From an uncultured Bacteroidota bacterium (GTDB lineage: Bacteria; Bacteroidota; Bacteroidia; Chitinophagales; Chitinophagaceae), in the NCBI GenBank assembly GCA_903912435.1, contig CAIWHI010000271.1, positions 87,327 through 132,088 on the forward strand: a stretch of 44,762 bases of DNA, in the 5' to 3' direction. How positions within the stretch are numbered: position 1 is the stretch's first letter; the number at the start of each line of letters is the position of its first letter. Under the pieces are notes generated by a model. The model worked only from the letters and a program-made list of their open reading frames with translations, did no database searches and had not been told where the DNA came from. The translations under genes were made by a program, and so were the position numbers. Shown here piece by piece: positions 1 through 44,762 of this stretch.

Positions 1-2071
1 AAGTTCCAGTTCCACCTATTAGCATGTTTGTTGCATTAGCAGTGAATGTTGTTCCTACTGTGTAAGAAGTTGCATTAACTGAATTTGTAAACAAACCATT
101 GTTGGCATATAGGTTTGCGGTGACTCTAATATCACCTGTAACATCTAGCTTGTATGCTGGTGCTGTTGTTGCTACACCAACATTTCCATTCGAAGAGATA
201 TCGATACCAGATAGTGTACTAGTAGGGCTATTTGCTCTAATTCTAATACCGGTACCAAGACCAGTATCATTACCGGCCACAATATTCCAGTAAAGATCTG
301 TTGGATTGGTTACGTTAGTGTAAGAATAGTATTGAGATAATCTTGGAAAGACATTGCTAGGTGTTGAATTGGTGAATAAACCTGGTCCTGGAGTGAAATG
401 GTAGCCATTCCAGAAAGAATTACTTGCATTATTTGATCCAGCATATGAAAAAATAAATGGATAACCATTAGTAGTAGCACGTCCAATTCCAACTGAATTA
501 TAAAGGTTATAATAAGTGCCATTTCCAACATTAGCAGAAGATGAGTTAATGGTAAAAGTATTACCACTTCCATCCGCAATTTTAATGGTTGTTGCATTTG
601 CTATAGAATTTACTGTAGTATTACCAATGAAAAAGATGGTAGAATTTACAACAGCATTTGTGCCAATATTAAAGCTTGAACCATTAACTACACCGGTGTA
701 AGTCGTTAAGTAAGCAGCAATATTAGCCGATAAACCTGTAGAAGTCTGATAGATTCCTGCAGCATTTGAAGCAGCATTAGCAATTGCATTGGCATAAGCA
801 GCTGCAGCATTACCAGTTACCCAAGAAGAGATGTTGGCTAATGTTCCTGAGGAATTCCCCAAGTAAGTTGCAGCATTTGATGTAAGAACTGCAACATTGG
901 CTGATAGGCCTGCTGTTGTCTGATACAGAGCTGCAGCATTAGCTGTGGCGTTAGCGTAAGCGGAAGCAGCATTACCGGTAATCCAAGAAGAGACATTGGT
1001 AATAGTTCCTGAAGAGTTACCTAGGTAAGTTGCGGAATTGGCTGCTAGGACAGCAACGTTAGCTGACAATCCAGCAGTAGTTTGATAAAGTGCAGCTGCA
1101 TTTGCGACAGCATTGGAATAAGCAGTTGCAGCATTTCCGGTGATCCATGAAGCTACATTAGCTAGAGTTCCGGAAGAGTTGCCAAGGAATCCGGCAGCAT
1201 TTGAAGTCAAGACTAAAACATTTGAAGAAAGACCAGATGAAGTCTGGTAGATTCCTGCAGCATTTGAAGCAGCATTAGCAATTGCATTGGCATAAGCAGT
1301 TGCAGCATTACCAGTTACCCAAGAAGAGATGTTGGCTAATGTTCCGGAAGAGTTGCCAAGGAATCCGGCAGTATTTGCGGTTAGAGTAGCTACATTGGAA
1401 GATAATCCAGCGGTAGTTTGATAAAGTGCAGCTGCATTTGCGACAGCATTAGCATAAGCAGTAGCTGCATTACCGGTGATCCATGAAGCTACATTAGCTA
1501 GAGTTCCGGAAGAGTTGCCAAGATAATTAGCAGCATTTGAAGTCAAGACTAAAACATTTGAAGAAAGACCAGATGAAGTCTGGTATGCAGACAAATTGGA
1601 ACTTAACTGAGAAGTATTGACAAAATTCTGAGCGACTACATAACTAACTGCATTAGTATATGCCGATGAAGCATTACCAGTTATTTCTGTATTAATAGTG
1701 CTTAAAGAAACACCACCCAAGAAATTTGAATTATTTGAAGTCAAATTTAATACATTTGCAGCTAATCCTGCAGATGTCTGATAACCAGCAAGAGCAGCTG
1801 CAGTAATATAACCTTGAGAAGTGGTAAATGTTACAGCATTAGCATAGGTTGTAGCATCATTTGCAAGCATCAACGCAGTATTTGAATATACAGTCAAATA
1901 CTGTGAAAAGTTAGTGATCTGTGAAGCTACTTGTGGACCCTTGTCATTGCGAAGGATCGCTGCATCTAGATTTGTTACTGTAATAGTGGTATTTGTGATA
2001 GCCGCGTTTGTACCTGGAGCCTGAACTAGAGTTCCATTACGATTCGTTACTCGAATTACTACGTTAGCCAT
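1..2071 (-). CDS. Tail-fibre-like repeat protein, C-terminus truncated by window edge; starts MANVVIRVTNRNGTLVQAPGTN
   Basis: Open frame read on the minus strand from ATG at 2071 to the window edge with no stop; absent from the ORF track because it runs off the edge. Repeats of the type LGNSSGTLANVASWITGNAATAYANAVANAAALYQTTAGLSSNVAVLT. Confidence 0.85.
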   Translation of the reverse strand, partial: MANVVIRVTNRNGTLVQAPGTNAAITNTTITVTNLDAAILRNDKGPQVASQITNFSQYLTVYSNTALMLANDATTYANAVTFTTSQGYITAAALAGYQTSAGLAANVLNLTSNNSNFLGGVSLSTINTEITGNASSAYTNAVSYVVAQNFVNTSQLSSNLSAYQTSSGLSSNVLVLTSNAANYLGNSSGTLANVASWITGNAATAYANAVANAAALYQTTAGLSSNVATLTANTAGFLGNSSGTLANISSWVTGNAATAYANAIANAASNAAGIYQTSSGLSSNVLVLTSNAAGFLGNSSGTLANVASWITGNAATAYSNAVANAAALYQTTAGLSANVAVLAANSATYLGNSSGTITNVSSWITGNAASAYANATANAAALYQTTAGLSANVAVLTSNAATYLGNSSGTLANISSWVTGNAAAAYANAIANAASNAAGIYQTSTGLSANIAAYLTTYTGVVNGSSFNIGTNAVVNSTIFFIGNTTVNSIANATTIKIADGSGNTFTINSSSANVGNGTYYNLYNSVGIGRATTNGYPFIFSYAGSNNASNSFWNGYHFTPGPGLFTNSTPSNVFPRLSQYYSYTNVTNPTDLYWNIVAGNDTGLGTGIRIRANSPTSTLSGIDISSNGNVGVATTAPAYKLDVTGDIRVTANLYANNGLFTNSVNATSYTVGTTFTANATNMLIGGTGT
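650..1600 (-). repeat. Imperfect in-frame tandem repeats of about 162-174 nt (54-58 aa) inside the tail-fibre CDS
   Basis: Conserved block around tWccRgtDaYccaWgaaG recurs near 811, 973, 1136, 1309 and 1471. Confidence 0.8.
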
Positions 2072-2074
2072 TTC

Positions 2075-2401
2075 TTACCTCGTTACTTGAGGCGTTACCG
2101 TTATAATACCTTCAACGATTCTTGACTTGATACCACTATTATCTATTACTTCTACATCATAGACATATCTACCAGCAGAAATAGAATTAGTAGTAGCAGC
2201 ATTCATTGTCATAGTAATTTGACCCGTGTTACTTCCGGTAACGCCGAAGACGTAAGAAGTTAGGGATGTATATGTTTGTCTCATCTGCGAAGTGGCAGTG
2301 TAATTAGTAAAGTCAATAGGAATATCATTTACATCGAGCACAGTAAAGGCAGTACTAAATGTAGCTGCTTGATCCATCACCAAGTTAACTTTAGTAGCCA
2401 T
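2075..2401 (-). CDS. Hypothetical virion protein, 108 aa
   Basis: ORF tightly packed between two fibre-like genes; beta-rich composition. Confidence 0.7.
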   Translation of the reverse strand: MATKVNLVMDQAATFSTAFTVLDVNDIPIDFTNYTATSQMRQTYTSLTSYVFGVTGSNTGQITMTMNAATTNSISAGRYVYDVEVIDNSGIKSRIVEGIITVTPQVTR

Positions 2402-2405
2402 GTGA

Positions 2406-5225
2406 TTATACCACCATCGCAGTTCTTTGCACTCTTACTACGCAGTTGTTTGATACTGGAGTAAACTGCAGAAAGAAGTTTCCGTTAATGCCTGAATTGA
2501 AAACACCCATGTTAGAGCTGTTGTAGATAGTGCCATATTCAGTCATGTATGGATTAGTACCATCATGCACGACCAAAATCTTAGTAATCTGGAAAGATGA
2601 AATAGAGCTATCGACAACTTGAATTAAGTATTCTGCTGATCTATAAGTCGAAGGTGAGAATAAATCGACATTTGCAGCTGTATTAGAATTGCTAAAAGTA
2701 TATGTATTCGACATGATATGTGTAAACTGGGAAGTAGTATTACCAAGCTGTAATATGCCACCAACTGCTATGTTAGCTGCTAAGTTGGATACACCAGAAA
2801 CATTTAGACCACTGACTGTGAGTGCACTAGTTAGAGATAATGAATTCGCAGAGATTGCATTCGCCTGAATACCTGCAGAAAATACATTAGTATACCAGTT
2901 AGTAGAGTTACCGATAGAGTAAGTCGTATTTGATGCTGGATTAACGTTATAAGTTGTTGTAGTACCAGAGATATTTGCTGTAGTAGCATTAAATGTATTT
3001 GTAGTTACAAGACCACCAGCATTTGCATAAACATTAGTAAAATAACCAGCAGACCAAACATTAGTTGAAGAACCAATAGTAAATGTATTATTAGTGCCTG
3101 GAATGAAACTACCCATAGAAACACCAGAGTAGGCAAGTGTGCCTGCGCTCAAAGTGCCAACTACAGTGAAGTTACCATTTACAACACTTGTACCGGTAGT
3201 ATTCGAAATATTTAGTACATTCGTGACATTTGCAGTACCGGTTGTAGTTAAACCGGAGATATTTGCATTTGCAGTTGTATAAATGCCAGATGAGTTAGCC
3301 TGTACTACTGAAGCAATATTAGCAGAATTATTAATATATATTGTTGCTGTGTTTACTTGATTCTGAACATTCAGTGCATAAGCATTTACTAAAGAAGAAT
3401 TGGCAGTGAAATTAGGAGTGCTTAGTGTTGCAGCATTTACCGTTCCAGTAGTCCAAACACCGGATGCATTTGCTACTGCAGCACCAGAAGCTACAGTCAT
3501 AGTAGATCCGACATTTGCTATTCCGGTAACATTAATGCCACCAAGAGCAGAAATCAAACCTGAAACGTTTGATGTACCGGAGAAAACAGCATTGCCAGCT
3601 ACACTAAGTGTATTAGCTAATGTAGCCGCACCAACAATACCAACTGTTGAAAATAAATTAGCAATGCCAGATACACCAAATGTAGACAGCGCATTCGCAG
3701 CACCAGATATACCAAGCGTATAAGATAGATTGGCTGCATTAGCTACTGAAAGAGTGTTTGAGAATGTAGCAGCACCAGTTACCGCAATCGTATTAGCAAG
3801 TGTAGCAGCGCCAGTTATAGCCACAGTGCTGAATAAATTAGCAGCGCCAGATATACCAACAGTAGAATTTAAGTTAGCCTGTGATGCCACAACCAGGGTA
3901 GAAAACAGTGTTGTAGCGCCAGTTACACCAAAGGTCGATAGAGCATTAGCTGCTCCGGAAATACCTACAGTTAAATTTAGATTTGCAGCGCCAGCCACTG
4001 AAAGGGTATTTGAGAATGTAGCAGTGCCAGTTACCGCGATAGTATTAGCTAATGTTGCTGCACCTGTAATACCAACTGTTGAAAATAAATTAGCAATACC
4101 AGATATGCCAAACGTTGATAAAGCATTCGCAGCACCAGATACACCAAAAGTATAACCTAGATTGGCCGCATTGGCTACAAAAAGCGTATTTGAGAATGTA
4201 GCAGCACCAGTTACAGCAATCGTATTTGAGAATGTAGCAGCACCAGTTACTGCGATCGTATTAGCTAATGTTGCTGCACCCGTAATAGCTACAGTAGAGA
4301 ATAGATTTGCAACACCGGACACACCGAAAGATGATAAAGCATTTACTGTTCCACCTACACCAAGTGTTGAAGCAATATTAGTAGCTCCTGTAACACCTAA
4401 TGTAGAGAATAGATTTGCTGCGCCAGATACACCAAAAGTCGAGAATAGGTTTGCTGCTCCAGATACACCAAGAGTCGAGAATAGATTTGCTGCCCCAGAT
4501 ACACCAAATGTAGATAGAGCATTTGCGGCTCCAGATACACCGAGAGTATATGATAAATTGGCAGCATTGGCTACTGAAAGAGTATTCGATAAAGTTGTCG
4601 GACCGGTTACACTTAAAGTATTAGCAGTGCTTAGAGCACCGATTACGGCAAGAGTATTAGCGAAGAATGAGTTGCCTTGGATCGAAACATTTGAGGCATT
4701 AGCAGTTATTTGCGTAAAGGTATTGTTACCGATAACCGCCAGTGTGGTGAACGTAGCATTGGCTTTTACCGATGTATTTCCAGTTATGGTCAGAACGGTA
4801 TTGGCATATGTTGTAGTAGATGTGATATTCGATGTAGTAGCATTCACATTGAAGTAAGTGCCTTGTACTTGTGTATTTCCAGTTGGAGCTAACAGAATAT
4901 TATTAGCATAATTGGAAGTATTAGTACCAAGGGTATTACCAGTAATAGTGAAAACATTAGCTGATGAATACTGGAAAGCCGTGTTTGATAAAACAAGCAA
5001 AGCACCGTTTGTAGAAACGTTACCACCAACAAGACCAGCATTCGCATAAAGATATTGGGCACCGAAGTACCCGCTAATGAATCCATTACCAACCGACTGA
5101 GATCCAGGTGTAGTGGAATCTATCGTTACAGTATTCTGCGTGAACAGGCGAGCCATCTTATTTGTGATGGCTAGCCATGCTCCGAATGACTGCGAGGTAT
5201 CTACGTTTGAAACTGAAATAGTCAT
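2406..5225 (-). CDS. Tail-fibre-like protein, 939 aa, with 12-aa repeats (GVSGAANLFSTL type)
   Basis: Long ORF; central tandem 12-aa repeats and a distinct C-terminal domain. Confidence 0.85.
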   Translation of the reverse strand: MTISVSNVDTSQSFGAWLAITNKMARLFTQNTVTIDSTTPGSQSVGNGFISGYFGAQYLYANAGLVGGNVSTNGALLVLSNTAFQYSSANVFTITGNTLGTNTSNYANNILLAPTGNTQVQGTYFNVNATTSNITSTTTYANTVLTITGNTSVKANATFTTLAVIGNNTFTQITANASNVSIQGNSFFANTLAVIGALSTANTLSVTGPTTLSNTLSVANAANLSYTLGVSGAANALSTFGVSGAANLFSTLGVSGAANLFSTFGVSGAANLFSTLGVTGATNIASTLGVGGTVNALSSFGVSGVANLFSTVAITGAATLANTIAVTGAATFSNTIAVTGAATFSNTLFVANAANLGYTFGVSGAANALSTFGISGIANLFSTVGITGAATLANTIAVTGTATFSNTLSVAGAANLNLTVGISGAANALSTFGVTGATTLFSTLVVASQANLNSTVGISGAANLFSTVAITGAATLANTIAVTGAATFSNTLSVANAANLSYTLGISGAANALSTFGVSGIANLFSTVGIVGAATLANTLSVAGNAVFSGTSNVSGLISALGGINVTGIANVGSTMTVASGAAVANASGVWTTGTVNAATLSTPNFTANSSLVNAYALNVQNQVNTATIYINNSANIASVVQANSSGIYTTANANISGLTTTGTANVTNVLNISNTTGTSVVNGNFTVVGTLSAGTLAYSGVSMGSFIPGTNNTFTIGSSTNVWSAGYFTNVYANAGGLVTTNTFNATTANISGTTTTYNVNPASNTTYSIGNSTNWYTNVFSAGIQANAISANSLSLTSALTVSGLNVSGVSNLAANIAVGGILQLGNTTSQFTHIMSNTYTFSNSNTAANVDLFSPSTYRSAEYLIQVVDSSISSFQITKILVVHDGTNPYMTEYGTIYNSSNMGVFNSGINGNFFLQFTPVSNNCVVRVQRTAMVV
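3600..4620 (-). repeat. Tandem 36-nt (12-aa) repeats in the 939-aa fibre protein
   Basis: Successive GVSGAANALSTF / GVSGAANLFSTL / AVTGAATFSNTI units, each 12 aa. Confidence 0.9.
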
Positions 5226-5440
5226 CTATCGATCGATCCTAATAACTTGTGAAGCAGGCTTTTAATCTCTTCAACATCTGACTGGAGTTTATCATAACTC
5301 TCTGCAACATGCTTAAGCTTTAGTCTCTGCTCTCTTTCTTCTTTGTATTTATTCAACTCTCCTAAGTTAGTATTCAAGATTGCTTTACTATCTTTCAATC
5401 TAACTAGGTCCGGATTGTCAATGACTTTCAGTACTTCCAT
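5222..5440 (-). CDS. Small coiled-coil-like hypothetical protein, 72 aa
   Basis: ORF overlapping the start of the 939-aa gene; heptad-like charged composition. Confidence 0.65.
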   Translation of the reverse strand: MEVLKVIDNPDLVRLKDSKAILNTNLGELNKYKEEREQRLKLKHVAESYDKLQSDVEEIKSLLHKLLGSIDR

Positions 5441-5442
5441 AT

Positions 5443-7938
5443 TTAAGCCTGCATTGCGATTGTTCTCATGTCGGTAACTCTTGGAACTACCTGTGATGTG
5501 TTAGATACCAAGACGATCTTAATGGCAAAAGTCTTAATGGTATCATAGATAGAATCAGTCGTTGTAGAGTAACGCGCGATGTTGTAGTTTGAAGAATACC
5601 TGAACACGGAAGTCTGAGTATTGATCGGAATAGTGCCAATAGCACAGTTTCCTGAAGTAAACGTTAGATTACTAGCTACGATTACTGCGGTACTATTTGG
5701 TACTGCAATGATCTGTCTTACGTTAAAGCCGTTTGCATTTGCGGGTGTGGCATCTGTGATATAGATGAAATTACCGGGTTGGAACGCTGAAGTAGATCCT
5801 GTAGAAGGCACTGAAACCGTTGTAGTAGTTGAACCACCGGTACCACCAAAAGCATAAACCTGAGTAGACTGAGGAAGGTCATAGCTCAGTTCTACGTAAT
5901 CATTACGATTTACAAGAGAAGATAAGAGAGCCGGTGAAGACGTCTCTGCCATCTGAGTCCATGGCTTATTGTTGAATGCATCACCATCAGCTGCAGCGAT
6001 ACATTTAGCATAGACTTGGAAGTTTGTACCCGGTGGACGATAGGCGCCCAGATAGCTAATGATATCTTCTGCATCTTGACCCTGATCGAGCACTACGTTC
6101 TTTGAGATGTAGCGTGTACCAAATATTCCATTGCCAAGATCTTCAGAGAAAGCAGTCACCGCAGTAACATTTGCTGTCATTGAGTTATTAGTATCGGTGA
6201 TAAATGATGTGCCATTAGCGCTAAACAAACCGATATTCAATGCATTAGAAGAAGCGACATTAGATATCGCAATGAAAGTCGTATTAGAATAAGTCACTAT
6301 TCCATAAGAATTCGCGATAGTGTTTGACATCCAAATAGTATCACCGACATTGATCTGGCCAGATGTATTAGCAACTGTTAAGAAGAAACCATTTAATGAA
6401 GATGATGGTGAGATCTTATTGTGGGTTAAGGTAGTAACATTTCTAATCCTATCAATGTATGGTGATACTTCGTTATTAGAAGTTATCAGATCTGTTTTGA
6501 TAAGAAGAGAGCTAGTTCCAGGACTACCACCAATTGGATTCGCGAACTCATTGCTACGAGACATGATCAGTCTTTGCTGATCAATGAATTCATAAGGAGA
6601 ATCAGGAGTTAGAGAAGTATAAGATGAATCAACAGACTTAGTATTGGAGATGCCCTTAAAGTTCCAATCCTGTGATGTTAACTTTGGTGAGATGTAAGTA
6701 AACTGTGAAGTAATTGAGTCATAGGAAACATCCACCAACCCAGCATTATTTGCCGAGGCACCTGAAGACAAACCGATTAATAGATTATTACTAGAACCGG
6801 CAAAGTTAATCGAGGCGTTTGAAGTAACATTGTCCAAGATAACTAAACTTTTAGTTCCAAGTACTGCTTTAGAAGAGAACACACCTGTTAGAGCGGCATC
6901 TGCTTTAACTCGGCCAATGATGGCTGAGCTATCGGCAAAAGCAATTGCTGGTGTAACGGTTAGTCTTCTGTTAGTAGCATCGGCTGCAGTGATCTTCACT
7001 ACTTGAACCTGAGATCTTGTATTAGTACCAACATAAATGTAATCATTGACTGTGAAATCACTAGTCATAGAAGTATTTGCATCTGGAACCGTAATTACAT
7101 TACATGCAGAAGTAGTAACGACATTTTGATATGCTGTAGAAGGAGATGCGGCAGTTTTACCAGATGTTGCACCGGTAATTGTATTAGTAGTTGCAAATGC
7201 GCCTTGAACGTTCGATAGAAGTACTAAAGTTGTATTTGAGAAATATACCACACCATTTGCAAATAAACCTGATCCTACTGTCTGATTAACTACTTCACCA
7301 CCAGTGAAAGTATTTGAACCAGAGATAGTTAATGAAGCCAATTGAAGGTTATTGTTTGCAACTACTACCTGTTCACCAGGTGAGAAAGTGCCAAGTACAT
7401 CTTTTACAATGAAGAAATCTGTGTTGGAATTTTTATAAACCGCATAACCAGAACTAGCAGAAAACTGAGCTGTATAAAGATTATACTTCATAGACTCATT
7501 CTGGACAGGAGTAAAGTTCAAATCATTAGAAGATATGAACAGAGATCCAAGCTGATTGTTAGTAAAGATAGGAGCACCTGATACAGCATCTGTGTCACCC
7601 AAATTGGCCGTCCAGATAGTATAGTTTGGATTACCGCCAACTGGAACCACGACGATTGCATATTGAACATTTGCTTGCAAGATAACCGGTGTATCAAACG
7701 TGAAATTTGTAACCAAAGAGCTATCTGGTGAAGTGACTACAGATGTAGCTGGTAAGATCTTAGAAGCAAATGGTAAGACGTTTTGTGTAGGATAACCATT
7801 ACTTGTTTCACGGATTTGAACTTCTACCCCCAGCGCAGAATCTGCAGCCTGGAAATAGAGGTCTAAGCCTGTTAGGAATACTGCTTCTACACCAGTTGCT
7901 GGTTCGACTGCAATAAATGTTTGTGCAATTGGCTTCAT
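5443..7938 (-). CDS. Virion structural protein, 831 aa
   Basis: Long ORF in the baseplate/fibre operon; MKPIAQTFIAVEPATGVEAVFLTGLDLYFQ N-terminus resembles T4-like fibre/baseplate-associated proteins. Confidence 0.75.
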   Translation of the reverse strand: MKPIAQTFIAVEPATGVEAVFLTGLDLYFQAADSALGVEVQIRETSNGYPTQNVLPFASKILPATSVVTSPDSSLVTNFTFDTPVILQANVQYAIVVVPVGGNPNYTIWTANLGDTDAVSGAPIFTNNQLGSLFISSNDLNFTPVQNESMKYNLYTAQFSASSGYAVYKNSNTDFFIVKDVLGTFSPGEQVVVANNNLQLASLTISGSNTFTGGEVVNQTVGSGLFANGVVYFSNTTLVLLSNVQGAFATTNTITGATSGKTAASPSTAYQNVVTTSACNVITVPDANTSMTSDFTVNDYIYVGTNTRSQVQVVKITAADATNRRLTVTPAIAFADSSAIIGRVKADAALTGVFSSKAVLGTKSLVILDNVTSNASINFAGSSNNLLIGLSSGASANNAGLVDVSYDSITSQFTYISPKLTSQDWNFKGISNTKSVDSSYTSLTPDSPYEFIDQQRLIMSRSNEFANPIGGSPGTSSLLIKTDLITSNNEVSPYIDRIRNVTTLTHNKISPSSSLNGFFLTVANTSGQINVGDTIWMSNTIANSYGIVTYSNTTFIAISNVASSNALNIGLFSANGTSFITDTNNSMTANVTAVTAFSEDLGNGIFGTRYISKNVVLDQGQDAEDIISYLGAYRPPGTNFQVYAKCIAAADGDAFNNKPWTQMAETSSPALLSSLVNRNDYVELSYDLPQSTQVYAFGGTGGSTTTTVSVPSTGSTSAFQPGNFIYITDATPANANGFNVRQIIAVPNSTAVIVASNLTFTSGNCAIGTIPINTQTSVFRYSSNYNIARYSTTTDSIYDTIKTFAIKIVLVSNTSQVVPRVTDMRTIAMQA

Positions 7939-7961
7939 TTCTTTACCTTAATTATATTTTA

Positions 7962-10900
7962 TTAACCGCCGCCGAAATCTCTACCAGAAGATTCTCCGCG
8001 ACCATCGTAGGCACTGGGAGAAGGAGGAGTACTTGGATTTACAGCTGGGGATGGAAGTGAGATGACAGATGATGTATAAGATACGCTGCTCTGCTGCACG
8101 GTTTGCTGCTGAATGACTTCTTGTGTACTTACTGTAGCGCTTCTGACCTGAAGAACAGCCTGCGAAGTTTGAACAGAGATAGGAGAACCGAAATAAGTAG
8201 ACGTTGCCTGAGTAGTAACGGCAGACTCACCTTGAGACAAGTTAGAGATGTCAGTTAGCTTGAATTCAAGCTGTCCTGAATTGAATGTGTTTCCAGGAAC
8301 TGCAAATATACCATAGACCGTTCCAGTTGAATCAGCAGATAACGTTCCACCCCAGTTCAGAGAAGTGAACTTGTAGGTATTACCTTTCGTGTCATAATAT
8401 ACCAGGCTACCATCATTCGCTGTTGCAACACCACCGACTGTAGTTATTGAACCACTATACGGAGTTACCGGCATACATTGGGCTGACACTGGAACGGAAT
8501 TGAAATAAGCATAAAGCTTAGCAGATGGTTTCATACCCACCGCTTTGAATAGGATGAATGTTGGCTTTATATATGGCAAAAGCGAAACGTTAGTAACATA
8601 GTTGCCCAAGTTCACTTGGGTTTGGGTTGGCTGAACACTTAGTTGCTGACCAAGTTGCTGTATCTGCGAGGTAGTGGTGTTAATAACCTGCGTCTGATAG
8701 TTCTGAGCAATAGAACCATCAGCATTTTGAGTTTGACCTACTAGCTGTGAAGCACCGGTTTGAGTCGAAGTAGAAGAACCGGTAGTAGTCCAAGCTCCCC
8801 ATGAAGTTCCCCATGCAGTGCCAATGTACTGTTGTAGATTGACCCAATTAGCAGACAAATCAATATTTGAAACAATATCCGGGTTGACGGTTAGATCTGG
8901 ATCCACCGTTCCAGGAGGATCTAATGTGATAGTGCCGCGATAGGTATAAACGTTACCCTCGATACAGTTGTGATACTTCGAAGCGTATGGCTGCGACTGA
9001 TATACTGAAGTAGTATACGGCAGTGTAACCATGTCGCCTGTTTTCTGAACATTAGATGAAGAGACTGAATCGAAATACATCCCGACTTTATGAGTAGAGA
9101 AGTAAGGGCGACCTTCATTCCTTGAAGAATCGATGGCTATTCTATACTGTGGATCATTGGTGTTAGATAAAGTAAAGTCCTTAAAAGGATCCACCATGAT
9201 GCCATTCTTAAAGCGATTCTGACCGGTAGTAGAAGATCTGATCTGCAGCGACTGGGCTGACTGTTCTAGGAGCGACAGCGAAGTATAGTACTCTAGGCGA
9301 TCAATACGATTCGAGATCTTACCGATGTCGGCCATAGTGAATCTACGTGTCTGCTGCATCGTGATCTGCACAGCGTAGTCATAACGGTTGTACTGCTTAG
9401 CTACAGATGGCGTCAGAGACGGATAAGGAGGGATCGATACCAACCCTATAGTCATAGTCCCTGGTGCTTCCAGAGGCGCGGCAGGTAGGTTAGAAGATAT
9501 GCCTTCATTAATCACCATAGAACCACCGGTAGTCAAGGCGATTCTGTCTACACGTGGTAGATAATGGGTAATAGAAGCTTCATAGAATGAATCTGGGCTT
9601 GGCAAATAAGATCCAGGCGTAGGAACTGAGATCGTAGTAGTCGTTACCGGATTTGTAGTAATATTGGTAGTAGTTGTTACCAAATTAGCAGTATTAGCTG
9701 CATAAGGACGGAAGTCGATGCAATCTCTTAGATCCGAAGTAGTACCTGTGTTCCTGGAAACATACTGTGGGATTTGATAAGTTTGAATCGCTAATGTATT
9801 TGCAGTATTAGCATCATCGATAGGGTAAGAGTTAGCATTGAAATAACCATGACCCTGTGTTTCACTCTTAGTGAAGTTATCTACTGATATCAGAAGAGTA
9901 GAAGTATTCGATACTGGACCTGTGCTATAAAGGTAAGCAAGACCATAGAAAGCATCGCGGTGACCATTATCGATGTAGAACCTCGAAACTTGATCTGCAT
10001 TTGCGTTAGAATACGTACCAGAACCAACCCAAACGTGATTCAACTGGAACACATCTGGCAGACCCAAGCACCAAGGACCGGTAGTTCCACCAGCATTATT
10101 GGAGATATTGATTTGCACCAATGATCCGCGATTGATAGACTTCTGAATCGATCTAGTAGAGCTACGAAGCACGTCCAAGTACACCGAGCTTTGGAAAGCA
10201 GCGTTAGTAGTTTCACCAAGTGTAAGAGTGGCAGTCGTTGCTGTAGCAGAGATCGTTCTAGCTGCGGTGTTGAAGTTGATTGGCACACCAGCCGGCCACA
10301 CCTTTTGATGGGTGTTCGAAGATGGAGAGGTACCTAAGTTATTGGCCAGACTTAAAGAGATATCAGATGCGATTGCAGTGATCCTCTGAGGCGCGGCTTC
10401 GGAGTAGATGTAGATGTAGTCACCGACCGTATACTGAGAAGTAAATGCAGTTCCGGAACCAGTTAAAGCATTAGATCCAGAAGTACCTGATACTGTGCCG
10501 GTTTTATTAGCAGAATAACCGGTTGCTGTAGGAATGATAATGTAAGTTTGTTCTTGGCTAGTAGAGTAAGAACCCTGTTGATAAAACTGCTCGGAACCGG
10601 TACCATCCGCTGAAGGAAGCGTCAGTGACATTACACCGGTAGTTAAGAAGTTAGCATTAGCCCTATTACGGTAAACGAATTGCTCAGAAGCAAAACCTGT
10701 AGTAGACAAAGCTTTTTGCCCAAACGGGTGGACCATAATCTCATTGGCTGTGTCTTGTAAGACTGCGATATTAGCACCAATAGTGCTGCTATAGGTAAGG
10801 ACTACGTCTGCTACACCTACAAAGGCACTGGCTACCTGATATACCACACTCTTAACATTCGCCACAGAATAACCTGGCGCCATGTTAACATTGAAGAGAT

Positions 10901-12236
10901 AAAGCTTATAGACAGCATCAACGCCTGGAGTGCCAGAAGAATAGGCTACACCGCGAACATATGCTGTACCAATCTTAGTTGAAGAAGAATAACCAGCCAG
11001 GAAAGTCTTATTGGTGATAGCATTCTTAGCAGCCGAGTGCAGTTCTACTTGAACGATGTTGTCATTATTGAAGTCACCGACAAACTGATTAACATTGAAG
11101 TAGTAACCATAGTTAGCAGAAACAATTTGGTTTGCTACTGTCTCTGTGTCGATACCTTTACGAAGTGGAACAGTATTGTTATTGATGAACTCTACCCTAT
11201 AACCCTTCACATAGCCGATACCCGGTGAAGAGACAAGTGACATATAATTGGTATTAGCATTACCAGAAGAGTCAGTCTTGATCTGAGTAGAAAGTAGGAA
11301 TGGATTGACTACGTAGTCACCACTTGTTTCATAAGTGCGACGTGCCATGTCTGCACCAAGTGCTGCATACTGCGGATCTGACTTAACCGAAACAGGTTGA
11401 CCTGCAGAGAAGTCACAGAGTGAGAAGAACGTAGTGGTATTAGCCGTATCAGAGGTAGCCCTTGTAACCAAGTTGGGAATAATCTGAAGGCGATGAGCAC
11501 CAGGAGCTGAGTAGTTTGGAGAACCAGCTGCGTTGTCTACTAGGTTGTTGTCAATTTCTGGAGTGATAAGGGTTTCAGTAGCAGCAAAGCCAACCGAGAT
11601 ATTATCTGGTACATTGCTATACTTGCTAATGACAAGTGTTTGAGCAGGAACCCTAAGGAAGAAGCCCTTCTTGAAGATCACACCTTCTGTAGTAGTGAAA
11701 GCATAACCAGTGCCTGTTGAATTAACTACAGTAGCAACAACCACGTTACCAAGTTGAGCTCCAGCTCTAGTAGTTAATTGTAGTGACTCACCATTAGCAA
11801 AAGCCTGCTGTACAGCACCATTTACGTAAGTAGTTGAGTTCAAATACTTAACATAAAGAGTGTTAAGGTTTGGATCCTGTGACTGATAACCACCGATTGT
11901 ATTAACTACTATTGCATTCAAACCGCGTGGATTAGTAATTACTAAGCCTTGGAAGGAAGCAATATTAGGAATGGCATAGTTATTGGCATAAGTATCATTG
12001 ATCTTAACATAGTAGTAATTATTGTCAAAGGTAAAGGAGCAACCTTCAACTACAGATCCATCCTTATAAATGTTACGGCCGAACTTATTGATCTGATCCT
12101 GCAGCATAGACTGCATACTGTTAAGCTCACGAGTCTGAACCGCAATAGATGGTCTATACAGAACTTGGTAGTAGTTCTTCGTCTGGTTGAAGTCGTCGAA
12201 GTAGGGCTTAGTAGAGATATTGGTATCTAGGGTCAT
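7962..12236 (-). CDS. DUF4815-like virion structural protein, 1424 aa
   Basis: N-terminus NYYQVLYRPSIAVQTRELNSMQSMLQDQINKFGRNIYKDGSVVEG is typical of DUF4815 proteins of T4-like phages. Confidence 0.75.
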   Translation of the reverse strand: MTLDTNISTKPYFDDFNQTKNYYQVLYRPSIAVQTRELNSMQSMLQDQINKFGRNIYKDGSVVEGCSFTFDNNYYYVKINDTYANNYAIPNIASFQGLVITNPRGLNAIVVNTIGGYQSQDPNLNTLYVKYLNSTTYVNGAVQQAFANGESLQLTTRAGAQLGNVVVATVVNSTGTGYAFTTTEGVIFKKGFFLRVPAQTLVISKYSNVPDNISVGFAATETLITPEIDNNLVDNAAGSPNYSAPGAHRLQIIPNLVTRATSDTANTTTFFSLCDFSAGQPVSVKSDPQYAALGADMARRTYETSGDYVVNPFLLSTQIKTDSSGNANTNYMSLVSSPGIGYVKGYRVEFINNNTVPLRKGIDTETVANQIVSANYGYYFNVNQFVGDFNNDNIVQVELHSAAKNAITNKTFLAGYSSSTKIGTAYVRGVAYSSGTPGVDAVYKLYLFNVNMAPGYSVANVKSVVYQVASAFVGVADVVLTYSSTIGANIAVLQDTANEIMVHPFGQKALSTTGFASEQFVYRNRANANFLTTGVMSLTLPSADGTGSEQFYQQGSYSTSQEQTYIIIPTATGYSANKTGTVSGTSGSNALTGSGTAFTSQYTVGDYIYIYSEAAPQRITAIASDISLSLANNLGTSPSSNTHQKVWPAGVPINFNTAARTISATATTATLTLGETTNAAFQSSVYLDVLRSSTRSIQKSINRGSLVQINISNNAGGTTGPWCLGLPDVFQLNHVWVGSGTYSNANADQVSRFYIDNGHRDAFYGLAYLYSTGPVSNTSTLLISVDNFTKSETQGHGYFNANSYPIDDANTANTLAIQTYQIPQYVSRNTGTTSDLRDCIDFRPYAANTANLVTTTTNITTNPVTTTTISVPTPGSYLPSPDSFYEASITHYLPRVDRIALTTGGSMVINEGISSNLPAAPLEAPGTMTIGLVSIPPYPSLTPSVAKQYNRYDYAVQITMQQTRRFTMADIGKISNRIDRLEYYTSLSLLEQSAQSLQIRSSTTGQNRFKNGIMVDPFKDFTLSNTNDPQYRIAIDSSRNEGRPYFSTHKVGMYFDSVSSSNVQKTGDMVTLPYTTSVYQSQPYASKYHNCIEGNVYTYRGTITLDPPGTVDPDLTVNPDIVSNIDLSANWVNLQQYIGTAWGTSWGAWTTTGSSTSTQTGASQLVGQTQNADGSIAQNYQTQVINTTTSQIQQLGQQLSVQPTQTQVNLGNYVTNVSLLPYIKPTFILFKAVGMKPSAKLYAYFNSVPVSAQCMPVTPYSGSITTVGGVATANDGSLVYYDTKGNTYKFTSLNWGGTLSADSTGTVYGIFAVPGNTFNSGQLEFKLTDISNLSQGESAVTTQATSTYFGSPISVQTSQAVLQVRSATVSTQEVIQQQTVQQSSVSYTSSVISLPSPAVNPSTPPSPSAYDGRGESSGRDFGGG

Positions 12237-12247
12237 ATATTCCTCGA

Positions 12248-15200
12248 TTAAAACTGTATAACCAGCTTGAACTCTTCTTTATTTACAGCGGTCCTTGTGA
12301 CGGGCTGGATGTTTTCCATGTAGACTACCTTGCCAGATTCCCTGACCAGCTGAGGGTAAGTTATCAATGAGTAGGAGTTCACTTGGCCGATAGCTCCAGA
12401 AGTCTGACCCACAATGTTATTTGGTTGAGCCTGGAATCTGTTAGCACCGTTGATATCATTCAGTACTAGAACCGGAAGCACCTGTGAAACGACAGCTGTA
12501 GAACTCGATCCATTATTTATAGTGTGGCCAGCAACGAAAGCCAGTGACTGATTAACCGATGTAAGCTTGACATAGGAACTATTAGCAAAGATGACTACAC
12601 CGTTTGCTCCAGTAGTTTGATCGGTAAGAGTTTGACCATTAGAGAAGCTACCTGACATTGAAGTGATGGTCAAGTCTAGGTCATTAGAGGTGGAGACAAT
12701 TCTGGCATTAGCAGATGTAAAGTCTTGCTGTACGAATTCATTGTTAGTAAAGGTACCAGAGCTAGAAGTCAGCGTGATTCTAGCTGTTTGATTGAACTTA
12801 AGGCCAAAGGTAGAAACCTGATCTGTAGCTCCATTAGCGATCGAGATATCAGTAATGACCGCATAAGCATTGGAAGAGGAATCATAGAGAGTATCACCAG
12901 AAACGAACTGGCCGACTACGTTGGATAGCTGGAGCTGTGTATTGCTGTAAGCAGATGTCACAACAGCATTAGCACCAGAAGTTACTTCCGATACTACCTC
13001 GGCAGTAACACCAGGAGAGAAGTAGATAACATTGGCAGTTACCGTGTTGGCAGTAGTACCAGAGTAATAACCACGTAGAGTATAAGCAGTGTTATTAGCA
13101 AATGTACCCTTGACCGACTTCAACTGCAAAGCAGTGGAGTTACCCGATACCACAATACCAGCCGCATTTGAAGTCGACTGAACTACCACTTCTCCAGGAG
13201 TCCATGAACCTAGACTGCCGATAACGTAGTTTGATAGAACAGCATTGACACGATCGAAAGATCCCAGAGTTACTCTAACGTCAGCGAACTGAGGATCTTC
13301 CAGGAGTCCAATTCTTCTATAAGTGCCATAAGTCGGGAAGTAATAAGACTCATTAGGACCTGTGTCGAAGGTAACATCGATACCAGCATAGCGAGCACCA
13401 AGTTCTGTCATTACATCGAACCCATGACCGTGAACAGGCGAGATAAGCGGCGTAGCCGCGGCGCCGGAACCGTATACCCCATTAGCGACGAAAGACACAT
13501 TAGCGAAGGTATAGTTAGTACCGGTGTTAATCATTTCTACAGAGGTGATGTTATTAGCAGAACCGAAGGAGTTGTTTACCACTCCAAGGCCCACAGCATT
13601 AGAACCATCACCAGTAATCAACACGGTAGGCCCGATCTCGTATTCTGTGGAGTCATTCGGAAGGACCATGGTGCCGATAACTGTGGCATTGCCAGTAACC
13701 GCTCCATTCAGTAGGAAGTTCGCCTTCTGACCGAGGATGAAGCTGCCAGAGTTGTTGTTAATGGTGATGTTCGGGTTGGAAGTAGCCGAGTTCAGTAGAT
13801 AGCGAATCTGAGAGGACTCGCCCTTGACGTAAAAGTTGTTAGCCCAGAAGTAAGTGTTCGACCAATTAGCGCCGTTAACCGTTGTGAGGAACACCTGAGA
13901 CGTGTTAGCGTAAGCCACGATGGCATTAGCGCCTTGTGTGATATTAGCAGCGCTAACCAGATCCACCAGTTCGCCAGCAATGAAGTACTGACCGACAATG
14001 GAAGAATTAGAGATCGATAGATTCAAGCTGGTAAGGTTAGTGTTGACCACAGAACCATTTGCCTGAGTGACCGTAATAGAAGTAGGTTCTGCGGCTACAG
14101 GGACAGTATAGTAGACATTGGCTAGTAGAGTGTTGTCGAATGCGATGTTGACATTGACTGTGCTAGTGTTTACAGCCGTAACTCTGCGGACATTTGTGTT
14201 AGCATTCGTGCCTACCCTAATGAAGCTGCCGACCGCATAGCTAGTAGTGAAGCTTGTCTGGGCAGTGTTAGTAGAGACGACAGTGTTACCACCAGAACTG
14301 ATGTTAACCGTTCCAGGCTGCAGAGAACCAGAAGACACGGAGTCGATAAGAGGATAATACAGTGAGAACGGAGTAGCTAGGCTAGATCTGGCGACCTGGA
14401 TAGTAGAGCTGTTAGCCGTAAGAATAGTACCAGTTACACCTGTGTTAGCCTGAACAATTGTATCACCGACATTGAAGTAGCCGGCAGGATAGAGATAATT
14501 GATGTAGTCCACAGGCTGCTGAACTGTATAACCAGTCGATACAGTGCCACTGATACTGCTAAGGTCTAACCTGGCAAAAGTCTGGAACGGAGTAGAGCTG
14601 CTAACACGAACAGTTTTAGCACCACCAGAGCTAGAAGCTATCTGCCTGATCTGCCCTGCACCGAACCCAGCCTTGAGGTAGATAGAAGACTTAGCATAGA
14701 AGTTATCATATGCAGAGGATGTATTAGGCAGCTGAATGGTGAAGGCATCGATGAACTTGACAATGTTGCCCTTCTCATAGACCTGATAGTTGCTGCCACC
14801 GTTCGTGATCTGAATGGCCTCGATTGTGCCAGGAACAGCATTACTCTGAACATTAGCATTCTGAATGGCAGGGATATAAGAAGTCGTAGTGAACTTGGTG
14901 TTGGAAGTGGAGTCGATGGTGTACATATACTTCCAGATGTAGCCATCGGCTGCCTTGAAAGAACCTGCAGAGCTAATAAGTGTCGGCTTAACAGTGGAAG
15001 GAGCACCATAGCTATTGAACACACACTTGTAGACTTGGAACTGATCTGTCACTACAAAAAACTGCTTGGTATAAAGATCCGGATCATTTGGATCATACTG
15101 ACTATAGACAGTGCCAGTGGCCCAGTTATACCTCGGGATCATATTGATGACATCCCCAGAACGGACTAACTTACCGAACAGAAGATCATCATAAACAGTC

Positions 15201-15364
15201 TGTTGATACTGTGCCACAGAATCATTAGCTGTCGGAGGGTTAGAGTCGCTGGGCCATGGATTGGAACGGCCGGCAAAGACATAGTAGGCATGCCTTGTGT
15301 CCCTCACATTGGTAATGAAATTGTTAACCTGGTTGATATAATGATTTATAGTTAGTAATGCCAT
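12248..15364 (-). CDS. 8: Baseplate wedge subunit, T4 gp8-like with large internal expansion, 1038 aa
   Basis: N-terminal YYVFAGRSNPWPSDSNPP, IPRYNW and DGYIWKYMYTI, and C-terminal RESGKVVYMENIQPVTR..EEFKLVIQF, parallel T4 gp8 (FGRSEPWSS..., PRRDW, DGYVWEYLFEI, HSGEMIYMENRPPI...EEINILFTF). Confidence 0.82.
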   Translation of the reverse strand: MALLTINHYINQVNNFITNVRDTRHAYYVFAGRSNPWPSDSNPPTANDSVAQYQQTVYDDLLFGKLVRSGDVINMIPRYNWATGTVYSQYDPNDPDLYTKQFFVVTDQFQVYKCVFNSYGAPSTVKPTLISSAGSFKAADGYIWKYMYTIDSTSNTKFTTTSYIPAIQNANVQSNAVPGTIEAIQITNGGSNYQVYEKGNIVKFIDAFTIQLPNTSSAYDNFYAKSSIYLKAGFGAGQIRQIASSSGGAKTVRVSSSTPFQTFARLDLSSISGTVSTGYTVQQPVDYINYLYPAGYFNVGDTIVQANTGVTGTILTANSSTIQVARSSLATPFSLYYPLIDSVSSGSLQPGTVNISSGGNTVVSTNTAQTSFTTSYAVGSFIRVGTNANTNVRRVTAVNTSTVNVNIAFDNTLLANVYYTVPVAAEPTSITVTQANGSVVNTNLTSLNLSISNSSIVGQYFIAGELVDLVSAANITQGANAIVAYANTSQVFLTTVNGANWSNTYFWANNFYVKGESSQIRYLLNSATSNPNITINNNSGSFILGQKANFLLNGAVTGNATVIGTMVLPNDSTEYEIGPTVLITGDGSNAVGLGVVNNSFGSANNITSVEMINTGTNYTFANVSFVANGVYGSGAAATPLISPVHGHGFDVMTELGARYAGIDVTFDTGPNESYYFPTYGTYRRIGLLEDPQFADVRVTLGSFDRVNAVLSNYVIGSLGSWTPGEVVVQSTSNAAGIVVSGNSTALQLKSVKGTFANNTAYTLRGYYSGTTANTVTANVIYFSPGVTAEVVSEVTSGANAVVTSAYSNTQLQLSNVVGQFVSGDTLYDSSSNAYAVITDISIANGATDQVSTFGLKFNQTARITLTSSSGTFTNNEFVQQDFTSANARIVSTSNDLDLTITSMSGSFSNGQTLTDQTTGANGVVIFANSSYVKLTSVNQSLAFVAGHTINNGSSSTAVVSQVLPVLVLNDINGANRFQAQPNNIVGQTSGAIGQVNSYSLITYPQLVRESGKVVYMENIQPVTRTAVNKEEFKLVIQF

Positions 15365-15388
15365 CTCGCGCTCTATCTGGTTTTGGAC

Positions 15389-15397
15389 TATTTATTA
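15389..15397 (-). promoter_or_regulatory. Candidate late promoter core TAATAAATA upstream of the gp8-like gene
   Basis: Minus strand CTTAATAAATAGTCC, close to T4 late TATAAATA; 25 nt upstream of the ATG. Confidence 0.5.
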
Positions 15398-15410
15398 AGG
15401 CAATTAAGAC

Positions 15411-15436
15411 GGGCCTAGGCCCAGTCTAAGACTGGG
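15411..15436. repeat. Two overlapping perfect palindromes, GGGCCTAGGCCC and CCCAGTCTAAGACTGGG, at the 3' end of the gp7-position gene
   Basis: Read directly; the second hairpin spans the TAG stop codon (15426-15428). Confidence 0.8.
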
Positions 15437-17720
15437 TAAGGCTAAGAGCTACTGCCGCAGAAACAGAGGAAGTCTGAACATCCTTGAACTGATAGCGGCC
15501 GAACAGAGCGATACCAGATGGATGCACCAAGTTCCTCACCAGGGACTCGTAAGTTCCGATCATCCTGCTAGCAACCACTTCGTAGGAGAAGTCTTGGTAG
15601 TAGTTGGAGTCGAGCAGCTTCTGGGTATCGCTAGTGAAACTCTTATCAGAAGTCCATGAACCCTGACCCTTACCATGATCCAGCACGATGCTTGTTCCTG
15701 TAACCACCACGGAGCTATTAGCCGGCTGTAGGTATACCGTCTCATCCGGATTGTAACCGAACCCTGAATCCACTACCGCCACGGCTGTAGCGATGCCCTT
15801 AGCATTTAGAACACTGTCAGTAACCACGGCGTTATGACCCTTGATACTACCAAAGCCGTCATTTTGCCCTAGAGCTGTGATGGTAAGCTCATTGATATCA
15901 ACATAGGGGTTGGTAGTGTAACCACTGCCAGGATTTAGATTGCTTAGGAAGGCGATGGTACCGACCTGCTTAGTTAGGAACTGCAGGGCAATGTACAGAG
16001 GCGTGTCTAAGTTGTTAGGAATAGAAGTGCCCGGATTGCCAGAGAAGCTGCCCCAGTTAGTTGTTCTGATAACATTGTTCACCACGGCCGTGTGACCGGT
16101 CTGAGTATCTGTAACAGTAGCGCCATGAACGAAGTAGCCATGTGGCATGCCGGAGCCGAACTGAACTCCTAGCATGCTAGTGTTCTGAGAGAAAATTGTG
16201 GCATTGGCAGTGATAGTGGTCTTAGGGTTAACACCGGTCAGAATCACTTGACTAGAGGAAATGTTAGATACAAGCTTTATGCCGGGAACAAGGTTAGAGC
16301 TAGACAGGCTGGAATCCGTGCCTGTAGCGAAGATCAGCATTGAACCATTCGACCCCTCTGCATCATAGACATACAAATTGGCCAGGCCAAGGCTGGAATT
16401 AGAGAACGTCTCGCCATTAGCAACCAGATTGGCTGTCGCTGTAATGGCTTCCAGCATCACCACATTAGCCGAGGACGTAGCTGTATTGCCGACCGTAAAA
16501 ACACCGCTCTGAGTGTTGATGTAGACATTGAACCCCACACCACCGGCCGGCGGATCTATGATCGTGGAAGTGTAGCCGGTGATGATATCAGGGTTGATCT
16601 GATAGAGCTCTTGATTAATCAGGCCACCAACATTAAACCCTGCTCCAGCACCAGCACCGCCGAAGACAGCGGTCAGATTAGCAGCTGCTCCGTTGCTGCC
16701 GGTAACCGAATCGCCGATGTTGAAACTGTACTGAGGGGTGCCGGTGAAGTTGATCAGCTCAATGAAGGAGCTGTTAGCCCTTGTCACGGTGCCATTAGCA
16801 TTAGTTGTAGTGTCCAGCAGAGTATCACCTGCAGAGAAGACACCAGATAAGCCGCTAATGTTGAGGTTGTAAGTCGTAGCTACCACGATGTTAGGGCTGA
16901 GACTGAAGCCAGATCCGCCGTTTATCAGAGCGAAAGTCACCTTACCGTTCTGATCTACTGCAGAGACAACCCTAGCAATAGCTCCAACACCAGAACCCTG
17001 GACCGAAAGGCTATCACCGACATTGAACCCTAGGCCACCATTATTGATGGCTATAGCAGTCAGAGAGCCAAGCACCGTGGGAGCATTAGCTGGGGTTAGG
17101 GCAGGAACTGATTTCGATAGGATCTGCTCACCGAACTTGAAGGTGCCGCTAACCGCTGACAGGTACAGAACGTTGATGGTCCTCTGATTAACCACCTTCT
17201 GTTGAACGTTCTCTACCACAGCTTCGGCTGATAGGCTAGAGTTGTAGATCGGCTGCCCTACTAGCTGAGGAAGGTAAGGGCTGTCGGTGCATTCAATGTA
17301 CTTTGGCACCACCCAGTCGTTATCCGAAGTCTTGAAAACGAACTGACCTGGAATGTACAGCTCGATGTCCTCATTGAACAGGAGCCTGAACAACAGTTCG
17401 TAGGACCTCGGTGTGCCCTTGGTCCTGTAAAGATCTAAGATGTGCTTAACTAATAGCTGCCTATCAGCAGCGATGTCGACCGGGATGCTAGCAGCATAGG
17501 TGTTGGTGAAGTGAGTTACAAACTGCTGCTGAGTGCTATCCAGGTCAAGGTAGTCAGGGATCGATCTAGCTTTGCCGATGAACCCCGATCCGGTATCAGT
17601 CAGATCTGTCTGCTCTGCCCATTCGTAGTAGGCTCTCATGAAGGCGATGAAGTTAGGGCCTTGATCGTTATAGAAGGCAGGGAACTGTGACTGAATGAAT
17701 GGACTGATGAACTTATCCAT
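15426..17720 (-). CDS. Baseplate-associated structural protein, 764 aa (positional gp7 counterpart, tentative)
   Basis: FISPFIQSQFPAFYNDQGPNFIAFMRAYYEWAEQ... LYRTKGTPRSYELLFRLLFNEDIELYIPGQ is a motif seen in T4-like phages of bacteria outside enterics; located between gp6 and gp8. Confidence 0.6.
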   Translation of the reverse strand: MDKFISPFIQSQFPAFYNDQGPNFIAFMRAYYEWAEQTDLTDTGSGFIGKARSIPDYLDLDSTQQQFVTHFTNTYAASIPVDIAADRQLLVKHILDLYRTKGTPRSYELLFRLLFNEDIELYIPGQFVFKTSDNDWVVPKYIECTDSPYLPQLVGQPIYNSSLSAEAVVENVQQKVVNQRTINVLYLSAVSGTFKFGEQILSKSVPALTPANAPTVLGSLTAIAINNGGLGFNVGDSLSVQGSGVGAIARVVSAVDQNGKVTFALINGGSGFSLSPNIVVATTYNLNISGLSGVFSAGDTLLDTTTNANGTVTRANSSFIELINFTGTPQYSFNIGDSVTGSNGAAANLTAVFGGAGAGAGFNVGGLINQELYQINPDIITGYTSTIIDPPAGGVGFNVYINTQSGVFTVGNTATSSANVVMLEAITATANLVANGETFSNSSLGLANLYVYDAEGSNGSMLIFATGTDSSLSSSNLVPGIKLVSNISSSQVILTGVNPKTTITANATIFSQNTSMLGVQFGSGMPHGYFVHGATVTDTQTGHTAVVNNVIRTTNWGSFSGNPGTSIPNNLDTPLYIALQFLTKQVGTIAFLSNLNPGSGYTTNPYVDINELTITALGQNDGFGSIKGHNAVVTDSVLNAKGIATAVAVVDSGFGYNPDETVYLQPANSSVVVTGTSIVLDHGKGQGSWTSDKSFTSDTQKLLDSNYYQDFSYEVVASRMIGTYESLVRNLVHPSGIALFGRYQFKDVQTSSVSAAVALSLTQS

Positions 17721-17723
17721 GGC

Positions 17724-19532
17724 TTAGATACTCACCACTGAGATAGCTACACCCTCTGCGATGTCCACCTCGATGACGTCATTGCTATAGCTCTTGATGT
17801 CCTGATTGGCCGGTACCGCATAGAACACCACACCAGCAGAGCCATCCAAGTCATTCACCGTGATGAGATTGCTATCAACCCGACCCCTGGAGTAGTCTAT
17901 CGTCCCTGCAGGGGAGTAAGAGGTATAGCCAGCATTCGTGACATCCTGCAGCCAGAGGACATTGGAGCTGTTAGTTACCACACTACCATTTGGCCCTTGG
18001 GTGATGGAGAAGGTGTTTACATTCGGATTGTAGTCGGTGAACTTGTAGAGTCTACCCCCCAAGAAGAAGGTGCTGGATACCAGAGTCGCCGGCTGGAATG
18101 CATTCCTGTACTCCACGGTTATGTAGCTGCCGACATTCAGATCCGGATTAACCAGCTTCTTCATGGTGACAGTGGTCTCATTAGATGAGATGCTTGAATC
18201 AGCCGCATTGATAGCAGCCTCAAATCTGGATAGCTTGAACTCGGTATCGAAGTTTGTCAGATAGCTGGAGTTGTACCCCGCAATAGCTGATGCCACCAGA
18301 GTCTGGATATCAGCCGCGGCTAGGGTAGTGGCGTTTGGATCATACTTAACAGTGGTGTTTACCTGCAGATAGAGGAAGTCTGGATCAATCACCTTAGGAG
18401 TGATGCCGATGGTGCAGCGATCCTGCAGGAAGCTAGCGATATCAGCCTTCTCTGATAGAGATACCACAGCACCGGAATAAGTTACCGGTGAAACAAACAC
18501 TGTACCAAAACTGACCGAGCTGGATACCTGTTCACCGCCGAAGACATGGCATGCCTTGATGTCGGTATAGTTACTAAGCACCAGGCTCTTGAAGTCCGCT
18601 GCAGTGACAGCCCTCTCCTGGGTCTGGTAGTATCTCGGCGCATTGTACCTGATAGACTCGATCGACTCTGCATTAGCACCACCGCTAGAGCCAGATACCA
18701 CATTGAGAGCTACTGAGCTGGCAATGTAGTCCGATACAGAGAAGGATGATACCCCATCAGCATCAGATCCGGCGGTGGTTCTGTAGCTGGCCTGGATAAC
18801 AGCACCATTCAAGGGTCTGCGACCTAGAACCCCATCACCAAAGACTAACTCATACTTGGTATCAGCCGTCGCCTGGAGGAAGAAGACCGCGGAGTTGCTA
18901 GACAAGCCAAGGATGGTCGAGGCCTTGCTGAAGACCGTATTCACCTGATTAGCACCACCGCCGTTCTCGATGACGGTAACCATTAGCGAATCGGTGTCGA
19001 TGCTCTGATTGGACATCACGAACCTCTGAGAGTCCAGTGAGTAGTCCACTGAAAAGACGTCCGAGGTAACCACACCCTGGAACAGAGCTAGATTGGCACT
19101 GAATGATCCGCCGCTGGGGTAGATCATTACAGAGTTATTAGTTACAAAGTTATAAGTGCCATTTGCATTTGTACCGACAAACTTAGCGCCGGCTGGTATT
19201 GTAAGTGAAGGCTGTGCATTCTGCGGTGCAGTGATGTTAACTGTTGCTGCCGATGACTTATAGCTTCTCGGAGTGTAGTTTAGCGACTTGGCATGGCTTA
19301 CTACTGAGTTCCTTAGCTGAGCAGAATCTAGAAAGCTCTCATTTGATACCAGATTGAGGTAATAAGCATTCAGAAAGGAGTTGTAGCTCAGTATATCCAG
19401 AAGCACATTAATGTTGCTTCCATCAAAATTATAGTCCTGGAACTGAGATTGGGAAGAAAGGTATTGCTTCAGATTGGCCTTAAGCGTATCGAAGTCCAGA
19501 GATACCAGGGAGATGCTATTATTTGCAGCCAT
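17724..19532 (-). CDS. 6: Baseplate wedge subunit, T4 gp6-like (baseplate J), 602 aa
   Basis: DFDTLKANLKQYLSSQSQFQDYNFDGSNINVLLDILSYNSFLNAYYLNLVSNESFLDSAQLRNSVVSHAKSLNYTPRS is diagnostic of gp6. Confidence 0.9.
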   Translation of the reverse strand: MAANNSISLVSLDFDTLKANLKQYLSSQSQFQDYNFDGSNINVLLDILSYNSFLNAYYLNLVSNESFLDSAQLRNSVVSHAKSLNYTPRSYKSSAATVNITAPQNAQPSLTIPAGAKFVGTNANGTYNFVTNNSVMIYPSGGSFSANLALFQGVVTSDVFSVDYSLDSQRFVMSNQSIDTDSLMVTVIENGGGANQVNTVFSKASTILGLSSNSAVFFLQATADTKYELVFGDGVLGRRPLNGAVIQASYRTTAGSDADGVSSFSVSDYIASSVALNVVSGSSGGANAESIESIRYNAPRYYQTQERAVTAADFKSLVLSNYTDIKACHVFGGEQVSSSVSFGTVFVSPVTYSGAVVSLSEKADIASFLQDRCTIGITPKVIDPDFLYLQVNTTVKYDPNATTLAAADIQTLVASAIAGYNSSYLTNFDTEFKLSRFEAAINAADSSISSNETTVTMKKLVNPDLNVGSYITVEYRNAFQPATLVSSTFFLGGRLYKFTDYNPNVNTFSITQGPNGSVVTNSSNVLWLQDVTNAGYTSYSPAGTIDYSRGRVDSNLITVNDLDGSAGVVFYAVPANQDIKSYSNDVIEVDIAEGVAISVVSI

Positions 19533-19563
19533 TTAGCTTGTGCCTTTGTTATAAAATACCGGA

Positions 19564-19580
19564 CACCACCTTAAGTGGTG
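19564..19580. repeat. Hairpin CACCAC-CTTAA-GTGGTG in the gp6 5' leader
   Basis: Perfect 6-bp arms between the candidate late promoter (19595-19603) and the gp6 ATG (19532). Confidence 0.7.
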
Positions 19581-19594
19581 CTGTGACTAGTTGG

Positions 19595-19603
19595 TATTTA
19601 TTA
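19595..19603 (-). promoter_or_regulatory. Candidate late promoter core TAATAAATA upstream of gp6
   Basis: Minus strand CCTAATAAATACC; same core as upstream of the gp8-like and gp4-like genes. Confidence 0.5.
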
Positions 19604-19619
19604 GGCAGGCAGCTGCTAA

Positions 19620-19841
19620 TTATACAACATGCACATCAAAGCTCATGGCAGAAGGAGTATTCTTCCAGCTACGCCTAGCAGCATCGAATGCTTCGAAGTA
19701 ATCTGCTGCCTCGATGATAGTAGTAGACAGCAGCTGCCGCTGGTTCTCAGCACTCCATCCGAAGATCCGGATGCAGTACTGCTTGCCCCGTGGTACTCCC
19801 ATTCGAAAGTGCACTGGCTCTGAGGGGACATAAGCCATCAG
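19620..19841 (-). CDS. Hypothetical protein MAYVPSEPVHFRMGVPRGKQYCIRIFGW... (shorter start than the 19901 track ORF)
   Basis: Start overlaps the TGA of the upstream frame (CCTGATGGC), consistent with translational coupling. Confidence 0.55.
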   Translation of the reverse strand: MMAYVPSEPVHFRMGVPRGKQYCIRIFGWSAENQRQLLSTTIIEAADYFEAFDAARRSWKNTPSAMSFDVHVV

Positions 19842-20306
19842 GCAGCTGGGCCCAGGTATTCGAAGTCCCAGAGCATAAATCGATCGTCGGCTAGCACGCA
19901 TTTGAGCATTTTAGGTAGTCCTTTTTAGATCAATAAAATAAGACTCATCATAATCATAGCTGCCGAAGAAGAAGCCAGACCGGGTCGGCAATAGCTTAGC
20001 TGCACGGCTGGGGTGGGCCAGCACATCATTGCAGACGTCTAGCAGGTTACCCAGCTTTTCACGGCTAACATAGTAGCTACCACAGTCATCATTACCATTC
20101 TGGACGTTATCCACGAACCATGCATGGATGGCATTGGCCTTCCGCCAGTAGCAGACTTGGATAGTCACCTAAGCAATATTGCCGGCATCAAAGTCACCCA
20201 GCTCCGGCAAGGCATCACGAATAGCAACCGCGATATCAATATCCCGTGCACCGGCATAATCGCCCTAGATGTTACGCCGAGCTTGCAAAGTCATGTCTAA
20301 ACCCAT
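19840..20306 (-). pseudogene. Interrupted phage small-protein gene (MGLDM...YWRKANAIHAWFVDNVQNG..DDCGSYYVS...LLPTRSGFFFGS.DYDE.YFIDLKRT...), two in-frame TAG codons and a probable +1 frameshift
   Basis: Strong SD AAGGAGGT before ATG at 20306; TAG at 20267-20265 and 20171-20169; TAA at 19913-19911 with the likely C-terminus MLKCVLADDRFMLWDFEYLGPAA in the +1 frame. Confidence 0.7.
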
Positions 20307-20319
20307 CTTCTTTACCTCC

Positions 20320-20838
20320 TTATTGATTTGATATAACCGCTTTTCCAGAGACTTTAGCATTGCCAAAGACTTTAACATTGCCAGATACACCAGCATTGCC
20401 AGAGACTTTAGCATTTTCAGAGACATTAGCATTGTCAGACACACGGGCATCGCCAAACACCCAGGCATTGTCAGACACCCAGGCATTGTCAGACACCCAG
20501 GCATTGTCATAAATCATAGCATTGTCAGACACCCAGGCATCGCCAAACACAAGGACATCGCCATAAATCATAGCATTGTCATAGACTTTAGCATTGCCAA
20601 ACACAAGGACATCGCCATAAATCATAGCATTGTCAGACACACGGGCATCGCCAAACACACAGGCATTGTCATAGACTTCAGCATAGCCAGAGACAGTAGC
20701 ATTACCAAAGACTTTAGCATTGGCAGAAACCAAAGCTTTGCTAGAGACAGTAGCCGTGTCAGCAACCCAGCCGCCACCATTCGAGTGCTGATGGGCTGCT
20801 ACTGGACCTTTACCGTCTCCAAAATCATACTTGGTCAT
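20320..20838 (-). CDS. Hexapeptide-repeat (beta-helix-like) protein, about 172 aa from MTKYDFGDGKGP
   Basis: Repeats of DNAxVFGDARVSDNAxV type; ATG at 20838 preceded by AGGAACAAAGAAC. Confidence 0.75.
   Translation of the reverse strand: MTKYDFGDGKGPVAAHQHSNGGGWVADTATVSSKALVSANAKVFGNATVSGYAEVYDNACVFGDARVSDNAMIYGDVLVFGNAKVYDNAMIYGDVLVFGDAWVSDNAMIYDNAWVSDNAWVSDNAWVFGDARVSDNANVSENAKVSGNAGVSGNVKVFGNAKVSGKAVISNQ
20340..20760 (-). repeat. 18-nt in-frame tandem repeats (for example TGGGTGTCTGACAATGCC in tandem)
   Basis: Three adjacent near-identical 18-mers at about 20459-20512 and many diverged copies on both sides. Confidence 0.9.
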
Positions 20839-20860
20839 GTTCTTTGTTCCTATCTGCTTA

Positions 20861-20930
20861 ACCATTATGATCAATATAACCAGCCAGCAAAATTAGGTAC
20901 ATGCTCCTGGTGAATAGCTGCTATGCATGC
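20861..20930 (-). promoter_or_regulatory. Promoter/operator cassette copy 1 for the hexapeptide-repeat gene
   Basis: Minus strand CATAGCAGCTATTCACCAGGAGCATGTACCTAATTTTGCTGGCTGGTTATATTGATCATAATGG. Confidence 0.65.
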
Positions 20931-20941
20931 TAGAGCGGCTA

Positions 20942-21901
20942 TTAACCCCCTGCCATTTCGAGGGCCAATTCAAGAGCCTTGGTCTTAACGTTACGGTTGA
21001 ACCCGTACCAGGAAGAAGCCAAACGGCTGTCGGCACTACGACCAAGCAAGTGGTCGGTCATATAAGTTACGGAGTTGAAATTAGACCACCAAGTTCCGGC
21101 AGACATTTCGGCGCCGGGTTGAGTCTCAAGGATATCGAAAGCCAGCTTGGCATTCCGGCTGATCGCATTTGGATCATCCTTCTTGGAAGCAGTCGTCATG
21201 GGGAACACCTTCTTGAAGTATTCCATCGTCAAGTCATTCTTGGCAGTCTTCGAAGACAAGAACTCAGCCATCGTCTTGTACTTAGCAAGCTTTTCCTTGG
21301 CGATACCAAGCATCTCCTTGACATTATCACCATTGAACTGATTACGGTGGCTGATTTTAGCAAACCGTTCGACCTTGGTATTCAGCGACAGAGTAAGAGT
21401 GTTATTGCAAACCACTCGAATCGGAGTAAATCTAACATCGGTAGAGAACCCATACCGGTGGTTATTGGTGAACTGAAGATAAGACTCGACGGTATCATTA
21501 CCATTCAGAGTAAAGCCATCCTTAATCTTAGCCAGGAACCAGACAATCTGACCACCAGCCAAAGAACCGGCGGTGTGCATTTCCATGTCACCTTCCATCA
21601 CAAAGTCATTAAAGAACTCAGCAGCTTCACGATTCTGAACTTCATTCCAATCATCACTGACGATATCAAGAATCTTGTCATCGAACGATCGAACCAAAGC
21701 CGATCGACCAACATCTACTTGCTTACCACCAACAGTAGCATAAGCACGAACCTTTTCAACAGTCCAGTCAAGACCTGCTTCCTGCAGCATCTGTTCTGGG
21801 GTCAGGTCATTGTGGACCTTAACACCAAGACCATGCCAAGGAGTATCACCAGCATAAGCCATCTGAGCCTTGCCATTAACCATTTCGATATTGTGAGACA
21901 T
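20942..21901 (-). CDS. DUF932 / phage-plasmid-like protein, 319 aa
   Basis: GDTPWHGLGVKV N-terminus and YLQFTNNHRYGFSTDVRFTPIRVVCNNTLTLSL motif typical of DUF932 (TIGR03299) proteins. Confidence 0.8.
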   Translation of the reverse strand: MSHNIEMVNGKAQMAYAGDTPWHGLGVKVHNDLTPEQMLQEAGLDWTVEKVRAYATVGGKQVDVGRSALVRSFDDKILDIVSDDWNEVQNREAAEFFNDFVMEGDMEMHTAGSLAGGQIVWFLAKIKDGFTLNGNDTVESYLQFTNNHRYGFSTDVRFTPIRVVCNNTLTLSLNTKVERFAKISHRNQFNGDNVKEMLGIAKEKLAKYKTMAEFLSSKTAKNDLTMEYFKKVFPMTTASKKDDPNAISRNAKLAFDILETQPGAEMSAGTWWSNFNSVTYMTDHLLGRSADSRLASSWYGFNRNVKTKALELALEMAGG

Positions 21902-21935
21902 TTGAACTTTACCTTTATTTGATTGCTATAAGCAG

Positions 21936-21964
21936 ATTATACCAAGATAATTTTATTGTGTCAA
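21936..21964 (-). promoter_or_regulatory. Consensus sigma70-type promoter TTGACA-17-TATAAT for the DUF932 gene
   Basis: Minus strand TTGACAcaataaaattatcttggTATAAT; exact hexamers and 17-nt spacer. Confidence 0.8.
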
Positions 21965-21981
21965 CCGTTTTTTAGACTTAA

Positions 21982-22173
21982 TCAGAGATATGCAAACTCA
22001 TCTTCGTCTTCGTCTTCTTCGTAAGAGAAGAATTCGCTGGCTTCGGCCATTTCCTTGACCGAGCTTTCGCTCAACCAGTTCAAGCAAGCCTTGAGAACTT
22101 CGTCTCGATCGAGAATACCTTCTTCGATTGCATTCAGGATTTTGTTAGTGCACTCACGAACATGAATATACAT
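21982..22173 (-). CDS. Hypothetical acidic protein, 63 aa
   Basis: Short ORF with SD-like AAGGAGAG and an upstream cassette promoter. Confidence 0.65.
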   Translation of the reverse strand: MYIHVRECTNKILNAIEEGILDRDEVLKACLNWLSESSVKEMAEASEFFSYEEDEDEDEFAYL

Positions 22174-22193
22174 TCACTTACTCTCCTTATTCA

Positions 22194-22258
22194 TCATATG
22201 ATCAATATAACCAGGCAGCAAAATTAGGTAAATGCTGGCTGGTGCATATCAGCTATTC
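22194..22258 (-). promoter_or_regulatory. Promoter/operator cassette copy 2
   Basis: Minus strand AATAGCTGATATGCACCAGCCAGCATTTACCTAATTTTGCTGCCTGGTTATATTGATCATATGATGA. Confidence 0.65.
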
Positions 22259-22447
22259 ATCCAAAGCGGCGGTGACTTCGTAAACGTCGACTCCATAGTA
22301 CTCACCCGTGTTTGTTTCCGTAAACTTCAAAGCCGCAGTCTCGGCCAGTTGCCTGGAAGAATATACGCCCATGACTTCGCCAGGAACGAAATCCAACAAG
22401 CCAGCACAGTCGATAGTTCGGTTCTTATTGACTAGAAAGACGTTCAT
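22253..22447 (-). CDS. Hypothetical small protein MNVFLVNKNRTIDCAGLLDFVPGEVMGVYSS... (start trimmed from 22459)
   Basis: ATG at 22447 follows GGAG and the stop of the upstream small ORF. Confidence 0.6.
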   Translation of the reverse strand: MNVFLVNKNRTIDCAGLLDFVPGEVMGVYSSRQLAETAALKFTETNTGEYYGVDVYEVTAALDE

Positions 22448-22448
22448 A

Positions 22449-22586
22449 TTAGACTCCAAAAACCTTGATCATTACCAAGACGGATACGCCAAGGATGACA
22501 ATATACATCAAGATCGATAGGAGCATGGCCGAACCATGCTTATAGTCGTCAGGGGTAAGTCCATCCTGATCGATCAGCATCTGCAT
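22449..22586 (-). CDS. Small membrane protein, 45 aa: MQMLIDQDGLTPDDYKHGSAMLLSILMYIVILGVSVLVMIKVFGV
   Basis: Read directly; below the track cutoff; one hydrophobic segment; directly downstream of cassette copy 3. Confidence 0.6.
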   Translation of the reverse strand: MQMLIDQDGLTPDDYKHGSAMLLSILMYIVILGVSVLVMIKVFGV

Positions 22587-22595
22587 TCCCTTATT

Positions 22596-22636
22596 CCATT
22601 ATGATCAATGTATCATGGGTCCAAAATTAGGTAAAC
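22596..22636. repeat. Left arm of a 41-bp perfect inverted repeat
   Basis: ccattatgatcaatgtatcatgggtccaaaattaggtaaac is the exact reverse complement of 22931-22971. Confidence 0.95.
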
Positions 22637-22659
22637 AGACTTGATGCATAGCTCCTATG
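22596..22659 (-). promoter_or_regulatory. Promoter/operator cassette copy 3 (dyad CATAGGAGCTATG at 22647-22659)
   Basis: Minus strand GTTTACCTAATTTTGGACCCATGATACATTGATCATAATGG with an upstream dyad. Confidence 0.65.
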
Positions 22660-22754
22660 ATACCAGATTATAGCATCATCCAAGTTCACATTTTGATCAT
22701 CGGGAGAGCAAAGCTAATGATATCAACCACTTAAGCAAATATGACTATCTAACC

Positions 22755-22923
22755 ATATCAATGGCTTGACTTGAAACAGCGTCTCTCGCGCTGCTAGACC
22801 TCATCAGGTTGATAGATCTACCTTAAAGCGAGACGAGAGAGCTCTGGCGATCCAAACTATTTTCAAAAAACTTAAAATAAATTGCCCAACCTTTTCAACC
22901 ACTTGGGCCTAAGCCATTGATAT
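22755..22923. ncRNA. Candidate structured RNA or structured DNA element (origin-like), strand unknown
   Basis: 13-bp outer pairing ATATCAATGGCTT (22755-22767) with AAGCCATTGATAT (22911-22923), enclosing stem TCTCTCG+CGCT (22782-22792) / AGCG+CGAGAGA (22827-22840) and stem GCCCAA/TTGGGC (22884-22908). Confidence 0.4.
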
Positions 22924-22930
22924 TGTTGCT

Positions 22931-22971
22931 GTTTACCTAATTTTGGACCCATGATACATTGATCATAATGG
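22931..22971. repeat. Right arm of a 41-bp perfect inverted repeat
   Basis: gtttacctaattttggacccatgatacattgatcataatgg; matches 22596-22636 inverted. Confidence 0.95.
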
Positions 22972-22997
22972 TTAAGCAGATAGGAACAAAGAAGATG
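22931..22997 (+). promoter_or_regulatory. Promoter cassette copy 4, followed by an orphan leader
   Basis: Same leader GGTTAAGCAGATAGGAACAAAGAA as cassette copy 1, but the ATG is followed by ATC TAG. Confidence 0.6.
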
Positions 22998-23016
22998 ATC
23001 TAGATCGTCGATGATG

Positions 23017-23090
23017 TATAGCTCCTATGCACTAAGCAGCATGTACCTAATTTCGCCAGCCGGTTATATTGATCATATGATGAATAAGGA
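23017..23090 (+). promoter_or_regulatory. Promoter/operator cassette copy 5 for the AAA ATPase gene
   Basis: TATAGCTCCTATGcactaagcagcatGTACCTAATTTcgccagccGGTTATATTGATCATATGATGAATAAGGA. Confidence 0.65.
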
Positions 23091-23099
23091 AACTAACTG

Positions 23100-23954
23100 A
23101 TGCCTCGTGGCGTATATGTCCGCAAGAACTCCAATGTCAAGACCAACACCGGCATGAACAAGATCATGCACGTGCAGGTTCCTGTGATCGTCGAGACCGA
23201 TGAGCAAATCGAGGCTAAGCTCACTGAGCGCTTTGAGGTGCTCGAGGAGATGGCTCAGGCTGCGGTTGATGGCGACATCCGTGCCTTGATCGTGTCCGGT
23301 CCTGCCGGTCTTGGTAAGTCCTACACCGTCGAACAGGTGATCACGAAGGCAGACATTTCGGAAGAAAGCATTGTTAAGGGTTACGTCAAGGCGACTGGTG
23401 TTTATAAGTTGCTGTATCAGCACAAGAACCGCGGCGATGTCTTGGTGTTCGATGACGCTGATACTGTGTTCTTCGATGACATTTCTCTTGGCTTCTTGAA
23501 AGCCGTGTTGGACTCCAGTGATCGTCGTAACGTCTGCTATCGTGCCGAATTTAGCCTGATCGATGAGGAGACTGCCGAGCGTTTGCCCAAAAGCTTCCAG
23601 TTCGATGGCACGATCATCTTCGTGACTAACTTAGATTTCGATGTCATGATCGAACGTGGCCACAAGCTGGCTCCTCACCTGCAGGCACTTGTTTCACGTG
23701 CGCACTATATCGACCTGGCTATGAAGAATGCGCGTGACTACCTGATGCGCATCCGGATGGTGATGAAAACCGGCCTGCTGGATAAGACCGGCATGGATCA
23801 GGCAGCTCAGGCCGATGTCATGGACTTCATCGAGGAGAACCATATGCAGCTGCGTGAGCTGTCTCTTCGAATGGCTCTTAAGATCGCTGCTCACCGTCGC
23901 AAGGGTGGCAATTGGAAGCGTAGTGCCCGTGTTACCTGCATGAAAGCAGCGTAA
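23100..23954 (+). CDS. AAA-type ATPase, 284 aa
   Basis: Walker A GPAGLGKS, Walker B VLVFDDAD, FVTN sensor-like motif. Confidence 0.8.
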   Translation: MPRGVYVRKNSNVKTNTGMNKIMHVQVPVIVETDEQIEAKLTERFEVLEEMAQAAVDGDIRALIVSGPAGLGKSYTVEQVITKADISEESIVKGYVKATGVYKLLYQHKNRGDVLVFDDADTVFFDDISLGFLKAVLDSSDRRNVCYRAEFSLIDEETAERLPKSFQFDGTIIFVTNLDFDVMIERGHKLAPHLQALVSRAHYIDLAMKNARDYLMRIRMVMKTGLLDKTGMDQAAQADVMDFIEENHMQLRELSLRMALKIAAHRRKGGNWKRSARVTCMKAA

Positions 23955-23994
23955 CATTAGCTAACGTTGTTAAAGAACGTATCATGGCCATATG

Positions 23995-24007
23995 CATAGC
24001 TGCTATT
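23995..24007 (+). promoter_or_regulatory. Isolated dyad CATAGCTGCTATT without the TACCTAATTT box
   Basis: Matches the dyads of the cassette family upstream of a small-ORF cluster. Confidence 0.4.
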
Positions 24008-24052
24008 TGGTCTGACCCTAAGTAATAAGTAATAAGTAATAAGGAATATAAT

Positions 24053-24136
24053 ATGATCGAGATCGGTAATAATTTGACCAGCATCATCTATGCGGTGCTT
24101 GGTATTGCATTCCTCTATTTCGTTTGGTTCAAATAG
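24053..24136 (+). CDS. Micro-membrane protein, 27 aa: MIEIGNNLTSIIYAVLGIAFLYFVWFK
   Basis: Read directly; AAGGAATATAAT ahead of the ATG; single hydrophobic helix. Confidence 0.5.
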   Translation: MIEIGNNLTSIIYAVLGIAFLYFVWFK

Positions 24137-24180
24137 ATGAGCGAGAGAGAGAATATAAATCACAATACGAGGATAATAAT

Positions 24181-24261
24181 ATGAATATCGCCGCCGCTGC
24201 CGCCGTCCGCCTGACGTTCGGCATTGGTCTATTCGTTTACTGCGAAGGTGAGTACCTATAA
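24181..24261 (+). CDS. Micro-ORF, 26 aa: MNIAAAAAVRLTFGIGLFVYCEGEYL
   Basis: GAGGATAATAAT SD-like sequence; TAATG overlap with the next gene at 24261. Confidence 0.5.
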   Translation: MNIAAAAAVRLTFGIGLFVYCEGEYL

Positions 24262-24491
24262 TGAATGAAAAAGAAGTGATTGTTCGTATCGCAAATAAAG
24301 TCTCACAACTTCGTATCGATATTCTGAAGGAAGAAGGATTGCAGCCAGATGTCGCGCTGGCTATTGGATCGGCGATGTTGTCCGAGGCAGAATTCCTCTA
24401 TCGATCCGTCCTAGGACCCAAGAATACGGCACAACTTTTATATATTGCGGCAGATGAAAATGCCACTCGATCCGCGGATGATATCACGTAA
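24261..24491 (+). CDS. Hypothetical protein, 76 aa
   Basis: ORF coupled to the upstream micro-ORF. Confidence 0.6.
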   Translation: MNEKEVIVRIANKVSQLRIDILKEEGLQPDVALAIGSAMLSEAEFLYRSVLGPKNTAQLLYIAADENATRSADDIT

Positions 24492-24493
24492 GA

Positions 24494-24545
24494 CATAGGA
24501 ACTATGCAGGTAGGAGCATGTACCTAATTTTTAGGCCATGGTATT
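24494..24545 (+). promoter_or_regulatory. Promoter/operator cassette copy 6 (dyad CATAGGAACTATG at 24494-24506)
   Basis: CATAGGAACTATGcaggtaggagcatGTACCTAATTTttaggccatGGTATTCT. Confidence 0.6.
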
Positions 24546-24636
24546 CTCCGCTGTCTCACATCAACCCAGATTTAATTTTAATTGATTTAAATCTAAATTA
24601 TGATCCACGTAGATATTACCAACAACTGTTACAAAT

Positions 24637-24650
24637 ACAACAATTGTTGT
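24637..24650. repeat. Perfect 14-nt palindrome ACAACAATTGTTGT
   Basis: Read directly in the noncoding leader between cassette copy 6 and the 24738 gene. Confidence 0.8.
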
Positions 24651-24674
24651 GCCTGAGGCGTTTAATTTACCGTT

Positions 24675-24711
24675 GATTTATGCTCTGGGACTTCGAATAC
24701 CTGGGCCCAGC
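24675..24711 (+). repeat. 37-nt perfect inverted copy of 19845-19881
   Basis: gatttatgctctgggacttcgaatacctgggcccagc on + here and on - at 19845-19881; encodes MLWDFEYLGPA in both. Confidence 0.9.
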
Positions 24712-24737
24712 GGTTACTCTTCCGGAAGAATAAGATA

Positions 24738-25157
24738 ATGGAAAATATATACGATCATTTTGAGAACACCATCAAGGAATATTTTGGCGAACGAATGAAG
24801 ACAGATGAAGAACTATGTCGCAAAATCTGGTCTTCTCTTGCTAATGTAGATTGGTATTATATTGGTGAGCGGCCATTGCTACTACAAGTGTCGTATTCTT
24901 TTCGAGCGGCTGGTGGAATGATTGCCAATATCATCGAGAGGGGTGACTACATGGATTGGTATTGTAGTGGACCAGATGGAATTGTCAACAATGAATTCCG
25001 CTATGCTATGAGGAAGGTTGGATATCTGGCTGATGATGTTGGTATGCTCTGTGATGGGCCGGGTTGTATTGAAAAAGCAACATGTGGCTGGCCTGATGAA
25101 AATGGTGGACCATATCGTAACACATGCTATAAACACTATAAGATGCACAATAAATAA
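24738..25157 (+). CDS. Hypothetical protein, 139 aa, with CxxxxC/C..H-type residues near the C-terminus
   Basis: ORF in a packed accessory operon. Confidence 0.65.
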   Translation: MENIYDHFENTIKEYFGERMKTDEELCRKIWSSLANVDWYYIGERPLLLQVSYSFRAAGGMIANIIERGDYMDWYCSGPDGIVNNEFRYAMRKVGYLADDVGMLCDGPGCIEKATCGWPDENGGPYRNTCYKHYKMHNK

Positions 25158-25170
25158 AGGATAATTAAAT

Positions 25171-25431
25171 ATGAAAAACGTTATCGATGTGACTTTTACT
25201 TTCTCTCGGTGTGTTCTGGAAGATGGATACAAGCGAGATGTAGAAAACTTTACTAACACATTCGAGCATAATGATGAAGATACCTATGGAAATTTACTGG
25301 AGAAATTTCAGATTATGCTTCAGGCTATAGGATACGAGCTCGGAGATAATCGTGTGATGATCGTAGATCCTAGTGAAGTTATTACTGATATTACCAATGT
25401 AGTCGAATTCTTTCCTAAGGATGATGAATAA
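25171..25431 (+). CDS. Hypothetical protein, 86 aa
   Basis: ORF with AAGGATAATTAAAT leader; TAATG overlap with the next ORF. Confidence 0.65.
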   Translation: MKNVIDVTFTFSRCVLEDGYKRDVENFTNTFEHNDEDTYGNLLEKFQIMLQAIGYELGDNRVMIVDPSEVITDITNVVEFFPKDDE

Positions 25432-25610
25432 TGGTTGAAGCAGATAATGTGCCTTTTGGTAAGTCCGAGTTGGTGATGGCGCCATGGGGAAAAGAAAATG
25501 CTCACACCTTCTTGATGCCGAGCTGGAATGGTAAGACTAAATATGCTGTAGTCATGCAACCCGTCAATAATAAACCGGTTCGCTGCAGCGTTTTTAAAGT
25601 TGACACCTGA
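25431..25610 (+). CDS. Hypothetical protein, 59 aa: MVEADNVPFGKSELVMAPWGKENAHTFLMPSWNGKTKYAVVMQPVNNKPVRCSVFKVDT
   Basis: Read directly; just under the track cutoff; coupled start. Confidence 0.6.
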   Translation: MVEADNVPFGKSELVMAPWGKENAHTFLMPSWNGKTKYAVVMQPVNNKPVRCSVFKVDT

Positions 25611-25628
25611 CTTTTTCTAGTATAGAAT
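25600..25628 (+). promoter_or_regulatory. Sigma70-type promoter TTGACA-17-TAGAAT for the tRNA
   Basis: TTGACAcctgactttttctagtaTAGAAT, ending 9 nt before the tRNA 5' end. Confidence 0.75.
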
Positions 25629-25637
25629 ACACTTAAT

Positions 25638-25714
25638 GGCCACGTGGTCCAATTGGATAGGTCAAGCGCCTTCTAAGCGTTTCGGTGCAGGTTCGAATCC
25701 TGCCGTGGTCGCCA
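25638..25714 (+). tRNA. tRNA-Arg (anticodon UCU), CCA encoded
   Basis: Acceptor GGCCACG/CGTGGTC, anticodon stem AGCGC/GCGTT with loop CTTCTAA, T arm GCAGG-TTCGAAT-CCTGC, discriminator G then CCA. Confidence 0.93.
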
Positions 25715-25762
25715 AGCTTTGGCCCCAATCATACTTTCGAAGACAGTGAGGGTCTCGCTAAG

Positions 25763-25828
25763 ATGCAAGACCGAATCAACAATGGTCTTCGTTTGTTTGG
25801 CAAATATTATCGGAATCTTTGGTCATGA
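25763..25828 (+). CDS. Possible micro-ORF or gene remnant: MQDRINNGLRLFGKYYRNLWS
   Basis: Open frame extends back into the tRNA region; TCATGA overlap with the next start at 25825. Confidence 0.35.
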   Translation: MQDRINNGLRLFGKYYRNLWS

Positions 25829-26004
25829 CGATATTCACTAGAATCACCTATGGAACATTACTATATGTCTTGGCTTTGTTTCCAATCATGTTCGCAGTAA
25901 TTTTAGTGGAAAAGTGGTGGATGGCACCTATCATCTACTTGTTGATGACGATTGGAGATGTATTAATCAAGATATCATTTAAGTTATTCAAGGGTGCAAA
26001 ATGA
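25825..26004 (+). CDS. Small membrane protein, 59 aa
   Basis: Strongly hydrophobic ORF between coupled neighbours. Confidence 0.6.
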   Translation: MTIFTRITYGTLLYVLALFPIMFAVILVEKWWMAPIIYLLMTIGDVLIKISFKLFKGAK

Positions 26005-26228
26005 TCGAAACTAAATTTAAGACCTTCTTCACAGATGTGGATAAGCTATGTGAAGAACTAGATATGGACTATATCGATGCAATTCTTCATTGGTGTGAGA
26101 AGCATGACTTTGAAATCGAGAGTGTAGCCGGTGCTATCAAAGCCAATTCTGTTCTTATGTCTAAACTACAGATGCAAGCCGAGAATCTCAACTTCCTGAA
26201 GAAGACCGGGGCAAGACTGCCAATATAA
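26001..26228 (+). CDS. 33: Late transcription coactivator, T4 gp33-like, 75 aa
   Basis: DYIDAILHWCEKHDFEIESVAGAIK...LKMQAENLNFLKK pattern of gp33-like proteins of T4-like phages; adjacent to gp59- and gp32-like genes as in T4. Confidence 0.72.
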   Translation: MIETKFKTFFTDVDKLCEELDMDYIDAILHWCEKHDFEIESVAGAIKANSVLMSKLQMQAENLNFLKKTGARLPI

Positions 26229-26229
26229 C

Positions 26230-26802
26230 ATGACACCATTTGAGACTTACTGCCAATATTTGGCGCTTAAACAGCACTTCAACTCAACTTACAACTACGT
26301 GACCTACAATGGCAAAATTGCTGCCACACGTAGTTCTTTTGAGAAAAGAAAAGATCGTTTCTTCTTTGAGAAGTTGGCGAAACACGAAGATCCTAAATCA
26401 TTCCTCATTGCTAACTTCTTGAACAACCCGAAAGGTTGGATCAAAGAACTTGCATATGGTGATGAAGCCAGGATCAACTATGAAAAGTGGCTAAAAAATC
26501 ACCAGTCACTTTCATATCTATTCCAGAACGAAGTCAACGAACTTGACTCTGACTTCAACTCTAATTTCACCATGGAAAACAACTCACATCCGAATGCCGT
26601 GAGGCTGTATCTCGGAAAGAGTATATCGCTGGAAACACTTTGTATTCTATGTGATATGACTGGCTGCCTTCGCCACTGGAAGAAGCATTGCGGCGATCCT
26701 ATCTTAGAAGAAACGATCTTCAAGATTGAGAAATACCTTCCATTCCTGCACTATGATAAAGAAAAAGTACGCAACATTCTTGTTGACATTTTTTCAATGT
26801 GA
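26230..26802 (+). CDS. 59: Helicase loader, T4 gp59-like, 190 aa
   Basis: KRKDRFFFEKLAKH...FLIANFLNNPKGWIKEL parallels T4 gp59 KRRDKYFFQKLSEKY...IFISNLVANQDAWIGDI. Confidence 0.82.
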   Translation: MTPFETYCQYLALKQHFNSTYNYVTYNGKIAATRSSFEKRKDRFFFEKLAKHEDPKSFLIANFLNNPKGWIKELAYGDEARINYEKWLKNHQSLSYLFQNEVNELDSDFNSNFTMENNSHPNAVRLYLGKSISLETLCILCDMTGCLRHWKKHCGDPILEETIFKIEKYLPFLHYDKEKVRNILVDIFSM

Positions 26803-26813
26803 TGTTATAAATA
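26783..26813 (+). promoter_or_regulatory. Overlapping sigma70-type (TTGACA-17-TATAAA) and T4-late-type (TATAAATA) promoter for gp32
   Basis: TTGACA at 26783-26788, TATAAATA at 26806-26813. Confidence 0.7.
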
Positions 26814-26879
26814 AGCTTGGACGCATACAGTCCAAACAATAGTCATACTAAAAATATATGAAATATACGGAGAATATAC

Positions 26880-27815
26880 ATGTCTAATTTTTCACAACTC
26901 AAGAAGACTTCCGGTAAAGCTGCTCTCGAAAAGCTTACTCAGGAACTACAGAAAGTCACAGGTAACCAAGATTCTGGTGGCTCAGATGATCGTTTCTGGT
27001 ATCCTGCTGTAGATAAGGCTGGTAACGGCTATGCGGTCATCCGCTTCCTCCCACAACCCGCAGATGAAGATGTCGCCTTTGTTCGAATTTGGGAACATGC
27101 GTTCAAGGGTCCAACCGGTAAGTGGTATTTTGAGAAGTCTCTGACTACGATTGGCAAGAACGATCCGGTGTCAGAACTAAATTCGGTTCTCTGGAATTCT
27201 ACTAACGACGACAACTCTCCAGCTCGTAAGCAGGCTCGCGAACAGAAGCGTAAGCTTGGTTATATTGCCAACATCTATGTGATTCAGGATCAACAGAATC
27301 CTGAGAACAATGGTAAGGTGTTCCTCTTCAAGTTCGGTAAGAAGATCTTCGATAAGCTGACTGATGCTATGAAGCCTCAGTATGCCGATGAAGATCCTTT
27401 GAACCCGTTTGATATGTGGGCTGGTGCCAACTTTAAGTTGAAGATCCGAAACGTTGAGGGCTATCGTAACTACGATAAGTCTGAGTTCGCTTCTCCTTCT
27501 CCATTGTTTGAAGATGACGATGAGCTCGAAGCTATTTGGAAGAAGGAGCATTCGCTGAAGGCATTCATCGATCCGGCTTCTTTCAAGCCATACGACGAAC
27601 TAAAGACCAAGTTGAATATGGTTCTTGGTCTTGATAATTCTCCGGCTGCTTCTCGTGTTCAGGCTGCAGTTACTCATAAGAAGATCGAAGAAGGTCTTGA
27701 TGATGAGATTCCTTGGCACGAACCTAAGACTCAAAAGTCAACTCCGGTACCATCAACATTCGATGATGCCGATGACAAGGACTTGGATTTCTTCAAGAAT
27801 TTGGCTGATCGATAA
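26880..27815 (+). CDS. 32: Single-stranded DNA-binding protein, T4 gp32-like, 311 aa
   Basis: FWYPAVDKAGNGYAVIRFLPQP...WEHAFKGPTGKWYFEKSLTTIGKNDPVSELN; acidic C-terminus. Confidence 0.92.
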   Translation: MSNFSQLKKTSGKAALEKLTQELQKVTGNQDSGGSDDRFWYPAVDKAGNGYAVIRFLPQPADEDVAFVRIWEHAFKGPTGKWYFEKSLTTIGKNDPVSELNSVLWNSTNDDNSPARKQAREQKRKLGYIANIYVIQDQQNPENNGKVFLFKFGKKIFDKLTDAMKPQYADEDPLNPFDMWAGANFKLKIRNVEGYRNYDKSEFASPSPLFEDDDELEAIWKKEHSLKAFIDPASFKPYDELKTKLNMVLGLDNSPAASRVQAAVTHKKIEEGLDDEIPWHEPKTQKSTPVPSTFDDADDKDLDFFKNLADR

Positions 27816-27817
27816 AG

Positions 27818-27845
27818 AAAAGGGGAGCGAAAGCTCCCCTTTTTT
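27818..27845. terminator. Rho-independent terminator between converging gp32 and lysin genes
   Basis: GGGGAGC-GAAA-GCTCCCC followed by TTTTTT; A-run on the other side. Confidence 0.93.
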
Positions 27846-29481
27846 ATGCTCTTTGCTGTAGTCCTGAACTAGTCCAGACCTGTTCCATTTCAAACCACCT
27901 AGCATAATTTACCGGTGCATGATCTGGTTCAACGTTTCCTGGTTCATGTGGATCAATAGGTGGAGCCATAGATCTATGGGGTTGTACAGTCTGTGCGGAG
28001 TTGTTGTTAACTACTACTGGAGTAACGTTATTCGTTTGTCTAGAAGTCATCTCCCTTGCTTTAGAAGCCTGGCTAACGGCGCGGCCCGTAGATGGCATAT
28101 TAGATACCATCGATTTCACATTGACTTGTTTAGTAAATTTTTCCATTACCCATTGTGGATATTCTGTACCATCATGAATGCCCATTCTGATCATGTTGAT
28201 TTGTTTATCAGATAGATCTTTATCAGGTCTGACTATTTCATTAGCAATGGCTATTTCTGTTTTATTTGAAGATGCATTATTGATAGAAGATGCATTTACT
28301 TGTGTAGCAGAACTTGTAGTTACTGCTCCTTTGTGAATAGAAGCAAGTTTAGCAGCATATTCAGGATCCGTTGCATAACCTGTTTTACCCTGTGCCAATA
28401 TAGCTTCTTCTGTAGATCCAGCTGCCAATACATCTTTATATCTAGGATTTTGTTGTAAGAACTTGATATAGTCTTCGGCTGATTCTGATATGTTATTATA
28501 TTTTCTAAATCCTTGAGACATACCAACTTGCTTACCATTAACAAATTCTGATGTCTGCGCATCAACGGTTCCGGCGGGACCTTGACCTTTAATACCAAAG
28601 GCATTATTGCCTACCATATGCTTACCAAAGCCAGTCTCCAAGCTAGTCTGAGCTGCTCCAAGTCTAGCTATAGCTTCCGGATTCTTTATTCCTTGCTTTA
28701 CGGCTGCTTCGTAAAGAGATTTATACATGGTATTGTAATATTCTTGATTTGACATATTAAGTACAGTTGCAGTTACTGCACCGCCAGCAGCGCCAGCAAT
28801 TGCACCGGTGACCGCACTTTTAGCTGTAGAAGTAGCAGCTGACGTTGCAGTAGAAGCTAATTCAGCTGCTGTTCCAGAAGTAGCAGCTGACGTTGCAGTA
28901 GAAGCTAATTCGGCTGCTGTTCCGCTACCTTTACTTGTTACAGAAGGGATCGATGGTAATACAGGTTTACCACCTTGCTCTTGTTTTTCGAGTATATTCA
29001 ATAGCTTTTTGTCGATCCTACCGAGTAGGTCTATAGCTAACTGCTGTTCTGATAAGGCCGAGGAAAGAAGTCTGTTGGTATTTGCAGACTCATCTATGAC
29101 CCTCTGGCTAGTTGTAGATCTTTCTGTTGAGTTACTGTCGGCAGAAGTATCTGATTGTCTCCTGAGCTCTCCAAACAGCGGGAAAGCGCTATAGAACATG
29201 TCAGCTAAAGACCTGACCCCGCTCCTGAACACATTCATTAGGAAGTTACTATTTCCAGTAACTGGAGCCGGCTTACCTTTTACTTCCTTTCTTGCCGCAA
29301 GCTTTGATACCTTGACCTTTTTAGGCTTCTTTTTATCATCAACAACTAGTACACTGTCGGTAGGTTGAATCGCTTCTTCTTCCTTAGCTTCTCCCATTGC
29401 AGCAAGTATTTGAGCTCTTGCAGCTGGACTCAGTGCAGCTAAGTCTTCTTGATAGATCTGACCCGGTGGTGTTTTTGCCAT
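27844..29481 (-). CDS. Virion-associated glucosaminidase-like (GH73/FlgJ-like) protein, 545 aa
   Basis: IARLGAAQTSLETGFGKHMVGNNAFGIKGQGPAGT...GFRKYNNISESAEDYIKFLQQNPRYKDVL...GYATDPEYAAKLASI. Confidence 0.8.
   Translation of the reverse strand: MAKTPPGQIYQEDLAALSPAARAQILAAMGEAKEEEAIQPTDSVLVVDDKKKPKKVKVSKLAARKEVKGKPAPVTGNSNFLMNVFRSGVRSLADMFYSAFPLFGELRRQSDTSADSNSTERSTTSQRVIDESANTNRLLSSALSEQQLAIDLLGRIDKKLLNILEKQEQGGKPVLPSIPSVTSKGSGTAAELASTATSAATSGTAAELASTATSAATSTAKSAVTGAIAGAAGGAVTATVLNMSNQEYYNTMYKSLYEAAVKQGIKNPEAIARLGAAQTSLETGFGKHMVGNNAFGIKGQGPAGTVDAQTSEFVNGKQVGMSQGFRKYNNISESAEDYIKFLQQNPRYKDVLAAGSTEEAILAQGKTGYATDPEYAAKLASIHKGAVTTSSATQVNASSINNASSNKTEIAIANEIVRPDKDLSDKQINMIRMGIHDGTEYPQWVMEKFTKQVNVKSMVSNMPSTGRAVSQASKAREMTSRQTNNVTPVVVNNNSAQTVQPHRSMAPPIDPHEPGNVEPDHAPVNYARWFEMEQVWTSSGLQQRA
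28828..28923 (-). repeat. 48-nt tandem duplication (16 aa, GTAAELASTATSAATS) in the lysin linker
   Basis: Two adjacent near-identical units with 48-nt period. Confidence 0.9.
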
Positions 29482-29482
29482 C

Positions 29483-30820
29483 TTAGTAGTTTCCTAGTCC
29501 CATAATTCGTCTGTAAAGAGAAACCAATTCTTCTCTTTTGTCCTGTGCTGCCTGTTGAGCAGATGCCGTGTTAACGATTTGATTATTGTTTATGGTCATC
29601 TGAGTTGTGGTATTATTCGTAACGTTTGAAATTTCATCAGCCGTCGACTTTTGATTTAATTCAAAACCTTTTGCCGGTGTTGCTGGAATTGGTTTTACTT
29701 CTTCAGTCATAAAATATAATGATGGAGAAATCTGTCTATTGATATTTTCTTCTGACCAGCCTAAATGTTGTAAACCTACTCGACGCTGATCAATTAAGTT
29801 ATTATAAGTCGACTTCTCATTTGCCAAGGTAGTAGTAAGCTTAGTTACCCTATTATTCGTAACGGTAATATATTGCTGACTATAGTTACTTGGATTCTTA
29901 GATATATTATCTAATTCTTCTTTAGCTTTTTTCAATTCGGTTTCATGTTGTATGATTTGAGGTCTAAGCTCTTGTTCTGTAATTGATGGAACATCATAAC
30001 CCCTATCGGTATCGGAAGGTGTAATGATTATTTGAGCTGCTAGTCCAACAGGCCCAAAAGCAAGTTCTCCAGCAGCTCTTTTGATAGCAGTACTGAAAGC
30101 AAGTTCTCCAGCAGCTCCTTTGATAGCAGTACTGGACAAAGTCTTGCTTACACCAGCTACATCAGCAGCACTGGTAGCACCTAATCTATCTCCTGCAACA
30201 ATACTAGCATCATTTGCTGCTGTTGGTAGTTTATCAATGGACTTGACTGGTTTGTATGGTTTCAGGTCTTCCGGGATTGTTGCATTATCATTAGCCGGGT
30301 TTGGAAGCTTAGCTGTTTCTTTAACTTCCGGAATATTCTCAACTACAGGTTCTTCTATAGTTGGCTTATTATCGGGGTTTGTTTCGGCTTTGGGTTTTTC
30401 TTCCGCCTCTCCCGGTGCTGGTTTAGCTCTAGATACATTCTTTTTAGTCAAACGATTGTATAGCTTCTTTAAACCAAGCGCGCCTAACATACCGCCCATT
30501 CCATCAATCGCACCCATGAGAATATTCGAGAGTCCGCTTCCACCAAGCCCTAGATCACTATCTTCTATGAGTGTGAGTGTTCTCAAGATCCTAGTAAGGA
30601 GCTCATTTTCCTGCTTTGCTACAAGTAAAGTCTTTTCCAACAAAATATTCGTTTCAACCATGCTCTGAGCAGCAGACTGCATACTCCCACTTTTAGAAGA
30701 ACGGGAGTAATGCTGCTTAGATGAGAATATCGGAAAAGCTTTTTTGAAAGGTGAAGCAAGACCACGAATGGCAGAACGACCCATCTGTGTGGCAGCACCG
30801 ACTCTTGGTAATGTTGCCAT
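29483..30820 (-). CDS. Hypothetical structural/tail-associated protein, 445 aa
   Basis: ORF in the lysin/holin operon; low-complexity linker and coiled-coil-like segment. Confidence 0.65.
   Translation of the reverse strand: MATLPRVGAATQMGRSAIRGLASPFKKAFPIFSSKQHYSRSSKSGSMQSAAQSMVETNILLEKTLLVAKQENELLTRILRTLTLIEDSDLGLGGSGLSNILMGAIDGMGGMLGALGLKKLYNRLTKKNVSRAKPAPGEAEEKPKAETNPDNKPTIEEPVVENIPEVKETAKLPNPANDNATIPEDLKPYKPVKSIDKLPTAANDASIVAGDRLGATSAADVAGVSKTLSSTAIKGAAGELAFSTAIKRAAGELAFGPVGLAAQIIITPSDTDRGYDVPSITEQELRPQIIQHETELKKAKEELDNISKNPSNYSQQYITVTNNRVTKLTTTLANEKSTYNNLIDQRRVGLQHLGWSEENINRQISPSLYFMTEEVKPIPATPAKGFELNQKSTADEISNVTNNTTTQMTINNNQIVNTASAQQAAQDKREELVSLYRRIMGLGNY
30057..30134 (-). repeat. 39-nt tandem duplication (13 aa) in the 445-aa gene
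   Basis: aaagcaagttctccagcagctcYtttgatagcagtactg in two adjacent copies. Confidence 0.9.
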
Positions 30821-31287
30821 TAGTTAATCTTTGCTAGTTTCTCTTGACCACGAGACCAAGCAGATACACCTACTACCGCAGCGAAAGCTGCGTGAATAAG
30901 ACCACCATTTGAAAGAGTCAAGGCTGCCCATGGATGATATGCTATTGGAAATATAATGAAATCGAAAAAACAAATCAACATCCAGAGCCAAGCCATACCT
31001 GGACGCCAGTAAGACTTCATCCAATGCTCTTCTTCTTTATTGATTTGTTCATCGACGACCTTTTCTTCCACGCGAGTCTCTAACTGCACGGCGATAGCTT
31101 CTTGTTCGATGACTTCATCTCTTGATGTTTCAGAAACCATCATAACAGGTATGGAAACCGGTGCATTTGGATTCACGGTCGCAGGCTTTGGAATTGGTGG
31201 AAGACCATTGATCTCCCTTACTTCATCCATTGCCGGCTTCCTTGGTGCAGAATCGTCATTGATATCTTTGATAACGAATTTAGCCAT
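30820..31287 (-). CDS. Membrane protein, candidate holin, 155 aa
   Basis: RPGMAWLWMLICFFDFIIFPI...GGLIHAAFAAVVGVSAWSRGQEK resembles phage holin-type proteins of the 3-TM gene-transfer-release family; adjacent to the lysin. Confidence 0.55.
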   Translation of the reverse strand: MAKFVIKDINDDSAPRKPAMDEVREINGLPPIPKPATVNPNAPVSIPVMMVSETSRDEVIEQEAIAVQLETRVEEKVVDEQINKEEEHWMKSYWRPGMAWLWMLICFFDFIIFPIAYHPWAALTLSNGGLIHAAFAAVVGVSAWSRGQEKLAKIN

Positions 31288-31459
31288 TTTGATGTTGCTT
31301 CCTTTGCTCTTCTAGTTCCCTTAAATAATTAAGCAACATTTCGATGTAGATATCACGTTCAAATGGGATCAGGTTTTCTATTTCAGTTATCGAGTACTTA
31401 TGATGTTGAATCAATGAAAACGTAGAGACATAGTAATTCTCTAGCGTGTTATGACTCAA
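31280..31459 (-). CDS. 51: Baseplate hub assembly protein, gp51-like, 59 aa, TTG start: (M)SHNTLENYYVSTFSLIQHHKYSITEIENLIPFERDIYIEMLLNYLRELEEQRKQHQNG
   Basis: Read directly, missing from the track; TTGA overlap with the gp26-like stop; motif HHKYSxTExENxIPxERDIY seen in small T4-like baseplate proteins. Confidence 0.65.
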   Translation of the reverse strand: MSHNTLENYYVSTFSLIQHHKYSITEIENLIPFERDIYIEMLLNYLRELEEQRKQHQNG

Positions 31460-32163
31460 ACCAACGTAAAAAAATCATTTAACGTATTAAGCTCGATTAC
31501 TCGAACATTACCGTTTTTGTTGTAATAACTTATTGTGTGATTTAGCTTAGGCACATTATTCATGAAGTTTAAGATCTTCTCATAGACTTTTGGATCCAGT
31601 TGATCCATGAATTCTTCTAGCTCTTCATTAGTATTTTCAGATGCATCGAAGACGTCTTCACCATTGTAGATCTTATCGATTGATCTGAGAATAAGCTCAA
31701 AGTATTGATCATCACCAGCATTGAAGAATTCTTTATCATCAAAGATTCCTGCCATCGGATACTTCATCTTAATACCCATCTCTTCATTGATCTTAATGAC
31801 ATCGCTAATTCCTTCCGGAAACTTAACTTCTATCTGCGATAGGTCAATTTCAAAGTCATAAATCTGGCCATCTTCATTGTCACGATAAGACACTTTAGAA
31901 ATATTATTCACGGAAACCGATCTAAGTTGAAGAAACAAGTATTCCATGTCAAATGTGGTTAGTTTGTCAATGTCAAATGAGTCGGAGATACTACAATTAT
32001 TGATGACCTGTTTGATGGCCCTGAAAATCTCAGTCGGATCTTCAGTAGTCTTTGACATTAGAAGTAATTTCTCTTCTTTAACGAGAAAGGGTCTGAATAG
32101 TTCTTTCTTCTTTGTGGAAGGTACTACAAACTCATGGGTTGGGTAGGTTATCTTAGGAAGCAT
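31456..32163 (-). CDS. 26: Baseplate hub protein, gp26-like (T4 baseplate protein family), 235 aa
   Basis: PFLVKEEKLLLMSK N-terminal motif; synteny with the gp51-like gene. Confidence 0.68.
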   Translation of the reverse strand: MLPKITYPTHEFVVPSTKKKELFRPFLVKEEKLLLMSKTTEDPTEIFRAIKQVINNCSISDSFDIDKLTTFDMEYLFLQLRSVSVNNISKVSYRDNEDGQIYDFEIDLSQIEVKFPEGISDVIKINEEMGIKMKYPMAGIFDDKEFFNAGDDQYFELILRSIDKIYNGEDVFDASENTNEELEEFMDQLDPKVYEKILNFMNNVPKLNHTISYYNKNGNVRVIELNTLNDFFTLV

Positions 32164-32177
32164 TATTTAAACTCCAA

Positions 32178-32840
32178 TTATCCGTATGTTGTGATTGTAG
32201 GATTGTCTATGTAGAAATCTGTGTATGCTAGTGTTACGGAAACTTTAACTAGAGAGCTTTTATTTTCCCAGCTTAGCGGGATATCATTTACCGCAATAGG
32301 ATATGCTTCTTTAAACACTACCGTAACAACTGGCTCGTCGGGTATAGAAGAGTTGGTTCCCGGAGTTCCAGTATAAGTGCCTTCATTGTTATAAACTGAA
32401 ACAAAAATATCGGTAGCATAATCATCTTTATAAGCCACTTCATAACTAGAAATTAGACCCATTGAAGGTGCACCATGATCGAATATAGAATTCATCCATG
32501 AAGTCATATATTGATATATTCTACCTTTGTTGTCTTCCAAAAACGTTACATTTAAGTCAGTAAAATTTATATTGGTTGGAAACTTCTGCTGAATACCAAG
32601 GCCATAGCGATGATTATTGAATACTTCAAGCGAAGCACCGGGTAACTTAACTTCTTCTGCTCTAAACTGTAGAAATCCATTTGTTAAATAGTCACCTGAA
32701 ATGTATTGAGGTTGAGGAACTCCTCTACCGTTTAGACTAGGGGGCATAATAGTAACTACGAACTTATTGTTCTGAAGTACACCGCCTCGAGAAATATTAT
32801 CCCTAAAGTCTTGTATATTGAAACCTGTCTGCGAAGTCAT
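32178..32840 (-). CDS. Tail-tube family protein (gp54 or gp19-like), 220 aa
   Basis: FRAEEVKLPGASLEVFNNHRYGLGIQQKFPTNINFTDLNVTFLEDNKGRIYQYMTSWMNSIFD pattern of gp19-like proteins. Confidence 0.68.
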   Translation of the reverse strand: MTSQTGFNIQDFRDNISRGGVLQNNKFVVTIMPPSLNGRGVPQPQYISGDYLTNGFLQFRAEEVKLPGASLEVFNNHRYGLGIQQKFPTNINFTDLNVTFLEDNKGRIYQYMTSWMNSIFDHGAPSMGLISSYEVAYKDDYATDIFVSVYNNEGTYTGTPGTNSSIPDEPVVTVVFKEAYPIAVNDIPLSWENKSSLVKVSVTLAYTDFYIDNPTITTYG

Positions 32841-33436
32841 TAGAACATTCCTTGTGAGTCTTTCCAGACTTGCTGAGTAGTTGCTTTCTGGAACTTTTCG
32901 GTTGGTAGCATAAGCGCTGCATCCCAGTTCCTAGGTTCAATATTTAGATATTTGCTTCTGACATGACCCCAAAGATAATGTTTAATGCATGGCTTAAAGT
33001 ACTTGTATCTAGAAGCGGATGACAAAATTGAATAAGAGATGTTCAGCTTTGTAGTATCATCATATCTGTTATTGTTTATAGTTTGATAAATGGCATCCAT
33101 CAACTTAGCTCTTAGCATGTGAGGTAGGTAATGCATGTTGATGCCTAAGAATCCGTCGCTCTTAAACTCGATAGGAAATACGAGAGGAAAGGTATCATAG
33201 TACGGGAGCTTTTGCTTGTGCTTCGGATCATAGAAAAACATGTACATCCGGCCAATATCATTGGCCATAATCTTATCCTTGATGTTTTCCTTGTCGGTCA
33301 TCATCCTTTGTCGATTCACAGAAGTTACTTTTTCTGCTGCATTTCTGTACCAATTGCGGGAATCACGCTGGCGAATCGTATCGATGCTAGCTAGTTTACC
33401 TTGGTTGGCGATCTGCGTGAAAATATACGCGGTCAT
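32840..33436 (-). CDS. Conserved T4-like protein, possible gp2 (DNA end protector) counterpart, 198 aa
   Basis: MYMFFYDPKHKQKLPYYDTFPLVFPIEF...GINMHYLPHMLRAKLMDAIY; adjacent to gp4 as in T4. Confidence 0.5.
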   Translation of the reverse strand: MTAYIFTQIANQGKLASIDTIRQRDSRNWYRNAAEKVTSVNRQRMMTDKENIKDKIMANDIGRMYMFFYDPKHKQKLPYYDTFPLVFPIEFKSDGFLGINMHYLPHMLRAKLMDAIYQTINNNRYDDTTKLNISYSILSSASRYKYFKPCIKHYLWGHVRSKYLNIEPRNWDAALMLPTEKFQKATTQQVWKDSQGMF

Positions 33437-33885
33437 TATACGATTCCTAGTTCTTTTTCAGTGAAGATCTCGAATACGAAACCTCTATCTTTAGCGAATT
33501 CTTGTGCGGCTTTCCACTTAGCTTCATTAACACCCCATGTCATTACTTCTCTAATATATTTTTTAGACTTAGTTTTTCCAGCCTGTACTTTAGGAGGAGT
33601 GGTCTGCGACTTTGGTTTTACCTCTATCAACATGTGCTTCTTATTTCCATTTGGTTCTTGAACACACACCGTGAAATCGATGAAATAACGATGTACCCTT
33701 CCATCTATTGGTGATCGATATGGTATCACTGTAGTTTCAGAACTCCACCATAATACATTTGGATTCGCATCCAACCTTATCATAAGCTTAAGTTCCCAAC
33801 TAGATCTATAGACGATATCAGCGGCATCTCCTCGATACTTTTTGGGGTTTTTACATTTGAACTTTCCTTGGTAGTAAGCCATCAT
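33436..33885 (-). CDS. 4: Head completion protein, T4 gp4-like (start MMAYYQGKF)
   Basis: YYQGKFKCKNPKKYRGDAADIVYRSSWELKLMIRLDANPNVLWWSSETTVIPYRSPIDGRVHRYFIDF matches T4 gp4 closely. Confidence 0.88.
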   Translation of the reverse strand: MMAYYQGKFKCKNPKKYRGDAADIVYRSSWELKLMIRLDANPNVLWWSSETTVIPYRSPIDGRVHRYFIDFTVCVQEPNGNKKHMLIEVKPKSQTTPPKVQAGKTKSKKYIREVMTWGVNEAKWKAAQEFAKDRGFVFEIFTEKELGIV

Positions 33886-33895
33886 GCCCCATCGA

Positions 33896-33921
33896 TATAA
33901 ATAATTCAAGACTATTTATTA
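33896..33921. promoter_or_regulatory. Divergent late promoters: TATAAATA (+, 33896-33903) and TAATAAATA (-, about 33913-33921)
   Basis: Between the gp4-like (-) and gp48-like (+) genes. Confidence 0.6.
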
Positions 33922-33935
33922 GAGAGAACAAAGCA

Positions 33936-34937
33936 ATGTCTGGAGCATTAACAACATCGAACATTATAGGAGCAACGGCCGCTGCAGCGGCCGTTGCCAC
34001 AGCTGCCGCTACACAAGTTGTTGCAAGCCGAACCCCGCCGCCAGCCATCAATCCAAATGTTACTTTAGTATTCCCAAATGATTTGATTCAAGCAAATCGT
34101 GGTTACTATATGAACATAAGATTTCAGCAATATATCAAAAGATCACAGTCGAATTCTGCTGTTGTTTCTTCTCAAGGAGGCATTAAACTTCCTCTACCCA
34201 ATCATCTAATAGATAATAAAAGTGTTGAATATACACCAAGCGATTTAAATCCACTAATTGGCGCAATTGTGGATACCGTAGCACAAGCTTCATCTGATAT
34301 GAATCAATTATCTAATGCAGGATTTTGGGGTGAACAACTCGTCAAATTTGGATCTCAGTTCGGCGCGGCCGTAGCACAAACTTCTTCCATAGGAAGAAAT
34401 TTACTTGGTGCTACAAGTATTTTAACTGGCACATCATTCAATCCATATCAATCTTTGCTCTTTAGAACTCCGGTTTTTAGAGAACATACGTTTAATTGGA
34501 AGTTTGTACCAAAGAATCAAAAAGAATCCGATGATATAAGATCTATCATTCAATATTTACAAGTAAACATGCTTCCTGATATCAATTCTGTTGCAGGTTC
34601 TTCTTTATTTCAATTCCCCAGCATATTAAATATTCAGTTATATCCAGCTGCCGAATATCTTTATAGCTTTAAACCATGTGTGTTAAGAAATGTTACAGTC
34701 AATTATGCCCCTCAATCTACTCCGGCCTTTTATAGGGGAACGAGTGCCCCTGCCGCAGTAGAAATTAGTATTCACTTGGCAGAAATCGAACTATGGACTA
34801 GAAGGGATTATCCAACATCTCTTGTTGGCAATACTTCAGGTAATTTATTACCGGTTTCACTAGGAAACATTTTAACTCCCGTAGTAGAAGCTTCTACAAA
34901 TCAAAATGGCTCTATCAACGTTCCTGGTGGTACATAA
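33936..34937 (+). CDS. 48: Baseplate tail-tube cap, T4 gp48-like, 333 aa
   Basis: NPYQSLLFRTPVFREHTFNWKFVPKNQKESDDIRSIIQYLQ...YLYSFKPCVLRNVTVNYAPQSTPAFYRGTSAPAAVEISIHLAEIE. Confidence 0.8.
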   Translation: MSGALTTSNIIGATAAAAAVATAAATQVVASRTPPPAINPNVTLVFPNDLIQANRGYYMNIRFQQYIKRSQSNSAVVSSQGGIKLPLPNHLIDNKSVEYTPSDLNPLIGAIVDTVAQASSDMNQLSNAGFWGEQLVKFGSQFGAAVAQTSSIGRNLLGATSILTGTSFNPYQSLLFRTPVFREHTFNWKFVPKNQKESDDIRSIIQYLQVNMLPDINSVAGSSLFQFPSILNIQLYPAAEYLYSFKPCVLRNVTVNYAPQSTPAFYRGTSAPAAVEISIHLAEIELWTRRDYPTSLVGNTSGNLLPVSLGNILTPVVEASTNQNGSINVPGGT

Positions 34938-34941
34938 TCAA

Positions 34942-35817
34942 ATGACCGAAAGATATTTCGAGAAATTCCCTACTATAAACTACGCTAACACGGTTGCTGT
35001 AAACATCACAGAACGCACCAAAGTGCTTAGTTCTGCTTTCGCTAATCCGTTTAATTATTACAGGTATGATGTAGTTAATAACGAAAGACCGGACACACTG
35101 GCAAATCGTTTCTATAACGATGAATATATGTCTTGGATCTTATACTTGACAAATAATGTTTCAGATCCTTATTATGAATGGTATATGGATCAGCAGACGT
35201 TTAGTAATTTTATTACTCTGAAATACGGTTCTCTACAGCTTGCATCTTCTAAAATAGCATTATACCGTAATAATTGGTATCAGAACATTGACCCATACTC
35301 GATTTCTTATTACAATGCTTTAACACCATCGCTTCAGAAATATTATGAACCAGTATTGCCCAGCGATGCTTATGCCACATCACCCATGGCTTATAGAAGA
35401 AAGAGAGAAGATTGGAAGATCACTACCAATTCGATCGTAAACTATGGAGTGGCAAATGGTTCATTCAATAATGACGAAATAGTAATGGTTAATTTCGATG
35501 GTGCGCACACCGGTCAAGGGCAGGTCTGTTTTGCTAACTCATCGAGCGTTTCACTTCAGCACGTCTCTGGTTACACTACCGGTATAACCATCACAGGATC
35601 TAGTTATCTTTATGGCACAGAAAGCCAAACTAACACTGTATTCACTGCAGCAACAACACTCGTAAACAACATAGTGCCTGCCGAATCTTCTTATTGGTCC
35701 CCTGTTTATTATTACGACTATGAACAAGAACAGAACGAAGCCAATAAGTCCATCGTAGTACTTAATCCACAGTACACCGCGCTGATGGCAAGCCAACTTA
35801 GAAGTCTATTGAAATAA
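34942..35817 (+). CDS. 53: Baseplate wedge, T4 gp53-like with C-terminal extension
   Basis: RYFEKFPTINYANTVAVNITERTKV...NERPDTLANRFYNDEYMSWILYLTNNVSDPYYEWYMDQQTF. Confidence 0.82.
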   Translation: MTERYFEKFPTINYANTVAVNITERTKVLSSAFANPFNYYRYDVVNNERPDTLANRFYNDEYMSWILYLTNNVSDPYYEWYMDQQTFSNFITLKYGSLQLASSKIALYRNNWYQNIDPYSISYYNALTPSLQKYYEPVLPSDAYATSPMAYRRKREDWKITTNSIVNYGVANGSFNNDEIVMVNFDGAHTGQGQVCFANSSSVSLQHVSGYTTGITITGSSYLYGTESQTNTVFTAATTLVNNIVPAESSYWSPVYYYDYEQEQNEANKSIVVLNPQYTALMASQLRSLLK

Positions 35818-37046
35818 TGTCCGGATCAATAATGGCTGGTAACTTAAATATCAAGAGCTTAGTGGTAATATCTCCTCGTGGGACTTACATTATACCGCCA
35901 TCTCAGACTTCTCTTTCGATTTATGAAAGCATCTTTACACCGGGTATAGTTTGTGATGCTACAATCGTCGACTTCAAAGATGCACTGGGTCAGATGATCA
36001 TGACCGGAGATGAGTTCTTACTCGTTTCACTTGAAACACCGGTCAGTGGCACGACAATCGACTATGTGTTCCATGTAGATAATCTAACGAATGTTCAATC
36101 TGTCGGTGCACAAAAGGTCAAAACTTATACACTGACTTGTGTCTCAGAAGAAGCCATGACTTCAAAGATCAATTTTGGTAAGGGCTATAATGATCTGTGT
36201 TCTAATATCATAGCCGATATCCACAAGAACTATCTAAAGAGCGGTAAACAAATCATAACCGAACCAACCGTAGGTCAGCAGAACATAGTCATTACACCTA
36301 GGACAGGATTTGATGCTATTAGGTTGGTCAAGACCAGATCGGTATCTTCTGTTAATAAATCTTCTCTGTACACCTACTTCGAGACCAGACAAAACAATGC
36401 TTCTGTGTTTAAGTTCGTTACCATCGAATCACTGTTTAAGAACAGCATCGTAAAAAGTTTCAGACAGGCTGATACACAAGGCATCAACTCGAAAGCAAGA
36501 GATGATGATAATATCTTGGCTTACAAGGTGGTCAATCAATTTTCTGCTACCGAGAAGATCACTCTTGGTGGAGCTAGGAAGATTGTCGATTTAGATGGTA
36601 CCACACAAATCTATAACTCGAAAATAGTAAACACTGTCGATACGAACTATGCTGATGGTGGTTTATCTATCGCTTCTGCTACTTCGAATGTATTCACACA
36701 AGCTTATACTTCGGCCAATCCGATGCTAACTAGCTTTTATGTAGACAACTTTGTTAGACCGCAGAACAACATACCTCAGTACAGCCCTGATCAACAGGCA
36801 TATGCCTCTTTAATGCTTCAGAATAGTCTTAAAATCAGAGTTCCAGGAGATCTGGTGCTAACCGCCGGTTCTATGATTAATTGTACTATCATTGATAAAA
36901 ACGAGTTAAACATCAAAGAAGACCCGCTGCTTTCCGGCAAGTTCTTGGTCGCCAGAATCCATCATAAGATTGGTAGGATCGAAGAAAGCCCAAGGTATAC
37001 ATGCGTAATGGAACTGCTTAAGGGCAAATATAATGAGGGCGTATAA
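35817..37046 (+). CDS. 27: Baseplate hub protein, gp27-like, 409 aa
   Basis: Hub-type N-terminal motif and position directly upstream of the gp5-like gene. Confidence 0.6.
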   Translation: MSGSIMAGNLNIKSLVVISPRGTYIIPPSQTSLSIYESIFTPGIVCDATIVDFKDALGQMIMTGDEFLLVSLETPVSGTTIDYVFHVDNLTNVQSVGAQKVKTYTLTCVSEEAMTSKINFGKGYNDLCSNIIADIHKNYLKSGKQIITEPTVGQQNIVITPRTGFDAIRLVKTRSVSSVNKSSLYTYFETRQNNASVFKFVTIESLFKNSIVKSFRQADTQGINSKARDDDNILAYKVVNQFSATEKITLGGARKIVDLDGTTQIYNSKIVNTVDTNYADGGLSIASATSNVFTQAYTSANPMLTSFYVDNFVRPQNNIPQYSPDQQAYASLMLQNSLKIRVPGDLVLTAGSMINCTIIDKNELNIKEDPLLSGKFLVARIHHKIGRIEESPRYTCVMELLKGKYNEGV

Positions 37047-38638
37047 TGAATAATCCTTCTCACAAAGTTTATGGTTGGTGGATAGGTGTAGTTGTAGACG
37101 TAAAAGATCCGTTCGAATCAGGACGTGTGAAGATCAGAGCTTACGGCTTACACGATGATAAAGTCAACATCCCCGATTCTTCTCTTCCATGGGCTCTGAC
37201 AGTTCAATCAGTCGATTCTGCTGCAATTGGCAAGATTGGTACTGCAGCTGTAGGGTTAGTTGTTGGTTCCAGGGTAATTGGTTTCTGGGCTGATGCCGAT
37301 CACCAGCTTCCAATCGTCTGGGGTTCCATCGGTAAAGCCGGTGATCCAATTGCAGGTCAGTTAGAATTCGGTGCACCAAAGGTAGATCCATTACTAGGTA
37401 GTGCACCTGCTAGATCTAAAGGTTCAATGCAGTACCCCAACAATCCATATACCTATTTGTTCGGTTCTCGTACTCCTATCTCATCGATTGATTCTGGCGC
37501 AGCTAACATCTTTAGTGTATCTGATACTACTGGTGTGAATACTTCTACAGCCGTAATGAAGGATATGAGGTTTGCTACTAATCCGACTATCGGCAATCAG
37601 TCTCCGAATAACAATTGTCCTATCAGCAAAATGCTAAGTCAGATCGATCCTCTTGGTATCAACTCATCTCTTAAGTGCTTACCATCTGCTTTCGACTTAC
37701 TCAAGGCCCTCTTAGATCTAGCTACGAATCTGTCTAAGGCTTTCATTGGTATGATAGCTGCTGCTATAAGAAATGCGATTCTAAAGTTAATGCAAAAGCT
37801 GGGCTTGCAGAAAGTTCTTACGATTCTGAACCAAGTAGCTCAGACGATTGGTAATGTTAAAGGTCTACTCGATCAACTCCTCGCTCAAGCTTGCGGCATC
37901 AATGCAATTACCATGGGCGTATTCAACACTGTGGACATGGCCCTGGCCACTGCAATGAATGCCATCAATACCGCTGCGGGTATTATCTATAGCTTCCCTG
38001 CTGCTGTTGCAAACCTCTCCGGTGATGCCGCTAGTGCGTTGCTTAACAGCGTCGTTACTTACCCGCTCGCTTCGATAGCTACTGCTTTCACCGCTGCACC
38101 TCCATCCGTTTCTACCGCTGCTCCAAGCAATTATGTTAGAAAGTATAGTTCATCTGATCAGTATCCAGGTTATATTGTATGGGTCGATCCAAACGGTAGT
38201 GGAGCTCCAGTATATACACCTAGGAATGGTGAACCTAACTTCATTTCTGCTTCTCAGCATTCTTCTTATGTAATGGAAAATGCTATCCTTGGTCCATTAG
38301 AAGCTGGTATCCTAAGCGGTAACTTAACAGGCGCTACATTCTCGACGATGCTATCCAATGCAGCACAGGCCGGTAAAGCTTTGGCAGTGTCTATGCTCTT
38401 AGGAGCCGGATTCAATTTGGCAGCTGGTCTGGCTTCTTCTGCTACTTCTGTTCCAGCGATAGCAAATGACCTGGTCAATGATAACATCATGATAGCTTCT
38501 GCAGCAAGTGTGGTACCTGATGCTACTAGAGCTGTAAATAAGTTCATACAAAACCAGGCCCTCGCAGTACAGAAGTCAATAAGAATGAGGATGATGGTAT
38601 CGAATACGCCGGTCCTACCCGGTTCTTGCACGATCTAA
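37046..38638 (+). CDS. 5: Baseplate hub, gp5 OB-fold-like protein, 530 aa
   Basis: WWIGVVVDVKDPFESGRVKIRAYGLHDDKVNIPDSSLPWALTVQSVDSAAIGKIGTAAVGLVVGSRVIGFWADADHQLPIVWGSIG. Confidence 0.8.
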   Translation: MNNPSHKVYGWWIGVVVDVKDPFESGRVKIRAYGLHDDKVNIPDSSLPWALTVQSVDSAAIGKIGTAAVGLVVGSRVIGFWADADHQLPIVWGSIGKAGDPIAGQLEFGAPKVDPLLGSAPARSKGSMQYPNNPYTYLFGSRTPISSIDSGAANIFSVSDTTGVNTSTAVMKDMRFATNPTIGNQSPNNNCPISKMLSQIDPLGINSSLKCLPSAFDLLKALLDLATNLSKAFIGMIAAAIRNAILKLMQKLGLQKVLTILNQVAQTIGNVKGLLDQLLAQACGINAITMGVFNTVDMALATAMNAINTAAGIIYSFPAAVANLSGDAASALLNSVVTYPLASIATAFTAAPPSVSTAAPSNYVRKYSSSDQYPGYIVWVDPNGSGAPVYTPRNGEPNFISASQHSSYVMENAILGPLEAGILSGNLTGATFSTMLSNAAQAGKALAVSMLLGAGFNLAAGLASSATSVPAIANDLVNDNIMIASAASVVPDATRAVNKFIQNQALAVQKSIRMRMMVSNTPVLPGSCTI

Positions 38639-38647
38639 GGAAATATT

Positions 38648-39409
38648 ATGACAGACCAGCGTTACTCTAATTCTACCTTTCAAGTAGAATACCCTTACAA
38701 TAAATCTACTATCACTAGAAGCGGTCATGAAATAGACATCAATGATACACCAGGACATGAGAGTCTTAGATTCATGCATACCCGTGGCACCGGTGTAGAG
38801 ATAAATGAAACAGGTGGCTGGAGTCAGGTAGTAGCTGACAATGCAACTAATTACTTCAAGAAAGGCTTGACCGAAACGGTAGAAGGTCATAAGGACGTAA
38901 AGATTGCCGGCAACTTAAACTCTAATGTAGATAATTCCATTAATGATGTCACCGGTGGTGATAGGAATATGGCTCAGGGTGGGTCTTTGATCATTGCTAC
39001 AGGAGGTACAAGACTCGATCATGTGAGTGATGACATGACAGTAACAATCGATGGCACTCACACGGTGGCAATCGCAGGAGATGCATCTTATAGCACAACT
39101 GGCGATCATGTCAGCTTGGTAAATGGTACTAAGAAGGAGATCTTATCGGAAGTGCAAACCACTGCCACCGGTAACATAGAGATAATAAATACCGGAAATG
39201 TTTATAGAATCAAAACCGGAACATTTATAGTAGAAGCTGATGCTATCATTCTGAAGACTTCAACCGGTGGTCAAATAAGTCTTGGGGCATTGATTTCTCT
39301 GTTGGCTCCTGGAGCTGTTTCTATCACGGCTGGTCTAAGAGCTTCTATTACTGCTGCAGATGTAAGCATCACTGGTCCGGCCGGCATCAACTTGAATAAT
39401 AACTTATAA
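38648..39409 (+). CDS. Central spike protein, gp5 C-terminal/gpV-like, 253 aa
   Basis: GHEIDINDTPGHESLRFMHTRGTGVEIN, then repetitive beta-helix VEGHKDVKIAGNLNSNVDNSINDVTGG. Confidence 0.75.
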   Translation: MTDQRYSNSTFQVEYPYNKSTITRSGHEIDINDTPGHESLRFMHTRGTGVEINETGGWSQVVADNATNYFKKGLTETVEGHKDVKIAGNLNSNVDNSINDVTGGDRNMAQGGSLIIATGGTRLDHVSDDMTVTIDGTHTVAIAGDASYSTTGDHVSLVNGTKKEILSEVQTTATGNIEIINTGNVYRIKTGTFIVEADAIILKTSTGGQISLGALISLLAPGAVSITAGLRASITAADVSITGPAGINLNNNL

Positions 39410-39675
39410 TGACACAAAAAGCCATACTTAGAGCTACAGTTGATATCACAGGTGGATTAAACCTCACTGGCTCTCCAAATGTTTTCATTAATGGTAAGCC
39501 GGTAGTCAGAGTAGGTGATCAGGTTGCGGTTTATGGCACACATGGAACAGGCATAATGGCTACCGGTTCCGGAACAGTATTCGTAAATGGACTTGCAGTA
39601 TGCAGGGTCGGTGATACTTCCACAAATGGCGGCACTGCAGTACTCGGAGCAGCTGCCACAGTCTTTACTTCATAG
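39409..39675 (+). CDS. PAAR-type spike tip protein, 88 aa
   Basis: FINGKPVVRVGDQV...GTHGTGIMATGSGTVFVNGLAVCRVGD. Confidence 0.88.
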   Translation: MTQKAILRATVDITGGLNLTGSPNVFINGKPVVRVGDQVAVYGTHGTGIMATGSGTVFVNGLAVCRVGDTSTNGGTAVLGAAATVFTS

Positions 39676-39684
39676 GAATAACCG

Positions 39685-40107
39685 ATGGCACAAAGAGCAG
39701 ACTTAATCACACAAACGACTAAGAAGCCAGACTTATTCTCTGACTTTTTAGATGACTTCTCCCCGCATCCACTTACCGGTGACATAGTCAGGGCTAGGAA
39801 TGAGAATTCGATTAGACAGTCGGTAAAGAACATTATTCTAACCAACATCGGCGAGCGTCTATTTCAGCCATTTATTGGATCTAATGTGAACTTAGCTCTG
39901 TTCGAACCAGATGATCAGGTTCTAGTGAATGAATTGATGTATCACATTCAAACCGCTATTAGTAACTATGAGCCAAGAGTTGCAATAAACAACATTGCTC
40001 TTCTACCAACTCAAGATTATAATGATATCTCTCTAAACATAGTTTACACCATAATAAACAGTCAGACTCCTCAGAATTTGAATCTCATTTTAGCTAGGGT
40101 GAGATAA
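39685..40107 (+). CDS. 25: Baseplate wedge, T4 gp25-like, 140 aa
   Basis: DIVRARNENSIRQSVKNIILTNIGERLFQPFIGSNVNLALFEP. Confidence 0.9.
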   Translation: MAQRADLITQTTKKPDLFSDFLDDFSPHPLTGDIVRARNENSIRQSVKNIILTNIGERLFQPFIGSNVNLALFEPDDQVLVNELMYHIQTAISNYEPRVAINNIALLPTQDYNDISLNIVYTIINSQTPQNLNLILARVR

Positions 40108-40110
40108 AAA

Positions 40111-40147
40111 AAGCCCGCTAGGAGTAATCCCGGCGGGCTTCTTCTTT
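40111..40147. terminator. Bidirectional-type terminator between gp25 and PhoH genes
   Basis: AAGCCCGC...GCGGGCTT stem followed by CTTCTTTT, A-run upstream. Confidence 0.85.
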
Positions 40148-40902
40148 TATGTGGTAATGTGCAATCTATCCTTCTCGATAATATAGTCTTTTACTAGATC
40201 ACTTCGAAGAATGTCGTTCTTATCAAATTCAACGAACTCGAAGCTTCTGATGTTCTTAATAATCTTCATAAAGCTAGGTAGACCGTTCTTGTCTTTTTCA
40301 TAAGTGAAGTCTGTCTGAGTGAAGTCGCCACAGAATATGATCTTACAATTTCGACCGACGCGTGTAATGACCGAGTCTAGTTCATGCAGAGTGCCGTTTT
40401 GCATTTCGTCAACTAAAATGATGCAGTCATTCAGTGTGATACCGCGGATGAACGATGTGGAGATGAACTCGATAAGCCCCCTGTTCTTTAGGGTTTCATA
40501 AGCATCTCCTCTGCCAAACAGCTCTGAACTGATAGCATAATATGGTGCTTCATATACTTTAGTCTTTTCTTTATTACTACCGGGTAAGAAACCCATGTCC
40601 CTGGTTGGGACTACTGATCTTACGATATAAAGCTTTTTGAAGTCTTCAGAACCATTCATGATCTCATTTAAAGCAAGATACATTGAGATGAAGCTTTTAC
40701 CGGTACCAGCGATGCCATGTAGCATCAAGTGTTTATTATTCGCATAAGCATCAAATGCTAGTTTTTGGTTTTTTGTCTTTGGGTCAACTCGCTGTAGATT
40801 AAAGCTCATCTTCTCTTTAGGTGAATTTTGTCCTTTAGATTGTTTTGCTTGCTTTTGTCTTTCGACTCTTTTTTCTTTTCTCGTGGGTCTTTCAGTTGAC
40901 AT
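40147..40902 (-). CDS. phoH: PhoH-like ATPase, 251 aa
   Basis: GIAGTGKSFISMYLAL Walker A, ILVDEMQN, GDFTQTD. Confidence 0.9.
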   Translation of the reverse strand: MSTERPTRKEKRVERQKQAKQSKGQNSPKEKMSFNLQRVDPKTKNQKLAFDAYANNKHLMLHGIAGTGKSFISMYLALNEIMNGSEDFKKLYIVRSVVPTRDMGFLPGSNKEKTKVYEAPYYAISSELFGRGDAYETLKNRGLIEFISTSFIRGITLNDCIILVDEMQNGTLHELDSVITRVGRNCKIIFCGDFTQTDFTYEKDKNGLPSFMKIIKNIRSFEFVEFDKNDILRSDLVKDYIIEKDRLHITT

Positions 40903-40932
40903 ATAGACACTTTCTTGCTAGGAACGGTGTCC

Positions 40933-41181
40933 TTAGAAAGTGTTAACAGTCGCTTTAGTTAAACCTTTGGAATGAGCTTTTTTAATTTCTTTGAGTCTAT
41001 CTCGAAACGCATCATCAGGCTTACGAAGACCTAAGCGAATGGAATCACCGATCGCAGGAGCACCATTGATAAGTTGTTGAATGTGTGGATTAGTCTTTAG
41101 ATACTCCTCCAGTTCTGATATAGACATGAAGAGGACCTCCTCTTCGGAAGTATTTAGGTTTTCAAAACGATAGTGAGGCAT
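40933..41181 (-). CDS. Conserved T4-like hypothetical protein, 82 aa
   Basis: MPHYRFENLNTSEEEVLFMSISELEEYLKTNPHIQQ..., ...KPDDAFRDRLKEIKKAHSKG. Confidence 0.75.
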   Translation of the reverse strand: MPHYRFENLNTSEEEVLFMSISELEEYLKTNPHIQQLINGAPAIGDSIRLGLRKPDDAFRDRLKEIKKAHSKGLTKATVNTF

Positions 41182-41366
41182 TAGTCGTAGTCCTCTTCAA
41201 GTTCCATTAGTCGACCGATGTCCTTCGATCGAAGGACATTAGCCATTTGCTTTTGTTTGCGACGTTCTTTAACGTCTTTGTAGTCATCATGGTCGAATTC
41301 GTTGTCTTCATCATCTGCCCAGCGACCAGACTTAAAACCTTTTTTAGACTTAGACATGTTATGCAA
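41181..41366 (-). CDS. Conserved hypothetical protein, 61 aa
   Basis: KGFKSGRWADDEDNEFDHDDYKDVKERRKQKQM. Confidence 0.65.
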   Translation of the reverse strand: MHNMSKSKKGFKSGRWADDEDNEFDHDDYKDVKERRKQKQMANVLRSKDIGRLMELEEDYD

Positions 41367-41772
41367 TCAACCCCGGAAATGCTTTTTGTACAATGTGTTT
41401 AGTAAGACCAGCAACCGGTGAAGTCTTTTCCTTAGCTGCTAAGATGACCTTCGCATCGTTTTCATGGACGGATTCAAGAAGCTCAATAAACAACTGCTCT
41501 CGTCGTGTCTGCTTCAAAGTAGAATGACCACCTTCGATGAAAAGATACATCTTCCTAATATCAGAATGCAAGACATTATGTGTTTCTGGAGCATCGGTAG
41601 GCTTATAAGGCGGCGCGCCTTCTGGCAAGGCCCACTTAATTCGATCATCGAAAGCACCTTGCAAAATAGTAAGAAGAGCCGGGCATTGGAGCTTCTGAAG
41701 TATCAGCACCTTTCCCGCTTCGTCTGGTTGCTTAGATACTAATTTCAGAATTTCTGATACTCCGAGGTTCAT
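41359..41772 (-). CDS. Conserved T4-like hypothetical protein (possibly DUF6433-like), 137 aa
   Basis: Position next to RNase H and the IKWALPEGAPPYKP / SDIRKMYLFIEGG motifs. Confidence 0.65.
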   Translation of the reverse strand: MNLGVSEILKLVSKQPDEAGKVLILQKLQCPALLTILQGAFDDRIKWALPEGAPPYKPTDAPETHNVLHSDIRKMYLFIEGGHSTLKQTRREQLFIELLESVHENDAKVILAAKEKTSPVAGLTKHIVQKAFPGLIA

Positions 41773-42611
41773 ACGAACTCCTGCATTGATTCAATTAAGA
41801 TCTTAAGTTTGTTGTTGATGAAATAGTTTAGCAGGTCCTTAGACTTCTTACCGGCCTGTGAGTTATAGCTCTCGAGGATGTTTTCAGAGACTTCCTTCGG
41901 AATCATGGTCAGGTCGATCAGCTTCTTATTACGCATGTAGTTACGCGAGACCTCAGCGGTCATGGCAGCACCACCTAGCAATACATCCAACTTCTTCTGA
42001 GTCAATGGTTTCTGGCGTTCACCAACCACGAAGCAATTGTCAGCTGACAGGACATTGGGAATACCATCGCCAGTATCACCCTTCATAACATGTTCATTAC
42101 GGAAAGCTACCGGATCGGGGTGACTGATATTCTTCTTGCGCACCGGATCATACTGACTAACGTTTTCATAAGTCTGAAGCTGAATGAAGTCCTTATCACC
42201 GGATAAGATCAACACAGGTTCTTTAGAAGAATAATTCATTACTAGAGTAGCAATGATGTCATCAGCTTCAGCAGTATCTACGTCAATGACTCGATATGGA
42301 AAGAACTCCTTAAGCTCTGCACGGATCTTATTCATGCATTCAAAGATGGCAGTCCAATTAAGTTCAGAGTTAGCCTGATTCTTCTTACGATTTGCCTTGT
42401 AGTAAGGAAAAAGCTTGCGGCGCCAGTAATTCTTGTTGTCACAAGCGATAATCATCTCACCGTATTTGTCACCAAACTTTTGGCGGTATCCACGGATCGA
42501 ATTAAGAACCATATGGCGAACCATATTCTCTTCGATGGCCGAATCTGTATGATTCCCAAGCTGGACCATGATGTTAGAGATCATCACTTGGGAAAGGTCC
42601 ACAATCATCAT
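41769..42611 (-). CDS. rnh: RNase H / 5'-3' exonuclease, T4 rnh-like, 280 aa
   Basis: IIACDNKNYWRRKLFPYYKANRKKN...DVDTAEADDIIATLV...ILSGDKDFIQLQ...GDTGDGIPN. Confidence 0.9.
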   Translation of the reverse strand: MMIVDLSQVMISNIMVQLGNHTDSAIEENMVRHMVLNSIRGYRQKFGDKYGEMIIACDNKNYWRRKLFPYYKANRKKNQANSELNWTAIFECMNKIRAELKEFFPYRVIDVDTAEADDIIATLVMNYSSKEPVLILSGDKDFIQLQTYENVSQYDPVRKKNISHPDPVAFRNEHVMKGDTGDGIPNVLSADNCFVVGERQKPLTQKKLDVLLGGAAMTAEVSRNYMRNKKLIDLTMIPKEVSENILESYNSQAGKKSKDLLNYFINNKLKILIESMQEFV

Positions 42612-43007
42612 TTAAGTATTGCTTTCATAGGGTGTAATTACGATCTTGACTCGATCGGACATAATGAAACCGTCTTCACCATCCAACTCAAACAAAGAGC
42701 CGGCGATTAATTGAAGCGGGTGTTGGATATCATATAGCTTGCACATAAGAGACCTGATAGATTCTACCAGGAGAGCAGCATCTTTAACATAATGCTCATC
42801 GTCGATGGATGGTTCAAACCCTAAGACTTGGATCTGATTAAACAAAACGGGAATAATTGTTTCGATTGCTTCTTGTACATGATATTTCTTGAAGTCATTT
42901 AGACGTTCCTCGACTTCCTCTATCGACTGTGGAAGCGAGACGTGTTTAACATCGCCTCTACGTGGTGGAAAGTGCAGTACATTGTTTGAAATTGCTGTGT
43001 TCGACAT
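42612..43007 (-). CDS. Conserved T4-like hypothetical protein, 131 aa
   Basis: ORF in T4-like core cluster. Confidence 0.7.
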   Translation of the reverse strand: MSNTAISNNVLHFPPRRGDVKHVSLPQSIEEVEERLNDFKKYHVQEAIETIIPVLFNQIQVLGFEPSIDDEHYVKDAALLVESIRSLMCKLYDIQHPLQLIAGSLFELDGEDGFIMSDRVKIVITPYESNT

Positions 43008-43011
43008 GTTT

Positions 43012-43040
43012 ATTATATAATGCTCTTCTTAAGATGTCAA
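43012..43040 (-). promoter_or_regulatory. Exact sigma70 consensus promoter TTGACA-17-TATAAT
   Basis: Minus strand TTGACAtcttaagaagagcattaTATAATaaacATG. Confidence 0.8.
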
Positions 43041-43045
43041 TGTTT

Positions 43046-43053
43046 TATTTATA
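43046..43053 (-). promoter_or_regulatory. T4-late-type promoter core TATAAATA
   Basis: Minus strand GCTATAAATAAAAC, directly upstream of the sigma70-type promoter. Confidence 0.5.
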
Positions 43054-43633
43054 GCTTTAGTGAGCTTGGATCAGGTGACAAGAATTTCCTGATTTCTTGA
43101 GTTAACATATGAAGAATCATCATGTGACAATCTTCAACAACTCCATAGTTATTTGAATTGATGTGAATAATGATGTCTGCCAGATTTTCCTTAAGCACTC
43201 GACCACCATCAAAGCCAACTAAAGCAAAAGTCTTGTATCCAATTTTTTTAGCTGAAATAAGACCTTTGATGACGTTAGCAGAGTTACCACTCGAAGAAAT
43301 AGCAATAACATCTGCCTTCTTAAAGGCCAAATATTCTAACTGCCGAGAGAACAGCTTATCATAACCAATATCATTAGATATAGCTGTCATTAGAGGAGAA
43401 TTGCTACAAAGGCTAATACATGGATAACACCAGCCCAAATTGTCTTCAAAGATGCCTTTTGAGAGATCGGCCACAATATGATTAGCAATAGCAGCAGATC
43501 CACCATTACCAAAAAATATGGCCGGGCTTTGATTTTGAGCTTCATCTTGTCTGGAGATAACCTCCAGAAATTCTGCAAGCTTATCCTTATTAATTGTACC
43601 CAGTGCGTCTATAACCATTTCAAAGTAGTTCAT
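43049..43633 (-). CDS. gmhA: Phosphoheptose isomerase (GmhA-like, SIS domain), 194 aa
   Basis: FFGNGGSAAIANHIVADLSKG...AISSSGNSANVIKGL...KTFALVGFDGG. Confidence 0.85.
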   Translation of the reverse strand: MNYFEMVIDALGTINKDKLAEFLEVISRQDEAQNQSPAIFFGNGGSAAIANHIVADLSKGIFEDNLGWCYPCISLCSNSPLMTAISNDIGYDKLFSRQLEYLAFKKADVIAISSSGNSANVIKGLISAKKIGYKTFALVGFDGGRVLKENLADIIIHINSNNYGVVEDCHMMILHMLTQEIRKFLSPDPSSLKL

Positions 43634-44616
43634 ATCTTTAGTGCCTTTGTGCCTTCATGATCAAATTGGAAATTAAAAAGTGGATAATGCGCGTTAGTCA
43701 TGATTTCTATTACAGTATTCTGAGCAGCCTTAGGAACATAGAACAACATATAACCTCCACCACCAGCACCTAATAGCTTACCACCAAGTGCACCAGACTT
43801 GATACCAAGTTCATACATCTCATCAATGTATGGATTACTAATATTAGGAGCTAGTTGTTTCTTAAGGTTCCAAGTATCGTTCAATAAAGAACCAAAGCCA
43901 TCGACGTCATGCTTCAATAGTCGTTTGAGAGCATATTCGGCAATGTCAACCATCTTAACGGTTAATTCAATTGTATCACCTTTCTTCAAATTGTCAACTT
44001 GTTTTGTTAAGATATCAGAAGTTTTTCTGGTTATATTGGTTCCAAAGCAAAGGAGATTCTTCTCAATATTAGCCGGCATCATCACCGAACCATAAGAAGA
44101 GAATGGAATACATTCTACACTATTGCCACTGAACTTGATAATATTGAATCCACCATAGGCCGCAGCATATTGGTCTTGCTTTCCAATAGGTTCTTTGCAC
44201 TTATCAATCTCAATAAGGCAAGCTAGTTCTGCAATAGCCTTCTTATTTAATTTTAATCCGGTTTGGTCAGACATCAACGCGGCTGCTAATCCTACAGTAA
44301 ATGTAGAAGAAGAGCCTAGGCCTGTTCCCTTAGTGGAAACATCGGAGAAGCTGCAGATCTCGATATGCGAATTTATCTTGAAATGCTTAAGTAGTTCTCT
44401 AACTCGGTCATGTTTGATTTCATTAACATCGGATACGGTTTCGGCTTCTGAATAAACCACTCTAATGTGAGGCAATTGTCCTCGATTGACCGCCAGATTG
44501 ATGTACTTATCAATACTAGTCGAGATGACCATACCTTCATTTTGATTGTAATATTCGGGGATATCACTTCCACCCCCAAAGAAACTTATACGTAAAGGTG
44601 TCTTAGTTACAATCAT
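43630..44616 (-). CDS. hddA: GHMP kinase, D-glycero-D-manno-heptose 7-phosphate kinase-like (HddA), 328 aa
   Basis: MIVTKTPLRISFFGGGSDIPEYY...GTGLGSSSTFTVGL...KLLGAGGGGYMLF. Confidence 0.85.
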   Translation of the reverse strand: MIVTKTPLRISFFGGGSDIPEYYNQNEGMVISTSIDKYINLAVNRGQLPHIRVVYSEAETVSDVNEIKHDRVRELLKHFKINSHIEICSFSDVSTKGTGLGSSSTFTVGLAAALMSDQTGLKLNKKAIAELACLIEIDKCKEPIGKQDQYAAAYGGFNIIKFSGNSVECIPFSSYGSVMMPANIEKNLLCFGTNITRKTSDILTKQVDNLKKGDTIELTVKMVDIAEYALKRLLKHDVDGFGSLLNDTWNLKKQLAPNISNPYIDEMYELGIKSGALGGKLLGAGGGGYMLFYVPKAAQNTVIEIMTNAHYPLFNFQFDHEGTKALKI

Positions 44617-44762
44617 GCTGCGCGATACCTAAACATGGCCTTTGGAAGACCTCGCTGACCTTCTGGGTATTGGATCTTTAAAGAAGTCAACAGATCAGTC
44701 CACTGAGCGGAGATCTTATCAATATTGAAACGAGTATCGGCATAAGACTTGACAAAGCGCAA
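44613..44762 (-). CDS. Partial CDS (C-terminal 49 aa), possibly a glycosyltransferase or LPS/capsule gene
   Basis: Open frame ...LRFVKSYADTRFNIDKISAQWTDLLTSLKIQYPEGQRGLPKAMFRYRAA*, ATGA overlap with hddA; missing from the track due to the window edge. Confidence 0.6.
   Translation of the reverse strand: MRFVKSYADTRFNIDKISAQWTDLLTSLKIQYPEGQRGLPKAMFRYRAA

Follow-up and report, generated by a model that had tools for sequence, protein, structure and literature searches.

A PHROG 7971 gene interrupted by stop codons beside a probably inverted segment of a T4-like phage contig

The interrupted gene and its parts

The window analyzed here, a stretch of 44,762 nucleotides, forms the end of a contig of 132,088 bases that carries the gp6 and gp32 genes of T4-like phages. 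One minus-strand gene is broken by stop codons and a change of frame, and the genes neighbouring it are of full length. The parts of the broken gene are the following.

19838-20306, minus strand: broken gene of the MGLDM family (PHROG 7971), with two in-frame TAG codons, one TAA and a continuation in another frame (from the sequence and a profile match)
20315-20321, minus strand: AAGGAGG ribosome-binding site, 8 bases upstream of the start codon ATG 20306 (read from the sequence)
20265-20267, minus strand: first in-frame TAG, 13 codons after the start (from the sequence)
20169-20171, minus strand: second in-frame TAG (from the sequence)
19911-20168, minus strand: longest open piece, 85 codons with GTG first, ending in TAA 19911-19913
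19838-19909, minus strand: C-terminal piece in the other frame, MLKCVLADDRFMLWDFEYLGPAA, without the SSW end of the family

The last piece is read in the next frame; it starts at ATG 19909 and stops at TGA 19840-19838, where it overlaps the adjacent gene's start codon as TGATG. This start codon, the strong ribosome-binding site, both TAGs, the TAA, the continuation in the next frame and the TGATG overlap, all described in the initial annotation, were reproduced letter for letter. The annotation had also taken the fragments for one phage protein, and a profile built from intact homologs only matches across both TAGs with E = 4e-42. Since this profile spans both TAGs and 19 of 21 invariant family columns are kept, the unity of the pieces is not a matter of chance.

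Stop and start codons adjoin at three places of the gene (TAG-GTG, TAA-A-ATG, and TGATG), as would suit separate synthesis of the 85-codon GTG piece and the 23-codon piece by re-initiation. Against such split translation, no ribosome-binding site is evident ahead of the GTG, the first TAG has no adjoining start, and no homolog is split likewise. Further, an intact homolog modelled with a mean pLDDT of 85 has an α/β fold in which the outermost strands, residues 4-14 at the start and 151-157 at the end, lie outside the 85-codon piece, so that the pieces are predicted to lack the outer strands of the fold. Taken together, we consider split translation highly improbable.

Elsewhere on the contig, outside the window, two runs of adjacent ORFs (12060-17657 and 68859-71912) look, on visual inspection of the ORF list, like genes for DNA polymerase and terminase that are split by intein-like or homing-endonuclease-like ORFs.

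Intact homologs of the PHROG 7971 family

The longest open piece matches PHROG 7971, an unnamed phage family of unknown function (E = 2.2e-10 over read-through residues 48-139). No Pfam or NCBIfam family scores above its cut-off for the MGLDM protein, and no solved structure is a convincing match to its fold; the two significant fold matches among viral structures carry no function. A scan of the IMG/VR viral contigs yielded 42 loci with homologs. Each of the 42 is a single uninterrupted frame starting with MGLD, though in L032 the start is at the contig edge and L042 has lost its 3' end to the contig boundary; homologs split into separate genes, which would have spoken against the initial annotation, were not seen.

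The IMG/VR proteins with the layout MGLDMYL...YWRKAN...GFFFGSYD...YxSSW (for instance, L044, L031, and L028) have the N-terminus, the core motifs and their order in common with the window copy, with an identity of up to 61% over most of the core in the longer matches. They are mostly single frames of 147-175 aa with an SSW end, whereas the window copy ends in DFEYLGPAA. The complete homologs terminate in SSW and the most distant ones in WW; in the window copy the family C-terminal YxSSW is replaced by YLGPAA even when the frameshift is read through. Among the 21 columns invariant in 23 homologs, the read-through protein has lost two, Tyr6 being replaced by Thr and the terminal Trp being gone. 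Thus the gene belongs to the family by its profile match, but has neither the single open frame nor the SSW-type end of its members, differing from PHROG 7971 by the two TAGs, the TAA with its frameshift and the altered C-terminus. As far as the sequence goes, it appears to be the remnant of a PHROG 7971 member rather than a working one.

The read-through protein scores 158 bits against the family profile, compared with 87-258 bits for intact members (leave-one-out). Since this score is inside the range of the intact members, the loss looks recent. The same good preservation speaks against a dead gene, although it indicates no more than a recent loss or an error in the sequence. An error of sequencing or assembly, leaving the phage gene itself intact, would explain three interruptions in one short, otherwise well-preserved gene; the source assembly is fragmented (1039 contigs) and the gene has a repeat at its 3' end. 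However, two of the three interruptions are substitutions to TAG rather than insertions or deletions, the long genes nearby are open and of full length, and the altered C-terminus would remain to be explained. Such an error is therefore, in our judgment, unlikely.

No intact second copy is present in the assembly, and the scan of the genome contigs for the family gave one short match. No close relative with an intact copy was found: in the nearest relative with the same neighbours, a 10,965-base contig (L097/L099), another gene occupies the position and there is no family match, and a search of 15 records of T4-like relatives, run without a positive control, gave no match. The 396 genomes of the phylum searched contain, beyond the window's own, two family matches, neither of them a close copy.

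TAG usage and tRNA genes of the contig

Family residues are conserved on either side of every interruption, as would be expected if amber suppression at two sites and one +1 frameshift produced the full protein. In-frame TAG codons with homology on both sides are likewise known from phages with reassigned TAG, Crassvirales and others (PMC10607447, PMC11210395); unlike the phages described there, the contig studied here uses TAG as a normal stop and no suppressor tRNA was found on it. Of the 155 ORFs selected on the contig, 20 terminate in TAG, one of them a 764-aa baseplate gene. For ORFs of at least 100 aa (13 of them ending in TAG), a further stop comes at a median of 7 codons beyond TAG, compared with 6 beyond TAA or TGA; because these distances are nearly the same, TAG is an ordinary terminator in this contig. 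Read with the standard code, the long conserved genes are open, and the pattern of a reassigned TAG, namely its occurrence within many conserved genes together with its avoidance as a terminator, is absent.

The tRNA complement agrees with this usage. None of the 25 tRNA genes on the contig, which may be incomplete, has the CUA anticodon of the suppressor that the initial annotation suggested looking for; 24 of them are clustered in L048 and one, tRNA-Arg(TCT), is in the window at 25638-25714 (plus strand). A change of code was rejected on the basis of the TAG usage and the tRNA set. A programmed +1 frameshift would be expected to be conserved, but the homologs read a single frame at this place. 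Recoding, needed in none of the homologs, also leaves the C-terminal motif absent from the read-through product, and we regard it as extremely improbable. A suppressor tRNA could be encoded in a missing part of the phage genome, and the lost C-terminus would still be unexplained. Thus, of the two possibilities raised at the outset, recent pseudogenization is supported by the intact homologs and the lost C-terminus, and recoding is not supported, given TAG usage, tRNAs, and homologs.

Orientation of the segment adjoining the gene

The 3' end of the broken gene coincides with a repeat bounding a segment of about 4.8 kb.

19845-19881, minus strand: copy of a perfect 37-bp inverted repeat at the gp6-side junction
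24675-24711, plus strand: copy of this perfect 37-bp inverted repeat at the gp32-side junction
19845-24711, no strand: segment inverted, by gene order, with respect to the closest relatives L053 and L097/L099
19620-19838, minus strand: small gene adjoining the junction on the gp6 side, whose homolog in L053 follows that of 24261-24491
24261-24491, plus strand: small gene inside the segment, located beside the gp6 side in L053

The last codons of the broken gene (RFMLWDFEYLGPA) fall inside this repeat; neither the repeat and its junction nor the missing YxSSW end had been noticed in the initial annotation. Compared with the two closest relatives, which show one junction apiece, the DNA between the repeat copies lies in the opposite orientation. 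In L053, whose gp6 is 78% identical to that of the window, the homolog of 24261-24491 is directly followed by the homolog of 19620-19838, further small ORFs, and gp6. The latter small-gene homolog was found in the gp6 scan; the gene's own scan confirmed no relatives. In L097/L099, whose DUF932 protein is 92% identical, the DUF932 and repeat-protein genes are continued by the homolog of 24738-25157 and by the genes leading to gp32. The window pairs these genes in the opposite way on both sides, with the 37-bp repeat in both junction intervals. Because of this opposite pairing, 19845-24711 appears to be inverted relative to both relatives, a conclusion that joins two phages, neither spanning both junctions. 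Since its last codons lie in the junction repeat, the 3' end of the broken gene would then be at the inversion breakpoint.

The repeat was not seen at the junctions of L053 and L097/L099, and its exact 31-base core is absent from the viral contigs. Because the amino acids specified by the repeat can be aligned with the family C-terminus, the simplest reading traces it to the 3' end of the MGLDM gene; it either was copied during the inversion, possibly by staggered breaks, or was present twice beforehand and recombined. In 24 further loci with DUF932 and gp32-side genes (L105, L109 and 22 others), the orientation of the DUF932 gene relative to the gp32-side genes varies. As it is the same in 13 and opposite in 11, some of these loci being near-duplicates, gene order in this interval seems to be unstable across the group, which suggests that the interval has been rearranged repeatedly.

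The segment also carries divergent promoter-like elements. A dispersed promoter- or leader-like element of ~55-85 nt, which includes ACCTAATTTT ... TATATTGATCAT when read in the transcribed direction, occurs at 20851-20928, 22176-22260, 22588-22659, 22929-22982, 23014-23099, and 24492-24544. Four further clear copies are found on the rest of the contig and eight in L097/L099; the element accounts for the inverted repeats I1-I4. A perfect match to a σ70-type promoter (TTGACA-17-TATAAT, with TG before the second hexamer) precedes the DUF932/TIGR03299 gene at 21936-21964 (minus strand).

The Mu G segment is an invertible phage segment bounded by inverted repeats. The segment studied here is likewise repeat-bounded and is found in the opposite orientation in relatives, a comparison between phages. 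Were it a reversible switch, and the MGLDM gene a bystander in decay at one of its ends, a flip would swap the gene arms transcribed into the gp32 side and the gp6 baseplate side. Unlike Mu, the phage contig has no match to resolvase or tyrosine recombinase families and the repeat is not seen at the relatives' junctions. A one-off rearrangement is favoured because serine and tyrosine recombinases (PF00239 and PF00589) have no match on this possibly incomplete contig, and a switch is very unlikely; the matches to a literature search on phage inversions contained nothing bearing on this case.

Very probably, then, the broken gene is an accessory gene that has died recently in a T4-like phage, at a rearrangement breakpoint. 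We suggest that a PHROG 7971 gene, one of a family of α/β proteins of about 150-175 aa, was inactivated recently by two nonsense codons and a frameshift, its C-terminus without the final SSW lying at the edge of the 4.8 kb inversion. No functional protein would be made, as translation would stop after 13 codons. On this reading, amber recoding in this T4-like phage, tempting as it seems, lacks support, and the broken gene would mark the rearrangement junction that lies between the gp32 and gp6 baseplate regions.

Follow-up and report, generated by a model that had tools for sequence, protein, structure and literature searches.

The window considered here, 44,762 nucleotides of a 132-kb phage contig (C271), raises the question of what role a promoter-like unit plays when it recurs, on both strands, among the accessory genes. 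A sequence-only reading had described at least six mobile-looking promoter/operator cassettes in this region, and all six are found where, and on the strand on which, it had placed them. That count holds for the window and is an undercount for the phage, as six additional copies lie elsewhere on the contig, at contig positions 21752(-) and 21794(+), 31941(-) and 31836(-), and 37113(-) and 37155(+), for a total of twelve.

Within the window, sequences matching TACCTAATTTT with at most one mismatch are confined to the six cassette sites. For an independent ranking, a weight matrix trained solely on other phages was scored over every contig position, and 10 of the 12 copies occupied ranks 1-10 (8.9-32.6 bits), the next best position scoring 5.8; the top scores of 60 Markov shuffles averaged 10.0, and one of them reached 20.8. 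The remaining copies, contig 21794 and 110370 (window 23044), fall outside the top 20 of this matrix and reach 39-40 bits with a matrix trained on C271. Dyad scores at 11/12 copies range from 10.0 to 24.5, compared with a random 99.9th percentile of 7.0. Similarly, the pattern dyad-13nt-TKTACNTAAT, with up to two mismatches, occurs eight times in the 4.88-Mb bin, every time on the phage contig, while 398 other genomes of the order yield just five isolated one-mismatch matches. A chance origin of the copies is excluded. A scan with the generic sigma-70 consensus does not single out the cassettes (8 sites, with 12.3 expected by shuffling), the consensus cassette, compared against 50,697 phage records, gave one spurious match and nothing more, and Rfam models identified a tRNA alone in window 20000-26000. 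Eight exact-pattern matches in 85,462 genomes were judged to be chance, as they possess no dyad, Shine-Dalgarno leader or neighbouring copies.

Read in strand sense, the cassette consists of a 13-bp dyad, 12 nt, T[G/T]TACCTAATTT[T/C] and then a -10 element. Specifically, the core is composed of TkTACC at -35, 17 nt, and TGGTATATT or a variant thereof (TATATT, TACATT or TATTCT in the window copies, all at the 17-nt spacing), and is followed by a conserved ribosome-binding leader. TGG directly precedes the -10 in many copies and is offset by one base in those with GGTTATATT. The dyad, ATAGCnGCTAT, is centred at approximately -53/-54, with some 18.5 bp between its centre and the -35 element that follows; its distance to TACC, 13-14 nt, varies by 1. 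The order of elements is thus as first described, while the dyad sequence and the spacing between the box and the -10 require small corrections: CATAG-N3-CTATG is exact in two copies (22647 and 24494) and carries one or two changes in the others, and the 8-9 nt proposed between box and -10 are in fact 7 nt before GGTTATATT and 10 nt before TACATT.

On the minus strand, cassette 1 (20839-20925) comprises the dyad CATAGCAGCTATT at 20913-20925, the core TGTACCTAATTTT with TACC from 20899, TATATT at 20873-20878 and a leader containing the Shine-Dalgarno sequence AGGAAC, behind which lies a gene for a YdcK-like beta-solenoid (20320-20838). Cassette 2 (22174-22257, minus strand) has its dyad, AATAGCTGATATG, at 22245-22257, where it includes the TAG stop of an upstream DUF7336-like gene, TACC from 22230, TATATT at 22204-22209 and the leader sequence AAGGAG, and is followed by a 63-aa gene (21982-22173) and a DUF932 gene (20942-21901). 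Cassette 3 (22587-22659, minus strand), with dyad CATAGGAGCTATG at 22647-22659, TACC from 22633 and TACATT at 22607-22612, precedes a 45-aa gene and a 64/68-aa DUF7336-like gene. Between it and cassette 4 lies a non-coding divergent centre (22660-22928), mostly kept in the phage contig L054, with approximately 80% conservation over 22710-22971 and unchanged orientation. Cassette 4 (22929-22999, plus strand) lacks a dyad, as had been remarked for 22931-22971, and leads into ATG-ATC-TAG and a short stretch resembling a gene tail, with no intact gene. Cassette 5 (23017-23099, plus strand), comprising dyad TATAGCTCCTATG at 23017-23029, TACC at 23044, TATATT at 23065-23070 and leader AAGGAAACTAACTG, precedes an AAA ATPase gene (23100-23954). 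Cassette 6 (24494-24547, plus strand) is degenerate: dyad CATAGGAACTATG (24494-24506) and TACC (24521) are followed by a -10-like TATTCT (24542-24547), the divergent -10 ascribed earlier to 24494-24545, with no Shine-Dalgarno sequence and the nearest downstream ORF at 24738. The genes behind the cassettes, encoding YdcK-like beta-solenoid, DUF932, DUF7336-like and AAA ATPase proteins, are indeed unrelated. In addition, an orphan dyad, CATAGCTGCTATT, stands without a promoter core 3' of the ATPase gene (23995-24007, plus strand) and is probably a decayed cassette. L054 carries a full cassette (7855) after its own ATPase gene.

The layout of the core fits that of the phage T4 early promoter, which combines GTTTAC at -36 to -31 with a TGn/-10 element, TATAAT (PMC1524935, PMC2988021). 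The cassettes share with it the TTTAC-like -35 (TkTAC at -35 to -31), the 17-nt spacer, TGG before the -10 and a position ahead of novel ORFs (PMC1524935, PMC2988021). Unlike T4 early promoters, they have no apparent A-rich, UP-like stretch at -40 to -44, have a C conserved at -30, with TAATTTT beyond the -35 element, and include within the repeat both a dyad resembling an operator and a conserved leader. T4 middle promoters, with a MotA box (TGCTT) at -30, offer no match, the box here being TACCTAATTTT and neither MotA nor AsiA having a match on the contig. The phage belongs to the T4 superfamily, as judged from genes on the contig for RegA, UvsY and a sigma-like candidate for gp55. As most copies stand 5' of ORFs with a Shine-Dalgarno leader, the original reading of the units as promoters appears sound; counting against it, two copies (22934 and 24521) have no intact adjacent gene to drive.

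The cassettes could instead be no more than ordinary repeated early promoters, alike through the needs of host RNA polymerase and phage leader and playing no particular part in shuffling, with any mosaics a by-product of incidental homologous recombination. Five related phage contigs (L055, L068, L081, L096 and L106) possess repeated promoter families of their own in which a conserved upstream dyad is absent, and a comparison for concerted evolution revealed no overall difference, identity within genomes being no higher than between them (0.71 vs 0.70 for cores, 0.46 vs 0.49 for leaders). This explanation nevertheless seems rather unlikely, since promoter function alone leaves the phased dyad unexplained, and since the cores of cassettes 4 and 3 (22934 and 22623) are identical at 43/43 positions and leader blocks are exact in some copies only, both of which exceed promoter needs. 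Also against it are junctions that fall inside the cassette and adjoining genes that have been flipped or replaced.

Such junctions are seen in copy 22934(+), a mosaic of three parts with its join inside the core: its 5' flank is the orthologue of the one at L054 5802, its core is that of 22623(-), and its leader is identical to that of cassette 1, 20889(-), while the orthologue of the L054 5802 leader is found on cassette 3, 22623(-). At a larger scale, both the unit comprising cassette, 45-aa gene and DUF7336-like gene and the block of 139-aa gene, gp33 and gp59 lie on the opposite strand in L054 relative to the DUF932 and ATPase genes. Genes adjoining cassettes are flipped, moved or replaced between phages, the order of rearrangement being only partly reconstructable from sister contigs that are fragments. 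Should the dyads, which bound the units, be crossover sites for a site-specific recombinase, the units would be true mobile cassettes comparable to dif modules or integron cassettes, and the varying gene order and orientation among sister phages would follow. We regard this as highly improbable: copy 22934 has been re-sorted despite its lack of a dyad, the detected junctions lie in promoter core and leader, the spacing between dyad and -35 is conserved even with unrelated cores and would be needless at a recombination site, and C271 yielded no match to tyrosine or serine recombinases (PF00589, PF00239), integrases or resolvases. The mobile appearance of the units is therefore borne out as regards re-sorting, evident in the mosaic flanks, core and leader and in the flipped units, and less so as regards movement of their own; because the contig yielded no recombinase and the detected crossover is not at the dyad, the cassettes are better read as joints at which modules would recombine than as self-moving elements.

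The dyad may be a binding site for protein, an operator-like role for which several observations argue. It is present at 11 of the 12 copies at a near-fixed distance from the -35, and each of two divergent promoter pairs on the contig shares one dyad equidistant from both promoters. Four sister-phage contigs in IMG/VR bear the cassette, with fourteen copies among them; an exact-pattern scan using the -10 of the window (GGTTATATTGATCAT) found none, because the sister phages use TGGTATATT or TATTCT. In a different clade (L101, L102 and L103), each phage has three sites at which the same dyad precedes T[GT]TAC by exactly 12 nt and is joined to a different promoter core; the three phages are close relatives of one another, and their nine sites are not independent cases. 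In a third group (L089/L099), the centre of a palindrome unrelated to this dyad, TGATATCA/TGATTTCA, lies 18 nt upstream of the -35. No phased dyad was found in the inspected regions of Melnitz-2 and phiM12, and L058, L060 and L063, which match in the core alone with neither dyad nor leader, were judged chance matches.

Alternatively, the dyad could act in RNA, as a stem-loop that terminates or processes the transcript of the gene upstream, in the manner of T4 PeSLs (promoter early stem-loops). Several dyads contain or directly follow the upstream stop codon, and some versions are foldable, down to -5.4 kcal/mol; others, however, do not form the dyad hairpin (-0.7 and -1.6 kcal/mol), the terminator-like sites found in the window region all lie outside the cassettes, and the dyad also stands midway in divergent promoter pairs, where there is no read-through from a gene. 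Together with the fixed distance to the -35 in two clades, these observations make an RNA element very unlikely.

As to which protein might bind the dyad, the KorB operator OB of plasmid RK2, TTTAGCSGCTAAA, is likewise a 13-bp dyad found near promoters, has the same TAGCnGCTA core and differs in the outer bases. The resemblance is probably coincidental, and a KorB/OB regulon was ruled against, as no KorB-family protein is encoded in the bin, phage contig included. PHROG and Pfam scans of approximately 40 proteins identified no convincing regulator, the sole small HTH candidate among those scanned (HTH_39-like, contig 29552-29788) being sub-threshold. Recognition by a host regulator instead of a phage protein would be in keeping with the finding of one dyad in two phage clades, which may have hosts in common, as L061 and L101 come from one metagenome sample. 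We consider it improbable, given that elsewhere in the 4.88-Mb bin the dyad occurs just three times and is followed by the promoter core at 0/3 of these sites, an argument that is weak in that the bin organism may not be the host.

Elements that link promoters to gene shuffling have precedents. The PeSLs of T4-type phages, described by Arbiol et al. in 2010 and Comeau et al. in 2014, are reportedly early-promoter elements repeated between accessory genes of the T4 superfamily, at which genes are re-sorted. The parallel drawn at the outset, with a differing sequence, thus stands: repetition and re-sorting among relatives are common to both, whereas the promoter-plus-terminator stem-loop that makes up a PeSL is replaced, there being no overlapping terminator-like site, by a short dyad phased at approximately -54, several versions of which do not fold as RNA. 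This supports a role for the promoter cassettes as recombination joints analogous to PeSLs. Likewise, in the haloarchaeal virus HGTV-1, most ORFs of one genome half are preceded by an inverted repeat and a box resembling a promoter, with a proposed role in shuffling, although it is an archaeal virus with a TATA-type promoter and an unrelated sequence (PMC3950731). In cluster K mycobacteriophages, the SAS, a 13-bp element beside the start codon with a proposed role in translation, is accompanied in half of cases by an upstream inverted repeat, the ESAS (17-bp repeats, variable spacer), before varied gene families (PMC3203893); the cassette dyad instead keeps a near-fixed distance from the -35 element, and the consensus contains no 13-bp GGGATAGGAGCCC-type element adjoining the start codon.

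Taken together, these data make it quite probable that the units are early-promoter cassettes with an operator-like dyad, serving regulon control and gene exchange by homologous recombination in a T4-superfamily myovirus lineage. The T4-type early promoter (TkTACC, a 17-nt spacer and usually TGG before TATATT or TATTCT) would be recognised by the housekeeping RNA polymerase of the host, with a Shine-Dalgarno leader leading into the start codon. A dimeric regulator, probably phage-encoded, would most likely bind the dyad and switch the early accessory genes as a single regulon, by activation or repression. Since cores and leaders recur in either orientation, recombination between homologous copies would exchange, invert or delete the intervening genes, each gene keeping a working promoter throughout. 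The repeats with their spacing, their presence in sister phages, the mosaic junctions and the flipped genes are directly observed; from the sequence comparisons we infer the transcription and its early timing, the binding of a regulator and homologous recombination as the maker of junctions.

The cassettes fit the gene shuffling known from T4-type phages, and what is unusual is the precisely placed upstream putative binding site. More tentatively, with somewhat less than even confidence, we suggest that, in a branch of the T4 superfamily that lacks MotA, early genes are under the control of a phage-encoded regulator not described before, which would bind the dyad fixed at approximately -54. 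If so, the presence of palindromes as unrelated as ATAGCnGCTAT and TGATATCA at one position in different clades would represent a general promoter architecture with lineage-specific specificities. The locus offers a case, readable at the nucleotide level, in which promoter cassettes may serve as joints for rearrangement of accessory genes in a large phage while expression is kept. It also points to an early-gene regulator in T4-superfamily phages lacking both MotA and AsiA, where the transition from early transcription to later needs an explanation, and the dyad would provide a direct bait with which to find it.

The cassettes lie on C271 (G000:C271), a 132,088-base contig in a genome bin of 4.88 Mb and 1039 contigs; the window spans contig 87327-132088. 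Because it encodes a RegA-family protein, UvsY, baseplate wedge proteins and a sigma-like protein at the gp55 position, C271 is, judged by gene content, a T4-superfamily myovirus contig. The organism of the bin may be other than the host of the phage. Within the phage collection, its gp6-type protein is closest to that of Caulobacter phage Cr30 (at most 36% identity), followed by those of Sinorhizobium phages and Pelagibacter phage HTVC008M; at the DNA level, the region matched no phage record. C271 also carries 24 tRNA genes at contig 20.2-34.6 kb, a single tRNA-Arg gene within the window (25638-25711) and, as seen by eye at contig 12060-13225, a candidate intein C-terminus ORF (...GVRTHNT...) adjoining a GIY-YIG-looking ORF.

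Aligned on TACC, 26 cassettes from five contigs yield a consensus that runs, in order, TGcATAGCnGCTATgCA, about 12 nt, TkTACCTAATTTT, TGGTATATT or a variant, ATCATATGATGAATAAGGAAAC and ATG. With the -10 hexamer set at -12 to -7, TkTAC falls at -35 to -31, the same place as the GTTTAC of T4 early promoters, which occupies -36 to -31 and is accompanied by TGn and a -10 element (PMC1524935; PMC2988021). Since a generic sigma-70 consensus scan did not tell cassette sites apart from background, the prediction that the cassettes are T4-type promoters is based upon this layout, their siting before SD leaders, and conservation. The -35 element lies about 18.5 nt downstream of the dyad centre, and the distance from dyad to promoter is constant to within one base despite variable intervening bases. 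In both divergent pairs, a single dyad stands at equal distance from the two promoters. In several copies the upstream gene has its stop codon inside the dyad, as with GAT-GAA-TAG at 22245-22257. An orphan dyad past the ATPase gene (23995-24007), where sister phage contig L054 has a full cassette, is probably a decayed cassette.

All six copies claimed in the window by the sequence-only reading were found, and a search for TACCTAATTTT allowing up to one mismatch finds these six places and no others in the window. A matrix made from these copies located six more on C271 beyond the window: divergent pairs at contig 21752(-)/21794(+) and 37113(-)/37155(+), and a tandem pair at contig 31941(-)/31836(-). 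When trained on other phages only, a matrix placed ten of the 12 copies at ranks 1-10 of the entire contig, with the score dropping from 8.9 to 5.8 bits between the tenth copy and the first non-cassette position; the other two, contig 21794 and 110370, score 39.9 and 39.0 bits with the contig's own matrix. A motif search over the genome and its relatives, as that reading had proposed, found the pattern confined to C271 within the bin: dyad-13 nt-TKTACNTAAT, with at most two mismatches, has eight matches across the 4.88 Mb, all on C271, and with one mismatch just five isolated matches among 398 other genomes of the order. Eight core matches in the genome collection, all without dyad or leader, served as the chance control, and the dyad occurs three times in the remainder of the bin, never with the promoter core.

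The suggestion that the cassettes precede unrelated accessory genes holds for four window cassettes, behind which are encoded a YdcK-like beta-solenoid protein, a 63-aa protein and then a DUF932 protein, a 45-aa protein and then a DUF7336-like protein, and an AAA ATPase (PHROG 1250, a family of no assigned function), but not for 22934(+) and 24521(+), directly downstream of which an intact gene is absent. Outside the window, a 160-aa protein with a HELVH motif is encoded behind contig 37155(+). The beta-solenoid gene contains 17 overlapping copies of 18-nt repeats (20304-20785), and five of its six paralogs in sister contigs L054 and L059 (three in each) lie immediately behind a cassette. Immediately 5' of the DUF932 gene is a promoter of another type, a perfect TTGACA-17-TATAAT with TG before the -10 (21936-21964(-)).

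Among the sister phages, L054 (10,965 bases; ATPase 87% and DUF932 92% identical to those of the window) carries eight cassettes, L059 three and L061 one, while L062 carries an ortholog of the contig 37113/37155 pair. The L054 cassette at 5802(+) is composed of flank A, core and leader D. The window has flank A at 22934(+), joined to leader C, which is also present at 20889(-), and leader D at 22623(-), preceded by a dyad. These differing combinations indicate that flank, core and leader have been exchanged, with junctions within the cassette. The cores of 22623(-) and 22934(+) share 43 identical nt, inverted relative to each other. Whole genes differ in placement too. The unit of cassette, 45-aa gene and DUF7336 gene has opposite orientations, minus in the window and plus in L054, the orientation of the conserved non-coding centre (22710-22971) being unchanged; the block from the 139-aa gene to gp33 and gp59, which in the window follows on the side of the ATPase gene, lies inverted on the DUF932 side in L054; and behind the cassette downstream of the DUF7336 gene, L054 has a beta-solenoid gene where the window has the 63-aa gene. 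Downstream of 22934(+), ATG-ATC-TAG is followed by a short stretch to ...GAT-GAT-GTA-TAG at the next dyad, and L054 has a 56-aa gene at the matching place, a pattern that deletion of a gene body from between two cassettes could have left. Homologous recombination between cassettes would account for all re-sorting seen; integrase/resolvase families had no match on C271. The divergent non-coding centre (22660-22929), mostly about 80% conserved in L054, holds inverted stretches resembling GTCTCTCGC/GCGAGACGAGAGAGC and had no match in Rfam.

Three further contigs, L101-L103 (DUF932 64% identical), each have three sites at which the dyad of the window cassettes precedes T[GT]TAC by exactly 12 nt, with a promoter core that differs from theirs; chance dyads in other loci show scattered gaps. 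L089 and L099 carry an unrelated palindrome, TGATATCA/TGATTTCA, 14 nt ahead of TTGAC, with its centre 18 nt 5' of the -35, the same position as the dyad. The repeated promoters of L055, L068, L081 and L096 have no conserved upstream element, and upstream conservation in those of L106 is limited to about 9 nt adjoining the -35. Occupying the same position in other clades and absent from some promoter families, the dyad thus behaves as an optional, position-fixed module, which is the strongest argument for a putative DNA-level operator and against a terminator. The earlier judgment that it is more operator- than stem-loop-like is further borne out by the finding that no terminator-like sites overlap the cassettes and by the poor folding of several dyads. 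MotA, AsiA and KorB had no match on C271. Scans for a dyad-binding protein covered about 40 proteins, of which a candidate HTH_39-like protein (78 aa, contig 29552-29788) scored below the family cut-off.

A number of related DUF932-encoding phage contigs each have a repeated promoter-leader family of their own (L055, L068, L081, L089/L090, L096, L099/L100/L082, L102, L106), with 4 to about 12 copies per family, and the L099 leader, ATATGATGATGAATAAGGAAACGAAAATG, is almost identical to that of the window's cassettes. A hairpin and T run immediately 5' of TGTACAT-type promoters in L102 (6073, 7207), L106 (2129), L107 (2254) and L113 (3991) form PeSL-like terminator-promoter units in other clades.

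The parallel drawn to the PeSLs of T4-type phages stands: the cassettes work alike, but PeSLs, going by the titles of the original papers and by papers citing them, combine a promoter with a terminator stem-loop, which the cassettes lack. The haloarchaeal virus HGTV-1 has a promoter-like box and inverted repeat ahead of most ORFs in one genome half (PMC3950731), and the SAS/ESAS of cluster K resemble the cassettes in layout only (PMC3203893). Taken together, while PeSL-like elements are a kind already known, what is new here is a putative operator whose position is fixed across clades, and a mosaic that can be read.
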